NCBI GenBank assembly: GCA_016212275.1
Contig: JACRGR010000020.1
Location: 1-64,000 of the forward strand
Source: Nitrospinota bacterium
GTDB taxonomy: Bacteria > Nitrospinota_A > UBA7883 > JACRGQ01
Length of the DNA: 64,000 nucleotides
Direction: 5' to 3'
The notes below the pieces were generated by a model, which made no database searches, was not told the origin of the DNA, and was given only the letters and a program-made list of their open reading frames with translations. The position numbers and the translations under genes are program-made. Shown here in pieces: positions 1-64,000 of the stretch (positions within the stretch are counted from its first letter, which is position 1; each line of letters opens with the position of its first letter).

Positions 1-370
1 CTATGCCAGTGGGATGGTAATAATTACGGGTCCGTTCGGAAACGAAAAAAGAGGTGAAGGTGTTGTATTTGTTCTTGACCTCGGTCAGATAGCGGACAAT
101 CGCCTCCACGTCCTTTTCGCCGCGCAACGCCCAATCGCGCAAAAAAGTATCTTGCGCCATCATCGATGAAATGAATATGGGCCGCAGAAGGTCGCGCTGG
201 ATCTCGGAATAGATGTTGTCGGAGGTCAACGGCAGGGCCTGCTTGACGATAGAGTCGTGCATCGCGGACTTTGAAACGTAATAACTGGCAAGGCTGGTCA
301 CGAGAAACCCGGAGACCAGCGCCAGGCTCACCAAAAGGACCAGCCGTTGCTTTTCCGGGATTTTAAACAT
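1..370 (-). CDS. sensor protein, N-terminal part (runs off left edge)
   Basis: The start codon ATG is at 370 reading leftward; about 123 residues are visible before the window ends. The N-terminus MFKIPEKQR is followed by a hydrophobic membrane segment (about residues 9-28), then a periplasmic region with SDNIYSEIQRDLLRP and SSMMAQDTFLRDW, and a YYH motif. Such sequences are typical of double-Cache sensor domains in front of GGDEF, kinase or chemotaxis output domains. The output domain is outside the window, so the signalling class is unknown. A TATAAT box lies 22 bases upstream. Function beyond membrane sensing is inference. Confidence 0.6.
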   Translation of the reverse strand, partial: MFKIPEKQRLVLLVSLALVSGFLVTSLASYYVSKSAMHDSIVKQALPLTSDNIYSEIQRDLLRPIFISSMMAQDTFLRDWALRGEKDVEAIVRYLTEVKNKYNTFTSFFVSERTRNYYHPTGI

Positions 371-392
371 TGCTCACTTTTCTCACGGGGGT

Positions 393-398
393 ATTATA
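393..398 (-). promoter_or_regulatory. candidate -10 box of the sensor gene
   Basis: Reading leftward the sequence is GGTATAAT, a perfect -10 hexamer preceded by GG, 22 bases before the ATG at 370. No convincing -35 is visible 17 bases upstream. It shares the GGTANNNT form seen before several other genes of the window. Confidence 0.45.
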
Positions 399-414
399 CC
401 GCTTTACCGGCGCG

Positions 415-443
415 GAAAAAGTGCGGGGAGGATCATTCCCCGC
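415..443 (-). terminator. intrinsic terminator overlapping the murA stop
   Basis: Leftward, a perfect 7-bp stem (GCGGGGA with its complement, 423-429 and 437-443) closes a 7-base loop and is followed by ACTTTTT. The murA stop codon lies inside the stem-loop, so the last codons are part of the terminator. It would end the prmC-murA transcript. Confidence 0.6.
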
Positions 444-1704
444 CGCGGTCGGCGCGGCGCGCGATGGAGGCGCCGACTTTTTTCAGCTTTTCCTCGATCT
501 TCTCGTAGCCGCGGTCGAGATGGTACACCCGGCGGACGTGCGTTTTTCCTTTCGCCGCCAGCCCCGCGACGATGAGCGACGCGCTGGCCCGCAGGTCGGT
601 GGCCATCACCTGCGCGCCCGAAAGTTTCTCCACGCCGCCCACAAAAGCGTTCTTGCCTTTGTGCAGGATATTGGCTCCCATCCGCCGCAGTTCGGCGACG
701 TGCATGTAGCGGTTTTCGAACACGGATTCGGTGATGACGCTCGTGCCGTCGGCCACGGTCAGCACCGCCATCGCCTGCGCCTGCATGTCGGTGGGAAAGC
801 TCGGATACGGATCGGTCTCGATGTCCACCGGATGCGGCCGCTTGGGGCCGGAAACCTCCAGCCAGTCGTTCCCCTCGTTGATCGTGCATCCCATCTCAAT
901 CAATTTCAACGTCACCGCTTCCAGATGGAGCGGGGTGCATCCCGTCAGTTTCAGGTGCCCGCCGGTGATCGCCGCCGCGGCCATGAATGTGCCGGTTTCC
1001 ACCCGGTCGGGGATCACGGCTATCTCCACCGCCTTTAGGGTCCGTCCGCCGTTGATGACGACCCGATCCGTCCCCGCCCCTTGGATGTCCGCTCCCATTT
1101 TGTTCAGCATATCGGCAAGGAACGTCACTTCGGGTTCCCGCGCGGCGTTTTCCAGAATGGTGGTCCCTTTCGCCCCGACGGCGGCCATCATCAGGTTTTC
1201 GGTGCCGGTCACGGTCACGAGGTCGAAATAGACCTTCTGTCCCGCCAGCCCGTCCGGCGCGCTGGCGTTCACATACCCTTCCTCCAGCGCGATGTGCGCG
1301 CCGAGGTTTTGGAACCCTTTCAGGTGCAGGTTTATCGGCCGCTCGCCGATGGCGCACCCGCCGGGCAGTGAAATGCGCGATTTCCCCAGCCGCGCCAACA
1401 GCGGCCCCAGCACCAGGCAGGAGGCGCGCATGGTGCGCACCAGGTCGTAGCTCGCCTCGCAGTGCTCCAGGCGTTCGGTGTCCACCGTTAGAATCCCGGA
1501 GGATTCTTTTTTCACCACCGCCCCCATCTCCGCGAGGAGCTTGCACATGGTTTCGATATCTTTGAGGTCCGGCACGTTGGAGAAGACGAATTTGCCGGGG
1601 CACAGCAGTGTGGCGGCCAGCGCGGGAAGCGCGGCGTTCTTCGCCCCGGCGATGCGGATCTCGCCCTCCAGCCGCCGTCCTCCCTCGATCACTATCTTGT
1701 CCAT
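433..1704 (-). CDS. murA: UDP-N-acetylglucosamine 1-carboxyvinyltransferase
   Basis: MurA transfers enolpyruvate from phosphoenolpyruvate to UDP-GlcNAc, the first committed cytoplasmic step of peptidoglycan synthesis. The protein has 423 residues, the normal family length. The substrate-binding start KNAALPALAA is present near residue 22, and the catalytic loop GGCAIGERP places the fosfomycin-reactive cysteine at residue 117. The start MDKIVIEGG at 1704 was preferred over an upstream in-frame codon because GGAGC sits just before it and the family begins here. It lies 10 bases downstream of prmC and is probably co-transcribed with prfA and prmC. Confidence 0.96.
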   Translation of the reverse strand: MDKIVIEGGRRLEGEIRIAGAKNAALPALAATLLCPGKFVFSNVPDLKDIETMCKLLAEMGAVVKKESSGILTVDTERLEHCEASYDLVRTMRASCLVLGPLLARLGKSRISLPGGCAIGERPINLHLKGFQNLGAHIALEEGYVNASAPDGLAGQKVYFDLVTVTGTENLMMAAVGAKGTTILENAAREPEVTFLADMLNKMGADIQGAGTDRVVINGGRTLKAVEIAVIPDRVETGTFMAAAAITGGHLKLTGCTPLHLEAVTLKLIEMGCTINEGNDWLEVSGPKRPHPVDIETDPYPSFPTDMQAQAMAVLTVADGTSVITESVFENRYMHVAELRRMGANILHKGKNAFVGGVEKLSGAQVMATDLRASASLIVAGLAAKGKTHVRRVYHLDRGYEKIEEKLKKVGASIARRADRGGE

Positions 1705-1714
1705 AGCTCCTTTA

Positions 1715-2572
1715 TCACGCTGAAACGGCCGCCGAAACGATCCGGTCATGTCCCGCAAGGTCTTTTATGAATACTACTTCTTTCCAGACGGCGGGATAGA
1801 AAAGTTTTTCCACCGCCTCCTTCTGGTCGTACCCGATCTCGCAGAAGAACGCGCCGCCGGGGTTCAGGTGTTCCGCCGCCTCCGCCACCAACTGCCGTAT
1901 CACTTTCAGGCCGCTCTCCTCGGCGAACAGCGCGATGGGCGGCTCGAATTTCCGCACCTCCACCTGAAGCCCCCCCCGCACCGCCACGTCAACATACGGC
2001 GGGTTCGACACGATGAGGTCGAATTTCTCCGGCACCGCCGAGAACAGGTCCGACTTTGCAAATGTTATGTTTGCCGCGTTCAGATGCTGGGCGTTTATTT
2101 TCGCCACCTCCAGGGCCTTTTCCGAAACATCCACCGCCGTCACGCGCCACTGCGGCCGTTCCAACGCCAGCGTAATGCCGATGCATCCGCTCCCCGTTCC
2201 CACATCGCACACGGCCTTCGGTTCCGGTCCGGGAAAGCGCTTGAGCGCCGCCTCCACCATCTCTTCGGTCTCCGGGCGCGGGATGAGCACCGAGGGATCG
2301 ACATAGAACACATAATTGTGGAACTCTTTCTTGCCGGTGATGTAGAACACCGGCTCCCCCGCGGCGCGGCGCGCCAGCAGGCGGCGGTAAGCGTCCGGCG
2401 CTTCCGGCGGCAGGTAATCCGGCGGGTCCATCAGCATCGCCGCGCGGTCCCGCCCCAGCAGGTGGGCAAGCAGGAGTTGCGCGTCCAGTTCCGGCGTTGC
2501 CGCGCTTGAGGAGCGGAGCATCCGTTCCCCCTCCGCGAGCAGTGCGGTGAACTGGTTAATTATCGCTCTCAC
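1715..2572 (-). CDS. prmC: release factor glutamine N5-methyltransferase
   Basis: PrmC methylates the glutamine of the GGQ motif in release factors using S-adenosylmethionine, raising termination efficiency. This 285-residue protein shows the SAM-binding motif DVGTGSGC (residues 123-130) and the catalytic NPPY motif (190-193), with an N-terminal helical domain. The start is GTG at 2572, preceded by GGGGGGA; it overlaps the end of prfA by 17 bases, the usual prfA-prmC arrangement, so enzyme and substrate are translationally coupled. Confidence 0.95.
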   Translation of the reverse strand: MRAIINQFTALLAEGERMLRSSSAATPELDAQLLLAHLLGRDRAAMLMDPPDYLPPEAPDAYRRLLARRAAGEPVFYITGKKEFHNYVFYVDPSVLIPRPETEEMVEAALKRFPGPEPKAVCDVGTGSGCIGITLALERPQWRVTAVDVSEKALEVAKINAQHLNAANITFAKSDLFSAVPEKFDLIVSNPPYVDVAVRGGLQVEVRKFEPPIALFAEESGLKVIRQLVAEAAEHLNPGGAFFCEIGYDQKEAVEKLFYPAVWKEVVFIKDLAGHDRIVSAAVSA

Positions 2573-3647
2573 CGCCGTCCCCCCTCGCCGCGGCGGCCAG
2601 CATTTTGCCTTGCGCGCTCAGCCGCAGGTTATCGGCCAGTTCGTCCAGTTCGCCCGCCATGATCTCCTGCAGGTTGAACAGGCTGAGGTTGATGCGGTGA
2701 TCGGTCAGCCTTCCCTGCGGGAAGTTGTAGGTGCGTATCTTTTCGCTCCGTTCGCCAGAGCCGATCTGCGATTTTCGGGCCTGCGATTCTTTTTCCTTTT
2801 CCTGGCTCCGGTAAAAATCCTGCAAGCGGGACAAAAGCACACGCATCGCCTTGGCCCGGTTCTTGATCTGCGATTTTTCGTCCTGCATCGAGACCACCAT
2901 GCCAGTGGGCAGGTGGGTGATGCGCACGGCGGAATCGGTGGTATTCACGCTCTGGCCCCCGGGGCCGCTGGAGCGGAACACGTCCACCCGCAGGTCGTTC
3001 GGGTTGAGGTGCACTTCCTTTTCCTCCGCCTCCGCCAGTATCGCCACGGTGACGGTCGAGGTGTGGATGCGCCCCTGGGTTTCCGTCTTTGGCACGCGCT
3101 GAACACGGTGGACGCCGCTTTCGTATTTGAACAGGCCGTAGGCCCCTTTCCCCTCGATGGTGGCGATGACTTCCTTGATGCCGCCCGCCTGATTGGGACT
3201 CACGCTCATGGTCTCCACCTTCAGCCCTTTTTGGGCGGCGAAGCGGGAATACATGTTGAACAGTTCCGCGGCGAAAAGCCCCGCTTCGTCGCCCCCCGTT
3301 CCGGCGCGTATTTCCATGATGAGGTTCTTCACGTCCAGCGGGTCCTTGGGGACCAACAGTTCCTTGAGCTTTTCTTCCAGCGCGGCCAGCTTGGGGGCGA
3401 GAGACTTGTTCTCTTCTTCGGCCAACGCCGCCAGTTCCGCGTCGCCGCCGGTTATCATCTCCCGGTTTCCCTCGAACTGCTCTTTGAGTTTTTGGTGCTC
3501 CCGGAATGCGGCCACCGTTTCAGAAAGGTCGGAATGCTCCTTGCCGTACTTTCTGAATAGTTCCTGGTTTGCGGAAGTTTCGGGACGGCAAAGCAGGTCC
3601 GCCAGCTCGTCGTACCGGCGTTCGAGCGTCTTCAGCTTGTCAAACAT
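2556..3647 (-). CDS. prfA: peptide chain release factor 1
   Basis: RF1 recognises UAA and UAG stop codons and triggers peptide release on the ribosome. The 363-residue protein carries the anticodon-like tripeptide PKT (186-188, the PxT signature of RF1) in VPKTETQGRIHTST and the catalytic GGQ at 230-232. The GTGGDEAGLFA segment (117-127) is also canonical. It is followed by prmC, whose product modifies the GGQ glutamine, and preceded by rpmE and rho, an order found in many Gram-negative bacteria. Confidence 0.96.
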   Translation of the reverse strand: MFDKLKTLERRYDELADLLCRPETSANQELFRKYGKEHSDLSETVAAFREHQKLKEQFEGNREMITGGDAELAALAEEENKSLAPKLAALEEKLKELLVPKDPLDVKNLIMEIRAGTGGDEAGLFAAELFNMYSRFAAQKGLKVETMSVSPNQAGGIKEVIATIEGKGAYGLFKYESGVHRVQRVPKTETQGRIHTSTVTVAILAEAEEKEVHLNPNDLRVDVFRSSGPGGQSVNTTDSAVRITHLPTGMVVSMQDEKSQIKNRAKAMRVLLSRLQDFYRSQEKEKESQARKSQIGSGERSEKIRTYNFPQGRLTDHRINLSLFNLQEIMAGELDELADNLRLSAQGKMLAAAARGDGGESDN

Positions 3648-3747
3648 GGGCGGCGCGCGCCGCGGAACGCGGACGCGGAAGGGGGGCGCGGAGTTTTATG
3701 GAAACGCCTGCGCCCATGACGGTTGGGACGGTACTCGGCCGTCCCGG

Positions 3748-3954
3748 TTACTTCGCGGCTTTCGCCTGGCGGCGGCGGAATTTTTCCACGCGCCCGGCGG
3801 TGTCTATCAGCTTCTGCGTGCCAGTGTAGAACGGGTGGCACGCGGAGCAGATGTCCACGCGGAGTTCTTTCGCCGTGGCGCGGGTCTCGATGACGTTGCC
3901 GCACCCGCAGACGATCTTCGCGTTGGTGTATTCGGGATGTATTCCTTTTTTCAT
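3748..3954 (-). CDS. rpmE: 50S ribosomal protein L31, zinc-binding form
   Basis: This 68-residue protein begins MKKGIHPEY, typical of bL31. CGCG near residue 16 and CSACH near residue 37 form the four-ligand zinc site, so this is the C+ (zinc-containing) paralogue rather than the zinc-free form induced by zinc starvation. It lies between rho and prfA. GGAG precedes the start reading leftward. Confidence 0.96.
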
Positions 3955-3966
3955 TTCCTTCTCTCC

Positions 3967-5214
3967 TCAAGCGTTCATGGCGGCGAGGAACTTCGCGTTG
4001 TTCTTCGTCTGCCGCATTTTGTCCGAAAGCAACTCCATGGCCTCCAGCGGGTCCATCGGTTGCAAAACCTTCCTCAAAAGCCACACGCGGCCCAACTCTT
4101 CCGGGGTGAAGAGTATTTCTTCCTTCCGGGTGCCGGAGCGGGTGATGTCTATCGCCGGGAACACGCGCCGGTCGGCCAGCTTGCGCTCCAGGTGTATTTC
4201 CATGTTGCCCGTTCCCTTGAATTCCTCGAATATCACGTCGTCCATCCGGCTCCCCGTCTCCACGAGCGCGGTGGCGATGATGGTCAGGCTCCCGCCTTCC
4301 TCTATGTTGCGCGCCGCGCCGAAGAAGCGCTTGGGGCGTTGCAGGGCGTTGGAATCCACGCCGCCGGAGAGTACTTTGCCGCTGGGGGGCACGATGGTGT
4401 TGTACGCGCGGGCCAGCCGGGTGATCGAGTCGAGCAGGATCACCACGTCTTTGCCGTGTTCCACATACCGTTTCGCTTTTTCGATGACCATCTCGGCCAC
4501 CTGCACGTGGCGCTGGGCCGGTTCGTCGAAGGTGGAACTGATGACTTCGCCCTTCACGGAGCGCTCCATGTCGGTCACTTCTTCCGGGCGCTCGTCTATC
4601 AGCAGGACGATGAGCACGATCTCCGGGTGGTTTTTCGCCACGCTATTGGCGATGGCTTGCAGGAGCATGGTTTTGCCGGTGCGCGGCGGGGCCACGATCA
4701 GCGAGCGTTGCCCCATGCCGAGCGGCGTGAGCAGGTCCATCACCCGGGGCGAAAGGTTGCCGTCGTCCGTTTCCAGCTTTATCCGCTTGTGCGGGTAGAG
4801 CGGGGTCAGGTTGTCGAATAGCGGTCGCGGCTCGTCGAAATTCGGCGGCTCGCCGTTGATGGTCTCGATCTTCAAAAGGGCGAAGTAACGCTCACCTTCT
4901 TTCGGGGGGCGTATCTCGCCGGCGATGGTGTCGCCGGTGCGCAGGTCGAATTTGCGTATCTGCGAGGGGGAGACGTACATGTCGTCCGGCCCGGGCAGGT
5001 AATTGGCGCTGGGGGCGCGCAAAAAGCCGAATCCGTCCGGCAGTATTTCCAAAACCCCTTCGCCGTAGATGATGCCTTCGGTCTTGGTCTGGCTTTCCAG
5101 AATGCGGAAGATGAGCTCCTGCTTGCGCAGGCCGCCCGCCTCTTCCAGGTTCAGTTCTTTGGCGATGGCGTTGAGTTCCGCCACCGTTTTCTTTTTCAGT
5201 TCAATAATGTTCAT
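3967..5214 (-). CDS. rho: transcription termination factor Rho
   Basis: Rho is a hexameric RNA-dependent ATPase that terminates transcription. The 415-residue protein has the N-terminal Rho-N helical domain ([15 protein letters not shown]), the RNA-binding cold-shock-like domain with GFGFLR, Walker A PRTGKT, Walker [12 protein letters not shown], and the Q/R-loop stretch [23 protein letters not shown] at 5214 was chosen; an in-frame TTG seven codons upstream is less likely. An AT-rich leader of about 80 bases precedes it, where Rho autoregulation might act. Confidence 0.96.
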
Positions 5215-5292
5215 GCAAGTTTCCAAATTTTCCAAACAGGGGGTTCAAAAGAATTCAGGCGGGTTCATCAAAGCCCGTCCTCTCCTTCTATT

Positions 5293-5298
5293 AATATA
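5293..5298 (-). promoter_or_regulatory. possible -10 box for rho
   Basis: Leftward the sequence TTATATATTAAT includes TATATT about 80 bases upstream of the rho start, in the AT-rich gap between acpS and rho. No good -35 is seen at standard spacing. It could equally be one of several weak starts. Confidence 0.3.
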
Positions 5299-5342
5299 TA
5301 ACAGTATCAGGGGTGGGATTGTGCCATTTCGCTAAAAATTTG

Positions 5343-5717
5343 TCAACTGCGGCGGATGACGGAGGCGGCGGCCATGTCCCGGCTGTGGGAAATGGAGAGC
5401 AGGAAGTCCTCCGGCTTAAGCGTGGGGAACAGCGTTTGGAGTTTTTGGGAAAAATCGAACCGCGGCGGCTGGCCGCTCCCGCGCAGAATGATAACGTCCT
5501 TCGGCCCGAACCCGGTAAAACCGGTGCCCATTGACTTGGCAAACGCCTCCTTGGCCGCGAAGCGGGAAGCGTAGTACTGCGCGGGGTCGGCGAACCGCGC
5601 CGCGCAGGCTATCTCGCGCGGGTCGAACAGGCGGTTGACGAACCGGGGGCCGAACCGTTCCAGCGACGCGCGCACCCGGCTTATCTCGATCAGGTCTATG
5701 CCGTGTCCTGTTATCAT
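5343..5717 (-). CDS. acpS: holo-[acyl-carrier-protein] synthase
   Basis: AcpS transfers 4'-phosphopantetheine from CoA to the conserved serine of acyl carrier protein. The 124 residues match the family length. The metal-binding start GHGIDLIEISRV and the FAAKEAFAKSMGTG motif (lysine and glutamate near the active site) are visible, and the end has SISHSRDMAAA. It lies 4 bases after the coiled-coil gene upstream, so the two probably share a transcript. Confidence 0.95.
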   Translation of the reverse strand: MITGHGIDLIEISRVRASLERFGPRFVNRLFDPREIACAARFADPAQYYASRFAAKEAFAKSMGTGFTGFGPKDVIILRGSGQPPRFDFSQKLQTLFPTLKPEDFLLSISHSRDMAAASVIRRS

Positions 5718-5721
5718 TGGA

Positions 5722-6510
5722 TTAGTGAAGCTGGAGGATGTTCCCGGCGGGCTTTTGCAACTGGAGCATTTTCCCGGCGGGCAGTTCCTTTTCCAGCGCC
5801 TCGGCGAACACTTTCATTCCCCACGGCGATATGTCCGCCACGCTCTTCAGCAGGCGCACCAGCTCCAGGTATTCGGCGGCGATCTTTTGCTCGTTTGTTT
5901 CTGCCGTGTTCAGTTCCACCATCACGTCGCGGATGTCGTTTTGGTATAGCGCCAGCTTGGTCTCGGATATTTTCGCCTTTTTCGCCAGGCGGGCGGCCTT
6001 TACCACCAGTTTATTGCGGGCCTCGTCGAACCCCGCGATCTCCCTGTCCAGCGTCGCCACCTCCCGCTCCATCCCGGCGAACGCTTCCGACAGGCGGGCC
6101 ATGAACCGCTCGCGCCGCCCTTCCATATTCAGCCCCGCGTCACTGGCATCGGCGGGTGCGGGGAGCTTGCCCCCCAAAAGCGCGTTGTGCCGGGTAATCA
6201 CGGCATTCTTTCTTTGCCGGGCTTCCTTCAGGTTCTCTTCCGCCTGTTTTATTTGCATTTGCGCCAGACGGTGTTTGGAGCGCACCGCCGCCAACGCGGC
6301 CTTTGTTTCGTCCTGGTGTTCCATCAGGAGGCCGAGGCGTTCCTCAAGCCCTTTTGAGCGTCCATACAAATACGGGAGCGCGGTGCGGTACTTGTGGAGG
6401 ATGTCCTTCAGCCGTTCGAATCCCTGCCGCTCCTCCCGCATGAGCCGGGCGAACTGTTTGCGCAATTCTTCCGCATTGTCCCGCATCTTTTTCTTATCGT
6501 CATTTTTCAT
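5722..6510 (-). CDS. coiled-coil protein of unknown function
   Basis: I do not recognise a family. The 262-residue product (from MKNDDKKK) is rich in charged residues and almost entirely helical, with long heptad-like stretches (EERLGLLMEHQDETKAAL; AQMQIKQAEENLKEARQRK; EREVATLDREIAGFDEARNK). The C-terminus contains two leucine/glutamine-rich copies, KMLQLQKPAG and NILQLH. No signal peptide or membrane segment is seen, so it is probably cytoplasmic. A GTG at 6570 could give 20 more residues, but that stretch is low-complexity. It is followed directly by acpS. Confidence 0.6.
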   Translation of the reverse strand: MKNDDKKKMRDNAEELRKQFARLMREERQGFERLKDILHKYRTALPYLYGRSKGLEERLGLLMEHQDETKAALAAVRSKHRLAQMQIKQAEENLKEARQRKNAVITRHNALLGGKLPAPADASDAGLNMEGRRERFMARLSEAFAGMEREVATLDREIAGFDEARNKLVVKAARLAKKAKISETKLALYQNDIRDVMVELNTAETNEQKIAAEYLELVRLLKSVADISPWGMKVFAEALEKELPAGKMLQLQKPAGNILQLH

Positions 6511-6580
6511 GGTCAGGTTGACGGTTATTTTACCACCCCCGCGGGCGCGGGCGCGAGTGTTTGCGCTCACTGCCCGCCAC

Positions 6581-6612
6581 TTGACAACTTTTATTACCTG
6601 TGGGAATATTGT
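6581..6612 (+). promoter_or_regulatory. possible promoter of the ribbon-helix-helix gene
   Basis: TTGACA at 6581-6586 is a perfect -35 hexamer; TATTGT at 6607-6612 is the best -10, but the 20-base spacing is long. It faces the gene at 6627 and backs onto the divergent coiled-coil gene. Confidence 0.35.
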
Positions 6613-6626
6613 AATGAATACTTCAC

Positions 6627-6872
6627 ATGAGCAATATTATGACCTTGGTGAAAAGGGGAGTCGCTTTGAAGGAATTTGAGGGCGGATCGAGGAAAGAGCG
6701 GATATCAAGGACATTCCACCTTGAGATGGACCAGTTGGAACCGCTTCAGCAGGCATCTCAGGCGATGGGGGTGTCCCAATCCGAGGTGGTGCGCCGCTCC
6801 ATCAATTATTTTATACAGCGCCTTGCCCGGTACCAGCAACGGCAGTTAAAGAAAAAATCCTCCAACGCCTAA
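6627..6872 (+). CDS. small ribbon-helix-helix (CopG/Arc-like) protein
   Basis: The 81-residue product has a short strand-like segment ISRTFHLEMD followed by two helices, QLEPLQQASQAMGVSQSEVVRRSINYFIQRL. The VSQSEVVRRSI turn is typical of MetJ/Arc/CopG DNA-binding proteins, often antitoxins or local repressors. No toxin gene accompanies it. The start is uncertain: ATG at 6627 lacks a Shine-Dalgarno site, whereas TTG at 6666 is preceded by AGGGGAG (6654-6660). The basic C-terminus QRQLKKKSSNA could add non-specific DNA binding. Confidence 0.65.
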   Translation: MSNIMTLVKRGVALKEFEGGSRKERISRTFHLEMDQLEPLQQASQAMGVSQSEVVRRSINYFIQRLARYQQRQLKKKSSNA

Positions 6873-6896
6873 TAGTTGGCGACAGTCGCGCCACTA

Positions 6897-7031
6897 GAGC
6901 ATTTTAACTTACTGTTGGTACAGGAACCTGTCATTCTGAAGGAGCGTTAGCGACTGAAGAATCTCACAGTAGAGATTCTTCGCTTCGCTCAGAATGACAC
7001 TTCGGCCCATGCAAGATAAATTAAAATGCTT
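6897..7031 (+). mobile_element. miniature inverted-repeat element flanked by TA
   Basis: This 135-bp non-coding element has imperfect terminal repeats (GAGCATTTTAACTTA at the left, complement of AAGCATTTTAATTTA at the right) bounded on both sides by the dinucleotide TA (6895-6896 and 7032-7033). Inside are further inverted arms, TGTCATTCTGA (6929-6939, complement 6989-6999) and GAAGAATCTC (6956-6965) with its complement. The whole can fold into one long hairpin. TA flanks are the target duplication of IS630/Tc1-mariner transposases, so it may be a MITE mobilised in trans; no transposase is in the window. Confidence 0.55.
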
Positions 7032-7116
7032 TAGCCGATTTCTGCAAGTCTCTCAACATTCAGGACATTCGCTACTTAATTTAGGGGATGATTCCCAACC
7101 AGTGTCAGCCTAATTA

Positions 7117-7154
7117 GCGTTGCATTTTTCAACTTATGTTGGTTAATGCAACGC
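7117..7154. promoter_or_regulatory. 38-bp nested palindrome, probable operator or structured leader
   Basis: GCGTTGCAT (7117-7125) is repeated exactly in inverse at 7146-7154; inside it CAAC (7130-7133) pairs with GTTG (7138-7141), with 4-base internal loops on both sides and a 4-base centre. The symmetry is perfect in both arms. It lies about 100 bases upstream of the small gene at 7251. Confidence 0.5.
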
Positions 7155-7186
7155 GAAATATGCCCTATATGTATTGTACTGCATTG

Positions 7187-7207
7187 TTTATATGTTTTTT
7201 ATATGTT
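7187..7207 (+). repeat. two 10-bp direct repeats one helical turn apart
   Basis: TTTATATGTT occurs at 7187-7196 and again at 7198-7207, so equivalent positions are 11 bp apart on the same DNA face. Together with the palindrome upstream this marks the 7100-7250 gap as a regulatory region for the operon starting at 7251. Confidence 0.4.
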
Positions 7208-7250
7208 GGTACGGTTCTTGTAATTACACTGAAGGTAAGTGAGGGTGATT

Positions 7251-7496
7251 ATGGGTTTATTGACAACGGATAAAGAGTTCCAGAGTGAGATGAAAGCGGC
7301 CATGCAGACCGTTTGTGCCCAGTACGGAATGGATTTGACCGAAGCGGATGAGCGCTCTTTAAAGGAGATAACTCCGCCGGAGATGGGACAGCTGGTGGTA
7401 AACCCAATTAGGAAAGAAAGGTGTGGAGGCGTGGGAGTCAAAGGGACCGACACATTTTTAGGATGGTCGGCGGGAAAAAAGCGGGAGGATAAATGA
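7251..7496 (+). CDS. small protein of unknown function upstream of MEDS-LuxR regulator
   Basis: The 81-residue product begins MGLLTTDKEFQSEMKAAM; ATG at 7251 follows GAGGG at good distance, better than a GTG at 7239. The N-terminal half is an acidic amphipathic helical region (LTEADERSLKEITPPEMG), the C-terminal part is short and glycine-rich with one RCGG motif and a basic tail. This leader-plus-short-core form is reminiscent of peptide precursors, but no modification enzyme is nearby and I do not assign it to a family. The stop overlaps the next start (ATGA at 7493-7496), so it is translated together with the regulator. Confidence 0.6.
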   Translation: MGLLTTDKEFQSEMKAAMQTVCAQYGMDLTEADERSLKEITPPEMGQLVVNPIRKERCGGVGVKGTDTFLGWSAGKKREDK

Positions 7497-8476
7497 TGAA
7501 CACGAATGTTGAAGCAAGGATAAGTGAGGATATTGCCCCTCAGATGAAGGTGTTCGGCGTTCCGGTGACGCTTCCCGCGGATACCGCCCCCACGGCGGCG
7601 GCTACGCTTGCCTACGGGGATCACGCATGCCACGTCTATTCGTCCAATGCCGACCGGATCAGGTTTTTACATTCCTTTTTCGGCGCGTGTGTGGCGCGGG
7701 GGGACAAATGCGTGTATTACATGCACGGGGGCAGGCTGGAAAACACCTTACTCCTCCTTGAACAAATGGGGTTCCCGGCCCGGCGGCTCCTTATGTCCGG
7801 CGCGTTCGTTATCGCGGGGGGCAAAGACCTGTTCTATTCCAACGGAATATTTTCGCCCGATGCGGTACTGGCCAGCTACCGTAAGCTGGCGATGGACGCA
7901 CAGTCGCGGGGCTATGCCGGGGTGGGCGTGGTGGCGGACATGGAGTGGGTGCTGGGGATTCCCGAAGGGAGCGACCGGATGATGGAGTACGAGGCCCGCA
8001 TGAACCACCAAAGCGGCGATATGCGGGCGGTGACCGTGTGCCAATACCACCAAGGCCTTTTCCAGCCGGAAATTATCTTTAACGCCATGCAAACGCACCC
8101 GGTGGTGATAAAAAACGGCTTTCCCCGCGAAAACCCGTACTACCTTGAACCGGATGTTTTTCTGGCGTCCGCCAGTGCGCGCATTTCACCCGAACTTCTG
8201 GCCGGGGCCGAGCAGGCCAAGGGGTGGCACGACAAAAAGACCATCGGCAAGGCGCGGCACGAGTTCATGGAAAGCGTCAGGAAATTCGGCCTTACTCCTC
8301 AGGAGCACAAGGTGGTGGAGCGGATACTCCTTTTCCGGAGCAATCAGGAAATGGCCGAGGAACTGTACATTAGCGCGAACACGGTGAAACAGCACATCAA
8401 GAACATCTACCGCAAAATGGGGATCAGCAAGCGGTTGGAGCTGGTGGGGCAATTCATGAAACTCCTTGAGGCGTAA
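7493..8476 (+). CDS. MEDS-domain LuxR-type transcription regulator
   Basis: The N-terminal about 230 residues resemble the MEDS domain (methanogen/methylotroph DcmR sensory domain): DHACHVYSSNADRIRFLHSFF, the CVYYMHGGR segment, and QYHQGLFQPEII. The last 65 residues form a LuxR/FixJ-type helix-turn-helix (LTPQEHKVVERILLFRSNQEMAEEL, SANTVKQHIKNIYRKMGI). There is no receiver domain, so it is probably ligand-controlled, possibly by a hydrocarbon derivative, as inferred for the DcmR family. It overlaps the preceding small gene by ATGA and is followed 2 bases later by another small gene. Confidence 0.85.
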   Translation: MMNTNVEARISEDIAPQMKVFGVPVTLPADTAPTAAATLAYGDHACHVYSSNADRIRFLHSFFGACVARGDKCVYYMHGGRLENTLLLLEQMGFPARRLLMSGAFVIAGGKDLFYSNGIFSPDAVLASYRKLAMDAQSRGYAGVGVVADMEWVLGIPEGSDRMMEYEARMNHQSGDMRAVTVCQYHQGLFQPEIIFNAMQTHPVVIKNGFPRENPYYLEPDVFLASASARISPELLAGAEQAKGWHDKKTIGKARHEFMESVRKFGLTPQEHKVVERILLFRSNQEMAEELYISANTVKQHIKNIYRKMGISKRLELVGQFMKLLEA

Positions 8477-8478
8477 CG

Positions 8479-8751
8479 ATGATGGTCGCGGAACCGGTGA
8501 GTAATACGCGGAGTATTGGCGATCCGCTATTGGAGCACTTGAAGGGGCAAAACCTCGTCTGCCCTTTTTCCGTGAGCGCGCACCGGTACAGCATCCACCA
8601 CGAACTGCCGATCAACACCTTCTGCTGGTTCATGGCGGAAAAAAACGCCCCGCGCATCAAGGAAGACCCGGCGCTCCAACTGCTGGCCGGATGCGCGATG
8701 GCCGGGGTGTACCGCAAATGCGCCGTCTATCATTCGGTGCGCGAGGTGTAG
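8479..8751 (+). CDS. small cysteine-containing protein of unknown function
   Basis: This 90-residue reading frame starts at ATG ATG directly after the regulator stop. It contains four cysteines (NLVCPF, NTFCWF, AGCAM, KCAVYH) and several histidines (SAHRYSIHHELP), compatible with metal binding, but no known motif. Its spacing suggests it belongs to the 7251-8751 operon. It could still be a spurious frame; the close coupling and amino-acid balance favour a real gene. Confidence 0.5.
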   Translation: MMVAEPVSNTRSIGDPLLEHLKGQNLVCPFSVSAHRYSIHHELPINTFCWFMAEKNAPRIKEDPALQLLAGCAMAGVYRKCAVYHSVREV

Positions 8752-8797
8752 ATACCTTTCCCTTTTTCCATTCCAGCCGATTCGCTTGAAACAATGA

Positions 8798-8803
8798 TAT
8801 ATT
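8798..8803 (+). promoter_or_regulatory. -10 box of yhcH-like gene (leaderless candidate)
   Basis: TATATT, preceded by TGA, ends 7 bases before the ATG at 8811. Transcription starting about 7 bases after the box would begin at the start codon, and no Shine-Dalgarno site is present. The -35 is not convincing. Confidence 0.4.
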
Positions 8804-8810
8804 CCCCGGC

Positions 8811-9269
8811 ATGATTTTGGATTCTCTCGAAAACGGTTCCCGGTATTTCCCCGCACGTTCCGCGATGCGGGCGGGACTGGACTTCATAAATAAAGCGCGT
8901 GCGGAAAATCCGCCGGACGGCAGGTACGATCTGGACGGCGAAAATCTGTATGCCATCATCCAAAGCTATGCCACCGCCCCGGTCGCGGAAAAACTGCCGG
9001 AGAGTCACCGCAAGTATGCGGACATACAGTCGCTCCTATCCGGCGAAGAGGCGATTGGGTGGCACCCGGTTGAAAAACTGGAAGTGGATACGCCCTATTC
9101 GGAAGAAAAGGACATCATGTTCTATCGAAACGCGCATGGCGAGACACTGCTCCTCCTTGTTCCGGGCCTGTTCGCCGTGTTCTATCCGCACGACGCGCAC
9201 AAACCGGGTTGCTCCATTGATGCCCCGCGCGATGTGCGGAAGATCGTCGTGAAGGTGGCCTGTCCCTGA
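8811..9269 (+). CDS. YhcH/YjgK/YiaL family protein
   Basis: The 152-residue protein matches the DUF386 family (YhcH, YiaL, EbgC), cupin-like proteins linked to sugar or sialic-acid metabolism. Features seen are GLDFINKAR, the DGENLYAIIQSY motif, ESHRKYADIQSLLSGEE (family histidine and glutamate), the FAVFYPHDAHKPGC motif with metal-binding histidines, and RKIVVKV at the end. No sugar operon surrounds it, so its substrate is unknown. The start codon lies 7 bases after a TATATT box without a Shine-Dalgarno site. Confidence 0.88.
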   Translation: MILDSLENGSRYFPARSAMRAGLDFINKARAENPPDGRYDLDGENLYAIIQSYATAPVAEKLPESHRKYADIQSLLSGEEAIGWHPVEKLEVDTPYSEEKDIMFYRNAHGETLLLLVPGLFAVFYPHDAHKPGCSIDAPRDVRKIVVKVACP

Positions 9270-9280
9270 CGAATCGTCAG
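9266..9280. promoter_or_regulatory. palindrome holding two convergent stop codons
   Basis: CTGACG (9266-9271) and CGTCAG (9275-9280) flank AAT. The TGA of the rightward yhcH-like gene and the TGA of the leftward acylphosphatase gene both lie in the stem. Without T-runs it is at best a weak bidirectional terminator. Confidence 0.3.
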
Positions 9281-9558
9281 TAGGTTATTTCAAAATAATC
9301 GAATTCGCCGGTGGGTTTTTCCCACTCCACATGCACCGATAGCACCCGCGCCGACGGCGGCCCCTCTTGGCACCATTCAACAAGTTTTTCGATGACCGGT
9401 TTTTTTCCTTCCGCCATGATCTCCACGCCGCCATCGTCCATGTTCCGCACCCACCCGGTAAGGCCCAGGCGCGTGGCGGTCTCCTGCGTGTGTGCGCGGA
9501 AAAAGACCCCTTGCACGCGGCCTTTAACGATCAAATGCGCCCGGCTTTTTTCTTCCAT
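9277..9558 (-). CDS. acylphosphatase
   Basis: Acylphosphatase hydrolyses carboxyl-phosphate bonds in small acyl phosphates. The 93-residue protein has the signature KGRVQGVFFRAHTQETA (arginine that binds phosphate) and LTGWVRNMDDGGVEIMAEG (catalytic asparagine). The end FDYFEITY is also typical. ATG at 9558 is used; GTG two codons upstream is possible. It overlaps the 3' end of pyrF by 28 bases and is probably co-transcribed with it. Confidence 0.93.
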   Translation of the reverse strand: MEEKSRAHLIVKGRVQGVFFRAHTQETATRLGLTGWVRNMDDGGVEIMAEGKKPVIEKLVEWCQEGPPSARVLSVHVEWEKPTGEFDYFEITY

Positions 9559-10268
9559 GCGCACGCTTCTTTTATTTCATCTATTATGCGCCGCGCCGTT
9601 TCCCGCGGGTCGGGCGCGTCCAGCACCGGCCTGCCCACTACGATGTAGTCGGCACCGTTCCTAATCGCGTCGTAAGGAGTGGTTATCCGCTTCTGGTCGT
9701 TCGCATCGGCCCACGCGGGCCGCACGCCGGGGGTGACGATGAGGAAATCGTTGCCGAATTTTTTGCGGAGCAGTGCCGCCTCGCGCGGCGAGGCCACCAC
9801 TCCGTCCAATCCCGCTTTCAGCGCCATCCCGCACAGCTTTGTCACCGTCGCGTCGACCCCGCCCAGCCCGATGCGCTTGAGTTCCTGTTCGGAGAACGAG
9901 GTGAGCACCGTGACCGCCAGCAGTTTCGGCGGGGTTTTGAGTTTTTTCATTTCCTGCGCGCACCGCGCCAGCGCGGCTGGTCCCGCCAATGCGTGGACGT
10001 TCACCAAGAAAGGTTTGAGCGTTGCCGCCGAGCGGAGCGCGCCTGCCATGGTGTTCGGGATGTCGAAAAACTTGAGATCAAGGAACACCCGCGCTCCGGC
10101 GGTATTGATCGCCGTGACCGTTTGCGGCCCTTCGGCGGTGAATAATTCCATTCCCACCTTGAACCGCTTCACCACTGGCGAGAGTTTTTTTATCCACTTT
10201 TGCGCGTCTTTGGCCGTGGGCACGTCCAGCGCCACGATGAGCCGTTCTTCCGGGGTTGGCTTTTTCAT
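9531..10268 (-). CDS. pyrF: orotidine 5'-phosphate decarboxylase
   Basis: PyrF converts OMP to UMP, the last step of pyrimidine synthesis. The 245-residue protein carries the catalytic signature FLDLKFFDIPNT (Asp-Lys-Asp network), LIVALDVP at the first strand, and the phosphate-binding TPGVRPAWAD and GADYIVVGRPV. It sits 2 bases downstream of tatC and overlaps the acylphosphatase gene. Confidence 0.95.
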   Translation of the reverse strand: MKKPTPEERLIVALDVPTAKDAQKWIKKLSPVVKRFKVGMELFTAEGPQTVTAINTAGARVFLDLKFFDIPNTMAGALRSAATLKPFLVNVHALAGPAALARCAQEMKKLKTPPKLLAVTVLTSFSEQELKRIGLGGVDATVTKLCGMALKAGLDGVVASPREAALLRKKFGNDFLIVTPGVRPAWADANDQKRITTPYDAIRNGADYIVVGRPVLDAPDPRETARRIIDEIKEACAWKKKAGRI

Positions 10269-10270
10269 TT

Positions 10271-10990
10271 TTATTGTTTCCTTCCGAACAAGTGAAGGTA
10301 CACAAGGCTGATTTCATACAATACGATAAGCGGGACGGAAGTGAGCGTTTGGTTCACCACGTCCGGCGTGGGGGTGACGATGGCCCCGATGACGAAAGCC
10401 GCCACCACCCAATAACGGCGGAAAGAGCGGAGCGCTTCCAGCGAGACGAGTCCGATGGCGTTTATGAAGATGACGACCAGCGGTAGTTCGAAAATAATGC
10501 CGAACACCAGCAGGAAGGAAAGGCAGAAGTTCAGGTATGCTTTCACCGAGATCATCGGCGTCATTATGTCCCCGCCGTACGACATAAGGAATTTCACCGC
10601 GAATGGGAGCACGATGAACCAGCAGAACGCCGCTCCGGTGAAGAACAGCCCGCTTGCCGCCAGCACCATCGGCGCGGCGAACCGCCGCTCGTTCGTTTTC
10701 AGCCCCGGCGCGATGAACGCCCACGCCTGCCACGCGATCACCGGCACGGTAATCGCCACCGCCGCGTAAAAGGCGATGCTCATGTACGCCATGAACGCCT
10801 CCATCGGCGTGAGGAATACCATCTTCGCGCCGAGCAGGTCCGCGAACGGTTTTAGCAGTTTATCCGAAACGGCGTAGCACCCGATGAACGCGGCGGCCAG
10901 CGCCGCCACGCAGATCAAAAGCCGCTTGCGCAGTTCGTCCAGGTGCCGCACGAACGGCACCTTTTCCCCCTCGCCCAGCCGGTCAATCAC
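10271..10990 (-). CDS. tatC: Sec-independent protein translocase subunit TatC
   Basis: TatC is the polytopic membrane receptor for twin-arginine signal peptides. The 239 residues contain FVRHLDELRKRLL near the N-terminus, six hydrophobic segments, and the conserved FELPLVVIF and AFVIGAIVTPTPDVVNQ motifs. GTG at 10990, preceded by GGGGA at 6 bases, was chosen over a TTG two codons upstream. No tatA or tatB is next to it. Confidence 0.94.
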   Translation of the reverse strand: MIDRLGEGEKVPFVRHLDELRKRLLICVAALAAAFIGCYAVSDKLLKPFADLLGAKMVFLTPMEAFMAYMSIAFYAAVAITVPVIAWQAWAFIAPGLKTNERRFAAPMVLAASGLFFTGAAFCWFIVLPFAVKFLMSYGGDIMTPMISVKAYLNFCLSFLLVFGIIFELPLVVIFINAIGLVSLEALRSFRRYWVVAAFVIGAIVTPTPDVVNQTLTSVPLIVLYEISLVYLHLFGRKQ

Positions 10991-11064
10991 CGGCAATCCC
11001 CGTACACATGCCGCCTATCTTACCGCACCCCTTTCAAAAGGGGGAAACAGCGTCGCAGGTGCGG

Positions 11065-11070
11065 TAAACT
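11065..11070 (+). promoter_or_regulatory. -10 box of tonB-like gene (leaderless candidate)
   Basis: GGTAAACT places TAAACT only 6 bases before the ATG at 11077, so the predicted start of transcription falls on the start codon. No Shine-Dalgarno site is present. Confidence 0.45.
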
Positions 11071-11076
11071 AGCCGA

Positions 11077-12018
11077 ATGGCGTCCCGATGGGGTTTTGGG
11101 CATTTTTTCGCGGCATCCGCCGCGGTGCATCTTCTGCTCGCTTTCCTGTCGGCGTTCGTGGTCGCACTGCCGCCCATCACCGTGCCGCAGGTGGTGAAGG
11201 TGACGATTCTGGCGGACGCCGTGCCGATGGCCAACGAGGATTTCCAATACGGCAAGATCATGGAACTGCCGGAACCGAAAAAAGCGATGGCGCTGGAAAA
11301 GCCCGCAAAGGCGGAGGTGCTTTCTTCCATTGACGCGCGCTCGCGCGGGCGAAAAAAGGGGGCAAGCGCCGCGTTGCCAAAACATTCCGCCACGCAGGAT
11401 TTCAAGACGGCGGAACACCGCGATGAACGCCGCAAACACCGGCAGACCACCGAATTAAAAACGCCGGTGCCGGAAGTGCGCGCCACCGACAAGCTCAACC
11501 CGTTTTCGGACCTGGAACTGGCGAACGCCAGCCACGAAAAGGGGGGAGCGGAAACGCCGCTTCAGGCCGACAAGCTCTCGAAGACCGAGCGCGAAGACCA
11601 AGCCTCGCAAAAAACGTTGAGCGGGGAGGAGATTGACCGGTTCGCATCGGCGAACCCGGCGCGGGAATTGGAAACGCAAAGCGAGATCGTGATCCCCTTC
11701 AACACGCGGCGGTTCGAATATCTGGCTTATTTCGCGGGCCTGCGCTCCGCGGTGGAAAGCGAGTGGTACTACCCGGATGTGGCGATGGAAAAAGGGATGG
11801 GGGGCAAGGCGGTTGTCCGCTTCACGCTGGATAAAAGCGGCAAGCTGGAAGAAGCGAAGGTGATCGCCTCCGCCGGTTTCGCGCCGCTGGACGCCGCCGC
11901 CCTGGACGCGGTGAAAAGATCCGCGCCGTTCAAACCGTTCCCGGATAACCTGCAAAAGCAGAAAATACATATCGTCGCCACGTTCAGCTACCGCCCGCAG
12001 TACGGCAAGGTGCCCTGA
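11077..12018 (+). CDS. TonB-family energy transducer-like protein
   Basis: The 313-residue protein has one N-terminal membrane anchor (FFAASAAVHLLLAFLSAFVV), a long charged periplasmic linker (about 60-220) and a C-terminal TonB fold: LRSAVESEWYYPD, GKAVVRFTLDKSGKLEEAKVI, LDAAALDAVKRSAPFKPFP. TonB proteins couple the ExbB/ExbD proton channel to outer-membrane receptors; some relatives act in other envelope roles. No exbBD or receptor is nearby, so the partner is unknown. The linker is rich in lysine and glutamate rather than proline. Confidence 0.85.
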   Translation: MASRWGFGHFFAASAAVHLLLAFLSAFVVALPPITVPQVVKVTILADAVPMANEDFQYGKIMELPEPKKAMALEKPAKAEVLSSIDARSRGRKKGASAALPKHSATQDFKTAEHRDERRKHRQTTELKTPVPEVRATDKLNPFSDLELANASHEKGGAETPLQADKLSKTEREDQASQKTLSGEEIDRFASANPARELETQSEIVIPFNTRRFEYLAYFAGLRSAVESEWYYPDVAMEKGMGGKAVVRFTLDKSGKLEEAKVIASAGFAPLDAAALDAVKRSAPFKPFPDNLQKQKIHIVATFSYRPQYGKVP

Positions 12019-12026
12019 ACCTCGCT

Positions 12027-13187
12027 ATGAAGATAACCGGCGCGAAAGTGTACGGCGCGGGCGGGCCGGCCGCTGTCCGCGACATCCACATTTCAGAAGG
12101 GAAAATAGCCGAACATTCGGAGGGCGAAACGCTTTCCGCCGCCGGTTGCATCGCGGTGGCGGGCGGGATGGACATCCATGCTCACCCGCTGGCATTGACC
12201 CGGCTTGCGGCGCTCACTGGCATGATGGGGGAGTGGGGAGATTTGAATGCCATCGTTCAAAAATATTTCTTTGCCGGGTTCACGTTCTTCGTGGAAGCGG
12301 GGCTGGACGTGCCGCCGTCACCTTCTGCGGATATCGAATTCGCTTGGCTGGGACTTGGCGAAAGGGCAGGGGGGATTGCCCGGAAGTTCGTCGGTGGAAA
12401 AGGGGTGGAGGAGTTTTTCTCCGCGCCGGAAACCGAGATTGCCCCGCACATCCACCTGCCGCATCTGGCAAAAGGGGGTTCGCTTTCGGTGCTGGAGCGA
12501 TTCTTGAAACGGCTGGACGGCAGGCGGTGCCATCTCTCTCACGTCTCGCACTATGCGTTTGAAGAAAAAAACGGGAAGCTGATCCCCACCGCTGGCAAGG
12601 CCGCGCGGCTATTGGCCGAAAGTCCGAACGTGACGTTCGATTGCGGCCCGGTGGTGTTCGGCCCGGCGCTCACGTTCACCGCGGACGAGGAATTGGCGCG
12701 CCGAGTATCCCAAAGCGGGGGCCAAATGGCGCGGCATGACAAAAGCCCGTATGTCGCGGTGCCGTACACCTTTCGTAAGGAGCGGTACATTGATGCGTTG
12801 CTCTGGCTCAACGGCATGGAACTTCTTCTTTTCACCGAGGATATTTCGCGCGCCGCGCTTTCCATTGATTACCCCTCCGGCGGGAGAATCGAGGGATACC
12901 CGTTCATCATTGAATTTCTGATGAACCGGGACGCGCGTAACGGGTTTCTGAAAATGCTCAATGCGGACGCTGTTGCCGCGTCGTCGCTGGGCGATATATC
13001 GCGTGAGTTTTCGGTGCAAGAGGTGTTGGCCCTCACGCGGGAAAACCCGGCGCGCATCATGGGGCTGAACGGGCGCGGGCATCTGCGCCCCGGCGCGGTG
13101 GCGGACGTTGTACTATATGGGGAAGGGAAACTGTTCTCCCGTCCAAAACATGTTTTTCGCAACGGCATATTATTGGATGTGAAATGA
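12027..13187 (+). CDS. fhcA: formylmethanofuran dehydrogenase subunit A-like amidohydrolase
   Basis: This 386-residue protein belongs to the amidohydrolase superfamily and shows the FwdA/FhcA pattern: the metal-binding GGMDIHAHP, PHIHLPHLAKGG, CHLSHVSHYAF, NVTFDCGPVVFGPALTFTAD, and IDYPSGG in place of the usual TDHPNGG. FhcA hydrolyses or transfers the formyl group between methanofuran and formate in tetrahydromethanopterin-linked C1 metabolism. It is about 150 residues shorter than the enzymes I know, and His of the DHPNG motif is Tyr here. The adjacent ftr strongly supports the assignment; fhcB and fhcC are not in the window. Confidence 0.8.
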   Translation: MKITGAKVYGAGGPAAVRDIHISEGKIAEHSEGETLSAAGCIAVAGGMDIHAHPLALTRLAALTGMMGEWGDLNAIVQKYFFAGFTFFVEAGLDVPPSPSADIEFAWLGLGERAGGIARKFVGGKGVEEFFSAPETEIAPHIHLPHLAKGGSLSVLERFLKRLDGRRCHLSHVSHYAFEEKNGKLIPTAGKAARLLAESPNVTFDCGPVVFGPALTFTADEELARRVSQSGGQMARHDKSPYVAVPYTFRKERYIDALLWLNGMELLLFTEDISRAALSIDYPSGGRIEGYPFIIEFLMNRDARNGFLKMLNADAVAASSLGDISREFSVQEVLALTRENPARIMGLNGRGHLRPGAVADVVLYGEGKLFSRPKHVFRNGILLDVK

Positions 13188-13262
13188 ACCACGGATGCAC
13201 ACAGATGGACACTGATAGTTTTTAATCAAAATCCGTGTTTATCCGTGTTCATCAGTGGTTCT
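13187..13262. repeat. imperfect inverted repeat, dispersed-repeat type
   Basis: The gap between fhcA and ftr starts with AACCACGGATGCACACAG and ends with a near-complement (ATCCGTGTTCATCAGTGGTT, to 13262), so it folds into a long imperfect hairpin. Sequences of this ACGGAT/CACAGATGG type are, from memory, scattered in intergenic regions of many bacterial genomes. It begins at the last base of the fhcA stop codon. Confidence 0.5.
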
Positions 13263-13310
13263 CATTCCTCCTTGTGTCTCGTGGTTTTTAATTAATAGGG
13301 GATTGTTAGA

Positions 13311-14213
13311 ATGGAAATAAACGGTGTATTGATCGAAGAAACGCACGCGGAGGCGTTTGCCATGCCGTTCGCACGGCTGGTGGTCACCGCCCGGAGCGGC
13401 AAATGGGCGCTCGATTCCACTACCGCCGCCGTCGGATGCGCCACCTCCATTATCGATTGCGGGTGCGAGGCGGGGTTCGAGGCGCACCGGGCGGACTTCA
13501 AAACGCCGGATGGCAGGCCCGGCCACGAACTACTTTTCTTTGCCCGCACCGCCGACGCGCTGAAGAAGGAACTAATCAAGCGCGTGGGACAAACGCTGTT
13601 GCCCACGCCGACCGTTTTCGTGTTCAACGGCCTTGCACAAGGTGAACCGTATGAGTTGGGCGCGAAGATCGGTTTTTTCGGCAACGGGTTCCAAAAGGAG
13701 GAAAAGCGGCATGGGCGCGATTGCGTGGTGGTGCCGATAACCTCCGGCGAGTTCGTGCTGGAGAAAACGGTGAACATCGGCGCGGGGGTTGGCGGCGCGA
13801 ATTTTTGGATATTCGCGTCCAGTCACAAAACGGGACTGAAGGCGGCGGAAAAAGCGGTGGAGGCTATTGCTTCCGTGCCGGGTCTCATCATGCCGTTCGC
13901 GGGGGGGGTGGTGGCGGCGGCGAGCCGTCTCGGCTCGAAGTACGATTTTCTTGCCGCATCCACGCAGGAGGATTATTGCCCCGGCATTGCCGAAAACAAA
14001 AACCCGAGCCGCAAACTGCCGAAAGGGGTTGAAGCGGTGTTCGAGATAGTGATTGACGCCGTCTCGCGCGAGGTGGCGGAAAAGGCGATGGCGGTCGGCA
14101 TCCGGGCCGCATGTGTTGGCGGCGTGGTGAGGATCGGCGCGGCCAATTTCGCCGGCAAACTGGGGGATATCCACCTCCCCCTGCGGGAAGTAATGGAAAA
14201 ACATCCCGCTTAA
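13311..14213 (+). CDS. ftr: formylmethanofuran-tetrahydromethanopterin N-formyltransferase
   Basis: Ftr (FhcD in bacteria) moves the formyl group between methanofuran and tetrahydromethanopterin. The 300 residues match the family length. The start MEINGVLIEETHAEAFAM is diagnostic, as are TAAVGCATSIIDCGCEAG, GKIGFFGNGF-like GAKIGFFGNGFQ, and the C-terminal GVRIG-type GGVVRIGAANFAGKLG. AGGGGA precedes ATG at 13311. Together with fhcA it indicates an H4MPT-linked formaldehyde/formate pathway, typical of methylotrophs but found in other bacteria. Confidence 0.95.
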   Translation: MEINGVLIEETHAEAFAMPFARLVVTARSGKWALDSTTAAVGCATSIIDCGCEAGFEAHRADFKTPDGRPGHELLFFARTADALKKELIKRVGQTLLPTPTVFVFNGLAQGEPYELGAKIGFFGNGFQKEEKRHGRDCVVVPITSGEFVLEKTVNIGAGVGGANFWIFASSHKTGLKAAEKAVEAIASVPGLIMPFAGGVVAAASRLGSKYDFLAASTQEDYCPGIAENKNPSRKLPKGVEAVFEIVIDAVSREVAEKAMAVGIRAACVGGVVRIGAANFAGKLGDIHLPLREVMEKHPA

Positions 14214-14230
14214 ATACTAGAAAGGATTTT

Positions 14231-14951
14231 ATGGAAAAGGAAAACGGAATCGCCGGTGGGATGGACGGGTGTAAGGCTGGATGGCTTTGCCTTGTAAGGG
14301 AACATAATTCTGACATTGTTACTCCTTATCTGCTGAGGGGGGGGGTGCCGAAATCCTTTCTTTGAATCCAAAACCTGACATGGTTACAGTGGATATTCCT
14401 ATCGGGATGCCAGAGCAAGGGACTCGATTCTGTGATAGTGAAGCTCGCCAACTTCTTGGCCCACGAAAGTTTAGCGTTTTCCCGACCCCAATTCGAGAGA
14501 CATTAAAAGCACAAAATTATTTCCATGCCAACCAGGTAAGTCGGGAAATTAATAAAAAAGGGATGAGTAAGCAAACATGGAATATCCTTCCCAAAATAAA
14601 AGTAGTGGATGAATTTATTCGGTTCGACATATCCCGTCAACAATGGGTGCGTGAAGTGCATCCAGAATTGTGTTTTTACGCTTGGAATAACAACTGCCCA
14701 ATGAAGTTTTATAAAAAATCACCTGAAGGTGAAAAGCCAGGGAGATGTTGGTTCTTGCGCATTACGGCGATGCCTATTCGAAAGCTAAGATGGCATTGCA
14801 GAACTATAAAGGTGCGTATGAAACCGATGATTTGCTTGATGCCTTTGCCGCACTATGGAGTGCCGAACGGATTCTGGCTGGCGTCAACAGGGTGATTCCT
14901 CAATCCCAACAAATCGATGCTCATGGAATTAAGATGGAGATGAGCTTTTAG
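14231..14951 (+). pseudogene. DUF429 family gene broken by two frameshifts
   Basis: Three consecutive frames together encode one DUF429 protein (RNase-H-like fold, predicted nuclease): MEKENGIAGGMDGCKAGW in the first, VTVDIPIGMPEQG to EVHPELCFYAWNN in the second, and YETDDLLDAFAALWSAERIL in the third. Total span equals about 240 codons, the family length, so both breaks look like single-base losses: one at the run of nine G at 14337-14345, the other near 14720-14745. It may be a recent pseudogene or sequence error. The region is AT-richer than its neighbours. Confidence 0.8.
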
Positions 14952-14961
14952 AGACAGAGGC

Positions 14962-15507
14962 TTACTCCCTTTTTCCGAATCCTATTTTCCTTTTCGGCCT
15001 GGCGGGGGGCAGTACTTCCTTCTGCTTCCGCATTTCCTCCACAATTGAAATAATGACCTCGTCCTGGTCGTTGAGCCGCTTTTCATGGCCGTTCACTATC
15101 CGTGCAAGCTCTTTGTGTTCTGCGAGCACCTCTCGCATCCGAACAAAGGCACGCACCACATATACGCTGGCCTGAATTGCCCGCTTGCTGTTAAGAACAT
15201 TGGCCGCCATTATCGCCCCATGTTCGGTGAAGGCGTAAGGGAAGGATGGGGAAAACTTCAGCCGCCTGAGGTGGTCACATTTTGTGACCACCTCTTTCTT
15301 TTCAGCAGATGTAAGCTGGAAAACAAAATCATCAGGGAACCGCTCACGGTTTCGTTTAATAGCCTGATTGAAAGCCTTTGTTGGTACTCCGAATAGCCCG
15401 GCAAGGTCTATATCCAGCATCACCCGTTGGTCCCGGATGGCAATGATTCGTTGATTCAAGTTGAGAACGGTGTCAACAGCAACCTCTTTTTCTAGCCTCT
15501 TGCGCAT
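14962..15507 (-). CDS. ORF6N domain protein
   Basis: The 181-residue protein starts with the ORF6N domain: LNQRIIAIRDQRVMLDIDLAGLFGVPTKAFNQAIKRN, RFPDDFVFQLT, and FPYAFTEHGAIMAANVL. ORF6N is a DNA-binding domain from phage antirepressors and is common on mobile DNA. The C-terminal half is helical (EHKELARIVNGHEKRLNDQDEVI) and ends in a basic tail (RPKRKIGFGKRE). It converges with the broken DUF429 gene; both are AT-rich and look recently acquired. Confidence 0.9.
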   Translation of the reverse strand: MRKRLEKEVAVDTVLNLNQRIIAIRDQRVMLDIDLAGLFGVPTKAFNQAIKRNRERFPDDFVFQLTSAEKKEVVTKCDHLRRLKFSPSFPYAFTEHGAIMAANVLNSKRAIQASVYVVRAFVRMREVLAEHKELARIVNGHEKRLNDQDEVIISIVEEMRKQKEVLPPARPKRKIGFGKRE

Positions 15508-15553
15508 CTTTTTTTTACCCGCCTTGAATCGTTCCGAAATTAAGACATCACTC

Positions 15554-15561
15554 GTAACTAG

Positions 15562-15565
<4 letters not shown>
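15554..15565. repeat. 12-bp perfect palindrome at insert border
   Basis: GTAACTAGTTAC overlaps the stop codon of the NtrC-like gene and marks the boundary between the GC-rich core and the AT-rich 14.2-15.5 kb insert. It may be an operator for the ORF6N gene or a trace of integration. Confidence 0.3.
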
Positions 15566-16944
<1,379 letters not shown>

Positions 16945-16947
16945 CGC

Positions 16948-16962
16948 GGGATATTCTATCCC
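16948..16962. promoter_or_regulatory. 15-bp dyad just upstream of the NtrC-like start
   Basis: GGGATA and TATCCC flank TTC, only 3 bases before the leftward start codon and in the gap to the divergent era gene. It could be an autoregulatory operator. Confidence 0.3.
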
Positions 16963-17021
16963 GGAACGCGGGGGGGAAACACCATTTTTCGCCGTCCTAT
17001 CCACGGAGAATCCCGATGCGG

Positions 17022-17027
17022 TACAAT
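17022..17027 (+). promoter_or_regulatory. -10 box upstream of era leader ORF
   Basis: GGTACAAT gives TACAAT ending 6 bases before ATG at 17034, the first codon of an 11-codon leader frame. Confidence 0.4.
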
Positions 17028-17033
17028 GTGCCA

Positions 17034-17069
17034 ATGAATTGCTTGCAACAGGGAACGGCGACCGCTTGA
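17034..17069 (+). CDS. 11-codon leader peptide overlapping era start
   Basis: ATG at 17034 opens MNCLQQGTATA and stops at TGA 17067-17069, overlapping the TTG start of era (17066-17068) as TTGA. The placement right after a TACAAT box suggests a leaderless mini-frame whose termination couples to era initiation. It is supported only by arrangement, not by similarity. Confidence 0.35.
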   Translation: MNCLQQGTATA

Positions 17070-17959
17070 CTGAATTCAAGTGCGGCTACTGCGGCATCGT
17101 GGGGCGGCCCAACGCCGGAAAGTCCACCCTGATGAATCGTTTGTGCGGGGAACAGGTGGCGATAGTCACCGACAAGCCCCAGACCACGCGCGACATGATC
17201 ACCGGCATAAAGACCACCAAAGAGGCGCAGATCATTTTCCTCGACACCCCCGGCCTGCACGAATCGCAAAAAGCGCTCAACGTAAAAATGATAAAGGCGG
17301 CGGAAGAAGCGGCAAAGGAGGCCGACCTTTTGCTGGTGCTGTGCGACCCCACCCAGGAGCGCCCGGATGCGGATGCGCGGATAGCGGAGAAAATGGTGGC
17401 ATCCGGCAAGCCGGTGATCGCCGCCGTGAACAAGATAGACTGCGTGGCGAAAGAGACCATTCTGCCGTTGATGAAGATGTTCGCCGACGCGGGCATCACC
17501 GACATCTACCCCATCTCAGCCGCCACCGGCGAGGGGGTGGAGGAACTGGAAAAAGGCATTCTCGCCAAACTGCCCGCCGGCCCCCAGCTTTTCCCGGAGG
17601 ATCAGATCACCGACCAGAACGAGCGGTTTTTGGCCTCGGAGATGATCCGCGAAAAGATATTTCTCTTCACCCACCTGGAGGTGCCGTACGCCTCGATGGT
17701 GAGCGTGGAGGAGTACAAGGAGCGCTCCGAAAAGCTGACCGCCGTGCGCGCCACGATCTTCGTGGAAAAGGAATCGCAAAAAGGGATACTGATAGGGCAA
17801 GGGGGCGCGATGATAAAACGGATAGGCCAGGCCGCGCGCGAATCGCTGGAGCAGAGGTTCGGGCGGAAATTCTATCTGGAACTGAGCGTGAAAACGCGCA
17901 AGGACTGGACCCGCGACGAAGGTTTTTTGAAAAAAATGGACTCCGCCTACAAGGGATGA
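17066..17959 (+). CDS. era: GTPase Era
   Basis: Era is an essential GTPase that binds 16S rRNA and helps 30S maturation. G1 GRPNAGKST, the effector region KPQTTRD, G3 DTPG, G4 NKID and G5 ISAATG are visible, followed by a type II KH domain with ILIGQGGAMIKRIG. The annotated start is TTG at 17066 (MTEFKCGYCGIVGRP), giving 297 residues; earlier in-frame codons belong to the region upstream of the -10 box. An AGGGAA lies about 10 bases upstream. recO follows 3 bases later. Confidence 0.94.
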   Translation: MTEFKCGYCGIVGRPNAGKSTLMNRLCGEQVAIVTDKPQTTRDMITGIKTTKEAQIIFLDTPGLHESQKALNVKMIKAAEEAAKEADLLLVLCDPTQERPDADARIAEKMVASGKPVIAAVNKIDCVAKETILPLMKMFADAGITDIYPISAATGEGVEELEKGILAKLPAGPQLFPEDQITDQNERFLASEMIREKIFLFTHLEVPYASMVSVEEYKERSEKLTAVRATIFVEKESQKGILIGQGGAMIKRIGQAARESLEQRFGRKFYLELSVKTRKDWTRDEGFLKKMDSAYKG

Positions 17960-17962
17960 ACA

Positions 17963-18724
17963 ATGCCGCTGTATAACGACGAGGCGATCACCCTGCGCCA
18001 CTACGATTTCGGCGAGGCCGACCGCATCGTCTCTTTTTTCGGCAGGCGGCACGGCAAGGTGCGCGTGGTGGCCAAAGGCGCGAGGAAGCTCAAAAGCCGG
18101 TTCGCCGGGCGGCTGGAGCCGTTCCACAAGGTCGCCATCGTCTACTTCGGGCGGGAGAACGCGAACCTCTACAAACTCAGCAATGTGGATTTCCGCCGGA
18201 CCCGCGCGGCCATGTCGGACGAATTGGAGCGTTTCCACCGCGCCTGCTATGTGACGGAACTGATGGAAGCCGCCCTGCGCGAAGGCGACCCGAACCCGAA
18301 GGCGTTTTTGGCGGCCAACGCCACGCTGGAACTCATTGCGCGGGAAACGCGCACGGCGGAACTGGATTGGATCACCCGCTTTTTCGACGTGCGGTTCTTA
18401 AGCCATATCGGGTACACCCCCACGCTGGACCGGTGCGTGGCCTGCCGGGGCGGCCTGCCGGAAACCGGGCAATTGGCGTTTGACGCGGCCAAGGGGGGCA
18501 TCGTGTGCCCCGCGTGCCGCCCGAAGTTCAAAAGCGCCGTGGCGCTCTCGGCGGGGGCGGCGAAGTTCATGGCGAAAATGCTCACCACCGAATTCGGCAA
18601 GGCGGTGCGGCTGAAGCCGTCCCCGCAGATCCTGCGCGAGATAACCTCGGCCATCATCGCCTTCCGCAACAGCCGGATTCAGGTGAAAATGAACAGCGAA
18701 CGGTTTTTCGGGAGCGACGTATGA
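17963..18724 (+). CDS. recO: DNA repair protein RecO
   Basis: RecO loads RecA onto SSB-covered DNA in the RecFOR pathway. The 253-residue protein has the N-terminal OB fold (MPLYNDEAITLRHYDFGEADRIV, KGARKLKSRFAGRLEPF), the helical middle (ERFHRACYVTELMEAAL) and a four-cysteine zinc site (RCVACRGG and IVCPACRP). It follows era, a common gene pair, and its stop overlaps the PII gene by ATGA. Confidence 0.93.
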   Translation: MPLYNDEAITLRHYDFGEADRIVSFFGRRHGKVRVVAKGARKLKSRFAGRLEPFHKVAIVYFGRENANLYKLSNVDFRRTRAAMSDELERFHRACYVTELMEAALREGDPNPKAFLAANATLELIARETRTAELDWITRFFDVRFLSHIGYTPTLDRCVACRGGLPETGQLAFDAAKGGIVCPACRPKFKSAVALSAGAAKFMAKMLTTEFGKAVRLKPSPQILREITSAIIAFRNSRIQVKMNSERFFGSDV

Positions 18725-19056
18725 AGCTGGTGCAGGCGATCATCAAGCCGCTGAAAATGGACGAGGTGAAGGACAGCCTCAACCAGATAGGCATCGGCGG
18801 CCTGACCGTGACGGAAGTGAAAGGGATCGGCAGGCAGTCCGGCACGGCGGAAATGTTCGTGAGCGCCCGCGCGGGCGGGGGATTGCCGAAAGTGTGCCTG
18901 GAGATCGCGGTGGAAGACGGCAAGGTGGAGCGGGTGATCGAGGCCATCCGGTCGGCGGGCCGCACGGACAAAGTGGGAGACGGAAAGATCTTCGTGTACG
19001 ACATTGTGGACGCGGTGCGCATCCGCACCGGCGAGCGCGGCAAGGATTCCATTTAA
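18721..19056 (+). CDS. glnB: PII-family nitrogen regulatory protein with atypical T-loop
   Basis: PII proteins sense 2-oxoglutarate and ATP/ADP and control nitrogen assimilation. The 111 residues show MKLVQAIIKPLKMDEV, TVTEVKGIGRQ and the C-terminal GDGKIFVYDIVDAVRIRTGE, matching PROSITE-like PII signatures. The T-loop, however, reads SGTAEMFVSARAGGGLPK: it is one residue shorter than in E. coli GlnB and contains no tyrosine, so uridylylation at Tyr51 is impossible. Start ATG overlaps the recO stop. There is no amt or glnA next to it, so its target is unknown; it may be a diverged PII paralogue. Confidence 0.9.
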   Translation: MKLVQAIIKPLKMDEVKDSLNQIGIGGLTVTEVKGIGRQSGTAEMFVSARAGGGLPKVCLEIAVEDGKVERVIEAIRSAGRTDKVGDGKIFVYDIVDAVRIRTGERGKDSI

Positions 19057-19117
19057 TCCCCCCTCGCTACCCGCATAGGCGAACGCCGGAGGTTCTGTAT
19101 TGCCGCTGGAGCCGTGG

Positions 19118-19123
19118 TAAACT
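19118..19123 (+). promoter_or_regulatory. -10 box of gspC-like gene (leaderless candidate)
   Basis: GGTAAACT ends 9 bases before ATG at 19133, without a Shine-Dalgarno site between. The box is identical to that of the tonB-like gene. Confidence 0.4.
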
Positions 19124-19132
19124 ATTGAGTCA

Positions 19133-19837
19133 ATGAAAGGCGTTAAAAACCTCGGGCGGGCGTTTTCGCTCATCCCGGTGAAATATCTGCTCGGCGCGGC
19201 GGGAGCGGCCGCCGCGCTTGTCGGCTACGGCATCGTGAAGACCGTCATCACGTCCCCCGTGCCGCAGGTGGAAGTGAAGGCCGAGGCAAAGGCGCAAAAG
19301 CCGTTGCTGGAGGCTCCGCAAAGCGTCGCCGTTCCCCCCGCTATCGGCGCGGGGAACCTGTTCCGCAAGCAACGCGCCGACCACACGCCGCCCCCGCCAT
19401 TGCAACCGGCGGACCCCAATGAGCCGGTGCCGGACGTGAAATTGGTGGGGATCATCATTTCGGACACGCGGCGGGTGGCGATACTCGACGCGGAGGTGAA
19501 AAAATATATCAGGCGGGTATATGAGGACCAACTGGTGTTAAGCGGCGTGAAGCAGGAACCGCTGATGACGCCGGACGGCAAGGTGATAAAGATCATCCCG
19601 CTCAAGGGGGACAAGCTCGACTCGCAGACCTTCAACGAGGGGGACATAGTTTCCGATTACACGCTGGCGCGCATCAACGAGGACTCGATCGAATTGGCAA
19701 GCCTTGCCAGCGGCAAGCGCACGGTCATTTACCTCGATACCGATCAGGCGGAAAAATCGCTTACCGGCAGGATGTCCAATGTGAACGCGGCGGATGAAGA
19801 CAATTTCTTCAAACTCAGCGGGGCCGTGGCGCGATGA
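19133..19837 (+). CDS. gspC: type II secretion GspC-like inner membrane protein
   Basis: The 234-residue protein has a short cytoplasmic tail, a membrane segment (VKYLLGAAGAAAALVGYGIV), a proline-rich linker and a homology-region domain with VKLVGIIISDTRRVAILDAEVKKYIRRVYE, the pattern of GspC/PilP-type proteins that connect the inner-membrane platform to the secretin. The end includes GDIVSDYTLARINEDSIEL. It lacks a PDZ domain. It overlaps gspE by ATGA, which supports the assignment. Confidence 0.75.
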   Translation: MKGVKNLGRAFSLIPVKYLLGAAGAAAALVGYGIVKTVITSPVPQVEVKAEAKAQKPLLEAPQSVAVPPAIGAGNLFRKQRADHTPPPPLQPADPNEPVPDVKLVGIIISDTRRVAILDAEVKKYIRRVYEDQLVLSGVKQEPLMTPDGKVIKIIPLKGDKLDSQTFNEGDIVSDYTLARINEDSIELASLASGKRTVIYLDTDQAEKSLTGRMSNVNAADEDNFFKLSGAVAR

Positions 19838-21525
19838 GCGGCGCTGGTGCGATTGAAAAAGAGCTGATCGACGCCGGCAAGCTGACCCCCGAAGCCTTCC
19901 GCACGGTGAAGGCCCAGAACCCCGCGGGCCGGAAGTCCGTGTGGAAGACCGCCGTGGCGATGGGGTATGTGGCCGAGGCGGAAGTGCTGGGGATCATCTC
20001 ACGCAAATTCGATTTGCCATTTTTGCGCGCCGACGAAATGCCCGCTTCCACATTCGACCTTGTCTCCGCGGGGGTTTCCGCGGCGTATCTTTCCGAAAAC
20101 AAGATATACCCCGTGCGCCTGGACGGCGACTGCCTTGAAGCGGTGGTGTGCGATCCCGCCGCCATCCCGATGGTGGAGGCCTTGCTGGTGGGCACGGATC
20201 GGTACGCCAAGGTGTTCCTCGCCACCGAAGAAGCGGTGCATCTGGCCATCGAGCGGGCGTTTGGCACCGGCGCGTCGGTGATGGAGTCCATCGTGGACCG
20301 CGCGGGCGAATCCGGCGTCGCCGACCCGGATGCGGGGGGCGAGGAAGATCCCGACCACTTGAGCGACCTTGCCTCCGGCGCGCCGGTGATACGGCTGGTG
20401 AATCTGCTCATCCAGCGCGCGGTGGAGACCGGCGCGTCGGACATCCATATCGAGCCGTTCGAAGACGACCTTTCGGTGCGCTACCGGATTGACGGCATAT
20501 TGCACCATGTGGAGGCCCCGCCGAAAAAAATGCAGGCGGCCGTCTCCTCGCGCATCAAGATCATGGCGCGGCTGAACATCGCCGAGAAACGCCTGCCCCA
20601 GGACGGGCGAATACGCACCCGCGTGGGGGGCAAGGACATAGACATGCGCGTTTCCACCATCCCCACCGTGTACGGCGAGAGCATCGTGATGCGCATACTC
20701 GACCGCGGCTCCGTGGTGATTGACCTCAATACGCTGGGCTTTCCGAAAGGGGAACGTGAAAAATTCGGCGCCATGATCGCGCGCCCCTACGGGATGCTCC
20801 TGGTCACCGGTCCCACCGGTAGCGGCAAGACCACCACTCTGTATGCCGCGCTGGACAAGATCAACACGCCGGACAAGAAGATCATCACGGTGGAAGACCC
20901 CGTGGAATACCAGATGAAGGGGATAAACCAGATACAGGTGCGCCCGCAGATAGGGCTGACGTTCCAAAATGGATTGCGCTCCATCGTGCGGCAGGACCCG
21001 GACATAATAATGGTAGGCGAAATACGCGATTTCGAGACGGCGGAAATAGCCATTCAGGCGGCGCTCACCGGCCACATGGTCTTTTCCACCGTGCATACGA
21101 ACGATTCCGCCGGGGCCATCACCCGGCTTTTGGATATGGGGATAGAGCACTACCTCATCAGCTCCGCGCTGGTGGGGGCGCTGGCCCAGCGGCTGGTGCG
21201 CATCCTGTGCCCCAAGTGCAAAAAGCCATATCTCCCCACGGCCGAAGAGGCGCGGGAAGCGGGGAGCGGCACCCTATACCGCGAGACGGGGTGCAAGGAG
21301 TGCGCGAACACCGGTTACCGGGGGCGGCTTGGCATCTACGAGCTGTTGGCGGTGGAAGACGCGGTGCGCAACCTCATTCTCCAAAAGGCCAGCGCCCATG
21401 TCATCAAGGAGCAGGCAAGGCGCGACGGCATGACCACCCTCCGCGAGGATGGCTTCGCGAAAGTGCGCGCGGGAACGACCTCCGTTTCCGAAGTGGTGCG
21501 GGTAACGGCTGAAGAGGTGCTTTGA
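19834..21525 (+). CDS. gspE: type II secretion / pilus assembly ATPase GspE
   Basis: GspE powers assembly of the type II pseudopilus. The 563-residue protein contains an N-terminal MshEN-like domain (SVWKTAVAMGYVAEAEVLGIISRKFDLPFL), the Asp box, Walker A GPTGSGKTT, VEDPVEYQMKGINQIQV, VGEIRDFETAEIA Walker B, and GHMVFSTVHTNDS. A CPKCKKPY and CKECANTGYRGR pair forms the zinc-binding loop of this family. It lies between gspC-like and gspF genes with overlapping starts. Confidence 0.93.
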   Translation: MSGAGAIEKELIDAGKLTPEAFRTVKAQNPAGRKSVWKTAVAMGYVAEAEVLGIISRKFDLPFLRADEMPASTFDLVSAGVSAAYLSENKIYPVRLDGDCLEAVVCDPAAIPMVEALLVGTDRYAKVFLATEEAVHLAIERAFGTGASVMESIVDRAGESGVADPDAGGEEDPDHLSDLASGAPVIRLVNLLIQRAVETGASDIHIEPFEDDLSVRYRIDGILHHVEAPPKKMQAAVSSRIKIMARLNIAEKRLPQDGRIRTRVGGKDIDMRVSTIPTVYGESIVMRILDRGSVVIDLNTLGFPKGEREKFGAMIARPYGMLLVTGPTGSGKTTTLYAALDKINTPDKKIITVEDPVEYQMKGINQIQVRPQIGLTFQNGLRSIVRQDPDIIMVGEIRDFETAEIAIQAALTGHMVFSTVHTNDSAGAITRLLDMGIEHYLISSALVGALAQRLVRILCPKCKKPYLPTAEEAREAGSGTLYRETGCKECANTGYRGRLGIYELLAVEDAVRNLILQKASAHVIKEQARRDGMTTLREDGFAKVRAGTTSVSEVVRVTAEEVL

Positions 21526-22739
21526 TGCCGTTGTTCAACTACCAGGCCACCGGGCCGGACGGCGCGCTGGTGAACGGCGCGATGGAGGCGCCGGACAGCG
21601 CGGCGGTCGTCGAGCGTTTGCGGAAGGACAATTTTTTCCCCGTCTCGGTGGAGAAGGGGCGGAGCATGCCCCGCATCGCGCTCCCTTTTTCCTTCGGGCC
21701 GCGCCGCATGCCGCCAAAGGAACTTCTGAACTTTACCCGGCAGATGGCCACGCTCCTGCGCTCCGGGTTGGAACTGGACCGGTGCCTCGTCATCATGCAG
21801 GAACTCACCGAACATCCGCGCACCAGGGCGGTCATCAAGGCGGTGCAAAAAGGGGTTCACGAGGGGGACACGCTTTCCGCGGCTATGGCGAAGCAGTCCG
21901 GCGCGTTTTCCACGCTCTATCTGAGCATGGTGCGCGCCGGGGAGGCGGGCGGATTTTTGGAAAAGATATTCGACCGTCTGTCGGTCTATCTGGAAAGCCG
22001 GATGAAGCTGGTGGAGTCGGTGCGCTCCGCGCTCATCTATCCGGCGGTGCTGGCGGCGGCGGGGTTTGGCGCGATGGCGGTGCTGATGATCTATGTGGTG
22101 CCCAAGTTCGCCAAGATATTCGAGGGGATGGGGGCGGAGCTTCCCGCCGCCACGCGGTTTTTGGTCTGGTTCAGCGCGGGGGTGGGGCATTACTGGTTCC
22201 TTGTGTTGACCGCTCTGGTTGCCGCCGTGTTTGGGGCGCGGCGATGGTTGTCCACCCCGGCGGGAAAGCTGAAGTGGGACACCACTTTGCTGAAACTGCC
22301 GCTCATAGGCGACTTGGTGCGAAAGACGGTGGTGGCGCAGTTCACGCGGATGCTGGGCACCCTTTTGCAAAGCGGCGTGCCGATAACGCAAGCGCTGGCG
22401 ATAGTGAAGGATACGGTGGCGAACAAGGCGGTGGCTTCGCTCTTGGATAAAACCGCCAAAGGGGTGAAAGAAGGGAAAAAAGTTTCCACGCAAATAAAGG
22501 AATCCGGCCTTTTTCCCGCGCTGGCGGTCCACATGATATTGGTGGGGGAAGAGAGCGGCACAATGGACGAGATGCTGGTGCGGGTGGCGCAGATTTACGA
22601 CGAGGAGGTGGAGGTGGCCGTCAAGCGCATCATCACCTTGCTGGAGCCCGCCATGATCCTCATTATGGGGCTGGCGGTCGCTTTCGTGGTGGTTTCCATG
22701 CTCACCGCCATTTTCTCGGTGAACGACCTGCCGATGTGA
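21525..22739 (+). CDS. gspF: type II secretion inner membrane platform protein GspF
   Basis: The 404-residue protein has two T2SF domains, each with the pattern FTRQMATLLRSGLELDRCL and FTRMLGTLLQSGVPITQAL, and three membrane segments (last one AMILIMGLAVAFVVVSMLTAIF). GspF/PilC anchors the pseudopilus assembly ATPase in the inner membrane. ATG at 21525 shares one base with the gspE stop and is preceded by GAAGAGG. No secretin, pseudopilin or gspL/M genes follow, so the system is split in the genome. Confidence 0.92.
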   Translation: MPLFNYQATGPDGALVNGAMEAPDSAAVVERLRKDNFFPVSVEKGRSMPRIALPFSFGPRRMPPKELLNFTRQMATLLRSGLELDRCLVIMQELTEHPRTRAVIKAVQKGVHEGDTLSAAMAKQSGAFSTLYLSMVRAGEAGGFLEKIFDRLSVYLESRMKLVESVRSALIYPAVLAAAGFGAMAVLMIYVVPKFAKIFEGMGAELPAATRFLVWFSAGVGHYWFLVLTALVAAVFGARRWLSTPAGKLKWDTTLLKLPLIGDLVRKTVVAQFTRMLGTLLQSGVPITQALAIVKDTVANKAVASLLDKTAKGVKEGKKVSTQIKESGLFPALAVHMILVGEESGTMDEMLVRVAQIYDEEVEVAVKRIITLLEPAMILIMGLAVAFVVVSMLTAIFSVNDLPM

Positions 22740-22749
22740 GCGGGTGTGA

Positions 22750-22755
22750 TAAAAT
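22750..22755 (+). promoter_or_regulatory. possible extended -10 box for the glycan cluster
   Basis: TGTGATAAAAT combines a TGTG element with TAAAAT, 48 bases before the radical SAM gene. No strong -35 is visible. Confidence 0.3.
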
Positions 22756-22803
22756 TCATTTTGTGAACACCGATAACACCGTGTTTGGAAAAGCGGGTCG
22801 CCC

Positions 22804-24240
22804 ATGAAGGTATACGTCCTCAATCCGCCGTACGTCGACGATTTTTGCCGGAGCGCGCGCTGGGCCGCCAAATCGCGCGGGCGCGTGCAACGCCACCCGG
22901 AATACCTGCTCACCGCCGTGGCCGTGCTGGAGCAGGCGGGGCACGAAGTGAAGTTCACCGACGGCGCGGCGCTGAACCTGAAAGCGGCGGACATCGAATC
23001 GGAACTGGCTTCCTTCAAGCCGCAGATGGCGGTGCTCCACACCACCACCCCTTCGATAGACAACGATATTTCCTACGCCGCGCTGGCGAAAAAACAGGGG
23101 GTGGCGCTTACCGTGCTGGTGGGCGCGCACGTCAGCGCGGAGCCGGAGGATACCCTAAAGCGCGCCAAAGGCGCGGTGGATGCGGTGGCGCGCGGCGAAT
23201 ATGACTACATTCTGCTCGACTTGGCGTTCGGCAAGGACCTGAAACTCGTCCCCGGCATTTCCTTTATGGACGGAGGAGCGGCGACACACAACCCGGACGC
23301 GCCATTGCCGGACGTGAAGGCGCTCCCGTTCCCCGCGTGGCACCATATCAAGCCGGAGTGGTACCGCGACGCGGGCAAGCGGTTCCCGTTCCTCACGCTC
23401 ATCAGCGGGCGGGGCTGTTTCGCGCAATGCACCTTTTGCCGCGAGGTGGCGGTGATGAGCGGGCGCAAGATGCGCTTCCGCGATCCCGCGCAGGTGGTGG
23501 ACGAAATGGAGCACGACCTGAAACTGTTCCCCCAACTTCGGGAAATAATGATAGAGACCGACACTTTCACCGCCTCCAAAAAACATGTGGAAGGGGTGTG
23601 CGAGGAGATACTCCGGCGCGGATTGAAAATAACCTGGAGTTGCAACGCGCGGGTGGACATAAAGCCGGAATTGCTGGAACTGATGAAATTGGCCGGGTGC
23701 CGGATGTTGATGGTGGGGTACGAGTTCGGCACGCAAGAGGCGCTGGACGCGGTGAAAAAGGGGACCACGCTGGAAGATGCGCGGTCCTTTACGCACAAGG
23801 CCGACGAGCTTGGCTTCACCGTCCACGGGTGCTTCATGATCGGCGCGCCGGGCGAAACGAAGGAGAGCGCGCGGGCCACCATCGAGTTCGCCAAGTCGCT
23901 CCCGCTGGACACGGTGCAGGTCTCCGGCATCGCCGTGTATCCCGGCACGCCGATGTATGCCTGGGCGAAGGAGAAGGGCTACCTCATCCCGAAAGACTGG
24001 ACCGAATGGGTGGACGAAAATTACGAGCAGGTGACTTTGCTGGATTATCCGCAAATGAGCAAAAAGGAAATTGACGAGGCGATTGACGTGGGCCTTAAGG
24101 AGTTTTATCTGCGTCCCCGGCAGATATGGAACATGGTGAAGGGGATACGGAGCGTGGGGGACGTCAAGCGCAAGGCGTACGGACTGAAGAGCTTCGTGGA
24201 CTACTTCGCCGGCGGGAAAAAGGGGCCGACCCGCGGATGA
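22804..24240 (+). CDS. B12-binding radical SAM protein
   Basis: The 478-residue protein has an N-terminal cobalamin-binding-like Rossmann region (MKVYVLNPPYVDD to LVGAHVSAEPE) and a radical SAM domain with CxxxCxxC at Cys205, Cys209 and Cys212 (SGRGCFAQCTFCRE). Later motifs LMVGYEFGTQE and GCFMIGAPGETKES are typical of HpnJ/BchE-like enzymes. It is the first gene of a glycan cluster, so it may modify a lipid or sugar of the envelope; the substrate is not predictable. The stop overlaps the next gene by ATGA. Confidence 0.9.
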   Translation: MKVYVLNPPYVDDFCRSARWAAKSRGRVQRHPEYLLTAVAVLEQAGHEVKFTDGAALNLKAADIESELASFKPQMAVLHTTTPSIDNDISYAALAKKQGVALTVLVGAHVSAEPEDTLKRAKGAVDAVARGEYDYILLDLAFGKDLKLVPGISFMDGGAATHNPDAPLPDVKALPFPAWHHIKPEWYRDAGKRFPFLTLISGRGCFAQCTFCREVAVMSGRKMRFRDPAQVVDEMEHDLKLFPQLREIMIETDTFTASKKHVEGVCEEILRRGLKITWSCNARVDIKPELLELMKLAGCRMLMVGYEFGTQEALDAVKKGTTLEDARSFTHKADELGFTVHGCFMIGAPGETKESARATIEFAKSLPLDTVQVSGIAVYPGTPMYAWAKEKGYLIPKDWTEWVDENYEQVTLLDYPQMSKKEIDEAIDVGLKEFYLRPRQIWNMVKGIRSVGDVKRKAYGLKSFVDYFAGGKKGPTRG

Positions 24241-24899
24241 GGGAGACCGGCGCGCAAAACTGGGACGCCTTCTGGCGACAGTCCGCAACGGGCGGCGCGC
24301 CTAGCTGGTCCAAGCGGCGGATATGCGCCATCCTCTCGCGCTACGCGAAACCCGGCATGGGCGTGTTGGACGCGGGGAGCGGTTCGGGTTTTTTTTCAAA
24401 GTGGTTCCTTTCGCAAGGGTGCGAGGTGCATTCGCTGGATTACTCGCAAGCGGCGCTGGAAGCCACGCGCGCGGCAACCGGGGGGAAGTGCGCGGGGTAT
24501 CACGGGTTCGACCTCACCGATCCGAAGGCGGTTTCCGGCCATGCGGGGCGGTTCGGCCTTATTTTTTCCGACGGCCTTTTCGAGCATTTTCCCGAAGACA
24601 CGCAACGGGCGATCTTCACCAACATGGCCACAATGCTGAACGACGGCGGCGTGATCGTTACCTTCGTGCCGAACCGCTGGACGCCCTGGACGCTCATCCG
24701 TCCCTTCCTTATGCCGGGGATTCATGAAAAGCCGTTCACCCGCCCCTCGTTGGAGCGGTTGTACGCCGATGCGGGGTTCGCGGTGGATGAATCGGGCGGG
24801 GTGAACGTGTGGCCCGCGCCGCTTTCGCCCGACGCGCTTTTTGGCGGGTGTTGCGGGATGCTGGTGTACTGCGTGGGGCGCAAGCGGAAGGGGGGCTGA
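24237..24899 (+). CDS. class I SAM-dependent methyltransferase
   Basis: The 220-residue protein has motif I VLDAGSGSGFFSKWF, motif II-like VHSLDYSQAAL and SDGLFEHFPEDTQRAIFTNM, matching small-molecule methyltransferases of the Methyltransf_11 type. It starts inside the stop codon of the radical SAM gene and its own stop shares a base with the Alg14-like gene, so the cluster is tightly coupled. The likely substrate is a cell-surface glycan or lipid, by context only. Confidence 0.88.
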   Translation: MRETGAQNWDAFWRQSATGGAPSWSKRRICAILSRYAKPGMGVLDAGSGSGFFSKWFLSQGCEVHSLDYSQAALEATRAATGGKCAGYHGFDLTDPKAVSGHAGRFGLIFSDGLFEHFPEDTQRAIFTNMATMLNDGGVIVTFVPNRWTPWTLIRPFLMPGIHEKPFTRPSLERLYADAGFAVDESGGVNVWPAPLSPDALFGGCCGMLVYCVGRKRKGG

Positions 24900-25354
24900 T
24901 GCCGGGGAAACGACTGAAGGCCGCGCTGGTCAGTTCCCACGGGGGGCACCTGACGGAACTGTTGGCCCTGCGGGACGTCTTCAACGGGCACGAGACTTTT
25001 TTCGTCACTTATGAAGGAACCACCCCCAGCGGTTTGCCGCACGCCTATTACCTGCAAAAATTCCACACCAACCCGTTCAGCTTTCTGGCCGTCCTTTTCA
25101 AAACCGCGCGGATACTTTGGAAGGAACGGCCGGACGTTATCTTTTCCACCGGGGCCGAGATCGCGGCGCCGCTGTTCTTCGTCGGCAAGCTGTTCGGGTG
25201 CAAACTGATCTATCTGGAATGCTCGGCGCAGGTGACCACGCCATCGCTCACTGGGCGGCTGGTGTATCCCATCGCCGACCGGTTCTTTGTGCAGTGGGAG
25301 CCGCTGGCGCGCAAATACGGCCCGAAGGCGGTGTGCAAGGGGGGCCTGATCTGA
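24899..25354 (+). CDS. Alg14/PssD-like glycosyltransferase subunit
   Basis: The 151-residue protein shows the Alg14 pattern SSHGGHLTELLAL near the N-terminus, a hydrophobic stretch (FSFLAVLFKTARIL), the STGAEIAAPLFFVGKLFGCKLIYLECSAQVTTPSLTGRLVYPIADRFFVQWEPL region. PssD/EpsE-type proteins are membrane-associated partners that recruit a PssE-type catalytic subunit, which is encoded next. Together they add a sugar to a lipid-linked intermediate in polysaccharide synthesis. ATG overlaps the methyltransferase stop (TGATG). Confidence 0.9.
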   Translation: MPGKRLKAALVSSHGGHLTELLALRDVFNGHETFFVTYEGTTPSGLPHAYYLQKFHTNPFSFLAVLFKTARILWKERPDVIFSTGAEIAAPLFFVGKLFGCKLIYLECSAQVTTPSLTGRLVYPIADRFFVQWEPLARKYGPKAVCKGGLI

Positions 25355-25370
25355 CCCTCCCGGAGCGTGG

Positions 25371-25376
25371 TATTAT
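25371..25376 (+). promoter_or_regulatory. -10-like box before the Alg13-like gene
   Basis: GGTATTAT ends 9 bases before ATG at 25386, in a 31-base gap with no good Shine-Dalgarno site. It may be an internal leaderless start in the glycan cluster. Confidence 0.35.
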
Positions 25377-25385
25377 CCGGCAAGT

Positions 25386-25865
25386 ATGGTGTATGTGACC
25401 GTCGGCAACCACGACCAGCCGTTTGACCGGCTCCTGATGGAGATGGACGCGCTTGCCGTCCGTATGCCGGAAAAAGTGGTGATGCAGACCGGCCATTCCC
25501 GCTACATCCCGCGCAACGCGGAATATCACGATTTTTTTCCGTTCGCCGAGGCGGAAACGCTGATACAAAACGCGGCGGCGGTGGTGGGGCACGCGGGCAT
25601 CGGCACCGTCATCTCCTGCCGGAAATACGGCACGCCGCTCATCATCTGTCCGCGCAGAAAGGCGTTCAGCGAACATTTCAACGACCACCAGCTTGAGATA
25701 TGCCAGGAACTCATCATCCGGCCCCGGCCCGGCGTGCAGGTGGCGGTGGAACCGGAGGCGATCGCGGAACAACTGGAGCGCGCCTTGCGCGAACCCCGGC
25801 CCGCTCCCGCGGACTGCGCGCCGGAACTGAAGAAAACCCTGCAAAAATATCTGGCCTCGCTTTGA
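25386..25865 (+). CDS. Alg13/PssE-like glycosyltransferase subunit
   Basis: The 159-residue protein begins MVYVTVGNHDQPFDRLL and has FPFAEAETLIQNAAAVVGHAGIGTVISCRKYGTPLIICPR and EHFNDHQLEI, the UDP-sugar-binding C-terminal domain of GT28 enzymes (Alg13, MurG-like). It would pair with the Alg14-like protein encoded just upstream. Usual family length is about 160. The stop overlaps the TTG start of the next glycosyltransferase. Confidence 0.9.
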   Translation: MVYVTVGNHDQPFDRLLMEMDALAVRMPEKVVMQTGHSRYIPRNAEYHDFFPFAEAETLIQNAAAVVGHAGIGTVISCRKYGTPLIICPRRKAFSEHFNDHQLEICQELIIRPRPGVQVAVEPEAIAEQLERALREPRPAPADCAPELKKTLQKYLASL

Positions 25866-26815
25866 AAATATCCATCATCATTCCCGCGTACAACTCCCAA
25901 AAGACCATCGGACAGGCCATTGCCGCGTGCCGGGCCATCGAGTGGGCCGACAAAGAGGTTATCGTGGTGGACGACGGATCCACCGACCGCACCGCGGAGA
26001 TCGCTCAGTCGTCGGGCGTGCGCGTCATCCGGCAAAAGAACGGCGGCCCGGCGGCGGCGCGCAACACCGGGTGGAAGGCCGCTACCGGCGAAATATGTTT
26101 TTTCACCGACGCCGATTGCCTGCCGCATCCCGATTTTCTGACGCGCGTCGCGCCGCACTTCGCCGATGCAACGGTCGGCGGCGTGGGCGGCACCTACGGC
26201 ATCGCCAATCCACACAGCCTGCTGGCGCGCCTGATACACGGGGAGATACTTCACCGGCATTCCGCGATGCGCGGCGCGGTGGACTATCTGGGTTCATTCA
26301 ACTGCTCGTACCGCCGGAGCGTGCTTGAACAGGCGGGCGGATTCGACGAGCGGTTCAAGACCGCATCGGCGGAGGACAACGACCTCTCCTACCGCGTGCG
26401 CGACGCGGGACACCGGCTGGTGTTCGAGCCTTCGGCGGCGGTGGACCACTTCCATGAAGAGTTGGCGCCACAATACCTGCGAAGGCAGTACAATCACGGC
26501 GTATGGCGGGTATTGCTGTACCGCCTCCACCGCGGCAGGATGAAGGGAGACAAATACGCCGGGCTGGCGGACCTGATACAGCCGCCGCTGGCGTTGTTGC
26601 TTACCGCGTGCTCTCCCTTGCTTTTCTTTGCCGCCGCGCGTCCGATCGTTTGGGCGATAACGGCGGTGTACCTTTTCACCCTTTCGGCAAGGCCCGTGAA
26701 CGCGGCGGTGAAAACCGCGTCGGCGGAGCCGCTTATGTTCATCCCGGTCCTGTTCCTCCGCGGTTTTGCGCGGGGTCTGGGTCTTGCCCGGGGCGTAATG
26801 AAATTCGGCATGTAA
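25862..26815 (+). CDS. family 2 glycosyltransferase (copy 1)
   Basis: The 317-residue protein starts with TTG at 25862 (MKISIIIPAYNSQKTIG) overlapping the previous stop. VVDDGSTDRT, NGGPAAARNTGWKAATGEICFFTDADC (DxD-like metal site) and AEDNDLSYRVRDAG are GT2 signatures. The C-terminus has hydrophobic segments (LALLLTACSPLLFFAAARPIV), suggesting membrane association. It is a close paralogue of the gene at 26855, with long identical stretches. Confidence 0.92.
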   Translation: MKISIIIPAYNSQKTIGQAIAACRAIEWADKEVIVVDDGSTDRTAEIAQSSGVRVIRQKNGGPAAARNTGWKAATGEICFFTDADCLPHPDFLTRVAPHFADATVGGVGGTYGIANPHSLLARLIHGEILHRHSAMRGAVDYLGSFNCSYRRSVLEQAGGFDERFKTASAEDNDLSYRVRDAGHRLVFEPSAAVDHFHEELAPQYLRRQYNHGVWRVLLYRLHRGRMKGDKYAGLADLIQPPLALLLTACSPLLFFAAARPIVWAITAVYLFTLSARPVNAAVKTASAEPLMFIPVLFLRGFARGLGLARGVMKFGM

Positions 26816-26854
26816 CCGCTCTACGGATGGGATACAATCGCCGGGGGGCATAGC

Positions 26855-27817
26855 GTGAAAATATCGATCATCATCCCGGCGTACAATTCGGCCAAGACCA
26901 TCGGCCACGCAATCGAGGCGTGCCGCCAGCTGGTCTATCCGGACAAGGAGATCATCGTGGTGGACGACGGGTCCACCGACAATACGGTGGAGATCGCCTC
27001 GCGCTATGGAAAGCAGGTGTCGCTCATACGCCTGCCGCATCAGGGCGCCGCATCGGCGCGCAATGCCGGGTGGAAGGCCGCCACCGGCGAAGTGTGCTTT
27101 TTCACCGATCCGGACTGCATGCCGCGCTCGGACGTGTTGGCGCTGTTCGCGCCGCACTTCAAGCGGCAAAACATCGGCGCGGTCGGCGGCACCTACGACA
27201 TCGCCAACCCGCATAAACTCCTTGCCCGGCTTTTGCACGAAGAGGCCTCGTTCCGCCACCGGTTCCTGCCGCACTTCGTGGACCTTTTGGGATCGTTCAA
27301 TTGCGCCTACCGCCGGGAAGCGCTGGAGCAGGTGGGCGGTTTCAACGAGGAATACGGCGCGGCCTCCGGGGGCGTGAACGACCTTCCCGTCCGCCTGATG
27401 AAAAACAACTGGCGGTTCGAGTTCGATGTGCGCGCCGCCGTGGCGCACCACTTCGAGACCTCGCTGGGCCGCTATTTGCAAAAGCAGTTCCACTACGGCG
27501 TATGGCGCGTCAAGCTGTTCAAGGACAAAAAGAGCATCCGCCTGCCGGGCGCCGGGGGGATGGGTTATGCGGATTTCGTGAATCCCCTGTTCGGTCTTCT
27601 GCTGGTAATGGAACTCCCGTTGTTGCTGTTTGAGGCGGGGCGGACGTTTTACTGCGCGGTTCTGGCGGTATACACGTTTTTGCAACTTCCCCTGCCGCTG
27701 GTGATGGCGGTCAACCGGGCAGGGGCCGAGCCGTTGTTGCTCGTGCCGCTTACATTCGTGCGCGGCATCGTGCGCGGCCTTGGCGTGGCGGCGGGGTTTT
27801 TGAAATTCAAGCCATGA
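26855..27817 (+). CDS. family 2 glycosyltransferase (copy 2)
   Basis: The 320-residue protein begins MKISIIIPAYNSAKTIG from GTG at 26855, preceded by GGGGGG. VVDDGSTDNT, QGAASARNAGWKAATGEVC and FFTDPDC are as in copy 1, but the usual catalytic EDNDL is SGGVNDLPVR here, so the general base region differs. C-terminal hydrophobic segments follow. Tandem duplication with copy 1 is clear; the two probably add successive or different sugars. A TACAAT box lies 16 bases upstream. Confidence 0.9.
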   Translation: MKISIIIPAYNSAKTIGHAIEACRQLVYPDKEIIVVDDGSTDNTVEIASRYGKQVSLIRLPHQGAASARNAGWKAATGEVCFFTDPDCMPRSDVLALFAPHFKRQNIGAVGGTYDIANPHKLLARLLHEEASFRHRFLPHFVDLLGSFNCAYRREALEQVGGFNEEYGAASGGVNDLPVRLMKNNWRFEFDVRAAVAHHFETSLGRYLQKQFHYGVWRVKLFKDKKSIRLPGAGGMGYADFVNPLFGLLLVMELPLLLFEAGRTFYCAVLAVYTFLQLPLPLVMAVNRAGAEPLLLVPLTFVRGIVRGLGVAAGFLKFKP

Positions 27818-28512
27818 TGCTCGTCATCGTGCCCGCCTTCAACGAGGAGAAAGCCCTGCCGGGGACTTTGGCCGAACTGTTGCGCCTGTATCCGCGGGCG
27901 CAGGTGCTGGTGGTGAACGACGGTTCCGCCGACGGCACCTCCGCCGTTGCCCGCAGAGCGGGGGTGCGGGTGGTGGACCTGCCGGTGAACATGGGGATAG
28001 GGGTGGCGATGCAGACCGGCTACCGCTTTGCCCGCGAACACGGGTTCTCCCGTGCGGTACAGTGCGATGGCGACGGCCAGCACCCCCCAGCGCAGATCGC
28101 CGTGCTGGAGGAAACGATGGATCGGACCGGTTCCGCCATGGTGATCGGTTCGCGGTTTGTGGAGAGCGGGAAAGAGGGGTTCAAGTCGCTTTTCATGCGG
28201 CGCCAGGTTATCCGGTTTTTCTCGCGGTGGATACTTCTTTTGTGCGGCGTGCGGGTGTATGACGTGACCTCCGGCTTCCGGCTCGTCAATGAAAAGGCCA
28301 TCGCCATATTCGCGCGGGATTACCCGTTCGACTATCCGGAGCCCGAAGCGATCGTTTTGCTCTCGCGGCACGGCCTTGCCGTGGCGGAGGCTCCGGTGGC
28401 GATGCGGGAGCGGCAGGGGGGCGTTTCGAGCATCGGCTTTTTCTCCGGCATCTATTATGTGGTAAAAGTGTCCATAGGGCTTTTGGTGACCCGGTTAAGG
28501 AGCATGCGGTGA
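27814..28512 (+). CDS. family 2 glycosyltransferase, dolichol-phosphate mannosyltransferase-like
   Basis: The 232-residue protein has VPAFNEEKALPGTL, LVVNDGSADGTS, NMGIGVAMQTGYRFA, CDGDGQHPP and DVTSGFRLVN, matching DPM1-like enzymes that transfer a sugar to polyprenyl phosphate. It starts 4 bases inside the previous gene and overlaps the DUF2304 gene, a pairing often seen in polysaccharide loci. The product is probably a polyprenyl-phosphate sugar used for surface glycosylation. Confidence 0.92.
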   Translation: MMLVIVPAFNEEKALPGTLAELLRLYPRAQVLVVNDGSADGTSAVARRAGVRVVDLPVNMGIGVAMQTGYRFAREHGFSRAVQCDGDGQHPPAQIAVLEETMDRTGSAMVIGSRFVESGKEGFKSLFMRRQVIRFFSRWILLLCGVRVYDVTSGFRLVNEKAIAIFARDYPFDYPEPEAIVLLSRHGLAVAEAPVAMRERQGGVSSIGFFSGIYYVVKVSIGLLVTRLRSMR

Positions 28513-28874
28513 CGGTTACGCTTCAGTCGGTCGCGTTCATATTTTCGTTGTTGTTCCTCGCCGCCATATTCGAATTGGTGCGGCGGCGGCGGCTGAAGGA
28601 GAGCTACGCGCTCTCATGGTTTTTCGTGGGGGGGTGTGTGCTCGTGCTCTCCCTTCTCGGTGAGCGGTTGGAGGTGGTGGCGCGGCTTTTCGGGTTCGCC
28701 CAGCTTTCAAACGCCATCCTCGTGTTCACGGTGTTCCTCCTCCTCGTCCTTTTGCTTGGATTGAGCGTGGCGGTTTCCACCCTTTCCGGAATGGTGCAAA
28801 CGATGGCGCAAGACATCGGCCTTTTGAGGAACCGGCGGGAGGCGAAGGATAAAGACGGTGCCGATGCGCCCTAA
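28509..28874 (+). CDS. DUF2304 membrane protein
   Basis: The 121-residue protein has three hydrophobic segments (VAFIFSLLFLAAIFELV, ALSWFFVGGCVLVLSLL, AILVFTVFLLLVLLLGLSVAVS) with RRRRLKESYALSWF after the first, which fits DUF2304. These small proteins commonly follow DPM1-like glycosyltransferases and may assist flipping or transfer. It overlaps both neighbours and ends the glycan cluster. Confidence 0.85.
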   Translation: MTVTLQSVAFIFSLLFLAAIFELVRRRRLKESYALSWFFVGGCVLVLSLLGERLEVVARLFGFAQLSNAILVFTVFLLLVLLLGLSVAVSTLSGMVQTMAQDIGLLRNRREAKDKDGADAP

Positions 28875-29772
28875 ACCGCTTACCGTCGAGTCCCCCGCCA
28901 AAGTGAACCTGCTCCTGAAGATCACGGGGATTCGCAAGGACGGGTATCACACCATCGCCTCGCTGTTTCAGATGGTGGAACTGTGTGACCGCATCACGTT
29001 TTCCCCCGCCCCGTCCGGCACGGTGCGCGTGACCTGTTCCGGGCAGGCGATACGGCAAAAGGACAATCTGGCGTACAACGCGGCGATGGCGCTATGGAGG
29101 CCGGGCCTGCCGGGGGTGCGGATACATATCGAGAAAAAGATCCCCAGCGGAGCCGGGCTGGGGGGCGGCAGTTCAAACGCCGCCACGGTGCTGTCGGTAT
29201 TGAACCGTTTATGGGGGTTGGGTTTGAGTCCCGCGGCCCTGCGCGCGAAGGGGGCGCGGCTCGGCGCGGATGTTCCGTTCTTCCTTTTTGGCCCGCGCGC
29301 GTGGGTCACGGGGATAGGGGACGGGCTTTTGCCCCTTCCGCCCGCTGAAAGGTTCTGCCTTTTGCTGGTAAAGCCGCGGGTAAAGGTGCCTACGGTGAAA
29401 GCGTACCGGGATTTCGACGCGCAGTTGACACATCCCCTCAAATCGTATAAAATCCCCGCCGTATTCCGTAAAGAGGGTGTTTTACTTGACGATGCGGCGG
29501 GGTTTCTCGAAAACGATTTGGAAAAAACCGTTTTAGGGGCTTTTCCGGTCGTTGCGACGATCAAGCGCAAGCTGATCGATCTTGGTGCGAAAGGGGTGAT
29601 GCTCACAGGGAGCGGGAGCGCCGTGTTCGCTTTATTCAAAAGCCCTAGGCTGGCTTTTGCCGCTCGCCGGAAGCTGTCGAAACAACCGTGGTGGTGCGAG
29701 GTGACGCTACCAAGGGAATCCATGAAGCATTTAGACATTGCTGGGAGGTTAGAATGGAGATCACGGAAGTAG
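28858..29772 (+). CDS. ispE: 4-diphosphocytidyl-2-C-methyl-D-erythritol kinase
   Basis: IspE phosphorylates CDP-methylerythritol in the MEP isoprenoid pathway. The 304 residues include ESPAKVNLLLKITGIRKDGYH, the GHMP ATP-binding motif PSGAGLGGGSSNAA, GADVPFFL and the C-terminal MLTGSGSAVFAL. GTG at 28858 lies 9 bases after AAGGA; ATG at 28864 is the alternative. It overlaps DUF2304 upstream and spoVG downstream; the ispE-spoVG order is also known in other phyla. Confidence 0.94.
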   Translation: MPMRPKPLTVESPAKVNLLLKITGIRKDGYHTIASLFQMVELCDRITFSPAPSGTVRVTCSGQAIRQKDNLAYNAAMALWRPGLPGVRIHIEKKIPSGAGLGGGSSNAATVLSVLNRLWGLGLSPAALRAKGARLGADVPFFLFGPRAWVTGIGDGLLPLPPAERFCLLLVKPRVKVPTVKAYRDFDAQLTHPLKSYKIPAVFRKEGVLLDDAAGFLENDLEKTVLGAFPVVATIKRKLIDLGAKGVMLTGSGSAVFALFKSPRLAFAARRKLSKQPWWCEVTLPRESMKHLDIAGRLEWRSRK

Positions 29773-30068
29773 TAGTCAGGCCTGTGGAAGATGAACGGCT
29801 GAGGGCGTATGTGTCGCTGACCATCGAGAACGCCCTGGTCATCAAGGACATCAAGATCGTCGAGGGCAAGAACGGCCTATTCGTTTCCATGCCCAGCCGA
29901 AGGCGAAAGAACGGAAAGTACCAGGACATCGCACATCCCATCAACAGCGAGTTCCGGCGGATGCTGGAAGACCATGTGTTCCGCGAGTACAAGAAGATCG
30001 TCGGGACCGATTTCCTTATCGAGCGCCAGATTCCCGCCGTGCACGAGGCCATGTACGGGGAAGCCTGA
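29754..30068 (+). CDS. spoVG: SpoVG family protein
   Basis: SpoVG is a small nucleic-acid-binding regulator. The 104-residue protein begins MEITEVVVRPVEDERLRAY and contains the family core VIKDIKIVEGKNGLFVSMPSRR and DIAHPINSEFR. GGGAGG precedes ATG at 29754, which is inside the end of ispE. In sporeformers it affects septation and virulence genes; here it is only a predicted RNA/DNA-binding regulator. Confidence 0.95.
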   Translation: MEITEVVVRPVEDERLRAYVSLTIENALVIKDIKIVEGKNGLFVSMPSRRRKNGKYQDIAHPINSEFRRMLEDHVFREYKKIVGTDFLIERQIPAVHEAMYGEA

Positions 30069-30074
30069 AACGCT

Positions 30075-30134
30075 TTAACGCCGGACGTTAATCAAGCCTG
30101 TTCCACCATCGGCGGCGGGGCGGGCTTTTTTATT
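30075..30134 (+). terminator. terminator region after spoVG
   Basis: Two hairpins follow spoVG: TTAACG/CGTTAA around CCGGA (30075-30091), and AAGCCTG (30094-30100) with CGGGCTT (30121-30127, one G-U pair) followed by TTTTTATTTT. The second is a plausible intrinsic terminator; its loop is long. Confidence 0.5.
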
Positions 30135-31998
30135 TTGCCGACGCCACGGCGGAGGCCCTTCGCTCCACCGGCAGGCGGATGGTGAATGCCGCCCCCTTGC
30201 CCGGTTCGCTTGAAACCTCTATCGTCCCGTTGTGGCTTTCGATGATCGAGTGCGCCATCGAGAGTCCCAGTCCGGTCCCTTTCCCCGGATCCTTGGTGGT
30301 GAAGAACGGATCGAACACTTTTTCGATGACCTCCGGCGGGATGCCCGTGCCGTTGTCCGCCACGGTGATCAGCGCCTCGTCCCCCACCCGCGCCGTGGAG
30401 ACCACGATGATGCCGCCGTTTTTCGCCCGCAAGGCGTCGCGCGCGTTGGTCAGCAGGTTCAGGAACACCTGCGCCAGTTTGTCCTCGTCCGCGTATATGG
30501 CGGGGAAGTCCTTCGCGTAATGCCGCTCGATCACGATGTTGTCCAGGTTCAGGTCGTGCTCCAGCAGGATGGCGGTCTGGTCGAAAAGGTTATGCGCGTT
30601 GACCAGCGTTATCTCCTCTCTGTGCTGGTGGGCGAACATCCGCAGGTTGTCGGTGATCTTCGTGGCGCGCCGCACCTGACGCATGACCTCTTCCAGTTGT
30701 TCCTTGTTTTCCGGGGGCAGGTCGTCCATGAGCAAAAGCTGGATGATGGTTCCCATGATATTGAGCGGGTTGAGTATTTCGTGCGCCACCCCGGCGGAAA
30801 GCGTGCCGATGGAGGCCAGCTTTTCGCTCCGCAATACCAGCGTCTGCGCCCGTTTCAGGTCGTCCAGCGCTTTTGCGAGTTCCATGTTCAGGTTTTTCAG
30901 CCGGTCTTCCCCCCGCTTTTTGACCGTTACATCCTCCACCATTTCGACCGCGGCGCTGACGTTGCCGTTTTTATCCTTGATGGGTGATGACCGGACGAGG
31001 TAATTGACGATCTGGTCGCCCACCGGGGTCTCGGTGATGGACTCATGCACCTGGCCGTCCACGAGCGTGAGGTAGGTGGGGCAATATACGCAAATCCCCT
31101 CCCGCGGCGGGGTATTGAAAGATTTGTAGCAGATGGGGCGTTCGGAGGGGTCAACCACGGGGAACCACTCCCGCATCTTCCTGTTCATGGAGAGAATTTC
31201 CATCTTCGGCGAGATGAGCGAAACGCCTATGCCGATATTGTCCACCAGGCTCCGGAACTGCTCCTCGCTCGCGCGGAGCGCCTCTTCGGCCGTTTTCCGG
31301 GCGGTGACGTCTTCAGCGATCCCTACATAACGGGTGACAGCCCCCTCGTTCCCGCTGACCGGGAACCCGCGATTCCATATCCAGCGGCCGGTCCCGTCTG
31401 GCAAGACGATCCGGAAGTGGTGGTCGTATGGCCGGCCTTCCTTCTGTTTTTCGAAATCGTGGAGGACTCTCTCCCGGTCTTCCGGATGTATCGCTTCGAG
31501 GAAGGAGCGCGGATTTTCATACAGGCTATTCCGCGAGAGTGTCCATACCCGCTCGTAGCCGGGGCTAACGTAGTAAATTTTTTCGAGCGGGACATCCGCC
31601 ATCCAGAACACTTCCGATATGTTTTCCGCGATCAGTTTGAACCGTTCTTCGCTTTGCCGCAGCTGATCCGCCATCTCTCGCGCCTTTTTTTCCGCTCCGG
31701 CTTTTTCCGCCTCCCCGACGGCGATTTCACGCGCCAGTTCAAACGGGCGGTAAACAAAGAAGTAGATGGCCGGCATCAGTAGTGCCGTCAGGAGCAGGGT
31801 GTCAACGATCCCGTTCACGACGGGGGGAAGGTCCATGAGCGGGAGAACCCACTGCATGAGAACCATCTCGATGAAAAAGATGGTAATCAGGACATAAAGG
31901 GCCAAGCGTAACGGGGATGGCAGGAAGAAGGCGCTTTTCCGGTTCTCAAGGAACCGGAGAAACCGATCGGTCAGCCGCGAAAACACCATTTCCACCAC
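30130..31998 (-). CDS. membrane PAS-PAS sensor histidine kinase
   Basis: The 622-residue protein has two membrane segments (LRLALYVLITIFFIEMVLMQWV and a second at VDTLLLTALLMPAIYFFVY), a first PAS domain with the PAC end (YVGIAEDVTARKTAEEAL), a second PAS containing CYKSFNTPPREGICVYCPT, then HisKA (AGVAHEILNPLN) and HATPase_c (NLLTNARDAL, DNGTGIPPEVIEKVFDPFFTTK, GTGLGLSMAHSI). The cysteine pair in PAS 2 suggests redox or metal sensing. Starts at GTG 31998 or ATG 31989. No receiver gene follows it; the divergent kinase-activator pair at 32091 is next door. Confidence 0.93.
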   Translation of the reverse strand: MVEMVFSRLTDRFLRFLENRKSAFFLPSPLRLALYVLITIFFIEMVLMQWVLPLMDLPPVVNGIVDTLLLTALLMPAIYFFVYRPFELAREIAVGEAEKAGAEKKAREMADQLRQSEERFKLIAENISEVFWMADVPLEKIYYVSPGYERVWTLSRNSLYENPRSFLEAIHPEDRERVLHDFEKQKEGRPYDHHFRIVLPDGTGRWIWNRGFPVSGNEGAVTRYVGIAEDVTARKTAEEALRASEEQFRSLVDNIGIGVSLISPKMEILSMNRKMREWFPVVDPSERPICYKSFNTPPREGICVYCPTYLTLVDGQVHESITETPVGDQIVNYLVRSSPIKDKNGNVSAAVEMVEDVTVKKRGEDRLKNLNMELAKALDDLKRAQTLVLRSEKLASIGTLSAGVAHEILNPLNIMGTIIQLLLMDDLPPENKEQLEEVMRQVRRATKITDNLRMFAHQHREEITLVNAHNLFDQTAILLEHDLNLDNIVIERHYAKDFPAIYADEDKLAQVFLNLLTNARDALRAKNGGIIVVSTARVGDEALITVADNGTGIPPEVIEKVFDPFFTTKDPGKGTGLGLSMAHSIIESHNGTIEVSSEPGKGAAFTIRLPVERRASAVASAK

Positions 31999-32017
31999 TC
32001 GTGCTGTTTTGTATATA

Positions 32018-32023
32018 ATTATA
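32018..32023 (-). promoter_or_regulatory. -10 box of the PAS kinase
   Basis: Leftward TATAAT in an AT-rich stretch lies 19 bases before the GTG at 31998. -35 unclear. Confidence 0.4.
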
Positions 32024-32073
32024 GTAACACAGTAATACGCACGAATGCGGTGTACGGCGGTGTCCGGCTGGGG

Positions 32074-32100
32074 TACACTATTGTCCTGAAATGGACAATA
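32074..32100 (+). promoter_or_regulatory. -10 box and dyad over the start of the FlrB-like kinase
   Basis: GGTACACT gives TACACT at 32074-32079, 11 bases before ATG 32091. TATTGTCC (32079-32086) and GGACAATA (32093-32100) form a perfect 8-bp dyad around TGAAAT, which contains the first two bases of the start codon. It can be an operator or an RNA hairpin hiding the start. No Shine-Dalgarno site is present. Confidence 0.5.
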
Positions 32101-32777
32101 ACAGCGAAAAAGAACGGGAAGAGCGGCTGAAGCGCCTTACCGCGCTGGGCGAGGCGGCGGCAAGCGTGGCGCACGAGATACGCAACCCGTTGGGGAGCAT
32201 GGAGTTATACGCATCCCTGCTGGCGGAACGGCTTACCGAGGATGCCGAGAGCTTGGCCATGCTGGAAAAGATACAAGCCGGACTCGACAGTATTGAACGG
32301 ATCGTTTCGGGCTATCTGATGTTCGCGGTGCCGGCCCGGCCCCACTTGGGACTGGTATCCCTGCATGCGGTGTTGACGGATGTGGAAAAGTTCGCCGCGC
32401 CGCCGGGGGGGAGCGTTTCCTTCGTCCTCGATATTCCCGAAACATTGACGGCGCTGGGAGACGCGGGGATGCTCAAGCAGGTATTTTTGAATTTGGGATT
32501 GAACGCCGTGCAGGCCATGCCGGACGGCGGGACGATAACCGTGTCCGCGCATAGCGAAGGGGAAGGGGTGTTGGTCTCCTTCCGCGATACGGGGAGGGGT
32601 ATTCCGCCGGAAGTGCGGGAAAAAATATTCGACCCGTTTTTCACCACGAAAGAAAAAGGCTCCGGCTTGGGATTGGCCATCGCCAGCAGTATTATTGCCT
32701 TGCACGGGGGTACAATATCCGCTGGCTCCGCGCCGGGAGGCGGGGCGGAATTCACGATCAGGTTGAAAGGCATATGA
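32091..32777 (+). CDS. soluble histidine kinase, FlrB/AtoS type
   Basis: The 228-residue protein lacks a sensor domain: it begins directly with HisKA (LTALGEAAASVAHEIRNPLGSMELYASLLAERL, phospho-acceptor His28), followed by HATPase_c (QVFLNLGLNAVQAMPDGGTI, DTGRGIPPEVREKIFDPFFTTKEKGSGLGLAIASSI). It overlaps the sigma-54 activator downstream by ATGA, so the two form a two-component pair. Similar pairs (FlrBC, FleSR, AtoSC) control flagellar or envelope genes; the input is unknown. Confidence 0.93.
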   Translation: MDNNSEKEREERLKRLTALGEAAASVAHEIRNPLGSMELYASLLAERLTEDAESLAMLEKIQAGLDSIERIVSGYLMFAVPARPHLGLVSLHAVLTDVEKFAAPPGGSVSFVLDIPETLTALGDAGMLKQVFLNLGLNAVQAMPDGGTITVSAHSEGEGVLVSFRDTGRGIPPEVREKIFDPFFTTKEKGSGLGLAIASSIIALHGGTISAGSAPGGGAEFTIRLKGI

Positions 32778-34147
32778 CGGACATACTGGTAGTGGACGAC
32801 GACGAGAACATGCGCGCCGCGCTGTGCGAGGCGCTGGCGCGCGGCGGCTTTAGCGCGGAACCCGCGGCGGACGCCGAGACCGGACTGCGCAAAGTGGAGA
32901 CGGGCGAATACCGCCTTGTGGTGGCGGACATCCGGATGCCCAAAATGACCGGGCTGGAACTGCTGGCCCGCGTGAAACAGGCCAAGCCTTCCACCGCCGT
33001 GGTGCTCATCACCGCATACGGCACTGTGGATACGGCGGTGGAAGCGATGCGCACCGGCGCGGACGATTACCTGCTCAAGCCGTTCAACGCGGAAACGCTC
33101 ACAAAGACCGTCCGTAAATGTCTGGACGGCGGTCAGCCGCCCGAACCGGCAAAACCGGTGCAACGGCCCGTTGCGCCGCGCAAGCCCGCCGTGAAAGACC
33201 GGCGGATCGTGACGCAAAACAAAAAAATGATGGAACTGCTGGACATAGCGGAGCGCACGGCGGATTCGAAAGCGTCGGTGCTCATTCAGGGGGAAAGTGG
33301 CACGGGCAAGGAGCTTTTGGCCCGGTTCATACACCAGAAAAGCGGACGGGCGAACGGCCCGTTCGTGGCCATCAACTGCGCGGCCATCCCGGAGACCCTT
33401 TTGGAGAGCGAACTCTTCGGGTACGAAAAAGGGGCGTTCACCGGCGCGATGGCGCGCAAAACGGGACGCTTCGAGCTTGCCGACGGCGGCACCATCCTGC
33501 TGGACGAAGTGACGGAAATGGACTTCAACCTGCAGGCGAAACTCTTGCGCGTTTTGCAGGAGCGGGAAATAGACCGCGTGGGCGGCTCCGCCCCCGTGCC
33601 GGTGGACGTGCGGGTGGTGGCCACCACGAACCGGAAAATGGAAGAGGCGATAAAAGGCGGCAAATTCCGCGAGGACCTGTACTTCCGCCTCAATGTCATC
33701 CCGCTCGTCATCCCCTCGTTGCGGGAACGGACGGAGGACATTGAACTGCTGGCCGAGCATTTCTTGAAAAAGTTCAGCGCCGATTCGGGCCGTCCCGTCA
33801 CCGGCATCGCGCCGGAGACGATGGCGGCGCTGAAAAAGTGCCGGTGGAACGGCAATATACGCGAACTGGAAAACGTGATGGAGCGCGCGGTGCTCCTGTG
33901 CCGGGGAAATACGCTCCGGCCCGAGGATCTTTTTCTCGCGCCGTCCGCCGAAGGGGAGCAAAAACCGGCGGAGGCGGGCGCCATTCCCGCAGGCGTTACG
34001 GTGGAAGAAATGGAAAAAAAGCTCATATTGGGCACGCTGGAAAAAGCGGGGCACAACCGCACCCGCGCGGCGGAACTGCTGGGCATCTCCATCCGCACCT
34101 TGCGGAATAAACTCAACGCCTATAAGCTTGAACCGGAAGGAATATAA
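32774..34147 (+). CDS. sigma-54-dependent response regulator, FlrC/NtrC type
   Basis: The 457-residue protein has a receiver domain (Asp52 in VVADIRMP), an AAA+ domain with GESGTGKE, the intact sigma-54 contact motif GAFTGA (ELFGYEKGAFTGAMARK), the LLDEVTEM Walker B, and a Fis-type HTH (NRTRAAELLGISIRTLRNKLNAYKL). It should activate sigma-54 promoters when phosphorylated by the kinase encoded immediately upstream. The target genes are not visible here; no flagellar genes are in the window. Confidence 0.94.
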   Translation: MTDILVVDDDENMRAALCEALARGGFSAEPAADAETGLRKVETGEYRLVVADIRMPKMTGLELLARVKQAKPSTAVVLITAYGTVDTAVEAMRTGADDYLLKPFNAETLTKTVRKCLDGGQPPEPAKPVQRPVAPRKPAVKDRRIVTQNKKMMELLDIAERTADSKASVLIQGESGTGKELLARFIHQKSGRANGPFVAINCAAIPETLLESELFGYEKGAFTGAMARKTGRFELADGGTILLDEVTEMDFNLQAKLLRVLQEREIDRVGGSAPVPVDVRVVATTNRKMEEAIKGGKFREDLYFRLNVIPLVIPSLRERTEDIELLAEHFLKKFSADSGRPVTGIAPETMAALKKCRWNGNIRELENVMERAVLLCRGNTLRPEDLFLAPSAEGEQKPAEAGAIPAGVTVEEMEKKLILGTLEKAGHNRTRAAELLGISIRTLRNKLNAYKLEPEGI

Positions 34148-34150
34148 AAA

Positions 34151-35089
34151 ATGCTTGAAGAACGTTTTTATTCGCTGGGACGCTACCTGAAAAACATGTT
34201 CGACGAGCGCGTCCACCGCATCAGCGTACAACTCGGCGCGGCGCCGGAAGGGGAGGCCGCCGTATACGCGCTGTGCGCGGGCGGAACCATCGCGGCTCCC
34301 GCCGCGGAGAATGGCTCCGCGCCGGTGGCCGGGCAGATGCACAACGCGAAAGAGCGGGTGCGCCAGCGGTTCAAGTTCGGCAAGTTCATGGTGCATCTCC
34401 ATTCGTCCGCCGGGGTGCTGACCTCGATGGCCGCCATCGAAAAAGCGGTGGACGAGATAACGCTGGACAACGAGGTTATCGGGATCACCATCACCGTCCG
34501 GCCGGAATACCTGACGGACGAGATGGTGGCGTTTTTGACCAAAACCTCGCGGCGGATATGCACCTGGCTGGAGGTGGGCTTGCATACGGTGAACGATGAA
34601 ACGCTCCGGCGGATCGGCCTGAACCACACCGGCGCACAGGCCAAGGATTCCCTCCTGCGCCTGATGAACACCCGCGCGCACATCGCGCCGCATGTGGTGT
34701 TCGGCCTGCCGGGCGAAACGCCGGAGATGATGCGCCGGACGATCCGGGAAGTGGCCCGCCTGAATATCGAGGGGATAAACATACACAACATGTACGTCCT
34801 GAAAAACACGCCGCTGGAGCAGGAGTACGCATCCGGCGCGTTGAAACTGCCGGAGCGCGCCGAATACATCGGACTGGTGTGCGATTTCATCGAATACCTC
34901 CCGCCCTCGGTGGTACTGCACGGCCTCGTGGGAACCGCGCCGGAGGATCGCCTGCTGGCGCCGGACTGGACCCTGCTCCGCAAGGAAAACCTGGACATGA
35001 TAATCGCGGAACTGGAGCGGCGCGGCTCGGTGCAAGGGTGCAAGCTGACCGAACTGTACGAGGTCCCGCTCCCCGCGGCGAATGGGTGA
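34151..35089 (+). CDS. YhcC-like radical-SAM relative without Fe-S cysteines
   Basis: The 312-residue protein aligns with YhcC/TIGR01212 radical SAM enzymes over most of its length: RYLKNMFDERVHRISV at the start, HSSAGVLTSMAAIEKAVDE, ICTWLEVGLHTVNDETLRRI, HVVFGLPGETPEMM, INIHNMYVLKNTPLEQEY and VVLHGLVGTAPEDRLLAPDW at the end. But the segment that normally carries three cluster cysteines (GFTCPN and GGCxxC) reads LGAAPEG and VYALCAGG, leaving only Cys42. It therefore cannot bind the usual [4Fe-4S] cluster. It follows the activator gene by 3 bases. Confidence 0.8.
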   Translation: MLEERFYSLGRYLKNMFDERVHRISVQLGAAPEGEAAVYALCAGGTIAAPAAENGSAPVAGQMHNAKERVRQRFKFGKFMVHLHSSAGVLTSMAAIEKAVDEITLDNEVIGITITVRPEYLTDEMVAFLTKTSRRICTWLEVGLHTVNDETLRRIGLNHTGAQAKDSLLRLMNTRAHIAPHVVFGLPGETPEMMRRTIREVARLNIEGINIHNMYVLKNTPLEQEYASGALKLPERAEYIGLVCDFIEYLPPSVVLHGLVGTAPEDRLLAPDWTLLRKENLDMIIAELERRGSVQGCKLTELYEVPLPAANG

Positions 35090-35306
35090 TCTTTCCCAGC
35101 TTGGCAAGGCCCTGCTGATCCTTGGCGTGGCCGTGGCCGTCATCGGCCTTGTGCTGATGGCGGCGGGAAGCATTCCCGGCATCGGCAAATTGCCGGGCGA
35201 CAACTTCATCAGGCGCGAAAAAATCTCGTTTTATTTTCCGCTGGGGACGAGTATCCTTCTCTCGGTTTTGCTTTCGCTCATCTTGTATTTGTTTGGAAGG
35301 AAATGA
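35082..35306 (+). CDS. DUF2905 membrane protein
   Basis: The 74-residue protein has two membrane segments separated by the family motif SIPGIGKLPGDNFIRREKISFYFPLGTS-like region (LPGD conserved). Its role is unknown. It overlaps the end of the YhcC-like gene by 8 bases and ends 1 base before the SpoIID-like start, where its last codons supply the ribosome-binding site of that gene. Confidence 0.85.
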   Translation: MGDLSQLGKALLILGVAVAVIGLVLMAAGSIPGIGKLPGDNFIRREKISFYFPLGTSILLSVLLSLILYLFGRK

Positions 35307-35307
35307 A

Positions 35308-36522
35308 ATGCCCATAGAACTGTCATTCCCGCGAAAGCGGGAATCCAGTGTTTTTGCGGCCCGGACAGTTCTGTCCGTGGTGGCCGCCTTTGCGCTCATT
35401 AGCCCGGCGGCGTTCGCGGAGACCACCGGCATCGAAGGACTGTTCGGCGTCGAGATCCGCGTGGCGCTGGCGCGTTCCGCCGTATCCTCCGACATAGCGG
35501 GGGAGGGGGGTCTGCTGGTCGCATCGGCGGAGAGCGGCGCGCGGCTGAACACCGGGAGCGTGGACCGCATCGCGGTCAGGCGCGACCGGCGCGGGATAAA
35601 ATTGAACACGCTCGTATTCCCGGTGAAGTCCATCCGCGTGGAGGCGCAAGGCGGCATCGTGTCGTTCAACGGCAAGCGGTACCGCGGCTACCTGGTGCTG
35701 TGGGATAACGACAAAGGGACGTTCGACGTGGTGAACCATGTGCCGATGGAGGATTACCTGCGGAGCGTGGTGGCGATGGAGATGCCCAAAAGCTGGCCGC
35801 TGGAGGCGCTGAAGGCACAGACGGTGGCGGCCCGCACCTACGCGCTGTACCGGCGGCAGGAAAACGCCGGGACCTACTTCGACGTGGAGACCGACGTGAT
35901 GGATCAGGTGTACGGCGGCGTGGCGGTGGAAAACGGATTTACCGACGCGGCGGTGGAGGGGACTTCCGGCTTGGTGCTCAAATACGAAAATCAGCTGGTG
36001 AAGGCGTTTTTCCACGCCAACGCGGGGGAGCGAACGGAAAACGGCGAAGAGGTGTTCCGCGGGGTGGATGTGCCGTACCTCAAGAGCGTGCCGTGCCGCT
36101 ATGCCAAACAGTCGCCGTACTACGTTTGGCAATTGAGCATCCGGAGCCAGGAAATAGAGAACGCGCTTTCCCGCGCGGGGCTTTTTTCCGGCAAGATCAC
36201 CGGCATTTCGGCGCACTCGCACACGCGCACGGGCCGGGTGCGGTTTTTGAAAGTGCAGGGCCGTTCGCGGTCCGAACTGGTGGAGGCCACCGCGTTCCGC
36301 GCCGCCATCGGGAGCACCCGGATAAAAAGCACCCGGTTTTCCCTCCGGAAACAGGGGCAGACTTTCACGTTCATGGGGACCGGCTACGGCCACGGCGTTG
36401 GCCTGTGCCAATGGGGGGCCAAGGGGATGGCCGAAGCGGGAAAAAATTTCAGTGAAATACTTTCCCACTACTATCCCGGCATCACCGTTTCCAAAGATGA
36501 TTTCATAGCCACCCCGGAGTAG
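35308..36522 (+). CDS. SpoIID/LytB domain protein
   Basis: The 404-residue exported protein has a hydrophobic signal segment (VLSVVAAFALISPAAFAE) and a SpoIID domain: VPMEDYLRSVVAMEMPKSWPLEALKAQTVAARTYAL, GVDVPYLKSV, and YGHGVGLCQWGAKGMAEAGKNF. SpoIID relatives are lytic transglycosylases acting on denuded glycan strands; outside sporeformers they occur with cell-wall remodelling genes. Residues 5-14 (LSFPRKRESS) are encoded by a dispersed palindromic repeat, so the n-region of the signal peptide is repeat-derived. GGAAGG precedes ATG 35308. Confidence 0.9.
   Translation: MPIELSFPRKRESSVFAARTVLSVVAAFALISPAAFAETTGIEGLFGVEIRVALARSAVSSDIAGEGGLLVASAESGARLNTGSVDRIAVRRDRRGIKLNTLVFPVKSIRVEAQGGIVSFNGKRYRGYLVLWDNDKGTFDVVNHVPMEDYLRSVVAMEMPKSWPLEALKAQTVAARTYALYRRQENAGTYFDVETDVMDQVYGGVAVENGFTDAAVEGTSGLVLKYENQLVKAFFHANAGERTENGEEVFRGVDVPYLKSVPCRYAKQSPYYVWQLSIRSQEIENALSRAGLFSGKITGISAHSHTRTGRVRFLKVQGRSRSELVEATAFRAAIGSTRIKSTRFSLRKQGQTFTFMGTGYGHGVGLCQWGAKGMAEAGKNFSEILSHYYPGITVSKDDFIATPE
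35321..35348. repeat. REP-like palindromic repeat inside a coding start
   Basis: The 28-base unit runs from TGTCATTCCCGC to GCGGGAATCCAG and contains the palindrome TTCCCGC GAAA GCGGGAA. From memory this unit is widely dispersed in proteobacterial genomes and gives the peptide SFPRKRES when translated. Here it lies in frame within the SpoIID-like signal sequence. Confidence 0.75.
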
Positions 36523-36525
36523 CGC

Positions 36526-37545
36526 ATTTCCACCAAAGCATCGGACTACGACTACCACCTGCCGGAAGGGCGTATCGCGCTGTACCCGCCCGCGCGGCGG
36601 GGTGATTCGCGCCTGATGGTTTTGGACCGTAAGACCGGGGCCATCACCCACCGCGTTTTTTCCGAACTGCCTGAACTGCTGGCTTCCGCCGATGCGCTGG
36701 TGCTGAACGACACGCGGGTGGTTCCCGCGCGCGTCATCGGCAGGCTGGTGAACGGTTTTGAAACGGAATTCCTCATCGTCCGCTTTGCCGAAGAGGGAGC
36801 GCTGTGCCTCGTGCGCGGATTGAAAAAGCTGAAGCCCGGCGCGCGCATCGAATTCGGCGGCGGCCTATTCGGGGAGTTTGTCCGGCGCATGGAGGAGATG
36901 GGGCTGGTGCGGTTCAACCTGCAAGGCACCGCATTGAACGACTGGCTGGAAAAGAACGGACATATTCCATTGCCGCCGTATATCGCCCGTGCCGACGAGA
37001 GCCTGGACAAGGAACGCTACCAGACGGTGTTCGCGGAAAAGGACGGCTCGTGCGCCGCGCCAACGGCGGGCCTGCACTTCACGCCGGAGATTTTGGCGGC
37101 CATCGCGGCGCGCGGTATTGGGATACACAAGGTCTGCCTGCATGTGGGGCCGGGCACGTTCCGCCCGATTCAGCAGGAGGATATTTTGTTGTACACGCCG
37201 GACGCGGAATACGCCAAGGTGCCGGAAGGACTTTTTGAAAAACTGGCGGACGCGAAGAAGTCGGGCGGGCGCGTGGTTGCCGTTGGCACCACTACCACGC
37301 GCGCGCTGGAAACGGCGGCGTTGCACGGCGGCGCTTACAAGGGGTTCACCGATATGTTCATTTATCCGGGGTTCAAATTCCGCGCCGTGGATGCGCTGGT
37401 GACGAATTTTCACCTGCCCCGTTCGCCTCTGTTGGCGCTGGTCTGCGCGTTCGCCGGGCGCGAGCGCGTGCTGGTCGCTTACGAGGAAGCGATACGCGAA
37501 GGCTACCGCTTCTATTCCTACGGCGACGCGATGATGGTGGTCTAG
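36526..37545 (+). CDS. queA: S-adenosylmethionine:tRNA ribosyltransferase-isomerase (ATT start)
   Basis: QueA makes epoxyqueuosine in tRNA from preQ1 and SAM. Family motifs are LNDTRVVPAR, HIPLPPYIARADESLDKERYQTVFA, APTAGLHFT, HVGPGTFRPI, GTTTTRALETAA and FYSYGDAMMVV. The first ATG (36616) would remove 30 residues that are conserved, including DYDYHLPEGRIALYPPARRGDSRL. The frame is open back to the SpoIID stop TAG (36520-36522); the only plausible initiator is ATT at 36526, preceded by CCGGAG at 6 bases. With it the protein has 339 residues, normal for QueA. Confidence 0.92.
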   Translation: MSTKASDYDYHLPEGRIALYPPARRGDSRLMVLDRKTGAITHRVFSELPELLASADALVLNDTRVVPARVIGRLVNGFETEFLIVRFAEEGALCLVRGLKKLKPGARIEFGGGLFGEFVRRMEEMGLVRFNLQGTALNDWLEKNGHIPLPPYIARADESLDKERYQTVFAEKDGSCAAPTAGLHFTPEILAAIAARGIGIHKVCLHVGPGTFRPIQQEDILLYTPDAEYAKVPEGLFEKLADAKKSGGRVVAVGTTTTRALETAALHGGAYKGFTDMFIYPGFKFRAVDALVTNFHLPRSPLLALVCAFAGRERVLVAYEEAIREGYRFYSYGDAMMVV

Positions 37546-37683
37546 GATAATTTGATTACCGGTGCCGTTTTGTTGTAATGTTTTTTCTTAAGATGGGATT
37601 AGGGGATACTGGAAGAGGGAAATCCAGCAATTTCTTTCTTCACTATTATTTTCAAAAGTATTTCTAAGGGAGTTCTTTTTTTT

Positions 37684-38220
37684 ATGCACGCTGACCGTGG
37701 CGAACAAGAGCTGGCACATTCAAAATTAGACCATGCCTGCCTTGATGCGTGTATTGACTGTTCCGGTTCTAAGTGTTGCGGGGCTATTAGCTACGGAGGA
37801 ATTATCGAGCCTCCTTTTCTGACGGCCTTTGATATTGCCCAAATTGAGAAAGGTCTTGGTTTGAAGCCGGATGAATTCTCAGATTTGCGGAAGAACCCCA
37901 ATACGGGGAATGATGTCCGCTTTTTAAGGACAAACCCGAATGGAGGATGCTTTTACCTTGATTCCGGGAGATGTAAGATTCATGATTTTAGACCGGTTGA
38001 TTGCCGGCTTTTTCCAATGGATATTAGAAGGCTTGAAGGAATGAATAAGTGGGTTATATACAATTTTCAACACTGTGAACTGTCCGAGGGCGATTTTTCC
38101 CTCTTGAAATCGCAAATGCCCCCCGCATTGTCTATTCTTGGCGATGAACTTGAAGATTATGCATCGGTTCCGGTTCCCGGGATGGTGAATTTGATGTACT
38201 CGATCATTTCCCCGGTATAG
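37684..38220 (+). CDS. YkgJ-like cysteine-cluster protein
   Basis: The 178-residue protein has the cysteine pattern CLDACIDCSGSKCCG near residue 19, GGCFYLDSGRCKIHDFRPVDCRLFP further on and QHCEL, fitting the YkgJ/UPF0153 family of putative zinc- or iron-chelating proteins of unknown role. GGGAG precedes ATG at 37684. The gene is AT-richer than its neighbours and begins an accessory stretch to about 39.1 kb. Confidence 0.85.
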   Translation: MHADRGEQELAHSKLDHACLDACIDCSGSKCCGAISYGGIIEPPFLTAFDIAQIEKGLGLKPDEFSDLRKNPNTGNDVRFLRTNPNGGCFYLDSGRCKIHDFRPVDCRLFPMDIRRLEGMNKWVIYNFQHCELSEGDFSLLKSQMPPALSILGDELEDYASVPVPGMVNLMYSIISPV

Positions 38221-38242
38221 GCAAGACTTGCGGGGGGGTTGA

Positions 38243-38848
38243 ATGGAAAATGGATCGGAAGATTCTGGCATAGATTTCATTGCCGCTATCCTCTCTCCCA
38301 TCGGTATATTCTTCCTGGGGTGCGCGTTTGCGCTCGCATTAAACGAATTGCCCGGGAATTTTCATTCGCAGAATCTTTACTATGTCGTTGCAAGCGGTGG
38401 CGTCATTCTCGCGCTTTTTACTTACCTGATTAACAGACAACGAGAGAATAAACAAAGGCAAAAGGAATTGATTCAGCGGCAAAACGAAATATACCGTGCG
38501 ATTGATGATAAATATTTTTCATACCTGCAACACTGTATGGCCAACCCAGAGTTGGACGTTTACGACATACCCAATTTGAAGATTCCATATGACCCGGGCA
38601 AGGAGGCGGATAAGAAAAAAGAACTGATTGCCTATACGATGCTGATCTCGTTAATGGAGATCGCTTTCATCGAATACCTGGCCGCGCCCAAATCAATCAA
38701 GGATAATCAGGAATGGGCTTGGCACGAATATATTAAACGATTTGCAGGTCGGGAGAATTTTAAATGGGCGTGGAATACCTGGAACGAAAATGAAAGTTTC
38801 CTGTTCGACAAGCGATTTGTAGCATACATGGAAGAACTTATGAAGTAG
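38243..38848 (+). CDS. membrane-anchored protein of unknown function
   Basis: I do not recognise a family. The 201-residue product has two hydrophobic segments (FIAAILSPIGIFFLGCAFALAL and YYVVASGGVILALFTYLI), a basic glutamine/arginine-rich helix (NRQRENKQRQKELIQRQNEIYRAID) and a soluble C-terminal half with many tryptophans and aromatic residues (EWAWHEYIKRFAGRENFKWAWNTWNENESF). It resembles small phage-defence or stress membrane proteins only in shape. AT-rich codon use suggests acquisition. Confidence 0.6.
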   Translation: MENGSEDSGIDFIAAILSPIGIFFLGCAFALALNELPGNFHSQNLYYVVASGGVILALFTYLINRQRENKQRQKELIQRQNEIYRAIDDKYFSYLQHCMANPELDVYDIPNLKIPYDPGKEADKKKELIAYTMLISLMEIAFIEYLAAPKSIKDNQEWAWHEYIKRFAGRENFKWAWNTWNENESFLFDKRFVAYMEELMK

Positions 38849-38850
38849 CG

Positions 38851-38940
38851 GGAAATCGTCTGCTGGATTACGCCACCGTGCCAGCTCCCGTCATGGAGGA
38901 AATACCCTACCGGCCGATAGCGCCGGTGGAACCCTACTGA
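38851..38940 (+). pseudogene. possible C-terminal gene remnant
   Basis: Right after the stop of the previous gene an open frame without start encodes GNRLLDYATVPAP continuing to IPYRPIAPVEPY and a TGA. Its codon use is like the GC-rich core and unlike the preceding AT-rich gene, so it may be the tail of a gene lost by insertion or deletion. I do not recognise the family. Confidence 0.3.
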
Positions 38941-39057
38941 CGCGGACTGCTGAGAAATAGGTCGTCCGCCCCCCCCCTAAACTCCCGCTAATTATTTGTA
39001 CTGGCGTAAGCGAGCTAAATGAAGTATTTTTACTGTCATAAGGCGATACATTTTATT

Positions 39058-39093
39058 TTGACGGTTCAATATGCGGGGAAAAGATATTACAAT
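39058..39093 (+). promoter_or_regulatory. possible promoter of the hemerythrin gene
   Basis: TTGACG at 39058-39063 could serve as -35; candidate -10 boxes are GATATT (19-base spacing) or TACAAT at 39088-39093 with a different -35. The choice is uncertain. Confidence 0.3.
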
Positions 39094-39126
39094 GTTCGGA
39101 GGTAATTAACTTTGATAGGGTGCACC

Positions 39127-39555
39127 ATGGATTTTGTAATGCCCAAGCTGGAGTGGGACGAGTCCTACAGCGTAAAAGTAGGCGAGTTCAACGACCAACA
39201 CAAGCTCCTTTTCGACTACATCAACGACCTGCGCGATTCGATGATGGGCAAGAAGGGGAAAGATACGGTCACGAAAACCCTGAACAACCTTCTGGACTAC
39301 ACGAATACCCATTTCTTCAATGAAGAGATAATGCTGTACAAGCATGAATATCCCGATTACGAAAAGCACAAGGCCGCGCACGACCAGTTCCTTTCCGACA
39401 TCCGGGGATTCTATGTGCGGTTCCACGCCGGTTCCGCGGACAGCCGGCTGATAAGCGCCGAGATCATCGCCGTTGTCACGGAGCTTTTGCAGGAGCACAT
39501 CCTGAAAGCGGACAAGGCATACGCGGCCTTCCTGAACTCCAAAGGGGTGAAGTAG
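39127..39555 (+). CDS. bacteriohemerythrin
   Basis: Hemerythrins bind O2 at a di-iron site and act in oxygen sensing, storage or delivery. The 142-residue single-domain protein has the ligand pattern WDESYSVKVGEFNDQHKLLFDYIN, HFFNEEIMLYKHEYPDYEKHKAAHDQF and the C-terminal LLQEHILKADKAYA. ATG at 39127 is used; TTG at 39112, 9 bases after GGAGG, would add 5 residues. It stands alone and converges with the ndk operon. Confidence 0.93.
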   Translation: MDFVMPKLEWDESYSVKVGEFNDQHKLLFDYINDLRDSMMGKKGKDTVTKTLNNLLDYTNTHFFNEEIMLYKHEYPDYEKHKAAHDQFLSDIRGFYVRFHAGSADSRLISAEIIAVVTELLQEHILKADKAYAAFLNSKGVK

Positions 39556-39556
39556 T

Positions 39557-39598
39557 TCTTTAAAAAGAAACGGCGGCGCACTTCTCAATGCGCCGCCG
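39557..39598 (-). terminator. terminator of the suc-kor-ndk operon
   Basis: A perfect 10-bp stem (CGGCGGCGCA at 39571-39580, complement at 39589-39598) with an 8-base loop is followed, leftward, by TTTCTTTTTAAAG. It ends the leftward operon; rightward it lacks a T-run but may also limit hemerythrin read-through. Confidence 0.8.
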
Positions 39599-39609
39599 GT
39601 ATCGGAATT

Positions 39610-40026
39610 CTAGTATTCGAGCTGGCTGAAGAAGAAAGGCACTTCCCGCGCCGCCGAGGCCGGCGAATCGGAGCCATGCACCGTGTTCTTTTCCATGTCC
39701 ACCGCGAAGTCCTTGCGGATGGTGCCGGGGTCGGCTTTCGCCGGATTGGTGGCCCCCATCAGGGTGCGCCAGTCGGCGATGGCGTTTTCCTTTTCCAGCG
39801 TCATGGCGATGATCGGCCCGCTGGTCATGTACGAGCACAGCGAATCGAAGAACGGCCGCGCGGAATGCTCCGCGTAGAACGCCTCGGCCTGCGCCCGCGT
39901 GAGCTTCAACTGCTTCATCGCCAATATCTTGAAGCCGTTTTGCAGGATGCGGTCGAGCAATTGCCCCTGTTTGCCGCGTTCAAGGCCGTCCGGTTTTATC
40001 AGTCCCAAGGTGCGTTCAATGCTCAT
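39610..40026 (-). CDS. ndk: nucleoside diphosphate kinase
   Basis: Ndk balances nucleoside triphosphates by phosphate transfer through a histidine intermediate. The 138-residue protein begins MSIERTLGLIKPDGLERG and contains the active-site segment NTVHGSDSPASAAREVPFFF with the catalytic histidine. Its ATG overlaps the korB stop, so it is the last gene of the sucC-sucD-korA-korB-ndk operon, where GTP/ATP formed by succinyl-CoA ligase can be interconverted. Confidence 0.96.
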   Translation of the reverse strand: MSIERTLGLIKPDGLERGKQGQLLDRILQNGFKILAMKQLKLTRAQAEAFYAEHSARPFFDSLCSYMTSGPIIAMTLEKENAIADWRTLMGATNPAKADPGTIRKDFAVDMEKNTVHGSDSPASAAREVPFFFSQLEY

Positions 40027-40895
40027 AGTGCAAATTCATCCACAAATTGGTTAAGGTCCCTGTTTTTATCCGCTTTTGCTTTTTCGCTTATCTTCTTCAG
40101 TCCGTCCAGCAGGGTGGGCCGTTGGGTCTGGAAGAACACGCCGCTGTACACTTTGCCCGTCGGCGGGTTGAACGCCTTGTCCAGCGCCGCCACGAGGTTC
40201 CCTTTGTCGTGGTCCGCGGGCAGTTCCGCCATCGCGTCCTTGTAGAAATCGAATGTGTCCTGTTTGTTGAACGTAAGGCAGGGTGAGATGACGTTCACAT
40301 AGGAGAACCCTTTGTGCTTTATCGCCTGTGTGATGATGTCCGCCAGCTGTTTCGGACTGCCGGAGAACGCCTGTGCCACGAACGTGGCGCCGTAGATCAG
40401 CGCGTAGGCCAGCGGGTTCACCGAGGCCGGGTCGGGCGCGCCGTACGGCGTGGTGGCGGTCACCATGCCGGTGTTGGACGTGGGGGACACCTGACCTTTG
40501 GTGAGGCCGTAGATGTGGTTGTCCATCATGATGCAGGTGAGGTCGGTGTTCTTGCGCGCCACATGCGGAAAGTGTCCGCCGCCGATGGAGAACAGGTCGC
40601 CGTCGCCGCCGAACACCACTACTTCCAGTTCCGGGTTGGCCAGCTTCAGGCCGGTGGCCACGGGGAGCGAGCGCCCGTGGAGCGAATGGAACCCGTAGGT
40701 CTTCATGAAGTAGGGCAGACGGCTGGAACAGCCGATGCCGGACACGCAGACGGTGTTGTACAGAGATACCTGCAAGGACGCGAACGCCTGCTGAACGCCG
40801 TTGAGCACGCCGTAGTCGCCGCATCCGGGGCACCACACGGGGCGCAGGTCGCTTTTGTAATCTTTTGCTTTCAGGACTTCCGCGGTGGTAGTCAT
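40023..40895 (-). CDS. korB: 2-oxoglutarate:ferredoxin oxidoreductase subunit beta
   Basis: The 290-residue beta subunit binds thiamine pyrophosphate. WCPGCGDYGVLNG carries cluster cysteines, GIGCSSRLPYF another, and GGDGDLFSIGGGHFPHVARKN plus MMDNHIYGLTKGQVSPT form the TPP-binding GDG-N motif. With KorA it catalyses the reversible ferredoxin-dependent interconversion of 2-oxoglutarate and succinyl-CoA. ATG shares one base with the korA stop. Subunit naming relies on neighbouring sucCD; pyruvate or branched-chain acids remain possible substrates. Confidence 0.92.
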   Translation of the reverse strand: MTTTAEVLKAKDYKSDLRPVWCPGCGDYGVLNGVQQAFASLQVSLYNTVCVSGIGCSSRLPYFMKTYGFHSLHGRSLPVATGLKLANPELEVVVFGGDGDLFSIGGGHFPHVARKNTDLTCIMMDNHIYGLTKGQVSPTSNTGMVTATTPYGAPDPASVNPLAYALIYGATFVAQAFSGSPKQLADIITQAIKHKGFSYVNVISPCLTFNKQDTFDFYKDAMAELPADHDKGNLVAALDKAFNPPTGKVYSGVFFQTQRPTLLDGLKKISEKAKADKNRDLNQFVDEFAL

Positions 40896-42622
40896 TACAG
40901 CACCTCCTTGATCTTGTCGAGGATCTGTTTCGGGGTGAACGGCATGCCGCCGTAAACGGGGTAGCTGATGCCGTCTATGCCGGTTTTGCCGCGCAGTATC
41001 TCGGCGAACTGGCCCTGTTTGTTCACTTCCGGCACCAATATCTTTTTGCATGTCGCGGCGAACGCCTTGATCTGCTTTTCCTGGAGCGGCCACACCAGCT
41101 TGGGGTGCAGTGCTTTCACTTTCAGCCCTTCGGCGCGGGCCATGTCCACCGCCTCGCGCACCACGCCCAGCGTGGAGCCCCAGCTTATCACGCCCACGTC
41201 GGCCTGGCCTTCGCCCTGCACTTCGGGGGCGGGCACGAAGTCCACCACGCTATCCAGTTTGTTGAACCGTTTGTCGCTCATCTTCACATGGTCTTCCGAC
41301 GTGAACGAAGGGGAGGACGACTGGCTGTGTTCCAGCCCGGTCGAGATGTACGCGCCGCCTGGCTCGCCGGGGATGGACATGGGGGAAACGCCCGATTCGG
41401 TGAGCTTGTACCGCAGGTACGGCTCGTTGCCATTGCCCGGCTTGAAGCGGTCGCGGTTCACAATCGTGTATTTCTTCGGGTCGGGCCGCTTGATGGATTC
41501 CGTGCGGAAGCCCAGCGAGCCGTCGGTAAGCAGGAGCACCGGCGTTTGGTATTTTTCGGCGATATTGAACGCCAGCACGGTCAGATCCACCGCGTCCGCC
41601 ACGTTCTCGGCGGAGAGCACCACGCGCGATGCGTCGCCGTGACCGCCGTGGGCCGCCATGAACAGGTCGGACTGCTCATGCTTGGTCGGCAGGCCGGTGC
41701 TGGGGCCGCCGCGTTGCACGTCCACTATCACGCAGGGGAGTTCCGCCATGTGCGCCAGGCCGATCATTTCCTGCATCAGCGAGAGGCCGGGGCCGGAAGT
41801 GGAGGTCATCGCCTTCGCGCCGCCGTAGGAAGCGCCCAGAACATTCGCCAGCGAGGCTATCTCGTCTTCGGCCTGCACCAGCACGCCGCCCACTTTCGGG
41901 AGCGCCTTGGAGAGGTATATGGCCACTTCGGTGGCCGGGGTGATCGGGTAACAGCTCAGGAAGTTGCACCCGGCCAGCAGTGCGCCCAGCCCCACCGCCT
42001 CGTTGCCGGAGATGATGATCTGGTTTTTGTCCACCGCGCCGCCCGTGCCCATCTTGTAGGGGTCGGTCTTTTTGTGGTGTTCTTTCATGTAGGCCGTGCC
42101 GGCGTCAATGGCTTTCAGGTTGGTGTCCACCACCGCCTGCCCCTTTTTGCCGAACTTTTCCTTGATCAGTTCGCGCAGGTCGTCCGGGGCGATGTCGAAC
42201 ATGTACGAAAGCGCGCCCAGCGCCACCATGTTTTTCGCGCGGTACATGTCGAGGTCCTTTTTGGCGATCTTCGACATCGGGAGCGCGTAACAGGTTACGC
42301 CTTCGATCTTCACTTCCTCTTCGATCTCGCCGTCCGGGTAGTCGTACACCAGCACGGTGCCGGGGATCAACTGGCTCCGGTTCTTGTCCAGCGCTTCCTT
42401 GTTGAACGCGCAGAACACCTGGAAGCCGGTGCCTTCGGACTTGATTTTGTCCTTCGAGAACCGCACCTGGTACATGGCGTAACCGCCGCGTATCTCCGCC
42501 GGGAAGGTCTTGAACGTCAGTATCTGCAGGCCGGAACGCGCGGCGGCTTCCGCCACCATGTCCCCGGCGCTGATGATGCCTTCGCCCCCTTCGCCCCCTA
42601 TCCGTATGATCAAATCGCTCAT
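40895..42622 (-). CDS. korA: 2-oxoglutarate:ferredoxin oxidoreductase, fused gamma-alpha subunit
   Basis: The 575-residue protein fuses an N-terminal gamma domain (IRIGGEGGEGIISAGDMVAEAAARSG, PAEIRGGYAMYQVRFS) to an alpha domain (ISGNEAVGLGALLAGCNFLSCYPITPATEVA, TSTSGPGLSLMQEMIGLAHMAELPCVIVDVQRGGPSTGLPTK, QSDLFMAAHGGHGD). Such fusions occur in KorA of several phyla. It operates with korB and succinyl-CoA ligase encoded upstream in the operon, in a reductive or anaerobic TCA cycle. Confidence 0.94.
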   Translation of the reverse strand: MSDLIIRIGGEGGEGIISAGDMVAEAAARSGLQILTFKTFPAEIRGGYAMYQVRFSKDKIKSEGTGFQVFCAFNKEALDKNRSQLIPGTVLVYDYPDGEIEEEVKIEGVTCYALPMSKIAKKDLDMYRAKNMVALGALSYMFDIAPDDLRELIKEKFGKKGQAVVDTNLKAIDAGTAYMKEHHKKTDPYKMGTGGAVDKNQIIISGNEAVGLGALLAGCNFLSCYPITPATEVAIYLSKALPKVGGVLVQAEDEIASLANVLGASYGGAKAMTSTSGPGLSLMQEMIGLAHMAELPCVIVDVQRGGPSTGLPTKHEQSDLFMAAHGGHGDASRVVLSAENVADAVDLTVLAFNIAEKYQTPVLLLTDGSLGFRTESIKRPDPKKYTIVNRDRFKPGNGNEPYLRYKLTESGVSPMSIPGEPGGAYISTGLEHSQSSSPSFTSEDHVKMSDKRFNKLDSVVDFVPAPEVQGEGQADVGVISWGSTLGVVREAVDMARAEGLKVKALHPKLVWPLQEKQIKAFAATCKKILVPEVNKQGQFAEILRGKTGIDGISYPVYGGMPFTPKQILDKIKEVL

Positions 42623-42646
42623 CCGCTCTCTCCTTCTACGGGTGAT

Positions 42647-43516
<870 letters not shown>

Positions 43517-43520
43517 GCCC

Positions 43521-44684
43521 TTATCCTTTCAAAGCCGCGACGGCCTTTTGCGCGCCGTCTTTCATTCCGTTGCCGATGATGAACTTCAGGCCGCTTTCGG
43601 CCAGGATCTTCTTTCCTTCATCAACGTTCGTGCCTTCCATCCGGATGATGATCGGGATGCTGATATGTATCTTCTTCGCCGCCGCCACCACGCCGTTCGC
43701 CAGCCGGTCGCACCGCAGGATGCCGCCGAAGATGTTTATGAAGATCGCCTTCACGGCCTTGTCGGCCACGATGATCTTCAGCGCTTCCTCGATCTGCTCC
43801 GCGCTGGCGCCGCCGCCCACGTCCAAAAAGTTCGCCGGTTCGCCGCCGGAGTGCTTGATGATGTCCATGGTGGCCATCGCCAGTCCCGCGCCGTTCACCA
43901 TGCACCCGATGTTGCCGTTGAGCTTGATGTAGTTCAGGTTGAACTTCGAGGCCTCTATTTCCAGCGGGTCTTCTTCGTTCAGGTCGCGGTAGTCCACCGC
44001 TTCCTTGTGGCGGAACATCGCGTTGTCGTCGTACGCCAGTTTCGCGTCCAGCGCCAGTATCTTCCCGTCCTTGGTCTGCACCAGCGGGTTGATCTCGGCC
44101 ATCGAGAGGTCTTCCTTTACATACAGGTCGTAGAACCTCGCGATGAAGCTCACCGCCTGGCCGATCATTTCCTGGGGGAAGCCCAGCCCGAAGGCCAACT
44201 GTCGGCACTGGTACGGCATGATCCCCACAGCCGGGTCCACCGCCACCTTGAGAATCTTTTCGGGGTGTTTTTCGGCGACCTCTTCGATCTCCATGCCCCC
44301 TTCGGTGGAGGCCATAACGATGTTCTTGGAAGTGGCGCGGTCCAGCACGATGCCCATGTACAGCTCGCGCTGTATCTGGCACCCCGCCTCCACGAGCAGT
44401 TTTTTCACCACGCGCCCCTCGGGGCCGGTCTGGTGGGTGATCAGGTTCATGCCGAGGATCGCCTTGGCCTGCTGTTCCGCCTCGTCTTCACTGAAGGCCA
44501 GCTTCACGCCGCCCCCCTTGCCGCGTCCGCCGGCGTGTATCTGGGCCTTCACCACGACGGGGAAACCGCCCAGCCTTCCGGCCAGTTCGCGCACGTTATA
44601 GGTGGAGTCGGTGAAAAAACCATCGGGCACGGGCAAGCCGTATTTGCGCAAAATCTCTTTCGCCTGATATTCGTGTAGCTTCAA
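43521..44684 (-). CDS. sucC: succinyl-CoA ligase subunit beta
   Basis: The 387-residue ATP-grasp subunit begins [22 protein letters not shown] and has [60 protein letters not shown] and [11 protein letters not shown]. The start is TTG at 44684, preceded by a strong GGAGG. First gene of the operon that also makes SucD, KorAB and Ndk. Confidence 0.96.
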
Positions 44685-44719
44685 ATTACCTCCTCAATCT
44701 CTCAATTGCGGGACGGGTT

Positions 44720-44749
44720 AAATTACCATGTTCGGCAGGCGTTTCGCAA
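44720..44749 (-). promoter_or_regulatory. candidate promoter of the suc-kor operon
   Basis: Leftward TTGCGA (44744-44749) and GG-TAATTT (44720-44725) are 18 bases apart, about 35 bases before the sucC start. The hexamers are partial matches. Confidence 0.4.
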
Positions 44750-44851
44750 CCGCGTTTTTAGGGGATGGTCCGGTTGCGTTTGCCCGTCGGGGAGCGGGTT
44801 ATTTGCGGAGCCGCTTTGTTCATTTCAAATCAAAACTTTGCGGCGAAATCG

Positions 44852-44880
44852 TTGACATCGGCGGGGGCAGACCCTACAAT
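44852..44880 (+). promoter_or_regulatory. strong sigma-70-type promoter
   Basis: TTGACA (44852-44857) and TACAAT (44875-44880) are separated by exactly 17 bases, the best consensus promoter in the window. It drives the gene at 44919 with a leader of about 30 bases. Confidence 0.75.
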
Positions 44881-44918
44881 TAACCAAGCATTAACCGAGA
44901 AATGGGGGAAAACGAGAG

Positions 44919-45293
44919 ATGCCCAAAGACCCGGATAAAGAGATGGAGAACCTTTCAAAAGCGATCGTCGAGGCGATACTCGGCTCCGGCGAAGTGAAAC
45001 ACGCGCTCGAAAAGCTGGGCGGCGAAGAGGCGGGCGGCAAGAACTTCATGGTGTTTATGCTGAGCCTTGATTCGCTGGCCGACGCCAAGAAGCGCGAGGT
45101 TCAGCCGGAAAACGGAGTCATTCAGCCGGAAATGCCAAAACCGCGGCGCAAAAAGCCGGCGAAGAAGAATGGGGTCTCCGAACTCATAGACGGCAAACCG
45201 GTCACGCCGAACGAAAAGAAGTTCCACGACTTCGTTGCAGACCAGTTCGATTCCGAATCCTGGCTGAAAAACTTGCGGCTCCGGCTGGAATAG
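44919..45293 (+). CDS. small protein of unknown function
   Basis: No family recognised. The 124-residue product has a helical N-terminus (KEMENLSKAIVEAILGSGEVKHALEKLGGEE), a middle stretch of lysine, arginine and proline (MPKPRRKKPAKKNG), and an acidic-aromatic C-terminus (HDFVADQFDSESWLKNLRLRLE). It may bind nucleic acid or a partner protein. It has a near-consensus promoter, so it is probably well expressed, and precedes a lone receiver-domain gene. Confidence 0.65.
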   Translation: MPKDPDKEMENLSKAIVEAILGSGEVKHALEKLGGEEAGGKNFMVFMLSLDSLADAKKREVQPENGVIQPEMPKPRRKKPAKKNGVSELIDGKPVTPNEKKFHDFVADQFDSESWLKNLRLRLE

Positions 45294-45314
45294 GCCGCTC
45301 AATTGGGGGAATTT

Positions 45315-45719
45315 TTGACTTCTGCCGATGCCGGTTCGTCCGGCGGGACTTCGGAAAAAAAGCCGCTCGTGCTCGTGGTGGAGGACGACGAAGTCTTGCG
45401 TCTGGTGCTCACCACGGAGCTGGCGCGGATTGGGTTTTTACTGGCCGAAGCGGAGCACGGGGAAAAAGCTCTGGCTGTTATGGCCCAACAAAGGCCGGAC
45501 ATCATAGTTACCGACCTTATGATGCCGGTGCTGGACGGATTCGGCCTTATCGAGCGGGTGAAGAGCCTGCCGGAGTTCGCCGGGGTGCCGATCATCGCCA
45601 TCACCGCGTCGAACAACCCCGAAATGAAAAGCAAGGCTCTTGCTCTGGGGGTGGCGTATTTCATGATGAAGCCGTTTGCCTCCGAGGACCTCACGGAGGT
45701 CATCAACCGCTACCTCTGA
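45315..45719 (+). CDS. single-domain response regulator
   Basis: The protein has only a receiver domain: acidic pocket VVEDDEVLR, phospho-acceptor in IIVTDLMMPVLDGFG, ITASNN and the lysine in FMMKPFASEDL. No output domain is present, so it acts by protein contact (CheY-like) or in a phosphorelay. TTG at 45315 follows GGGGGAA at about 5 bases; TTG at 45303 is possible but has no ribosome-binding site. It lies downstream of the small gene at 44919. Confidence 0.88.
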   Translation: MTSADAGSSGGTSEKKPLVLVVEDDEVLRLVLTTELARIGFLLAEAEHGEKALAVMAQQRPDIIVTDLMMPVLDGFGLIERVKSLPEFAGVPIIAITASNNPEMKSKALALGVAYFMMKPFASEDLTEVINRYL

Positions 45720-45769
45720 CCTTCCCGTTCTTTCTTTCTCCGCCGTTTTGATTTATCGCCGCCTTTTGG

Positions 45770-45775
45770 TACTTT
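45770..45775 (+). promoter_or_regulatory. -10-like box of proB (leaderless candidate)
   Basis: GGTACTTT ends 8 bases before ATG 45784; TTGATT at 45748-45753 is a possible -35 with 16-base spacing. No Shine-Dalgarno site precedes the start codon. Confidence 0.35.
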
Positions 45776-45783
45776 ACCGGTAT

Positions 45784-46941
45784 ATGCAAAACAGGATGAA
45801 ACTGCTGGACGGCGTAAAACGGATCGTGGTGAAAATCGGTTCCGGGGTTATGGCCGGCGCCGATGGTGGCTTGAGCGAGGATACCCTTCAACGGCTGACG
45901 GGAGATATTTGCGCGCTGGAAGCGGACGGGCGGTTCGAGGTCATCGTGGTTTCATCCGGCGCGGTGATGGGGGGCCGCAAGGCGCTGGCCCTCCCCGCGG
46001 GAAAACTGTCCATCCCCCAAAAACAGGCGGCCGCCGCCGTTGGCCAGGTGAAGCTGATGGATATGTGGAAAAAACATTTCAGCGTCCGGGGGCGCAAGGT
46101 GGCCCAAATACTGCTCACGCATGGCGATATAGAGGACAGCGCGCGGTACCGGAACGTGCGCAACACCGTCACCACCTTGCTGGACATGAAGGTCATTCCG
46201 GTCATTAATGAGAACGATTCCACCGCCGTGGACGAACTGAAGTTCGGCGACAACGACACGCTGGCGGCGAAGATCACTTCGGTGGTGGACGCCGACCTTT
46301 TGTTGATCCTCTCGGACGTGGACGGCCTATATGAATCCGATCCGCGGAAAAATCCCTTGGCGAAAATCATTCCACAGGTGGAGACGATAGACGAGATAGT
46401 CCTCGCGCTGGCCGGGGACAGCAGTTCCGGCAGTGGAACCGGCGGGATGCGCGCGAAAGTCCGGGCGGCCCAAGTTGCCTCCGATTACGGCGTTCCGGTG
46501 TGGATCATCGGCGGGGGAACAACAGGGGCGATACAAGACGCCTTGCGCCAAGGGAAGGGCGGTACGTTTTTCCATCCCGCCCAAGGAATGTCCGCCAAGC
46601 AACACCGAATTTTGCACATTTTGAAGCCGCGCGGGGAAATCGTGGTGGACGACGGAGCGAAACAGGCGCTCACGGGAGGAAAAAAATCCCTCCTTCCTTC
46701 CGGCATTGTCGCGGTGCGGGGGGATTTCGAGGCCGGCGATGTCGTGGTGGTCGTTGATGGGCAGGGGGCGCCTCTCATAAAAGGGGTGGTGCAGTACGAC
46801 CATGCCGAAGTGGACAAGATAAAAGGAAAGAAAAGTTCGGAGATCGAGTCCATTCTGGGGTACAAGAAAAAAGATGAAGTAATGCACCGGGACGACACGG
46901 CAACGTATACTCTGGTGAGTGCCGGAAAGGCGGGAGAATGA
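45784..46941 (+). CDS. proB: glutamate 5-kinase
   Basis: ProB phosphorylates glutamate in the first step of proline synthesis. The 385-residue protein has KRIVVKIGSGVM, VSSGAVMGGRKAL, NENDSTAVDELKFGDNDTLAA, and ILSDVDGLYESDPRKNP, plus a C-terminal PUA domain (RGEIVVDDGAKQALTGGKKSLLPSGIVAV). ATG at 45784 or 45796 are both possible. Its stop overlaps proA. Confidence 0.95.
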   Translation: MQNRMKLLDGVKRIVVKIGSGVMAGADGGLSEDTLQRLTGDICALEADGRFEVIVVSSGAVMGGRKALALPAGKLSIPQKQAAAAVGQVKLMDMWKKHFSVRGRKVAQILLTHGDIEDSARYRNVRNTVTTLLDMKVIPVINENDSTAVDELKFGDNDTLAAKITSVVDADLLLILSDVDGLYESDPRKNPLAKIIPQVETIDEIVLALAGDSSSGSGTGGMRAKVRAAQVASDYGVPVWIIGGGTTGAIQDALRQGKGGTFFHPAQGMSAKQHRILHILKPRGEIVVDDGAKQALTGGKKSLLPSGIVAVRGDFEAGDVVVVVDGQGAPLIKGVVQYDHAEVDKIKGKKSSEIESILGYKKKDEVMHRDDTATYTLVSAGKAGE

Positions 46942-48188
46942 TCGATAGGTCACTTGAAGAGATAGGCAAACGGGCGCGCAAAGCCGCGCGCGGGCTGGCG
47001 CTCCTTTCCACCGGAAAAAAGAACGCCGCGCTGGCCGCCATGGCCGACGCGCTGACCGCCAATTCAGCGCGCATCGAAACCGAGAACGCGAAGGACGTTT
47101 CCGCCGCACAAGCCGCCGGGACGGATGCCGCGCTCGTTGACCGGTTGGCGCTGAACCCCAAACGGATAGCCGAGATGGCGGATGCCATCCGCCAGATCAT
47201 CGCCTTGCCCGACCCGGTGGGGGGGATCTATGACGAAACGGTCCGGCCCAACGGCATCAAGGTGGCGAAAATGCGCATTCCCATCGGCGTTATCGGCATT
47301 ATCTACGAATCGCGCCCCAACGTGACGGCCGACGCCGCATCATTGTGCATCAAGTCCGGCAACGCCGTCATCCTGCGCGGCGGGAGCGAGGCGTTCCACA
47401 GCAACATGGCTATAGCGTCCCTTCTCTCGGAAGGGCTGGCGAAAGCGGGGGTGGATCCGGACGCTGTGCAAGTGGTAAAAACGCCCAACCGCGAGGCGGT
47501 GATGCAACTGCTGAAAATGGACAAGTACATAGACATCATCATTCCGCGCGGCGGCAACGCGCTGATAAGGATGGTGACGGAGAACTCCCTCATCCCGGTC
47601 ATCAAACATGACGCGGGAGTGTGCCATGTGTTTGTGGACGAAGGGGCCGACCTGGAAATGGCGAAGCAGATAAACATCAATTCCAAGGTCCAGCGTCCCG
47701 GCGTGTGCAACTCGTCGGAAACCCTGTTGGTGCATGCGGCGTGGCTGAAAAACCTGCCCGCCCTGCTGGATGCGCTTGCGGAAAAAGGGGTGGAACTGCG
47801 CGGGTGCCCGCGTACGCTCGGCGTGTATCCGATGGCAAAACCCGCCACCGAGGACGACTGGTACGCGGAATACCTCGACCTCATTCTCGCCGTGAAAGTG
47901 GTGGACTCGATGGACGAGGCGGTGGAGCATATAGAAAAATACGGCTCGCACCACACCGAGGCCATCGTCACCCCTTCCGAAAATCGTGGGTGGGAGTTCG
48001 TGCAAAAAGTGGATTCCTCCGCGGTGATGGTCAACGCCTCCACCCGGTTCAACGACGGCGGCCAACTCGGCCTTGGAGCGGAAATGGGAATAAGCACCCA
48101 AAAACTCCATTGCAGGGGACCCATGGGTTTGCACGAACTCACGACCTACAAATACTTCGTGCTCGGCGCGGGCCAAGTGCGCACATAA
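46938..48188 (+). CDS. proA: glutamate-5-semialdehyde dehydrogenase
   Basis: ProA reduces glutamyl phosphate to the semialdehyde with NADPH. The 416-residue protein shows IGVIGIIYESRPNVTADAASLCIKSGNAVILRGG, the catalytic cysteine in VQRPGVCNSSETLLVH, and FNDGGQLGLGAEMGISTQK. It overlaps proB by ATGA, forming a proBA operon. Confidence 0.96.
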   Translation: MIDRSLEEIGKRARKAARGLALLSTGKKNAALAAMADALTANSARIETENAKDVSAAQAAGTDAALVDRLALNPKRIAEMADAIRQIIALPDPVGGIYDETVRPNGIKVAKMRIPIGVIGIIYESRPNVTADAASLCIKSGNAVILRGGSEAFHSNMAIASLLSEGLAKAGVDPDAVQVVKTPNREAVMQLLKMDKYIDIIIPRGGNALIRMVTENSLIPVIKHDAGVCHVFVDEGADLEMAKQININSKVQRPGVCNSSETLLVHAAWLKNLPALLDALAEKGVELRGCPRTLGVYPMAKPATEDDWYAEYLDLILAVKVVDSMDEAVEHIEKYGSHHTEAIVTPSENRGWEFVQKVDSSAVMVNASTRFNDGGQLGLGAEMGISTQKLHCRGPMGLHELTTYKYFVLGAGQVRT

Positions 48189-48199
48189 GGGCTGATTAC

Positions 48200-48338
48200 C
48201 GAGACACAGGGACACGGAGAGAAAAATGGCTACACGGTTTAATTCCGCCTTTCCCACTCCTGCTCTTTTTGGGGGGGGAAGGAATGGCGCGGTTGTCTCA
48301 AGGGCTGGTCTCTCTCTGTGTCTCCGTGCCTCTGTGGC
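48200..48338. repeat. intergenic inverted repeat of ACACGGAGA type
   Basis: GAGACACAGGGACACGGAGA (48201-48220) is mirrored by TCTCTGTGTCTCCGTGCCTC (48313-48332), with about 90 bases between. From memory, repeats of this composition are dispersed in intergenic regions of many bacteria. It fills most of the proA-nadD gap. Confidence 0.45.
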
Positions 48339-48365
48339 AGAATACTTTCCAAGGCAATTGGAGTG

Positions 48366-49040
48366 ATGACTTTGAACATCGGGTTGTTGGGCGGGGCGTT
48401 CGACCCGGTGCATAACGGTCATTTGGCCTGCGCGGAGCGGGCGGCGGATCGGTTTGGGCTTGAGCGCGTTTTTTTTATTCCCACCGCCGTGCCGCCGCAC
48501 AAGCAAAAGGGGAGCGCCACCCCGCAAGACCGGTGGGAGATGGTGAAACGCGCGGTGCGCGGCAACGCGCGTTTTTGCGTGTCCCGCCACGAGATGGGGA
48601 GCGCAACCCCCTCGTACACTATAGACACGGTCCGCTGGTTCAGGAAAAAATTCGGCGCGAAACTGTACTACATCATCGGCATGGACGCCTTCGCGGAGAT
48701 ACACTCGTGGAAGTCGTCCGGCGAACTGTTGCGCGAGTGCCATTTCATAGTCGCTTCCCGTCCGGGGGCCGCGATCATTCCCTCGCTCAAACGATTGGTG
48801 CGGGAATTCCGCGCGGATGGCGTGGCGCTGGACTATCTGAAGAAACCGGGGAAGGACGCCATGGGCGCCGTTTTGCGGGCCACCGGTTCGCCATTCAAGG
48901 TGTATGTGAGTCCTTTTCCCGAACTGGACATCTCCTCCACCGCTTTGCGGCGCATGGCGGCCGGGGGCGAGTCCATAAAATACCTTGTTCCGGACAAGGT
49001 AGAGCAATATATTATAAGAAGAGGTTTGTACCATAGATGA
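48366..49040 (+). CDS. nadD: nicotinate-nucleotide adenylyltransferase
   Basis: NadD adenylates nicotinate mononucleotide in NAD synthesis. The 224-residue protein starts LNIGLLGGAFDPVHNGHLACAERA (HxGH-type nucleotide-binding motif) and ends with the ISSTALRRMAAGGESIKYLVPDKVEQYI segment typical of the family. GGAG precedes ATG 48366. It is followed by rsfS with a 4-base overlap, a frequent pair. Confidence 0.95.
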   Translation: MTLNIGLLGGAFDPVHNGHLACAERAADRFGLERVFFIPTAVPPHKQKGSATPQDRWEMVKRAVRGNARFCVSRHEMGSATPSYTIDTVRWFRKKFGAKLYYIIGMDAFAEIHSWKSSGELLRECHFIVASRPGAAIIPSLKRLVREFRADGVALDYLKKPGKDAMGAVLRATGSPFKVYVSPFPELDISSTALRRMAAGGESIKYLVPDKVEQYIIRRGLYHR

Positions 49041-49414
49041 AAAAGGATTTTACGCCGGACCAGAAAAAGCAGATTTACGCGTGCTACCATGCGTTGATGG
49101 ACAAAAAAGCGGAGGAAGTGCTTGTGCTCGATTTGCGGGGTATCTCAAGCGTCGCCGATTTTTTTGTCATCTGCCACGGCGGCTCGCAACGGCAGGTGCA
49201 GGCGATATCCGACAACGTGGAGCAGGCGTTCCGCTCCGGCGGCGTGAAGGACTACCGGGTGGAAGGGCGCGAGACGGGCACATGGGTATTGATGGACTTC
49301 CACGACATCGTGGTGCATGTGTTTTACCATACGGCGCGGGCGTTTTACGCGCTGGAAAATCTGTGGTCCGACGCGCGGACGCTGGAAGGGCGCGAAATTC
49401 AGGCATGGGGTTGA
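49037..49414 (+). CDS. rsfS: ribosomal silencing factor RsfS
   Basis: RsfS binds ribosomal protein uL14 and blocks subunit joining when nutrients are scarce. The 125-residue protein has KKAEEVLVLDLRGISSVADFFVICHGGSQRQVQAI, YRVEGRETGTWVLMDFHDIVVHVFYHTARAFYALENLW, the Iojap family core. It overlaps nadD and precedes the DksA-like gene. Confidence 0.95.
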   Translation: MKKDFTPDQKKQIYACYHALMDKKAEEVLVLDLRGISSVADFFVICHGGSQRQVQAISDNVEQAFRSGGVKDYRVEGRETGTWVLMDFHDIVVHVFYHTARAFYALENLWSDARTLEGREIQAWG

Positions 49415-49415
49415 T

Positions 49416-49781
49416 ATGGGACTGACAAAAGAGCAATTGGCCACGCTGAGGGACAAGCTCCTGCAGATACGGCAGGCGCTGGTGAACGACGTGGACAACA
49501 TCCAAAAACATTCGAACGACGAATTCGAGTCCGAAGTGCCGGACGTCAACGACGACGCGTCGCGCACTTACAGCAGGACCGTGATGCTCTCGCGCGGCGA
49601 GGTGGATCGCCACCAGTTAAAGCTGATAGACGAAGCGCTGGCCTCCATCGAGCGCGGCGACTACGGCACCTGCACGGACTGCGAATCCGAGATCCCGTTC
49701 CCCCGTCTGTTGTCCGTGCCGTACGTCGAGCGGTGCATCGACTGCATGACCAAATGGGAACAATCGCAGACGGAACGGTGA
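49416..49781 (+). CDS. DksA/TraR-family zinc-finger protein
   Basis: The 121-residue protein has a coiled-coil N-terminus (KEQLATLRDKLLQIRQALVND), DVNDDASRTYSRTVMLSRGEVDR and a four-cysteine zinc finger (CTDCESEIPFPRLLSVPYVERCIDC). DksA proteins enter the RNA polymerase secondary channel and modulate transcription with ppGpp. The aspartates of the coiled-coil tip (DVNDDAS) are present in part. It lies 1 base after rsfS, so growth-control genes are grouped. Confidence 0.9.
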   Translation: MGLTKEQLATLRDKLLQIRQALVNDVDNIQKHSNDEFESEVPDVNDDASRTYSRTVMLSRGEVDRHQLKLIDEALASIERGDYGTCTDCESEIPFPRLLSVPYVERCIDCMTKWEQSQTER

Positions 49782-49796
49782 GTTCCTGAAGGGCCG

Positions 49797-50945
49797 ATGG
49801 CGTTCCGGCTGTTCCTTCCGCTGTTCTTTATTTTCTTCGCGTTCCTCTATATCGCACTGCTGAACCCCGGCACGGTCGAATTCCAGTATGCGCCCGGCCA
49901 CACGGTGGCGCTGCCGCATGTGGCGCTGGTGATGTTCGCGTTCCTTGCCGGCACGCTGTCGCTTTCGCTGGTCTATTTCTTCAAGGGAGTGGGGGACGTG
50001 GCCAACGACATGGCCAACATGTTCCGCAGACTGCGCGCCGCGCGCATCGAGGGATCCCTGCTGAAAGCCCGCCAGAAGGCGGGACAGGGACAGATGGACA
50101 AGGCGATGCGCCTGCTGGAAAATATCATTTCCAAAAAGCCGGGACTTTTCGAAGCCCATCTCCTGCATGGGGAGGTTCTGCGGAAAACGGGAAGGGCGCG
50201 GGAGGCGTTGCGAGCGCACTCGCAGGCGCTCGCGCTGGATCCCGCGAATCTGGGCGCGATCATCCAGATAAAGGAGGACTACATGGCGCTGGGGGAACAC
50301 GAGGCCGCCTACCGCCTGCTGGAGCAGGTGCGCGGCAGAATGCCGGAGGATCATGCGGTGCTGGCCGAAATGCGGGACGTAAGCGTGCAACTGGGCGAAT
50401 TCCACCGCGCGGCGGTATTGCAACGGGAGATACTTTCGCTGACGGCGGACGCCGTTTCGCAAAAAGCGGAGCAGGTGAAAATGGCCGAAACGTACTGCCT
50501 GTTCGCCGAACAGCTTCTGGCGGACGGGAGGTTCGATGCCGCGCGCGACCAATTGGATATGGCGCTGAAAGTGGAGCCGGATTTCGTTTGCGCCGCCATG
50601 CTGTTGGCGTCCGCCCTCCAAGGGCTTTCGCGCCACGACGAGGCCGGGGCGGTGTTGCGCAGGCAGTTCGAGCGCACCCATTCACCGGTGGCATTGCTCA
50701 AGCTGGCACAGATGGATCCCGGCAACCGCGAGGAACTTTTTGCCCGCGCGCGCGGGATTGCGCCGGAAGAAAAGGGGCTGGAACCGGTCCTGATAGCATT
50801 GGAAAATGCGCGGGGACTGCGTTACCGGTGCGCCGCGTGCGACGCGGTGGAAAATAGTTATTTTCCCCAATGCCCCTCCTGCGGGAACTGGAACACCGCC
50901 AATGCCGCGGTGGAAGAGCCGGTCCCCTCTCCCGATGGTCAATAA
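49797..50945 (+). CDS. LapA-LapB fusion (lipopolysaccharide assembly TPR protein)
   Basis: The 382-residue protein combines a LapA/DUF1049 part, with two membrane segments (LFLPLFFIFFAFLYIALL and LPHVALVMFAFLAGTLSLSLVYFF) around NPGTVEFQY, and a LapB part: TPR helices (about residues 90-310) and a C-terminal rubredoxin-like zinc ribbon (YRCAACDAVENSYFPQCPSCGNW). In E. coli LapA and LapB are separate neighbours; LapB adapts FtsH proteolysis of LpxC and so controls LPS synthesis. Fusion suggests the same role here. AAGGG precedes ATG. Confidence 0.88.
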   Translation: MAFRLFLPLFFIFFAFLYIALLNPGTVEFQYAPGHTVALPHVALVMFAFLAGTLSLSLVYFFKGVGDVANDMANMFRRLRAARIEGSLLKARQKAGQGQMDKAMRLLENIISKKPGLFEAHLLHGEVLRKTGRAREALRAHSQALALDPANLGAIIQIKEDYMALGEHEAAYRLLEQVRGRMPEDHAVLAEMRDVSVQLGEFHRAAVLQREILSLTADAVSQKAEQVKMAETYCLFAEQLLADGRFDAARDQLDMALKVEPDFVCAAMLLASALQGLSRHDEAGAVLRRQFERTHSPVALLKLAQMDPGNREELFARARGIAPEEKGLEPVLIALENARGLRYRCAACDAVENSYFPQCPSCGNWNTANAAVEEPVPSPDGQ

Positions 50946-51056
50946 CAATCATTTATAAATCAGCATCTTATGGTTCATTGGTGTGGCCTAATTTCCGGGC
51001 ACATTCCTTGCTCTCCTAATTCCTGTTGAGGATGAGTGCGTCAAAAAACGCCTCAC

Positions 51057-51085
51057 TTTAGAGTGAATTGGAAAAAAGGTATAAT
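51057..51085 (+). promoter_or_regulatory. promoter of the giant coiled-coil gene
   Basis: TTTAGA (51057-51062) and a perfect TATAAT (51080-51085) are 17 bases apart. The start of transcription near 51092 lies upstream of GGAGGAG (51099-51105), which supports initiation at TTG 51116. Confidence 0.6.
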
Positions 51086-51115
51086 GACCGCCGAGGATTG
51101 GAGGAGATTGTCCTT

Positions 51116-54100
51116 TTGAAACCGACGGACCGTTTGGCCGGAGGGCGTTCAGCGCCTTCCCATGCAAAGATTTATTCCGTGGCCGGCGCACAGGCAGGTT
51201 GCGGAGCCACGTTGTTCTCGGTTTTTTCCGCCGCGTCGCTGGCCAATGGCGGCCGGAAAACGCTTCTCATTGAATTCGGCGATTCGTCCTCCGGCGCCTG
51301 CCGCGTGTTGGGACTGCCCCAGCCCGAGTTGGCGCTGAAGGATTTTTATTCGCGCAAAAAAAAGATTTCGGAACTGTCGGTCGCCACGGGCGTAAGCGGA
51401 CTCCGCTTTTTATGGGGCGGCGCGTTGCCGAACGGACGGGGACGGTTGTTTGGCATCGGGGGCCTCTTCGAGCATCTGCGGCGGCTGGACTATGCCGCGA
51501 TTATATTGGACCTCGGCGCGGAGCGGGACAACCGGAAGATGGACTACCTCCTGCTGGCCGATCACCGGGTGGTTGTCGCGCCCGCCTCCGAAGGGGGGGT
51601 GGAACATTTGGCCGCGCATTTTTCCTCCGCCACGGTGCGGCGCTTCGAGCATTTGGCCCGCAAAAAAAGCCGCGCCGCCGAAGCCGCCGCGCTGGTCCGG
51701 CGCGAAGCGGCACGCGATCCGAAAGGCGTGGGGAACGCGGTGAAATCGCTGTTCCCGCTTTTTGCCCCCCAATGGGAAAATGCCAAGGCGGGGCTGAGGC
51801 TTCACGCGGTGGCGAACTTCGTTTCATCCCCGGAGCACATGGAGCTGGCTTCGCGCAGGATCTCCGCCGCATTCGATTCCGCGGTTCCTTCGCCGGTCAA
51901 GGCGTTGTACCTGCCGGCTTTTCCGGCGCGTCCGGCGTTGGGGGATGGTTTCTCGTCGGCGGTGGAAGCGGTGCTGGACGACATCACCGGCGTGGCGGAT
52001 CTGGGCGAAGCGCGCATGGCGCAGTTGCTGGAACGCGCCACCCCGGATGGGGAAAACCCCCAAGCGGTGGCTCACCGGCTCGAATTGCTGGATGCCGTGG
52101 GGCGGGAAGTCGAGAACGAGCGGCAACGCCGGCTTGGGGCATTGGATCGGGAACTGGAGCAACAACGGGCGGACAAGTCCGACCGGATGAACCGGAAGAT
52201 GGACATCGCGCTGGCGGAGCGGAAAAAGGAATTGCTGGCCGCCATAGAGAAACAGGTGGAAGACGTGCGGCGCGAACGGGCCGCCGCCCTGCAATTGGAC
52301 CTGGAAAAACGGCGGGCCGAGATGATGGGGGAATTCGCCCGGCAGATGGAGCACAAGGAGCGCGAGGCGGAAGAAGCGTTCGCCAAGGTGAAGGAGTTCC
52401 GACTGAAGGAGACCGACGCGGCGGTGGAGGCCTATTTCCGCAACGCGAAGGTGAGCGCCGATCGCGAACTGGGCACCCAACGCAAGCGGCGGGAGGCCGA
52501 GATAAACGACGACCTGCTGATGCAAAAGCGGAAAAAGCTCGCCGCGATGGAAACCGAGCTTTCGGAAGAGATAGAAAAGATCCGGGAGATGATCTGGCAA
52601 CAGCTTGAGGAAAAGCGCCGGACCCGGCTGGAAGAGATCGACCGCGCGGTGGAACAGTACCGCAAGGGGAAACTGGCGGGAGTGGACGGCGAGGCGCAGA
52701 CGCGCCGGGCCGCCGTTGAAAAGAGCATCGAGGAAGAGGTGGAGCGCACAAAGAACTTCCTGATGCAGGAAGCGCAACGCGAGGTGATGGCGTTTTCCGC
52801 GCTGGCCGATACGGATATGGCAACGGCGCGGCAGGCCGGCATGCGCCGGATCGAGCAGGAGATGGGCGCGGAACGCGAACGGGTGAAAAAACACATCCGG
52901 GCCGAAGCCGACCGCATAAAAGAAGAAAAAGAAAAGGAAATTCCCGCCTACATCGAGCGGGTGCGGAAAGAGCGGACGCAGGCGCTGGAGCGCAACATGG
53001 AGCTTTTGCGCGGTGAGCTGGCGGCGAAAGTTGCCGCGGACGCCGAGCAGGCGAGGCTGAAAGCCATGCACGAGATAGCCCAACAGACAACGGCGCGACG
53101 CGAAGAAGTGTTTGCCTCGCTGGAGATCGAGCGGACCGGGCGGTTGTCCGAGATGGACCGTGAACTGGCGCAGACCCGCGCCACCCGCGCCGCCGAGCAG
53201 GAACGCGAACTGGCGCGGATCAACGACGAATTGCACGGCGCCCTGCGGCTGAAACTGGCCGAAGAAGAGGCGCGCCTGAACGCCCTGATGGAAAAGGCGC
53301 TCCGTGAAAAACGCGACGAGAAGGAAGAGGCCCTTTCGGCCATCATCAAGGAGGAACGCACCCGCCGCGTGGAGGAGTTGAACACGGAGTTGGCCCGCCA
53401 GCGCGAGGCGATGATGGACGCCATCACCGCCGAGATGCGGCTGGTGCGGGAACAGGAGTTGGAAAAGCTCCGGCAGGAGGTTACCCAGATACGCGCCCAG
53501 AAGCTCAAGCAGGTGGACCAGGACATCCGGGCCGAAATACGCCGAAAGTCCGAGTCCATGACCATGAACCTGCGGGACGTGGAGGCCGCCATGCGGGCCG
53601 AGATGCAGGAGCGCGTGTCCGAAGAGGATGTGCGGTTGCGCCGGACGCTTTCGGAAGAGGTCAGCCGCGAGATGGCGGCCCTGCGTTCGAAGATGCGGAC
53701 GGACTTCGCCGCCGAAGAGTCCCGCCTGCGGTCCGAATTGAAAGGGATGCTGGACGAGGAAAAGACCCGGCGGCTGGAAGCGATCGGGCGCGAGACCGCC
53801 CTGCGCAAGGCGAAGGGCGAAGAAAATATCACCCAATGGGTGGAGCGCGAAAAGGAGCGGCTGGCGGCGGAAGTCCACTCGAAGATCGCGGAAGAGGAAC
53901 AGGTCAAGCGGCAACTGCTGGAATCGCGCCTGGAGTATGACCGCAGGCGGGTGGCGGACGACATCGCCTTGGAGCGCAAGCGCGCCGAAACGGAAGAACA
54001 AAGAAAGCTGAAAGCGTGGACCGATCAGAAGAGGAGCGAGGCGGTGGCGCAGGTGAAGCGCGCCGTGAAAGAAGAGCACCAGCGGATGATGGATGGGCTG

Positions 54101-54988
54101 GAGGAATCGCTGGTCGACGAAAAACACCGCCGGTTCGCCGATCTGGAACACAAAATGGAAATGGAGCGGCAAAAGAGGCTGGCCGCGCTTTCGGCGGAAA
54201 CGCTGAAGGCGAAGGAGTCGCAATTGATACGGTTGGAGGCCGAAATGCGCGAAGTGAAGGAGAACCGGACGCGCGAGGCCGAGCGTGCCGTGGCCGAGGA
54301 AGGCCGCAGGATGGAAGAGAGCATGGACAAGAGGTACCGCGAATTGGCGAAGAAAAAAGAGGAATGGCTGGAATTCGAGAGCCGGCGGCGCAACATGGAG
54401 CTTCAGGCGGCGTTGGAAAAGGATTTGGAAACCGAAAAGGCCAAGCGTCTCCAGCAGAGGCTGGCCGAACTGGAACAGGAAATGGCTGACCGCCGCCGCC
54501 AGTCGCGTGCGGACGTGGAAGAGGAAAAGGCGCGGCTGATGCTCAACCTGCGCGATGAAATGGGGATGCGCCGGAAAGTGGTGGCCCGGAAAATGGCCAC
54601 GGGCCTGAAGGCGAAGATCGCCCAGCACGCCGAGCGGATGGAAGGCGAGGTGGCGGTGGACCGGGAAAAGCGCCTGATGGAGATCGAAAAGGAAGTCATG
54701 GACCTCCGGCAAAAGCGTGTGGAACAGATGGAGGCCGAGGTGTCCCGGGAGCGCGAACGGCGCGTGGAAGGGATGCTGGCCGAGATCAAGGCGGAGCAGG
54801 AAGGGCGGCGGCAGGAGATCATCGCCGAGATGTCGAAAAAGAAAGAGGAACTCGACCTCTCATGGGAGAAGGAGAAGAAGGACTTTTTCGACCGGCTCCA
54901 AAAGGAGGTGGCCCGGAGCAAGGGGGTCACTTCGCAGTACCTTGAATCCGAAATGGAGCGTCTCCAAAAAGCTTGGCGTCTCAACTGA
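51116..54988 (+). CDS. giant TadZ/MinD-like coiled-coil protein
   Basis: The 1290-residue protein starts at TTG 51116, 10 bases after GGAGGAG. Residues 18-170 resemble a ParA/MinD/TadZ fold: P-loop GAQAGCGATL (24-33) without either lysine, LANGGRKTLLIEFGD, switch-like YAAIILDLG (Walker B Asp132) and ADHRVVVAPASEGGVEHL. From about residue 320 to the end it is an almost unbroken, highly charged coiled coil (about 960 residues; arginine, glutamate, lysine and regular methionines or leucines). There is no signal peptide or membrane segment. I infer a cytoplasmic scaffold or polar organiser. Loss of Walker lysines suggests nucleotide binding without turnover, as in some CpaE/TadZ proteins. The LuxR gene follows. 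Confidence 0.75.
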   Translation: MKPTDRLAGGRSAPSHAKIYSVAGAQAGCGATLFSVFSAASLANGGRKTLLIEFGDSSSGACRVLGLPQPELALKDFYSRKKKISELSVATGVSGLRFLWGGALPNGRGRLFGIGGLFEHLRRLDYAAIILDLGAERDNRKMDYLLLADHRVVVAPASEGGVEHLAAHFSSATVRRFEHLARKKSRAAEAAALVRREAARDPKGVGNAVKSLFPLFAPQWENAKAGLRLHAVANFVSSPEHMELASRRISAAFDSAVPSPVKALYLPAFPARPALGDGFSSAVEAVLDDITGVADLGEARMAQLLERATPDGENPQAVAHRLELLDAVGREVENERQRRLGALDRELEQQRADKSDRMNRKMDIALAERKKELLAAIEKQVEDVRRERAAALQLDLEKRRAEMMGEFARQMEHKEREAEEAFAKVKEFRLKETDAAVEAYFRNAKVSADRELGTQRKRREAEINDDLLMQKRKKLAAMETELSEEIEKIREMIWQQLEEKRRTRLEEIDRAVEQYRKGKLAGVDGEAQTRRAAVEKSIEEEVERTKNFLMQEAQREVMAFSALADTDMATARQAGMRRIEQEMGAERERVKKHIRAEADRIKEEKEKEIPAYIERVRKERTQALERNMELLRGELAAKVAADAEQARLKAMHEIAQQTTARREEVFASLEIERTGRLSEMDRELAQTRATRAAEQERELARINDELHGALRLKLAEEEARLNALMEKALREKRDEKEEALSAIIKEERTRRVEELNTELARQREAMMDAITAEMRLVREQELEKLRQEVTQIRAQKLKQVDQDIRAEIRRKSESMTMNLRDVEAAMRAEMQERVSEEDVRLRRTLSEEVSREMAALRSKMRTDFAAEESRLRSELKGMLDEEKTRRLEAIGRETALRKAKGEENITQWVEREKERLAAEVHSKIAEEEQVKRQLLESRLEYDRRRVADDIALERKRAETEEQRKLKAWTDQKRSEAVAQVKRAVKEEHQRMMDGLEESLVDEKHRRFADLEHKMEMERQKRLAALSAETLKAKESQLIRLEAEMREVKENRTREAERAVAEEGRRMEESMDKRYRELAKKKEEWLEFESRRRNMELQAALEKDLETEKAKRLQQRLAELEQEMADRRRQSRADVEEEKARLMLNLRDEMGMRRKVVARKMATGLKAKIAQHAERMEGEVAVDREKRLMEIEKEVMDLRQKRVEQMEAEVSRERERRVEGMLAEIKAEQEGRRQEIIAEMSKKKEELDLSWEKEKKDFFDRLQKEVARSKGVTSQYLESEMERLQKAWRLN

Positions 54989-55107
54989 CCAATTGTCCTT
55001 CCCTCCCGCATTGGAGGTTTGCCGTTACCCCCCCCCCTGTTCCGCGCCGGTTGAATATTCATAAAAGGTGGTTTACCCTGATTATGCTTTTCATTGGAGG
55101 GTGTTCT

Positions 55108-56241
55108 ATGGGGCATTTGACGCGGAAAGACGTTGCCAAGCTTATGGATGCCGCGCAACAACTATATGCGGACACCGCCAGCCCGGATTACCCGTACCGG
55201 GTGAATTGGGTGCTCTCCCGTTTGATCCCGTGGGATCACTCAATAATCGCCTCGACGGATTGCAAGGAAAGGACCGGCATCGTCGTGGGGTTTCCGTTTG
55301 GCGCCTTGCCCCCGCAATTCTTCACCACCTTTTCCCTGTTCATGCATCAGCATCCCGCCTACCCTCCTCCGCTGTTCGGCCAGCCGATGCCTCCGGCAAA
55401 GTTCGGCAAAAGGCCGGAGGTGCGGAAAGAGTTTCTTCGCGTGGCGGCCGAGGGGCGGGTGGGCAGGGTATCCGACTCGATGAGCCGGAAAACGCTGACC
55501 AAGTTGGAGTTTTACAACGAGGCGTTCAAACCGCATGGCATCGAATACCAGCTGGGGGCGCATTTCCACCGGAAAGGGTCGCGGGTGGATTCCTTGGCCA
55601 TAAGCCGTAGCCAAAGGGATTTCTCGGAGCGCGAACGGCTCATGCTTGAACTGATCATTCCCGCGGTTAAGCGGGGATTTTCCCTTAATCGCACGTTCGC
55701 GCCGCCGCCGGGGCGGCTTGCCCGGTGGGAGGACGTTGCCGGATCGCGCGGCGTGGAGGTGATCGCCATCGGGCCGCGGGGTATGATCCGGCATTCCACC
55801 GATAATTCTCTGGAATGCCTTGGCCGCCATTTCAAGCTCCCGCCGGGCGGTGGCATCCTTCCGGAACCTCTGCGCCGCTGGTTCGCGGAACAGATGAAAT
55901 TTTTCGCCGCCGACAATGATCTGGGAGGTCTAAAACCGTTCATTACGGAACGGCCCGGAAGCCGTCTTGCGGTGCATGTGGGGGCGTTCCAGCCGGGCGG
56001 AGATGCGCTGGTGTTTATCGAAGAAAAGACGGCGGCGCACTCTCTTACCGGACGGGAATTGGAGGTATTGCAGTGGGCGGCGCAGGGGAAAACCAACGCC
56101 GTTATTGCCACGATATTAGGTGTGCGGCCCCCAACCGTGAAAAAACATCTGGAACATATTTACCTGAAACTGGGGGTGGAGAACCGGCTTGCCGCCTCCC
56201 TTGCGCTGGCGGAAATGTCGAAGGCCCCCGGCCAGCCGTAA
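55108..56241 (+). CDS. LuxR-type transcription regulator
   Basis: The 377-residue protein ends in a LuxR helix-turn-helix (LTGRELEVLQWAAQGKTNAVIATILGV, RPPTVKKHLEHIYLKLGVENRLAAS). The N-terminal about 300 residues have no receiver domain; YPYRVNWVLSRLIPWDHSIIA and the tract SERERLMLELIIPAVKRGFSLNR look like a PAS/GAF-like ligand or autoinducer-type sensing region. GGAGGG precedes ATG 55108. Placed 119 bases after the giant coiled-coil gene; it may control it or an unrelated regulon. Confidence 0.85.
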   Translation: MGHLTRKDVAKLMDAAQQLYADTASPDYPYRVNWVLSRLIPWDHSIIASTDCKERTGIVVGFPFGALPPQFFTTFSLFMHQHPAYPPPLFGQPMPPAKFGKRPEVRKEFLRVAAEGRVGRVSDSMSRKTLTKLEFYNEAFKPHGIEYQLGAHFHRKGSRVDSLAISRSQRDFSERERLMLELIIPAVKRGFSLNRTFAPPPGRLARWEDVAGSRGVEVIAIGPRGMIRHSTDNSLECLGRHFKLPPGGGILPEPLRRWFAEQMKFFAADNDLGGLKPFITERPGSRLAVHVGAFQPGGDALVFIEEKTAAHSLTGRELEVLQWAAQGKTNAVIATILGVRPPTVKKHLEHIYLKLGVENRLAASLALAEMSKAPGQP

Positions 56242-56250
56242 CTCCGTCCA

Positions 56251-56277
56251 CCCGCCTTCTCTGGTGGGTGCGCCTTT
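56251..56277 (+). terminator. weak terminator after the LuxR gene
   Basis: ACCCGCC and GGTGGGT can pair (one G-U) around TTCTCT, followed by GCGCCTTTTAG. The T-run is short. Confidence 0.35.
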
Positions 56278-56391
56278 TAGGGTGTACCTATGCGCGAAGA
56301 GCCGAATAGTCGGCGCGGATGCGCCACCACACTTCGTGTGAAAATGACGGAACATCCGCCAAATCCGGCTGTCCGCATTTTGTACACCCTA
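56278..56391. repeat. inverted repeat AGGGTGTAC between convergent genes
   Basis: AGGGTGTAC (from about 56278) recurs inverted as GTACACCCT (to about 56391), with about 95 bases between, in the gap between the convergent LuxR and lipoprotein genes. No coding frame is convincing there; it may be a small non-coding element. Confidence 0.35.
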
Positions 56392-56427
56392 TGGCCTCTA
56401 GGCCATCCGAAGAAGGGTATTCCCGCA

Positions 56428-59400
56428 TCACTGTATCTTCCGAATGGTCCTGTTAGTGGCATCCGTCAGGTACAGGCTCGTGCCATCCGTGGTGATCCCC
56501 ACGGGACCGTTAAATTGGGCCGAAGTCCCGGTCGCGTCGGTCGAACCCGCCGTTCCGCTTCCGGCGAACGTAGTGACCACCCCGGTTGCAATCACCACTT
56601 TATGGACTTGGTGACCGACTAAATTGTCCACATACAGGTTCGTGCCGTCCGTCACAATGCCGTGCGGCGAGTTAAATCCCGAGCCGCTGGCGAGTGTGGC
56701 GGTCGCGCCAGTGGCGATCAGAATCTTGTCCACCGCGTTGGAGGCGTATTCCGTCACATAAAGGTATGTGCCGTCCGTTGTGATGGCGCGCGGACTGTTG
56801 AGGCTCGATGCCACCGTGGTTACGATTCCCGTGGCTATCTCAACTTTCCGAATTGCCTGGTTGTTCGCCTCCGCCACATAGAGGTATGTGCCGTCCATCG
56901 TTATGCCCCATGGCCCGTTAAACCGCGCCGCCGCTCCCGTTGCGTTGGTGAAACCCGATGTGCCCGCGGCGCCGGCAAGCGTGGTCACCACGCCGGAGGA
57001 GATCACGATCATCCGGATGGTGTTGTTGTAGAAGTCGGCCACATAGAGATTCGTGCCGTCGGTGGTGATGGAGGTGGGGCCATTAAAAGTCGCCGCCGTC
57101 CCCGTGCCGTCGGCGGAGCCGGTCACCCCGGCGCTCCCGGCAATTGTCGTAACCGCGCCGGTGGATATGACAATCTTTCGGATGGTGTAGTTGCCAAAAT
57201 CCACCACATACAGGTTCGCGCCGTCGGTCGTTATTCCATTGGGCGTGGTAAACCGCGCCGCCGTTCCCGTGGCATCGGTTGATCCCGATATTCCCGCGCT
57301 ACCCGCAAATGTAGTCACGACGCCTCCGGAGGCGAGTGGTTTCGGCACCGCGCCGCCCATCAGGGGAACGATTTTCCGGACGGTGAAATTACTGCCATCC
57401 GCCACAAACAGGTTTGATCCATTCGTGGTTACACCTAAAGGGTTTTTAAACCTTGCCGCCGTGCCGGTGCCATCAGTAGAGCCGCTGGTCAAAGCCGCTC
57501 CCGCAATGGTGGTGACAACGCCTGTGGAGATGACGATCTTGCGGATGGTGTGATTGTTATTGTCAACGACGTACAGGTTGGTGCCGTCGGTGGTTATGCC
57601 GACAGGAAGTTTAAAAGTTGCCGCCGTGCCGGTGCCATCCGCCGATCCGGCGGCGCCGGAACCGGCGACAGTGGTAACCGCGCCCGTGGAGATGACGATC
57701 TTTTGGATAATATTTCCGCCGCTGTTGGCTATAAACAGATTGGTCCCATCGGTGGTGATGCCGCGAGGGGCGGTAAATCCGGTTGCAAAAGTGGTAACAA
57801 CGCCCGTGGATATGACGATCTTACGAACAACATTGTTAGCCTGGTCGGCCACAAACAGATTCGCGCCGTCCGTGACTATGCCATTCGGGGTACTAAAGCT
57901 GGCCGCCGTCCCCGTTCCATCTGTTAAGGCGGCAATGCCGGAACCGGCGACAGTGGTAACAACCCCCGTGGAGATGACGATCTTGCGGACGGTATTGCCA
58001 GCGAGGTCGGTTACAAACAGGTTTGTTCCATCGGTTGTTATGCCTGTCGGACTGTTAAAACTTGCCAACGTGCCCGTGCCATCCGTGGAGGCGGCGGTGC
58101 CGGAGCCGGCAATGGTCGTAACAACCCCCGTGGCTATGACGATCTTGCGGATGGTATTGTTGGTTTGATCGGCTACAAATAAATTTGTCCCGTCAGAGGT
58201 AATTCCATAAGGACGGCCAAACCGTGCCACCGTTCCCGTGGCATCCGTGGTACCAGCGGAAAGGGCTGTGCCGGCAAGTGTGCTCACCGCAACGGTACTT
58301 GCATTGTTAAGGATCAAGCCGCCATTTTGCACCCCGCCGCCCATAAGGTAGGCTGGCGTGGCGAAAACCTGGGATGAAGATGCGCTCTCGCCGCCCGCGT
58401 TCACCGCCGTAACGACGAAGTAGTAAGTGGTCCCGTTCGTAAGCCCGGTGATCGCGTTTCCGGAAGTATGCCCCGTCACCTTCGTACCGCCCGTTCCCGC
58501 TCCGCTGGTGGGGCTGTAATAGACGTTGTAAGACGTTGCGCCGCTTACCGCCGTCCAGCTTACCGTTGCTTGCGCATTCCCGGCGGTGGCCGCCACCCCC
58601 GTGGGGGACGACGGCGCGGACACCTGCGGCGTGGCCGATACCTGGGTGGAAAATGCTCCTTCGCCGCCCGCGTTCACGGCGGTGACGACGAAGTAATAGG
58701 TCGTCCCGTTCGTAAGGCCGGTGATGGCGGAACCGGAAGTATGTCCCGTCACTTTCGTGCCAGCCGTTCCCGCTCCGGCCGTGACCGAGTAATACACGTT
58801 GTAGCTGGTTGCGCCGGTCACCGCCGTCCAGCTTACCGCAACCCGTCCGTCCCCCGCCGTGGCGGATACGCTGGTGGGCGCGGACGGCGTTGGCACTTGC
58901 GGCGTAGCTGATACTTGCGATGAGGCAGTGCTCTCCCCCGCCGCGTTCACCGCCGTCACAACAAAGTAATAGGTCGTCCCGTTCGTAAGGCCGGTGATGG
59001 CGTTACCCGAAGTATGCCCCGTTACTTTCGTTCCGCCCGTTCCCGCGCCGCTGGTGGCGCTGTAATACACGTTGTAGCTGGTTGCGCCGGTCACCGCAGT
59101 CCAGCTTACCGTTGCTTGCGCATTCCCTGCGGTGGCCGCCACACCTGTTGGAGCGGAGGGAACTGAACTGGTGGCAGTTGTCGAAGTCGTCGCCGGGTCT
59201 GCCACCGTCACGGAGATGGCAAGGTCAATCGAGGCGTTCGCCACGAGGTCGACGGTTTTCGATCCGCTGAAAGAAAGCCCGGTATCCGTCGTCACCGTCA
59301 CGGTGAAGGTGCGCGCGTTGCCGGAGGTGACGTCGAGCGACAGTTCCAGCGTATCGAGCGGGATGGCGCCGGTGATGGGGGTGGTCAAGTCCGGGGCGGT

Positions 59401-59613
59401 GACTTTTAGCGAAATGGAGGTGATCTTCGCGGCGTTGAATTTCGGATTGGCGGAGATCATTTTTCCGCCCGGCTTGAGCGACACGCCGGAGGGAAGTTCA
59501 AGGGTGACTTTCGCGCTCGAATTGTTCGCCGAGGGCGCGTCCGCCGCCATCCCGCCGCACGCCGAAAGCGTAAATGTCAACAAAAACAGCAGAGATTTTG
59601 CCACATCCCTCAT
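56428..59613 (-). CDS. Fn3-NHL repeat lipoprotein
   Basis: The 1061-residue exported lipoprotein has a type II signal peptide ending in the lipobox LSAC (Cys19, followed by GG, so probably outer-membrane). A beta-rich region (about 30-145) precedes three near-identical fibronectin type III domains (APTGVAATAGNAQATVSW..., about 90 residues each), then twelve NHL repeats of about 40-55 residues (consensus GITTDGTNLYVAD..NTIRKIVISTG VVTTIAGS). Twelve NHL units would form two six-bladed propellers. It is likely a surface adhesion or binding protein. GGGGCGG precedes ATG 59613. The gspCEF genes could in principle export it. Confidence 0.9.
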   Translation of the reverse strand: MRDVAKSLLFLLTFTLSACGGMAADAPSANNSSAKVTLELPSGVSLKPGGKMISANPKFNAAKITSISLKVTAPDLTTPITGAIPLDTLELSLDVTSGNARTFTVTVTTDTGLSFSGSKTVDLVANASIDLAISVTVADPATTSTTATSSVPSAPTGVAATAGNAQATVSWTAVTGATSYNVYYSATSGAGTGGTKVTGHTSGNAITGLTNGTTYYFVVTAVNAAGESTASSQVSATPQVPTPSAPTSVSATAGDGRVAVSWTAVTGATSYNVYYSVTAGAGTAGTKVTGHTSGSAITGLTNGTTYYFVVTAVNAGGEGAFSTQVSATPQVSAPSSPTGVAATAGNAQATVSWTAVSGATSYNVYYSPTSGAGTGGTKVTGHTSGNAITGLTNGTTYYFVVTAVNAGGESASSSQVFATPAYLMGGGVQNGGLILNNASTVAVSTLAGTALSAGTTDATGTVARFGRPYGITSDGTNLFVADQTNNTIRKIVIATGVVTTIAGSGTAASTDGTGTLASFNSPTGITTDGTNLFVTDLAGNTVRKIVISTGVVTTVAGSGIAALTDGTGTAASFSTPNGIVTDGANLFVADQANNVVRKIVISTGVVTTFATGFTAPRGITTDGTNLFIANSGGNIIQKIVISTGAVTTVAGSGAAGSADGTGTAATFKLPVGITTDGTNLYVVDNNNHTIRKIVISTGVVTTIAGAALTSGSTDGTGTAARFKNPLGVTTNGSNLFVADGSNFTVRKIVPLMGGAVPKPLASGGVVTTFAGSAGISGSTDATGTAARFTTPNGITTDGANLYVVDFGNYTIRKIVISTGAVTTIAGSAGVTGSADGTGTAATFNGPTSITTDGTNLYVADFYNNTIRMIVISSGVVTTLAGAAGTSGFTNATGAAARFNGPWGITMDGTYLYVAEANNQAIRKVEIATGIVTTVASSLNSPRAITTDGTYLYVTEYASNAVDKILIATGATATLASGSGFNSPHGIVTDGTNLYVDNLVGHQVHKVVIATGVVTTFAGSGTAGSTDATGTSAQFNGPVGITTDGTSLYLTDATNRTIRKIQ
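58340..59165 (-). repeat. three tandem Fn3-coding repeats
   Basis: The three fibronectin-type-III units are highly similar at DNA level, e.g. the segment giving GNAITGLTNGTTYYFVVTAVN recurs almost unchanged about every 270 bases. Such identity indicates recent duplication or gene conversion and can cause copy-number change or assembly collapse. Confidence 0.7.
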
Positions 59614-59773
59614 TTGTCCGCCCCCTACTGGTGAATTTCCGCAACCGGATTTAAGCGCTGGTAACGCGGCGCTTTCAGTTCCACAGTAGTTCTATCACTA
59701 TTCGGCACACTATTAGCCGTTCGGCTTATAGCATTGTCCTACCACCGGATAAGGAGGGTAAGGAGGATTTGAT

Positions 59774-59801
59774 TTGACACCCGCCGCCAATCTGTTATTA
59801 T
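59774..59801 (+). promoter_or_regulatory. promoter of tRNA-Gln
   Basis: TTGACA (59774-59779) and TATTAT (59796-59801) with 16-base spacing lie about 75 bases before the tRNA. Confidence 0.6.
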
Positions 59802-59841
59802 CATCGGCTTTTGGAGGAAATCCAAAGGCATGGAAATGAAA

Positions 59842-59867
59842 GCCGTTTCGCCAGCGTGGGAAACGGC
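59842..59867 (+). ncRNA. hairpin in tRNA-Gln 5' leader
   Basis: GCCGTTTC and GAAACGGC form a perfect 8-bp stem around a 10-base loop, 10 bases upstream of the mature tRNA. It may guide 5' processing or be incidental. Confidence 0.3.
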
Positions 59868-59876
59868 GGGTGCGGC

Positions 59877-59951
59877 TGGGGTGTCGTCAAGCGGTAAGAC
59901 ACAGCTCTTTGGAAGCTGCATTCGTAGGTTCGAATCCTACCACCCCAACCA
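59877..59951 (+). tRNA. tRNA-Gln (TTG)
   Basis: The acceptor stem TGGGGTG pairs with CACCCCA, followed by discriminator A and encoded CCA. Anticodon stem CAGCT/AGCTG encloses the loop CTTTGGA with anticodon TTG (reads CAA/CAG). T-arm GTAGG-TTCGAAT-CCTAC is canonical. prs follows 42 bases downstream and may be co-transcribed. Confidence 0.95.
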
Positions 59952-59993
59952 GAATTGGGCGTTCGTAACTGGATGCCGTTGAGAGGAAAGGAC

Positions 59994-60938
59994 ATGGGAG
60001 ACAATCCGTTATTGATTTCGGGACGCTCGAACCGCAAGCTTGCGGAAGGGATCGCCAGCCATATCCGCGTGCCGCTCACCAAGTGCGACATCGTGAACTT
60101 TTCCGACGGCGAGATATTCTGCCAGATCATGGAAAACATCCGCGGCGGCGACGTGTTCATCATCCAGTCCACCTGCCCGCCGGTGAACGACCACCTGATG
60201 GAACTGTTGATCACCATAGACGCGGTGAAGCGAGCCTCGGCGCGGCGCATCACGGCGGTCATTCCCTACTTCGGCTACGCGCGGCAGGACCGCAAAGTGC
60301 AAAGCCGCACGCCGATCACGGCGCGGCTGGTGTCCGACCTCATCAGCAACGCGGGCGTCCACCGCGTGCTGTTCATGGACCTTCACGCGGGGCAGATACA
60401 GGGCTTTTTCGACAAGCCGGTGGATCACCTGTACGGCACTCCGCTCATCGTGGAACATATCAAAAAGATGGGCTTGGACGACCTGGTGATGGTATCGCCG
60501 GACGCGGGCGGCGTGGAACGCGCGCGTGTGTACGCCAAGAGCCTCAATTGCGGGCTGGGCATCATAGACAAGCGGCGCGAGGGGAAAAACATCGCCAAGG
60601 CGATGAACATCATCGGCGACGTGAAGGACAAGGACGTGATGATAGTGGACGACATGGTGGACACCGCGGGCACGCTTACCGAGGCGGTGAACGCCCTGAT
60701 GGAAGCTGGCGCGAAAACGGTCCATGCCTGTTGCTCCCACGCCGTGCTCAGCGGCAAAGGGGTGGAGCGCCTGAACGCCTCGCCGCTGGTGAAATTGTTG
60801 TGCACCAATTCCATTGACCAGACGGAGCGGGTGGAAAAGTGCAAAAAACTGGAAGTGCTGGACATCGCCCCGCTGTTCGCGGAAGCGATCGAGCGCATTC
60901 ATTTGGAACGGTCGGTAAGCAGTCTGTTTGAGTATTGA
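59994..60938 (+). CDS. prs: ribose-phosphate pyrophosphokinase
   Basis: Prs makes PRPP from ribose 5-phosphate and ATP. The 314 residues include FSDGEIFCQIMENIRGGDVFIIQST, PYFGYARQDRK, MDLHAGQIQGFFDKPVDHLYG, SPDAGGVERAR and the PRPP motif VMIVDDMVDTAGTL. GAGGAAAGGA precedes ATG 59994. It is followed by rplY and pth, a widely conserved prs-rplY-pth order. Confidence 0.97.
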   Translation: MGDNPLLISGRSNRKLAEGIASHIRVPLTKCDIVNFSDGEIFCQIMENIRGGDVFIIQSTCPPVNDHLMELLITIDAVKRASARRITAVIPYFGYARQDRKVQSRTPITARLVSDLISNAGVHRVLFMDLHAGQIQGFFDKPVDHLYGTPLIVEHIKKMGLDDLVMVSPDAGGVERARVYAKSLNCGLGIIDKRREGKNIAKAMNIIGDVKDKDVMIVDDMVDTAGTLTEAVNALMEAGAKTVHACCSHAVLSGKGVERLNASPLVKLLCTNSIDQTERVEKCKKLEVLDIAPLFAEAIERIHLERSVSSLFEY

Positions 60939-60952
60939 ACGGGAGAAACGAA

Positions 60953-61657
60953 ATGGAAACAGTGACGATCAAGGTTGATGCAAGAAACGAATCCGGCAAA
61001 AGGGCGTCCGCCGCGCTCCGCCGGGCGGGGAACATCCCCTGCGTGATCTATGGCGGCGAAAAGTCCGTAAAGCTGGCGGTGAACTCGCTGGCCCTGGGGA
61101 AGGCGCTTGCCGGTTCTTCCGGCACGCACGTCATCCTCCAGCTTGAGCTGGGGGACGGCAAGGGCGTTCACAACGTGATGCTCAAGGAACTTCAGTACCA
61201 CCCGATCACGGACAAGCTGGTTCACGCGGACCTGTTGGAGATAGACCTGAACAAGCCGATCAAGGTGAAACTGCCGCTGGAATTCACCGGCGAAGCGGTG
61301 GGCGTGAAGGTGAAGGGGGGCGATTTCCGCGTCCACATGCGCGAGATGACCGTGGAGTGCATGCCCGCCGTTATGCCCGCCACGCTGAAAATCGATATTA
61401 CCGACCTTGACCTGAACAAGGTGTGGCACGTTTCGGATATCGCGCTTCCCGAAGGGATCGCGAAAAAGGATGCGGCGGCGATGCCGGTCGTTTCCTGCGT
61501 GACCATCAAGGAAGTGAAGGAAGAGGTTGCGGCCCCCGCAGCCGAGGCCGCTCCGGCCGCCGGTGCGGAAGGCGCGGCCCCCGCCGCTGGAGCCGCCGCC
61601 AAGGGTGGCGCGCCCGCGGCCAAGGCCCCTGCCGGCAAGGAAGCGGGAAAGAAATAA
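60953..61657 (+). CDS. rplY: 50S ribosomal protein L25/general stress protein Ctc
   Basis: bL25 binds 5S rRNA. The 234-residue CTC-form protein has the N-terminal RNA-binding domain (KRASAALRRAGNIPCVIYGG, FHAPIT-like YHPITDKLVHADLLEID) and the TL5 C-terminal domain (LEFTGEAVGVKVKGGDFRVH, DLNKVWHVSDIALPEGI), then an alanine/proline/lysine-rich tail of about 45 residues. ATG at 60953 follows GGGAGAAACGAA. Confidence 0.95.
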   Translation: METVTIKVDARNESGKRASAALRRAGNIPCVIYGGEKSVKLAVNSLALGKALAGSSGTHVILQLELGDGKGVHNVMLKELQYHPITDKLVHADLLEIDLNKPIKVKLPLEFTGEAVGVKVKGGDFRVHMREMTVECMPAVMPATLKIDITDLDLNKVWHVSDIALPEGIAKKDAAAMPVVSCVTIKEVKEEVAAPAAEAAPAAGAEGAAPAAGAAAKGGAPAAKAPAGKEAGKK

Positions 61658-61669
61658 CCCGCCGGGGAC

Positions 61670-62191
61670 GTGAAGCTGTTGGTGGGCCTGGGCAATCCGG
61701 GCCCCAAATACGCCAAAACGCGGCATAACGCCGGGTTCATGGCGGTGGACCTGATCGCCCAGTCCCTCAACGCGGCGTTCGACCGGGACATGTGTTCCTC
61801 GCTCATCGCGCGCGGAACCGCCGGAAACGAGGATATCGTGCTTGCCAAACCCCAGACCTACATGAATTTGAGCGGCGGGGCCGTTGCCGCCCTTATGCGG
61901 AAATTCTCACTTCGTCCGGAAGACATTACCGTGATACATGACGATATCGACATACCCCCCGGCAAGGTCAAGGAAAAGACCGGCGGCGGATCGGGTGGCC
62001 ACAACGGCGTGAGCTCGATAGCCGAACGGTTGGGAACCCCGGAATTCCGCCGCATACGCATCGGTGTCGGAAGGCCATCCGCCGGGATGGACGCCGCCGA
62101 ATATGTTCTCTCTCCGTTCGAAGCGGACGAAAAGCCCCTTATCGCGGAAGCGTTGCAGGATTGCCTTCGCCGGACGGTGCAAGCCGGATAA
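61670..62191 (+). CDS. pth: peptidyl-tRNA hydrolase
   Basis: Pth recycles peptidyl-tRNA released from stalled ribosomes. The 173-residue protein begins [23 protein letters not shown] (catalytic histidine in RHNAG) and has [40 protein letters not shown] and [11 protein letters not shown]. Start is GTG at 61670. Slightly shorter than usual at the C-terminus. It precedes hppA by 13 bases. Confidence 0.95.
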
Positions 62192-62204
62192 GGCCGGGAA
62201 TATT

Positions 62205-64000
62205 ATGCAAACCTGGTTGAACCTCGCCCCTGTCTTTGGCTTGGCCGGCATGGCGGTGGCCGGAATTCTATTGGCATGGATAAATCGCCTGCCCGCCGGA
62301 ACCGAAAAAATGGTGGAAATCTCCACGGCCATCCGTGAAGGCGCGATGGTTTTTTTGAAAAACGAGTATGCCCGCATCGCGGTGTTCATTGTTATTGTCT
62401 TTACGCTTTTGTACCTCTTCATCGCGCCGCAGACGGCGTTTGCGTTCGTGTGCGGCGGGCTTTCCTCCATGCTTGCCGGGCTTATCGGCATGGCGGCGGC
62501 CACCCGCGCCAACGTGCGCACCGCCGAGGCGGCCCGCGGCGGCAACGCGGAGCTTGCGTTGCGGATCGCGTTTTCCGGCGGCTCCGTGATGGGGATCACC
62601 GTCGCCAGCATTGGGCTGGCGGGGGTGGGCGCGCTTATGTTCGTGTTCGGCGCGCCGGACAGTATCCAATACGTTGGCGGTTACGCCATGGGGGCCAGTT
62701 CCATCGCGCTGTTCGCGCGCGTGGGGGGCGGCATCTTCACCAAGGCGGCGGACGTGGGGAGCGACCTCGTGGGAAAATTGGAAGCGGGAATACCCGAAGA
62801 CGACCCGCGCAATCCCGGCGTGATAGCGGACAACGTGGGGGACTGCGTGGGGGATACCGCCGGGATGGGGGCGGACATTTTTGAATCATACGTCGGCTCA
62901 ATCGTGGCCACCGTGACCATCGGGGCCACGATGGGGGAGCCGATGGCATACATGGCATTGCCGCTGTTCGTGGTGATGGTGGGTTTGGTGGCCTCGCTTG
63001 CGGGCATCGCCAGCATGAAGGTATTTGAAAACCTGGGGGCGGCGCAGGTGCTTCGCTACACCAGCATCATGGCGGCGGTACTCATGCTCATCGGCGCGTA
63101 CTTCATCACCGGGGCCATCGGGCTGAATGCCGGCGTGTTCTGGGCCATTTTCTCCGGCACCCTTGCGGGGGTGCTTATCGGGCTTCTCACGGAGTACTAC
63201 ACCGGCATGTACGGCCCGGTGAAACGGATAGCCGAAGCGTGCAAGACCGGCCCGGCCACCACTATCATCACCGGCATGGCGGGCGGGATGGCGAGCACCG
63301 CGTTACCCGTCATGGTGCTGTGCGCCGCAACATATTCGGCGGCGCAGTTCGCCGGCATCTACGGCATCGCCATCTCGGCGGTGGGGATGCTTGCCACCGT
63401 GGGGATAACCATGAGCGTGGACGGCTACGGCCCGATAGCGGACAACGCGGGGGGCATCTCGGAGATGAGCGGACTGGGCAAAGATGCGCGGAAGATCACC
63501 GATTCGCTGGACTCGCTGGGCAACACCACGGCGGCGATGGGCAAAGGGTTCGCCATCGGCTCGGCGGCGCTCACCGCGCTGGCGCTGTACAGCGCCTATG
63601 CGCAGGCGGTCCATTTGGAGTCCATCAACCTGGTCAACCCCACCGTGGTGGTGGGCATGTTCATCGGCGGCATGACGCCGTTCATCATCGCGGCGTGGAC
63701 CATGACCTCGGTGGGGCGCGCGGCGATGGCGATGGTGGAGGAAATTCGCCGCCAGTTCCGCGAGATACCTGGGCTGATGGCGGGCACGGGAAAGCCGGAT
63801 TCAGCAAAATGCGTGGAGATAAGCGCCCGCGCCGCGTTGAAGGAGATGGTGGCGCCGGGTGTGCTGGCGGTCGTTACCCCTATCGCCGTGGGGCTGTTGC
63901 TGGGCAAGGAAGCGCTGGGAGGCGCCTTGGCGGGGGCCACCGTGACCGGCGTGTTTTTGGCGCTGATGATGGCAAACGGCGGCGGCGCGTGGGATAATGC
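62205..64000 (+). CDS. hppA: membrane-bound ion-pumping pyrophosphatase, 5' part
   Basis: About 598 codons are seen; the gene continues past the window. HppA couples pyrophosphate hydrolysis to H+ or Na+ transport. The catalytic motif [44 protein letters not shown]-like region is at 62727-62853 (DVGSDLVGK and [19 protein letters not shown]), with many membrane helices. The segment [18 protein letters not shown] has alanine where potassium-independent enzymes have lysine, so it should be of the K+-dependent class, which includes Na+ pumps. GGGAA precedes ATG 62205. Confidence 0.94.

Follow-up and report, generated by a model that had tools for sequence, protein, structure and literature searches.

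A giant gene occupies positions 51116 to 54988 of the window, by which we mean the whole stretch of 64,000 nucleotides of Nitrospinota DNA that was analyzed. The reading frame is free of stop codons from 51068 to 54988 and encloses the coding sequence. TTG at 51116 is taken as the start because a Shine-Dalgarno sequence and a TATAAT box (51080-51085) both keep their positions in close orthologues. The neighbors of the gene are nadD, rsfS, a dksA-like gene, a LapB-like TPR gene, and a LuxR-type gene. The gene and its protein, in which no export signal is seen by eye, have the following features.

51057-51085, plus strand: sigma-70-like promoter TTTAGA-17-TATAAT of the giant gene (distance of TATAAT the same in close orthologues)
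51100-51106, plus strand: Shine-Dalgarno sequence GGAGGAG of the giant gene (same place in close orthologues)
51116-54988, plus strand: coding sequence, 1290 amino acids, TTG start; degenerate MinD/FlhG-like head and pentadecad coiled-coil rod
51116-52015, plus strand: N-terminal MinD/FlhG-like alpha/beta head, residues about 1-300 (AF2, Foldseek, and profile search)
51185-51214, plus strand: degenerate P-loop GAQAGCGATL, residues 24-33, with signature Lys and P-loop Lys both missing
51272-51280, plus strand: switch I / Walker A' EFG, residues 53-55 (motif alignment and mapping onto 4rz2/4rz3)
51491-51517, plus strand: Walker B-like YAAIILDLG, residues 126-134 (Asp132 invariant among aligned heads)
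52106-54985, plus strand: rod, residues 331-1290, about 63 successive 15-residue repeats (15/4 periodicity)
52556-52615, plus strand: conserved anchor 1, residues 481-500, ELSEEIEKIREMIWQQLEEK in part (conservation profile)
52598-54985, plus strand: length-invariant segment, 796 residues after Trp494 to the C-terminus
54746-54895, plus strand: conserved anchor 2, residues 1211-1260, with EIKAEQEGRRQEIIAEMSKKKEEL at its center (conservation profile)
54932-54985, plus strand: C-terminal cap helix beyond a short break (AF2 of the last 211 residues, and alignment)

The window protein has 0 matches in a Pfam scan, and an NCBIfam scan gives only weak matches of the ParA/tyrosine-kinase type; CpaE_hom_Actino scores 2.7e-4, far below the cut-off of that model. 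Among the heads of relatives, those of G008 and G010 (such numbers denote the Nitrospinota genomes surveyed below) pass the Pfam cut-offs of both AAA_31 and CbiA, and the G007 head narrowly passes the one of CbiA, while the window head scores nothing. When a profile built from 15 heads is compared with the PDB, FlhG comes first (4rz3, 4.7e-25; 4rz2, 2.1e-24) and MinD next. The structure 3fkq, TadZ of Eubacterium rectale, is found far lower (1.9e-4). FlhG 4rz2 is also the top Foldseek match (E 1.9e-11) of the AF2 model of the window head, a model with pLDDT 78.6 that was built on 6 sequences and whose alternatives, models 2-5, have pLDDT 62-68. The window head thus has the MinD/ParA-type fold and is MinD/FlhG-like, not TadZ-like. 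Over residues 1-300 its fold and the order of its motifs are those of FlhG/YlxH and MinD, members of the ParA/MinD family of SIMIBI proteins, and by these profile matches the head appears to descend from a MinD/FlhG-type ATPase. A preliminary description of this DNA had recognized a degenerate ParA/MinD-type domain and proposed a profile search of it, which indeed returns a ParA-type match and not a non-ParA fold. It had also seen an affinity to TadZ/CpaE. Although the Walker A in the P-loop domain of those proteins is likewise atypical, the affinity is not borne out: the match to 3fkq is weak beside that to FlhG, the P-loop of the window protein starts at residue 24 with no N-terminal receiver-like domain before it, and no tad gene is seen among the neighbors examined.

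The P-loop and Walker B-like sequences are present just as first reported. Compared with FlhG and MinD, the window head lacks three residues: the signature Lys, the P-loop Lys, and the catalytic Asp, whose position (MinD D40, GtFlhG D60) is occupied by Gly55. Two of these losses are general. In the motif alignment the signature Lys before GG is missing from 15/15 fused heads, and the switch-I Asp is replaced by N, S, G, A, or T in all 15. The P-loop Lys (GGxGK[ST]) is kept in 14/15, the window head being the sole exception, so that the loss of both Walker A lysines, correctly noted before, is in its second half peculiar to the window head among these 15. Stand-alone relatives have KGG in 9/9 cases and the second Asp of the VDADLGG type in 6/9. 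In the profile alignment, the natural VDLA is set over LDMA of 4rz3; 4rz2 has LDMD and differs there. Certain P-loop NTPases rely on alternative catalytic residues. Mutants of the corresponding residues in FlhG and MinD have been studied. In GtFlhG, the D60A protein binds ATP without hydrolyzing it and the K36A protein fails to bind it, while the D65A variant of BsFlhG forms a constitutive homodimer (PMC12327844); in MinD, the D40A substitution impairs hydrolysis (PMC6803595). Since the fused heads have no catalytic Asp, the relatives resemble naturally occurring D60A proteins, and the window head resembles a protein that combines D60A with K36A. Judged from these sequences, the fused heads would not hydrolyze ATP. 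The slow ATPase suggested in the preliminary description is unlikely, as every fused head has lost the catalytic Asp and the window head the P-loop Lys as well.

The rest of the protein is one long helical rod. Of its 960 residues (331-1290), 47% carry a charge, 24% belong to ILMFVWY, and one is Pro. The rod had been described as a charged coiled coil of about 960 residues, which holds for its length, its charge, and its helical nature, but the coil is a pentadecad (15/4) one and not an ordinary heptad one. Over residues 341-1290 the hydrophobic period peaks at 3.745 with a power of 74.7, whereas none of 2000 shuffles exceeds 12.4, and the heptad power is near zero. The best period per 120-residue window of the rod is 3.725-3.775 throughout (15/4 power 7-19, 7/2 power at most 2.1). 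The same period, 3.745 or 3.75, is found in 16/16 proteins tested, each half of which gives 3.74-3.755. As controls, the coils of MukB give 3.48 and 3.55, and another long coil, taken from a relative, gives 3.455. Folded on 15, the window rod has the consensus LEAELEEERERRLEE, with hydrophobic occupancies of about 0.7, 0.7, 0.3, and 0.5 at four core positions. A PDB search with a 300-aa piece of the rod finds no significant match.

A hydrophobic repeat of 15 residues, with 3.75 residues per turn, is likewise found in the VASP tetramerization domain and in YadA-type stalks. The 15/4 period is the right-handed pentadecad pattern, as in the VASP domain. The YadA stalk has ten 15-residue right-handed repeats followed by heptads (PMC3539135); that stalk is extracellular, whereas about 63 unbroken repeats are found here. 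By analogy, the rod is probably a right-handed multimeric supercoil, with a calculated length of 140-144 nm at an assumed rise of 0.146-0.150 nm per residue. The high content of E, K, and R would also suit a single alpha-helix (SAH), in which the rod is a monomeric charged helix and not a coiled coil. This is very unlikely, because a lone helix does not need a continuous 15/4 hydrophobic stripe, and the rod keeps a large share of big hydrophobics in strict register, with the high occupancy at two of the 15-mer positions.

The distal part of the rod is exact in length. In an alignment-free count, the conserved Trp is followed by 796 residues up to the C-terminus in 16/18 proteins; in the sister genomes G008 and G010 the number is 787 (one stop codon each was read through in G008 and G016 for this count). 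The median identity of this segment is 27%, and the branches of the rod tree add up to about 14 substitutions per site. At the same assumed rise, the 796 residues are calculated at 116-119 nm. Gaps in the alignment of the more N-terminal coil mostly measure 4, 8, 11, 12, 15, or 26 residues, near whole helical turns. Conservation peaks at residues 481-500, at residues 1211-1260, and over the last 12 residues. AF2 modeling of the last 211 residues (pLDDT 91.9) gives an unbroken helix to about residue 1267, a break at about 1268-1272, and then a cap helix of 17 residues. In the alignment the final residue is Asn in all relatives, and most end in W-x-x-N.

Most Nitrospinota examined carry this giant head-plus-rod protein. 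Among the 24 genomes of the phylum that were surveyed, the gene is present in 8/11 of the family of the window and in 11/12 of the remaining genomes of the class, where G021 is counted from a C-terminal piece of 408 residues. It is not found in G001, G002, G009, or G023, nor in G011, the one genome outside the class. The window genome shares its family with MAGs labelled Nitrospinales. Full-length homologues of about 1260-1380 aa exist in further genera and families of the phylum. Beyond Nitrospinota, no relative of the coil is found in a panel of 289 genomes, where matches are to the head only; as scoring covered only the top two candidates of each genome, weak coil matches may escape. A contig search with the window head alone has no match, and one with the alignment finds 5 relatives. 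A viral origin has no support among 344 pattern-matching viral stretches. On the rod tree, families f1, f2, and f6 each form one group, which fits vertical inheritance. Inside one sister genus, dN/dS is 0.07-0.27 for both head and rod, a ratio that indicates purifying selection on the giant protein.

In two genomes of family f2 (G012 and G013) the rod is encoded without a head, so the head is dispensable. As f2 lies among head-bearing families, loss of the head is the simplest reading of a tree that is not resolved at this point. The preliminary description had considered that a separate coil gene might have been fused to the head by sequence error. The homologue survey that it proposed does find a separate coil gene in these two genomes, yet the fusion of head and rod recurs in many genera and is thus genuine. 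The degenerate P-loop and the reliance on one draft assembly are what an artefact, be it a sequencing error, an assembly fusion, or a pseudogene, would have in its favor. Such an origin is hardly credible: it is already refuted by the full-length homologues across genera and families, and the dN/dS values, the conserved promoter and Shine-Dalgarno sequence, and the intact rod argue against it as well. Codon 31 of the window gene, which stands for the missing P-loop Lys, is GCC; turning it into AAA or AAG would take three base changes, and the loss is therefore not explained by a single sequencing error.

Gene context does not name a partner. The neighborhood differs from genus to genus, which indicates that the gene stands alone, and no operon partner is conserved across f1 overall; a transketolase-like neighbor recurs only in G008, G010, G017, and G018. 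No flagellar locus is found around the gene. G020 and G022 carry the giant gene, but FlhA is not found in them; conversely, G001 and G002 have FlhA and lack the giant gene. MreB occurs in 24/24 genomes, as do PilT-family matches, with or without the giant gene. A link to MreB, flagella, or PilT was considered and dropped, for the presence of the gene does not track them. Because the protein follows neither flagella nor type IV pili, a role like that of FlhG or TadZ is weakened. Its independence of flagellar genes, together with the fused 960-residue rod, further sets it apart from FlhG and MinD. An active polar or nucleoid-positioning ATPase of the TadZ/MinD/FlhG type, which would cycle ATP and use the rod as a long effector arm, is accordingly improbable. 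The MinD/FlhG fold and the P-loop Lys in most fused heads are in its favor, but the signature Lys and catalytic Asp are gone from all of them, the window head lacks even the P-loop Lys, G012 and G013 have no head at all, and the gene is distributed without regard to FlhA or PilT.

The explanation that we favor, with a probability of roughly one half, is a static cytoplasmic spacer or scaffold in which a hydrolysis-dead head sits on a rod of fixed length. In most relatives the head would hold ATP in a locked state, probably as a dimer; in the window protein it would not even bind ATP. A head that does not hydrolyze ATP would serve as a fixed module for pairing or docking, not as a switch. It would carry an unbroken right-handed rod, some 140 nm long by calculation, in which about 63 fifteen-residue repeats follow one another. 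As the distal segment of 796 residues (about 117 nm) is exact in length and has a conserved site near each end, the rod likely keeps two partners at a set spacing. A more specific form of this proposal is offered tentatively: the protein may be a cytoplasmic molecular ruler, a frozen MinD-type clamp on an uninterrupted, residue-exact pentadecad coil of about 117 nm that keeps two structures of Nitrospinota cells at a constant distance.

Lateral packing of rods in register within a filament could alternatively account for the exact length. The main rival to the spacer is a filament-forming cytoskeletal protein, with a role comparable to that of crescentin, FilP, or AglZ, in which rods join end-to-end or laterally and the packing register fixes their length. 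It is reported that other coiled-coil-rich bacterial proteins polymerize (PMC7002697), and the long charged coil, its two conserved end regions, and its exact length would all suit such a protein. Crescentin, FilP, and AglZ also have a very long coil, with or without a small N-terminal domain. Unlike the heptad rods of known IF-like proteins, however, the present rod is a 15/4 coil without heptads; the MinD-like head and the exact length differ too, and the profile search found no kinship. We regard the filament as rather unlikely.

Another comparison for the spacer is PomX/PomZ of Myxococcus, in which a ParA/MinD ATPase is paired with a coiled-coil scaffold (PMC7993993). There the two are separate proteins and the ATPase is active, whereas here a single fused protein is catalytically degenerate. 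In the open-access papers searched, neither this protein nor its architecture is described, which agrees with the earlier impression that no protein of this exact architecture has been described; with the absence of Pfam matches, no described family fits it. A known fold and a known type of coil are found here in an unreported combination, length, and state.

If the spacer reading is true, a positioning ATPase can retire into a static structural part. Three stages of this process would be seen in living lineages: loss of a catalytic residue, loss of the ATP site, and loss of the domain. The rod also provides a natural series of about 63 pentadecads; the examples in the literature searched are far shorter. 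The exact spacing of 796 residues suggests that, in the cytoplasm of these bacteria, selection acts on distance itself.

The rod frame contains a single stop codon in two Nitrospinota homologues, TAA in genome G008 (L019:11649-11651) and TAG in G016 (a frame in DNA stretch L062), and in both cases the two flanks are open and conserved in frame. These stops may be either sequencing errors or real interruptions. The opposite strand of the rod gene is also open over a long distance:

Window 51824-54712, (-), open frame of 962 aa.

Most likely this frame mirrors the E/R-rich repeat codons of the rod rather than being a gene.

A further very long coiled coil is found in relatives (L062:1-2037, (+), and L061:1-586, (-)). 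The G016 copy is an open fragment of 679 aa whose hydrophobic residues recur strongly every 3.455 positions (power 77.8), and G014 has a piece 66% identical to it on the contig that carries the rod gene.

Two other frames with repeats were noted:

L071:1-2259, (+), open frame of 752 aa in G023, a small genome; Lys/Ala/Pro repeats at its beginning (KPAAKKTTAKPAAKK).
Window 56428-59613, (-), ORF of 1061 aa that starts like a lipoprotein and holds numerous nearly identical repeats, judged by eye to be FnIII-like first and NHL/beta-propeller-like after.

Among the nearest stand-alone relatives of the fused MinD/FlhG-like heads ranks a solo family of ~300 aa, in which the KGG (signature lysine) and DxD (switch-I aspartate) motifs are intact:

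L021:6342-7247, (-), solo MinD/FlhG-like gene.
L022:4662-5579, (-), solo MinD/FlhG-like gene.
L090, solo MinD/FlhG-like member.

In G008, an aldolase-like gene and a DUF520 gene lie near the solo gene. Many other genomes of the 289-genome panel encode proteins similar to this family.
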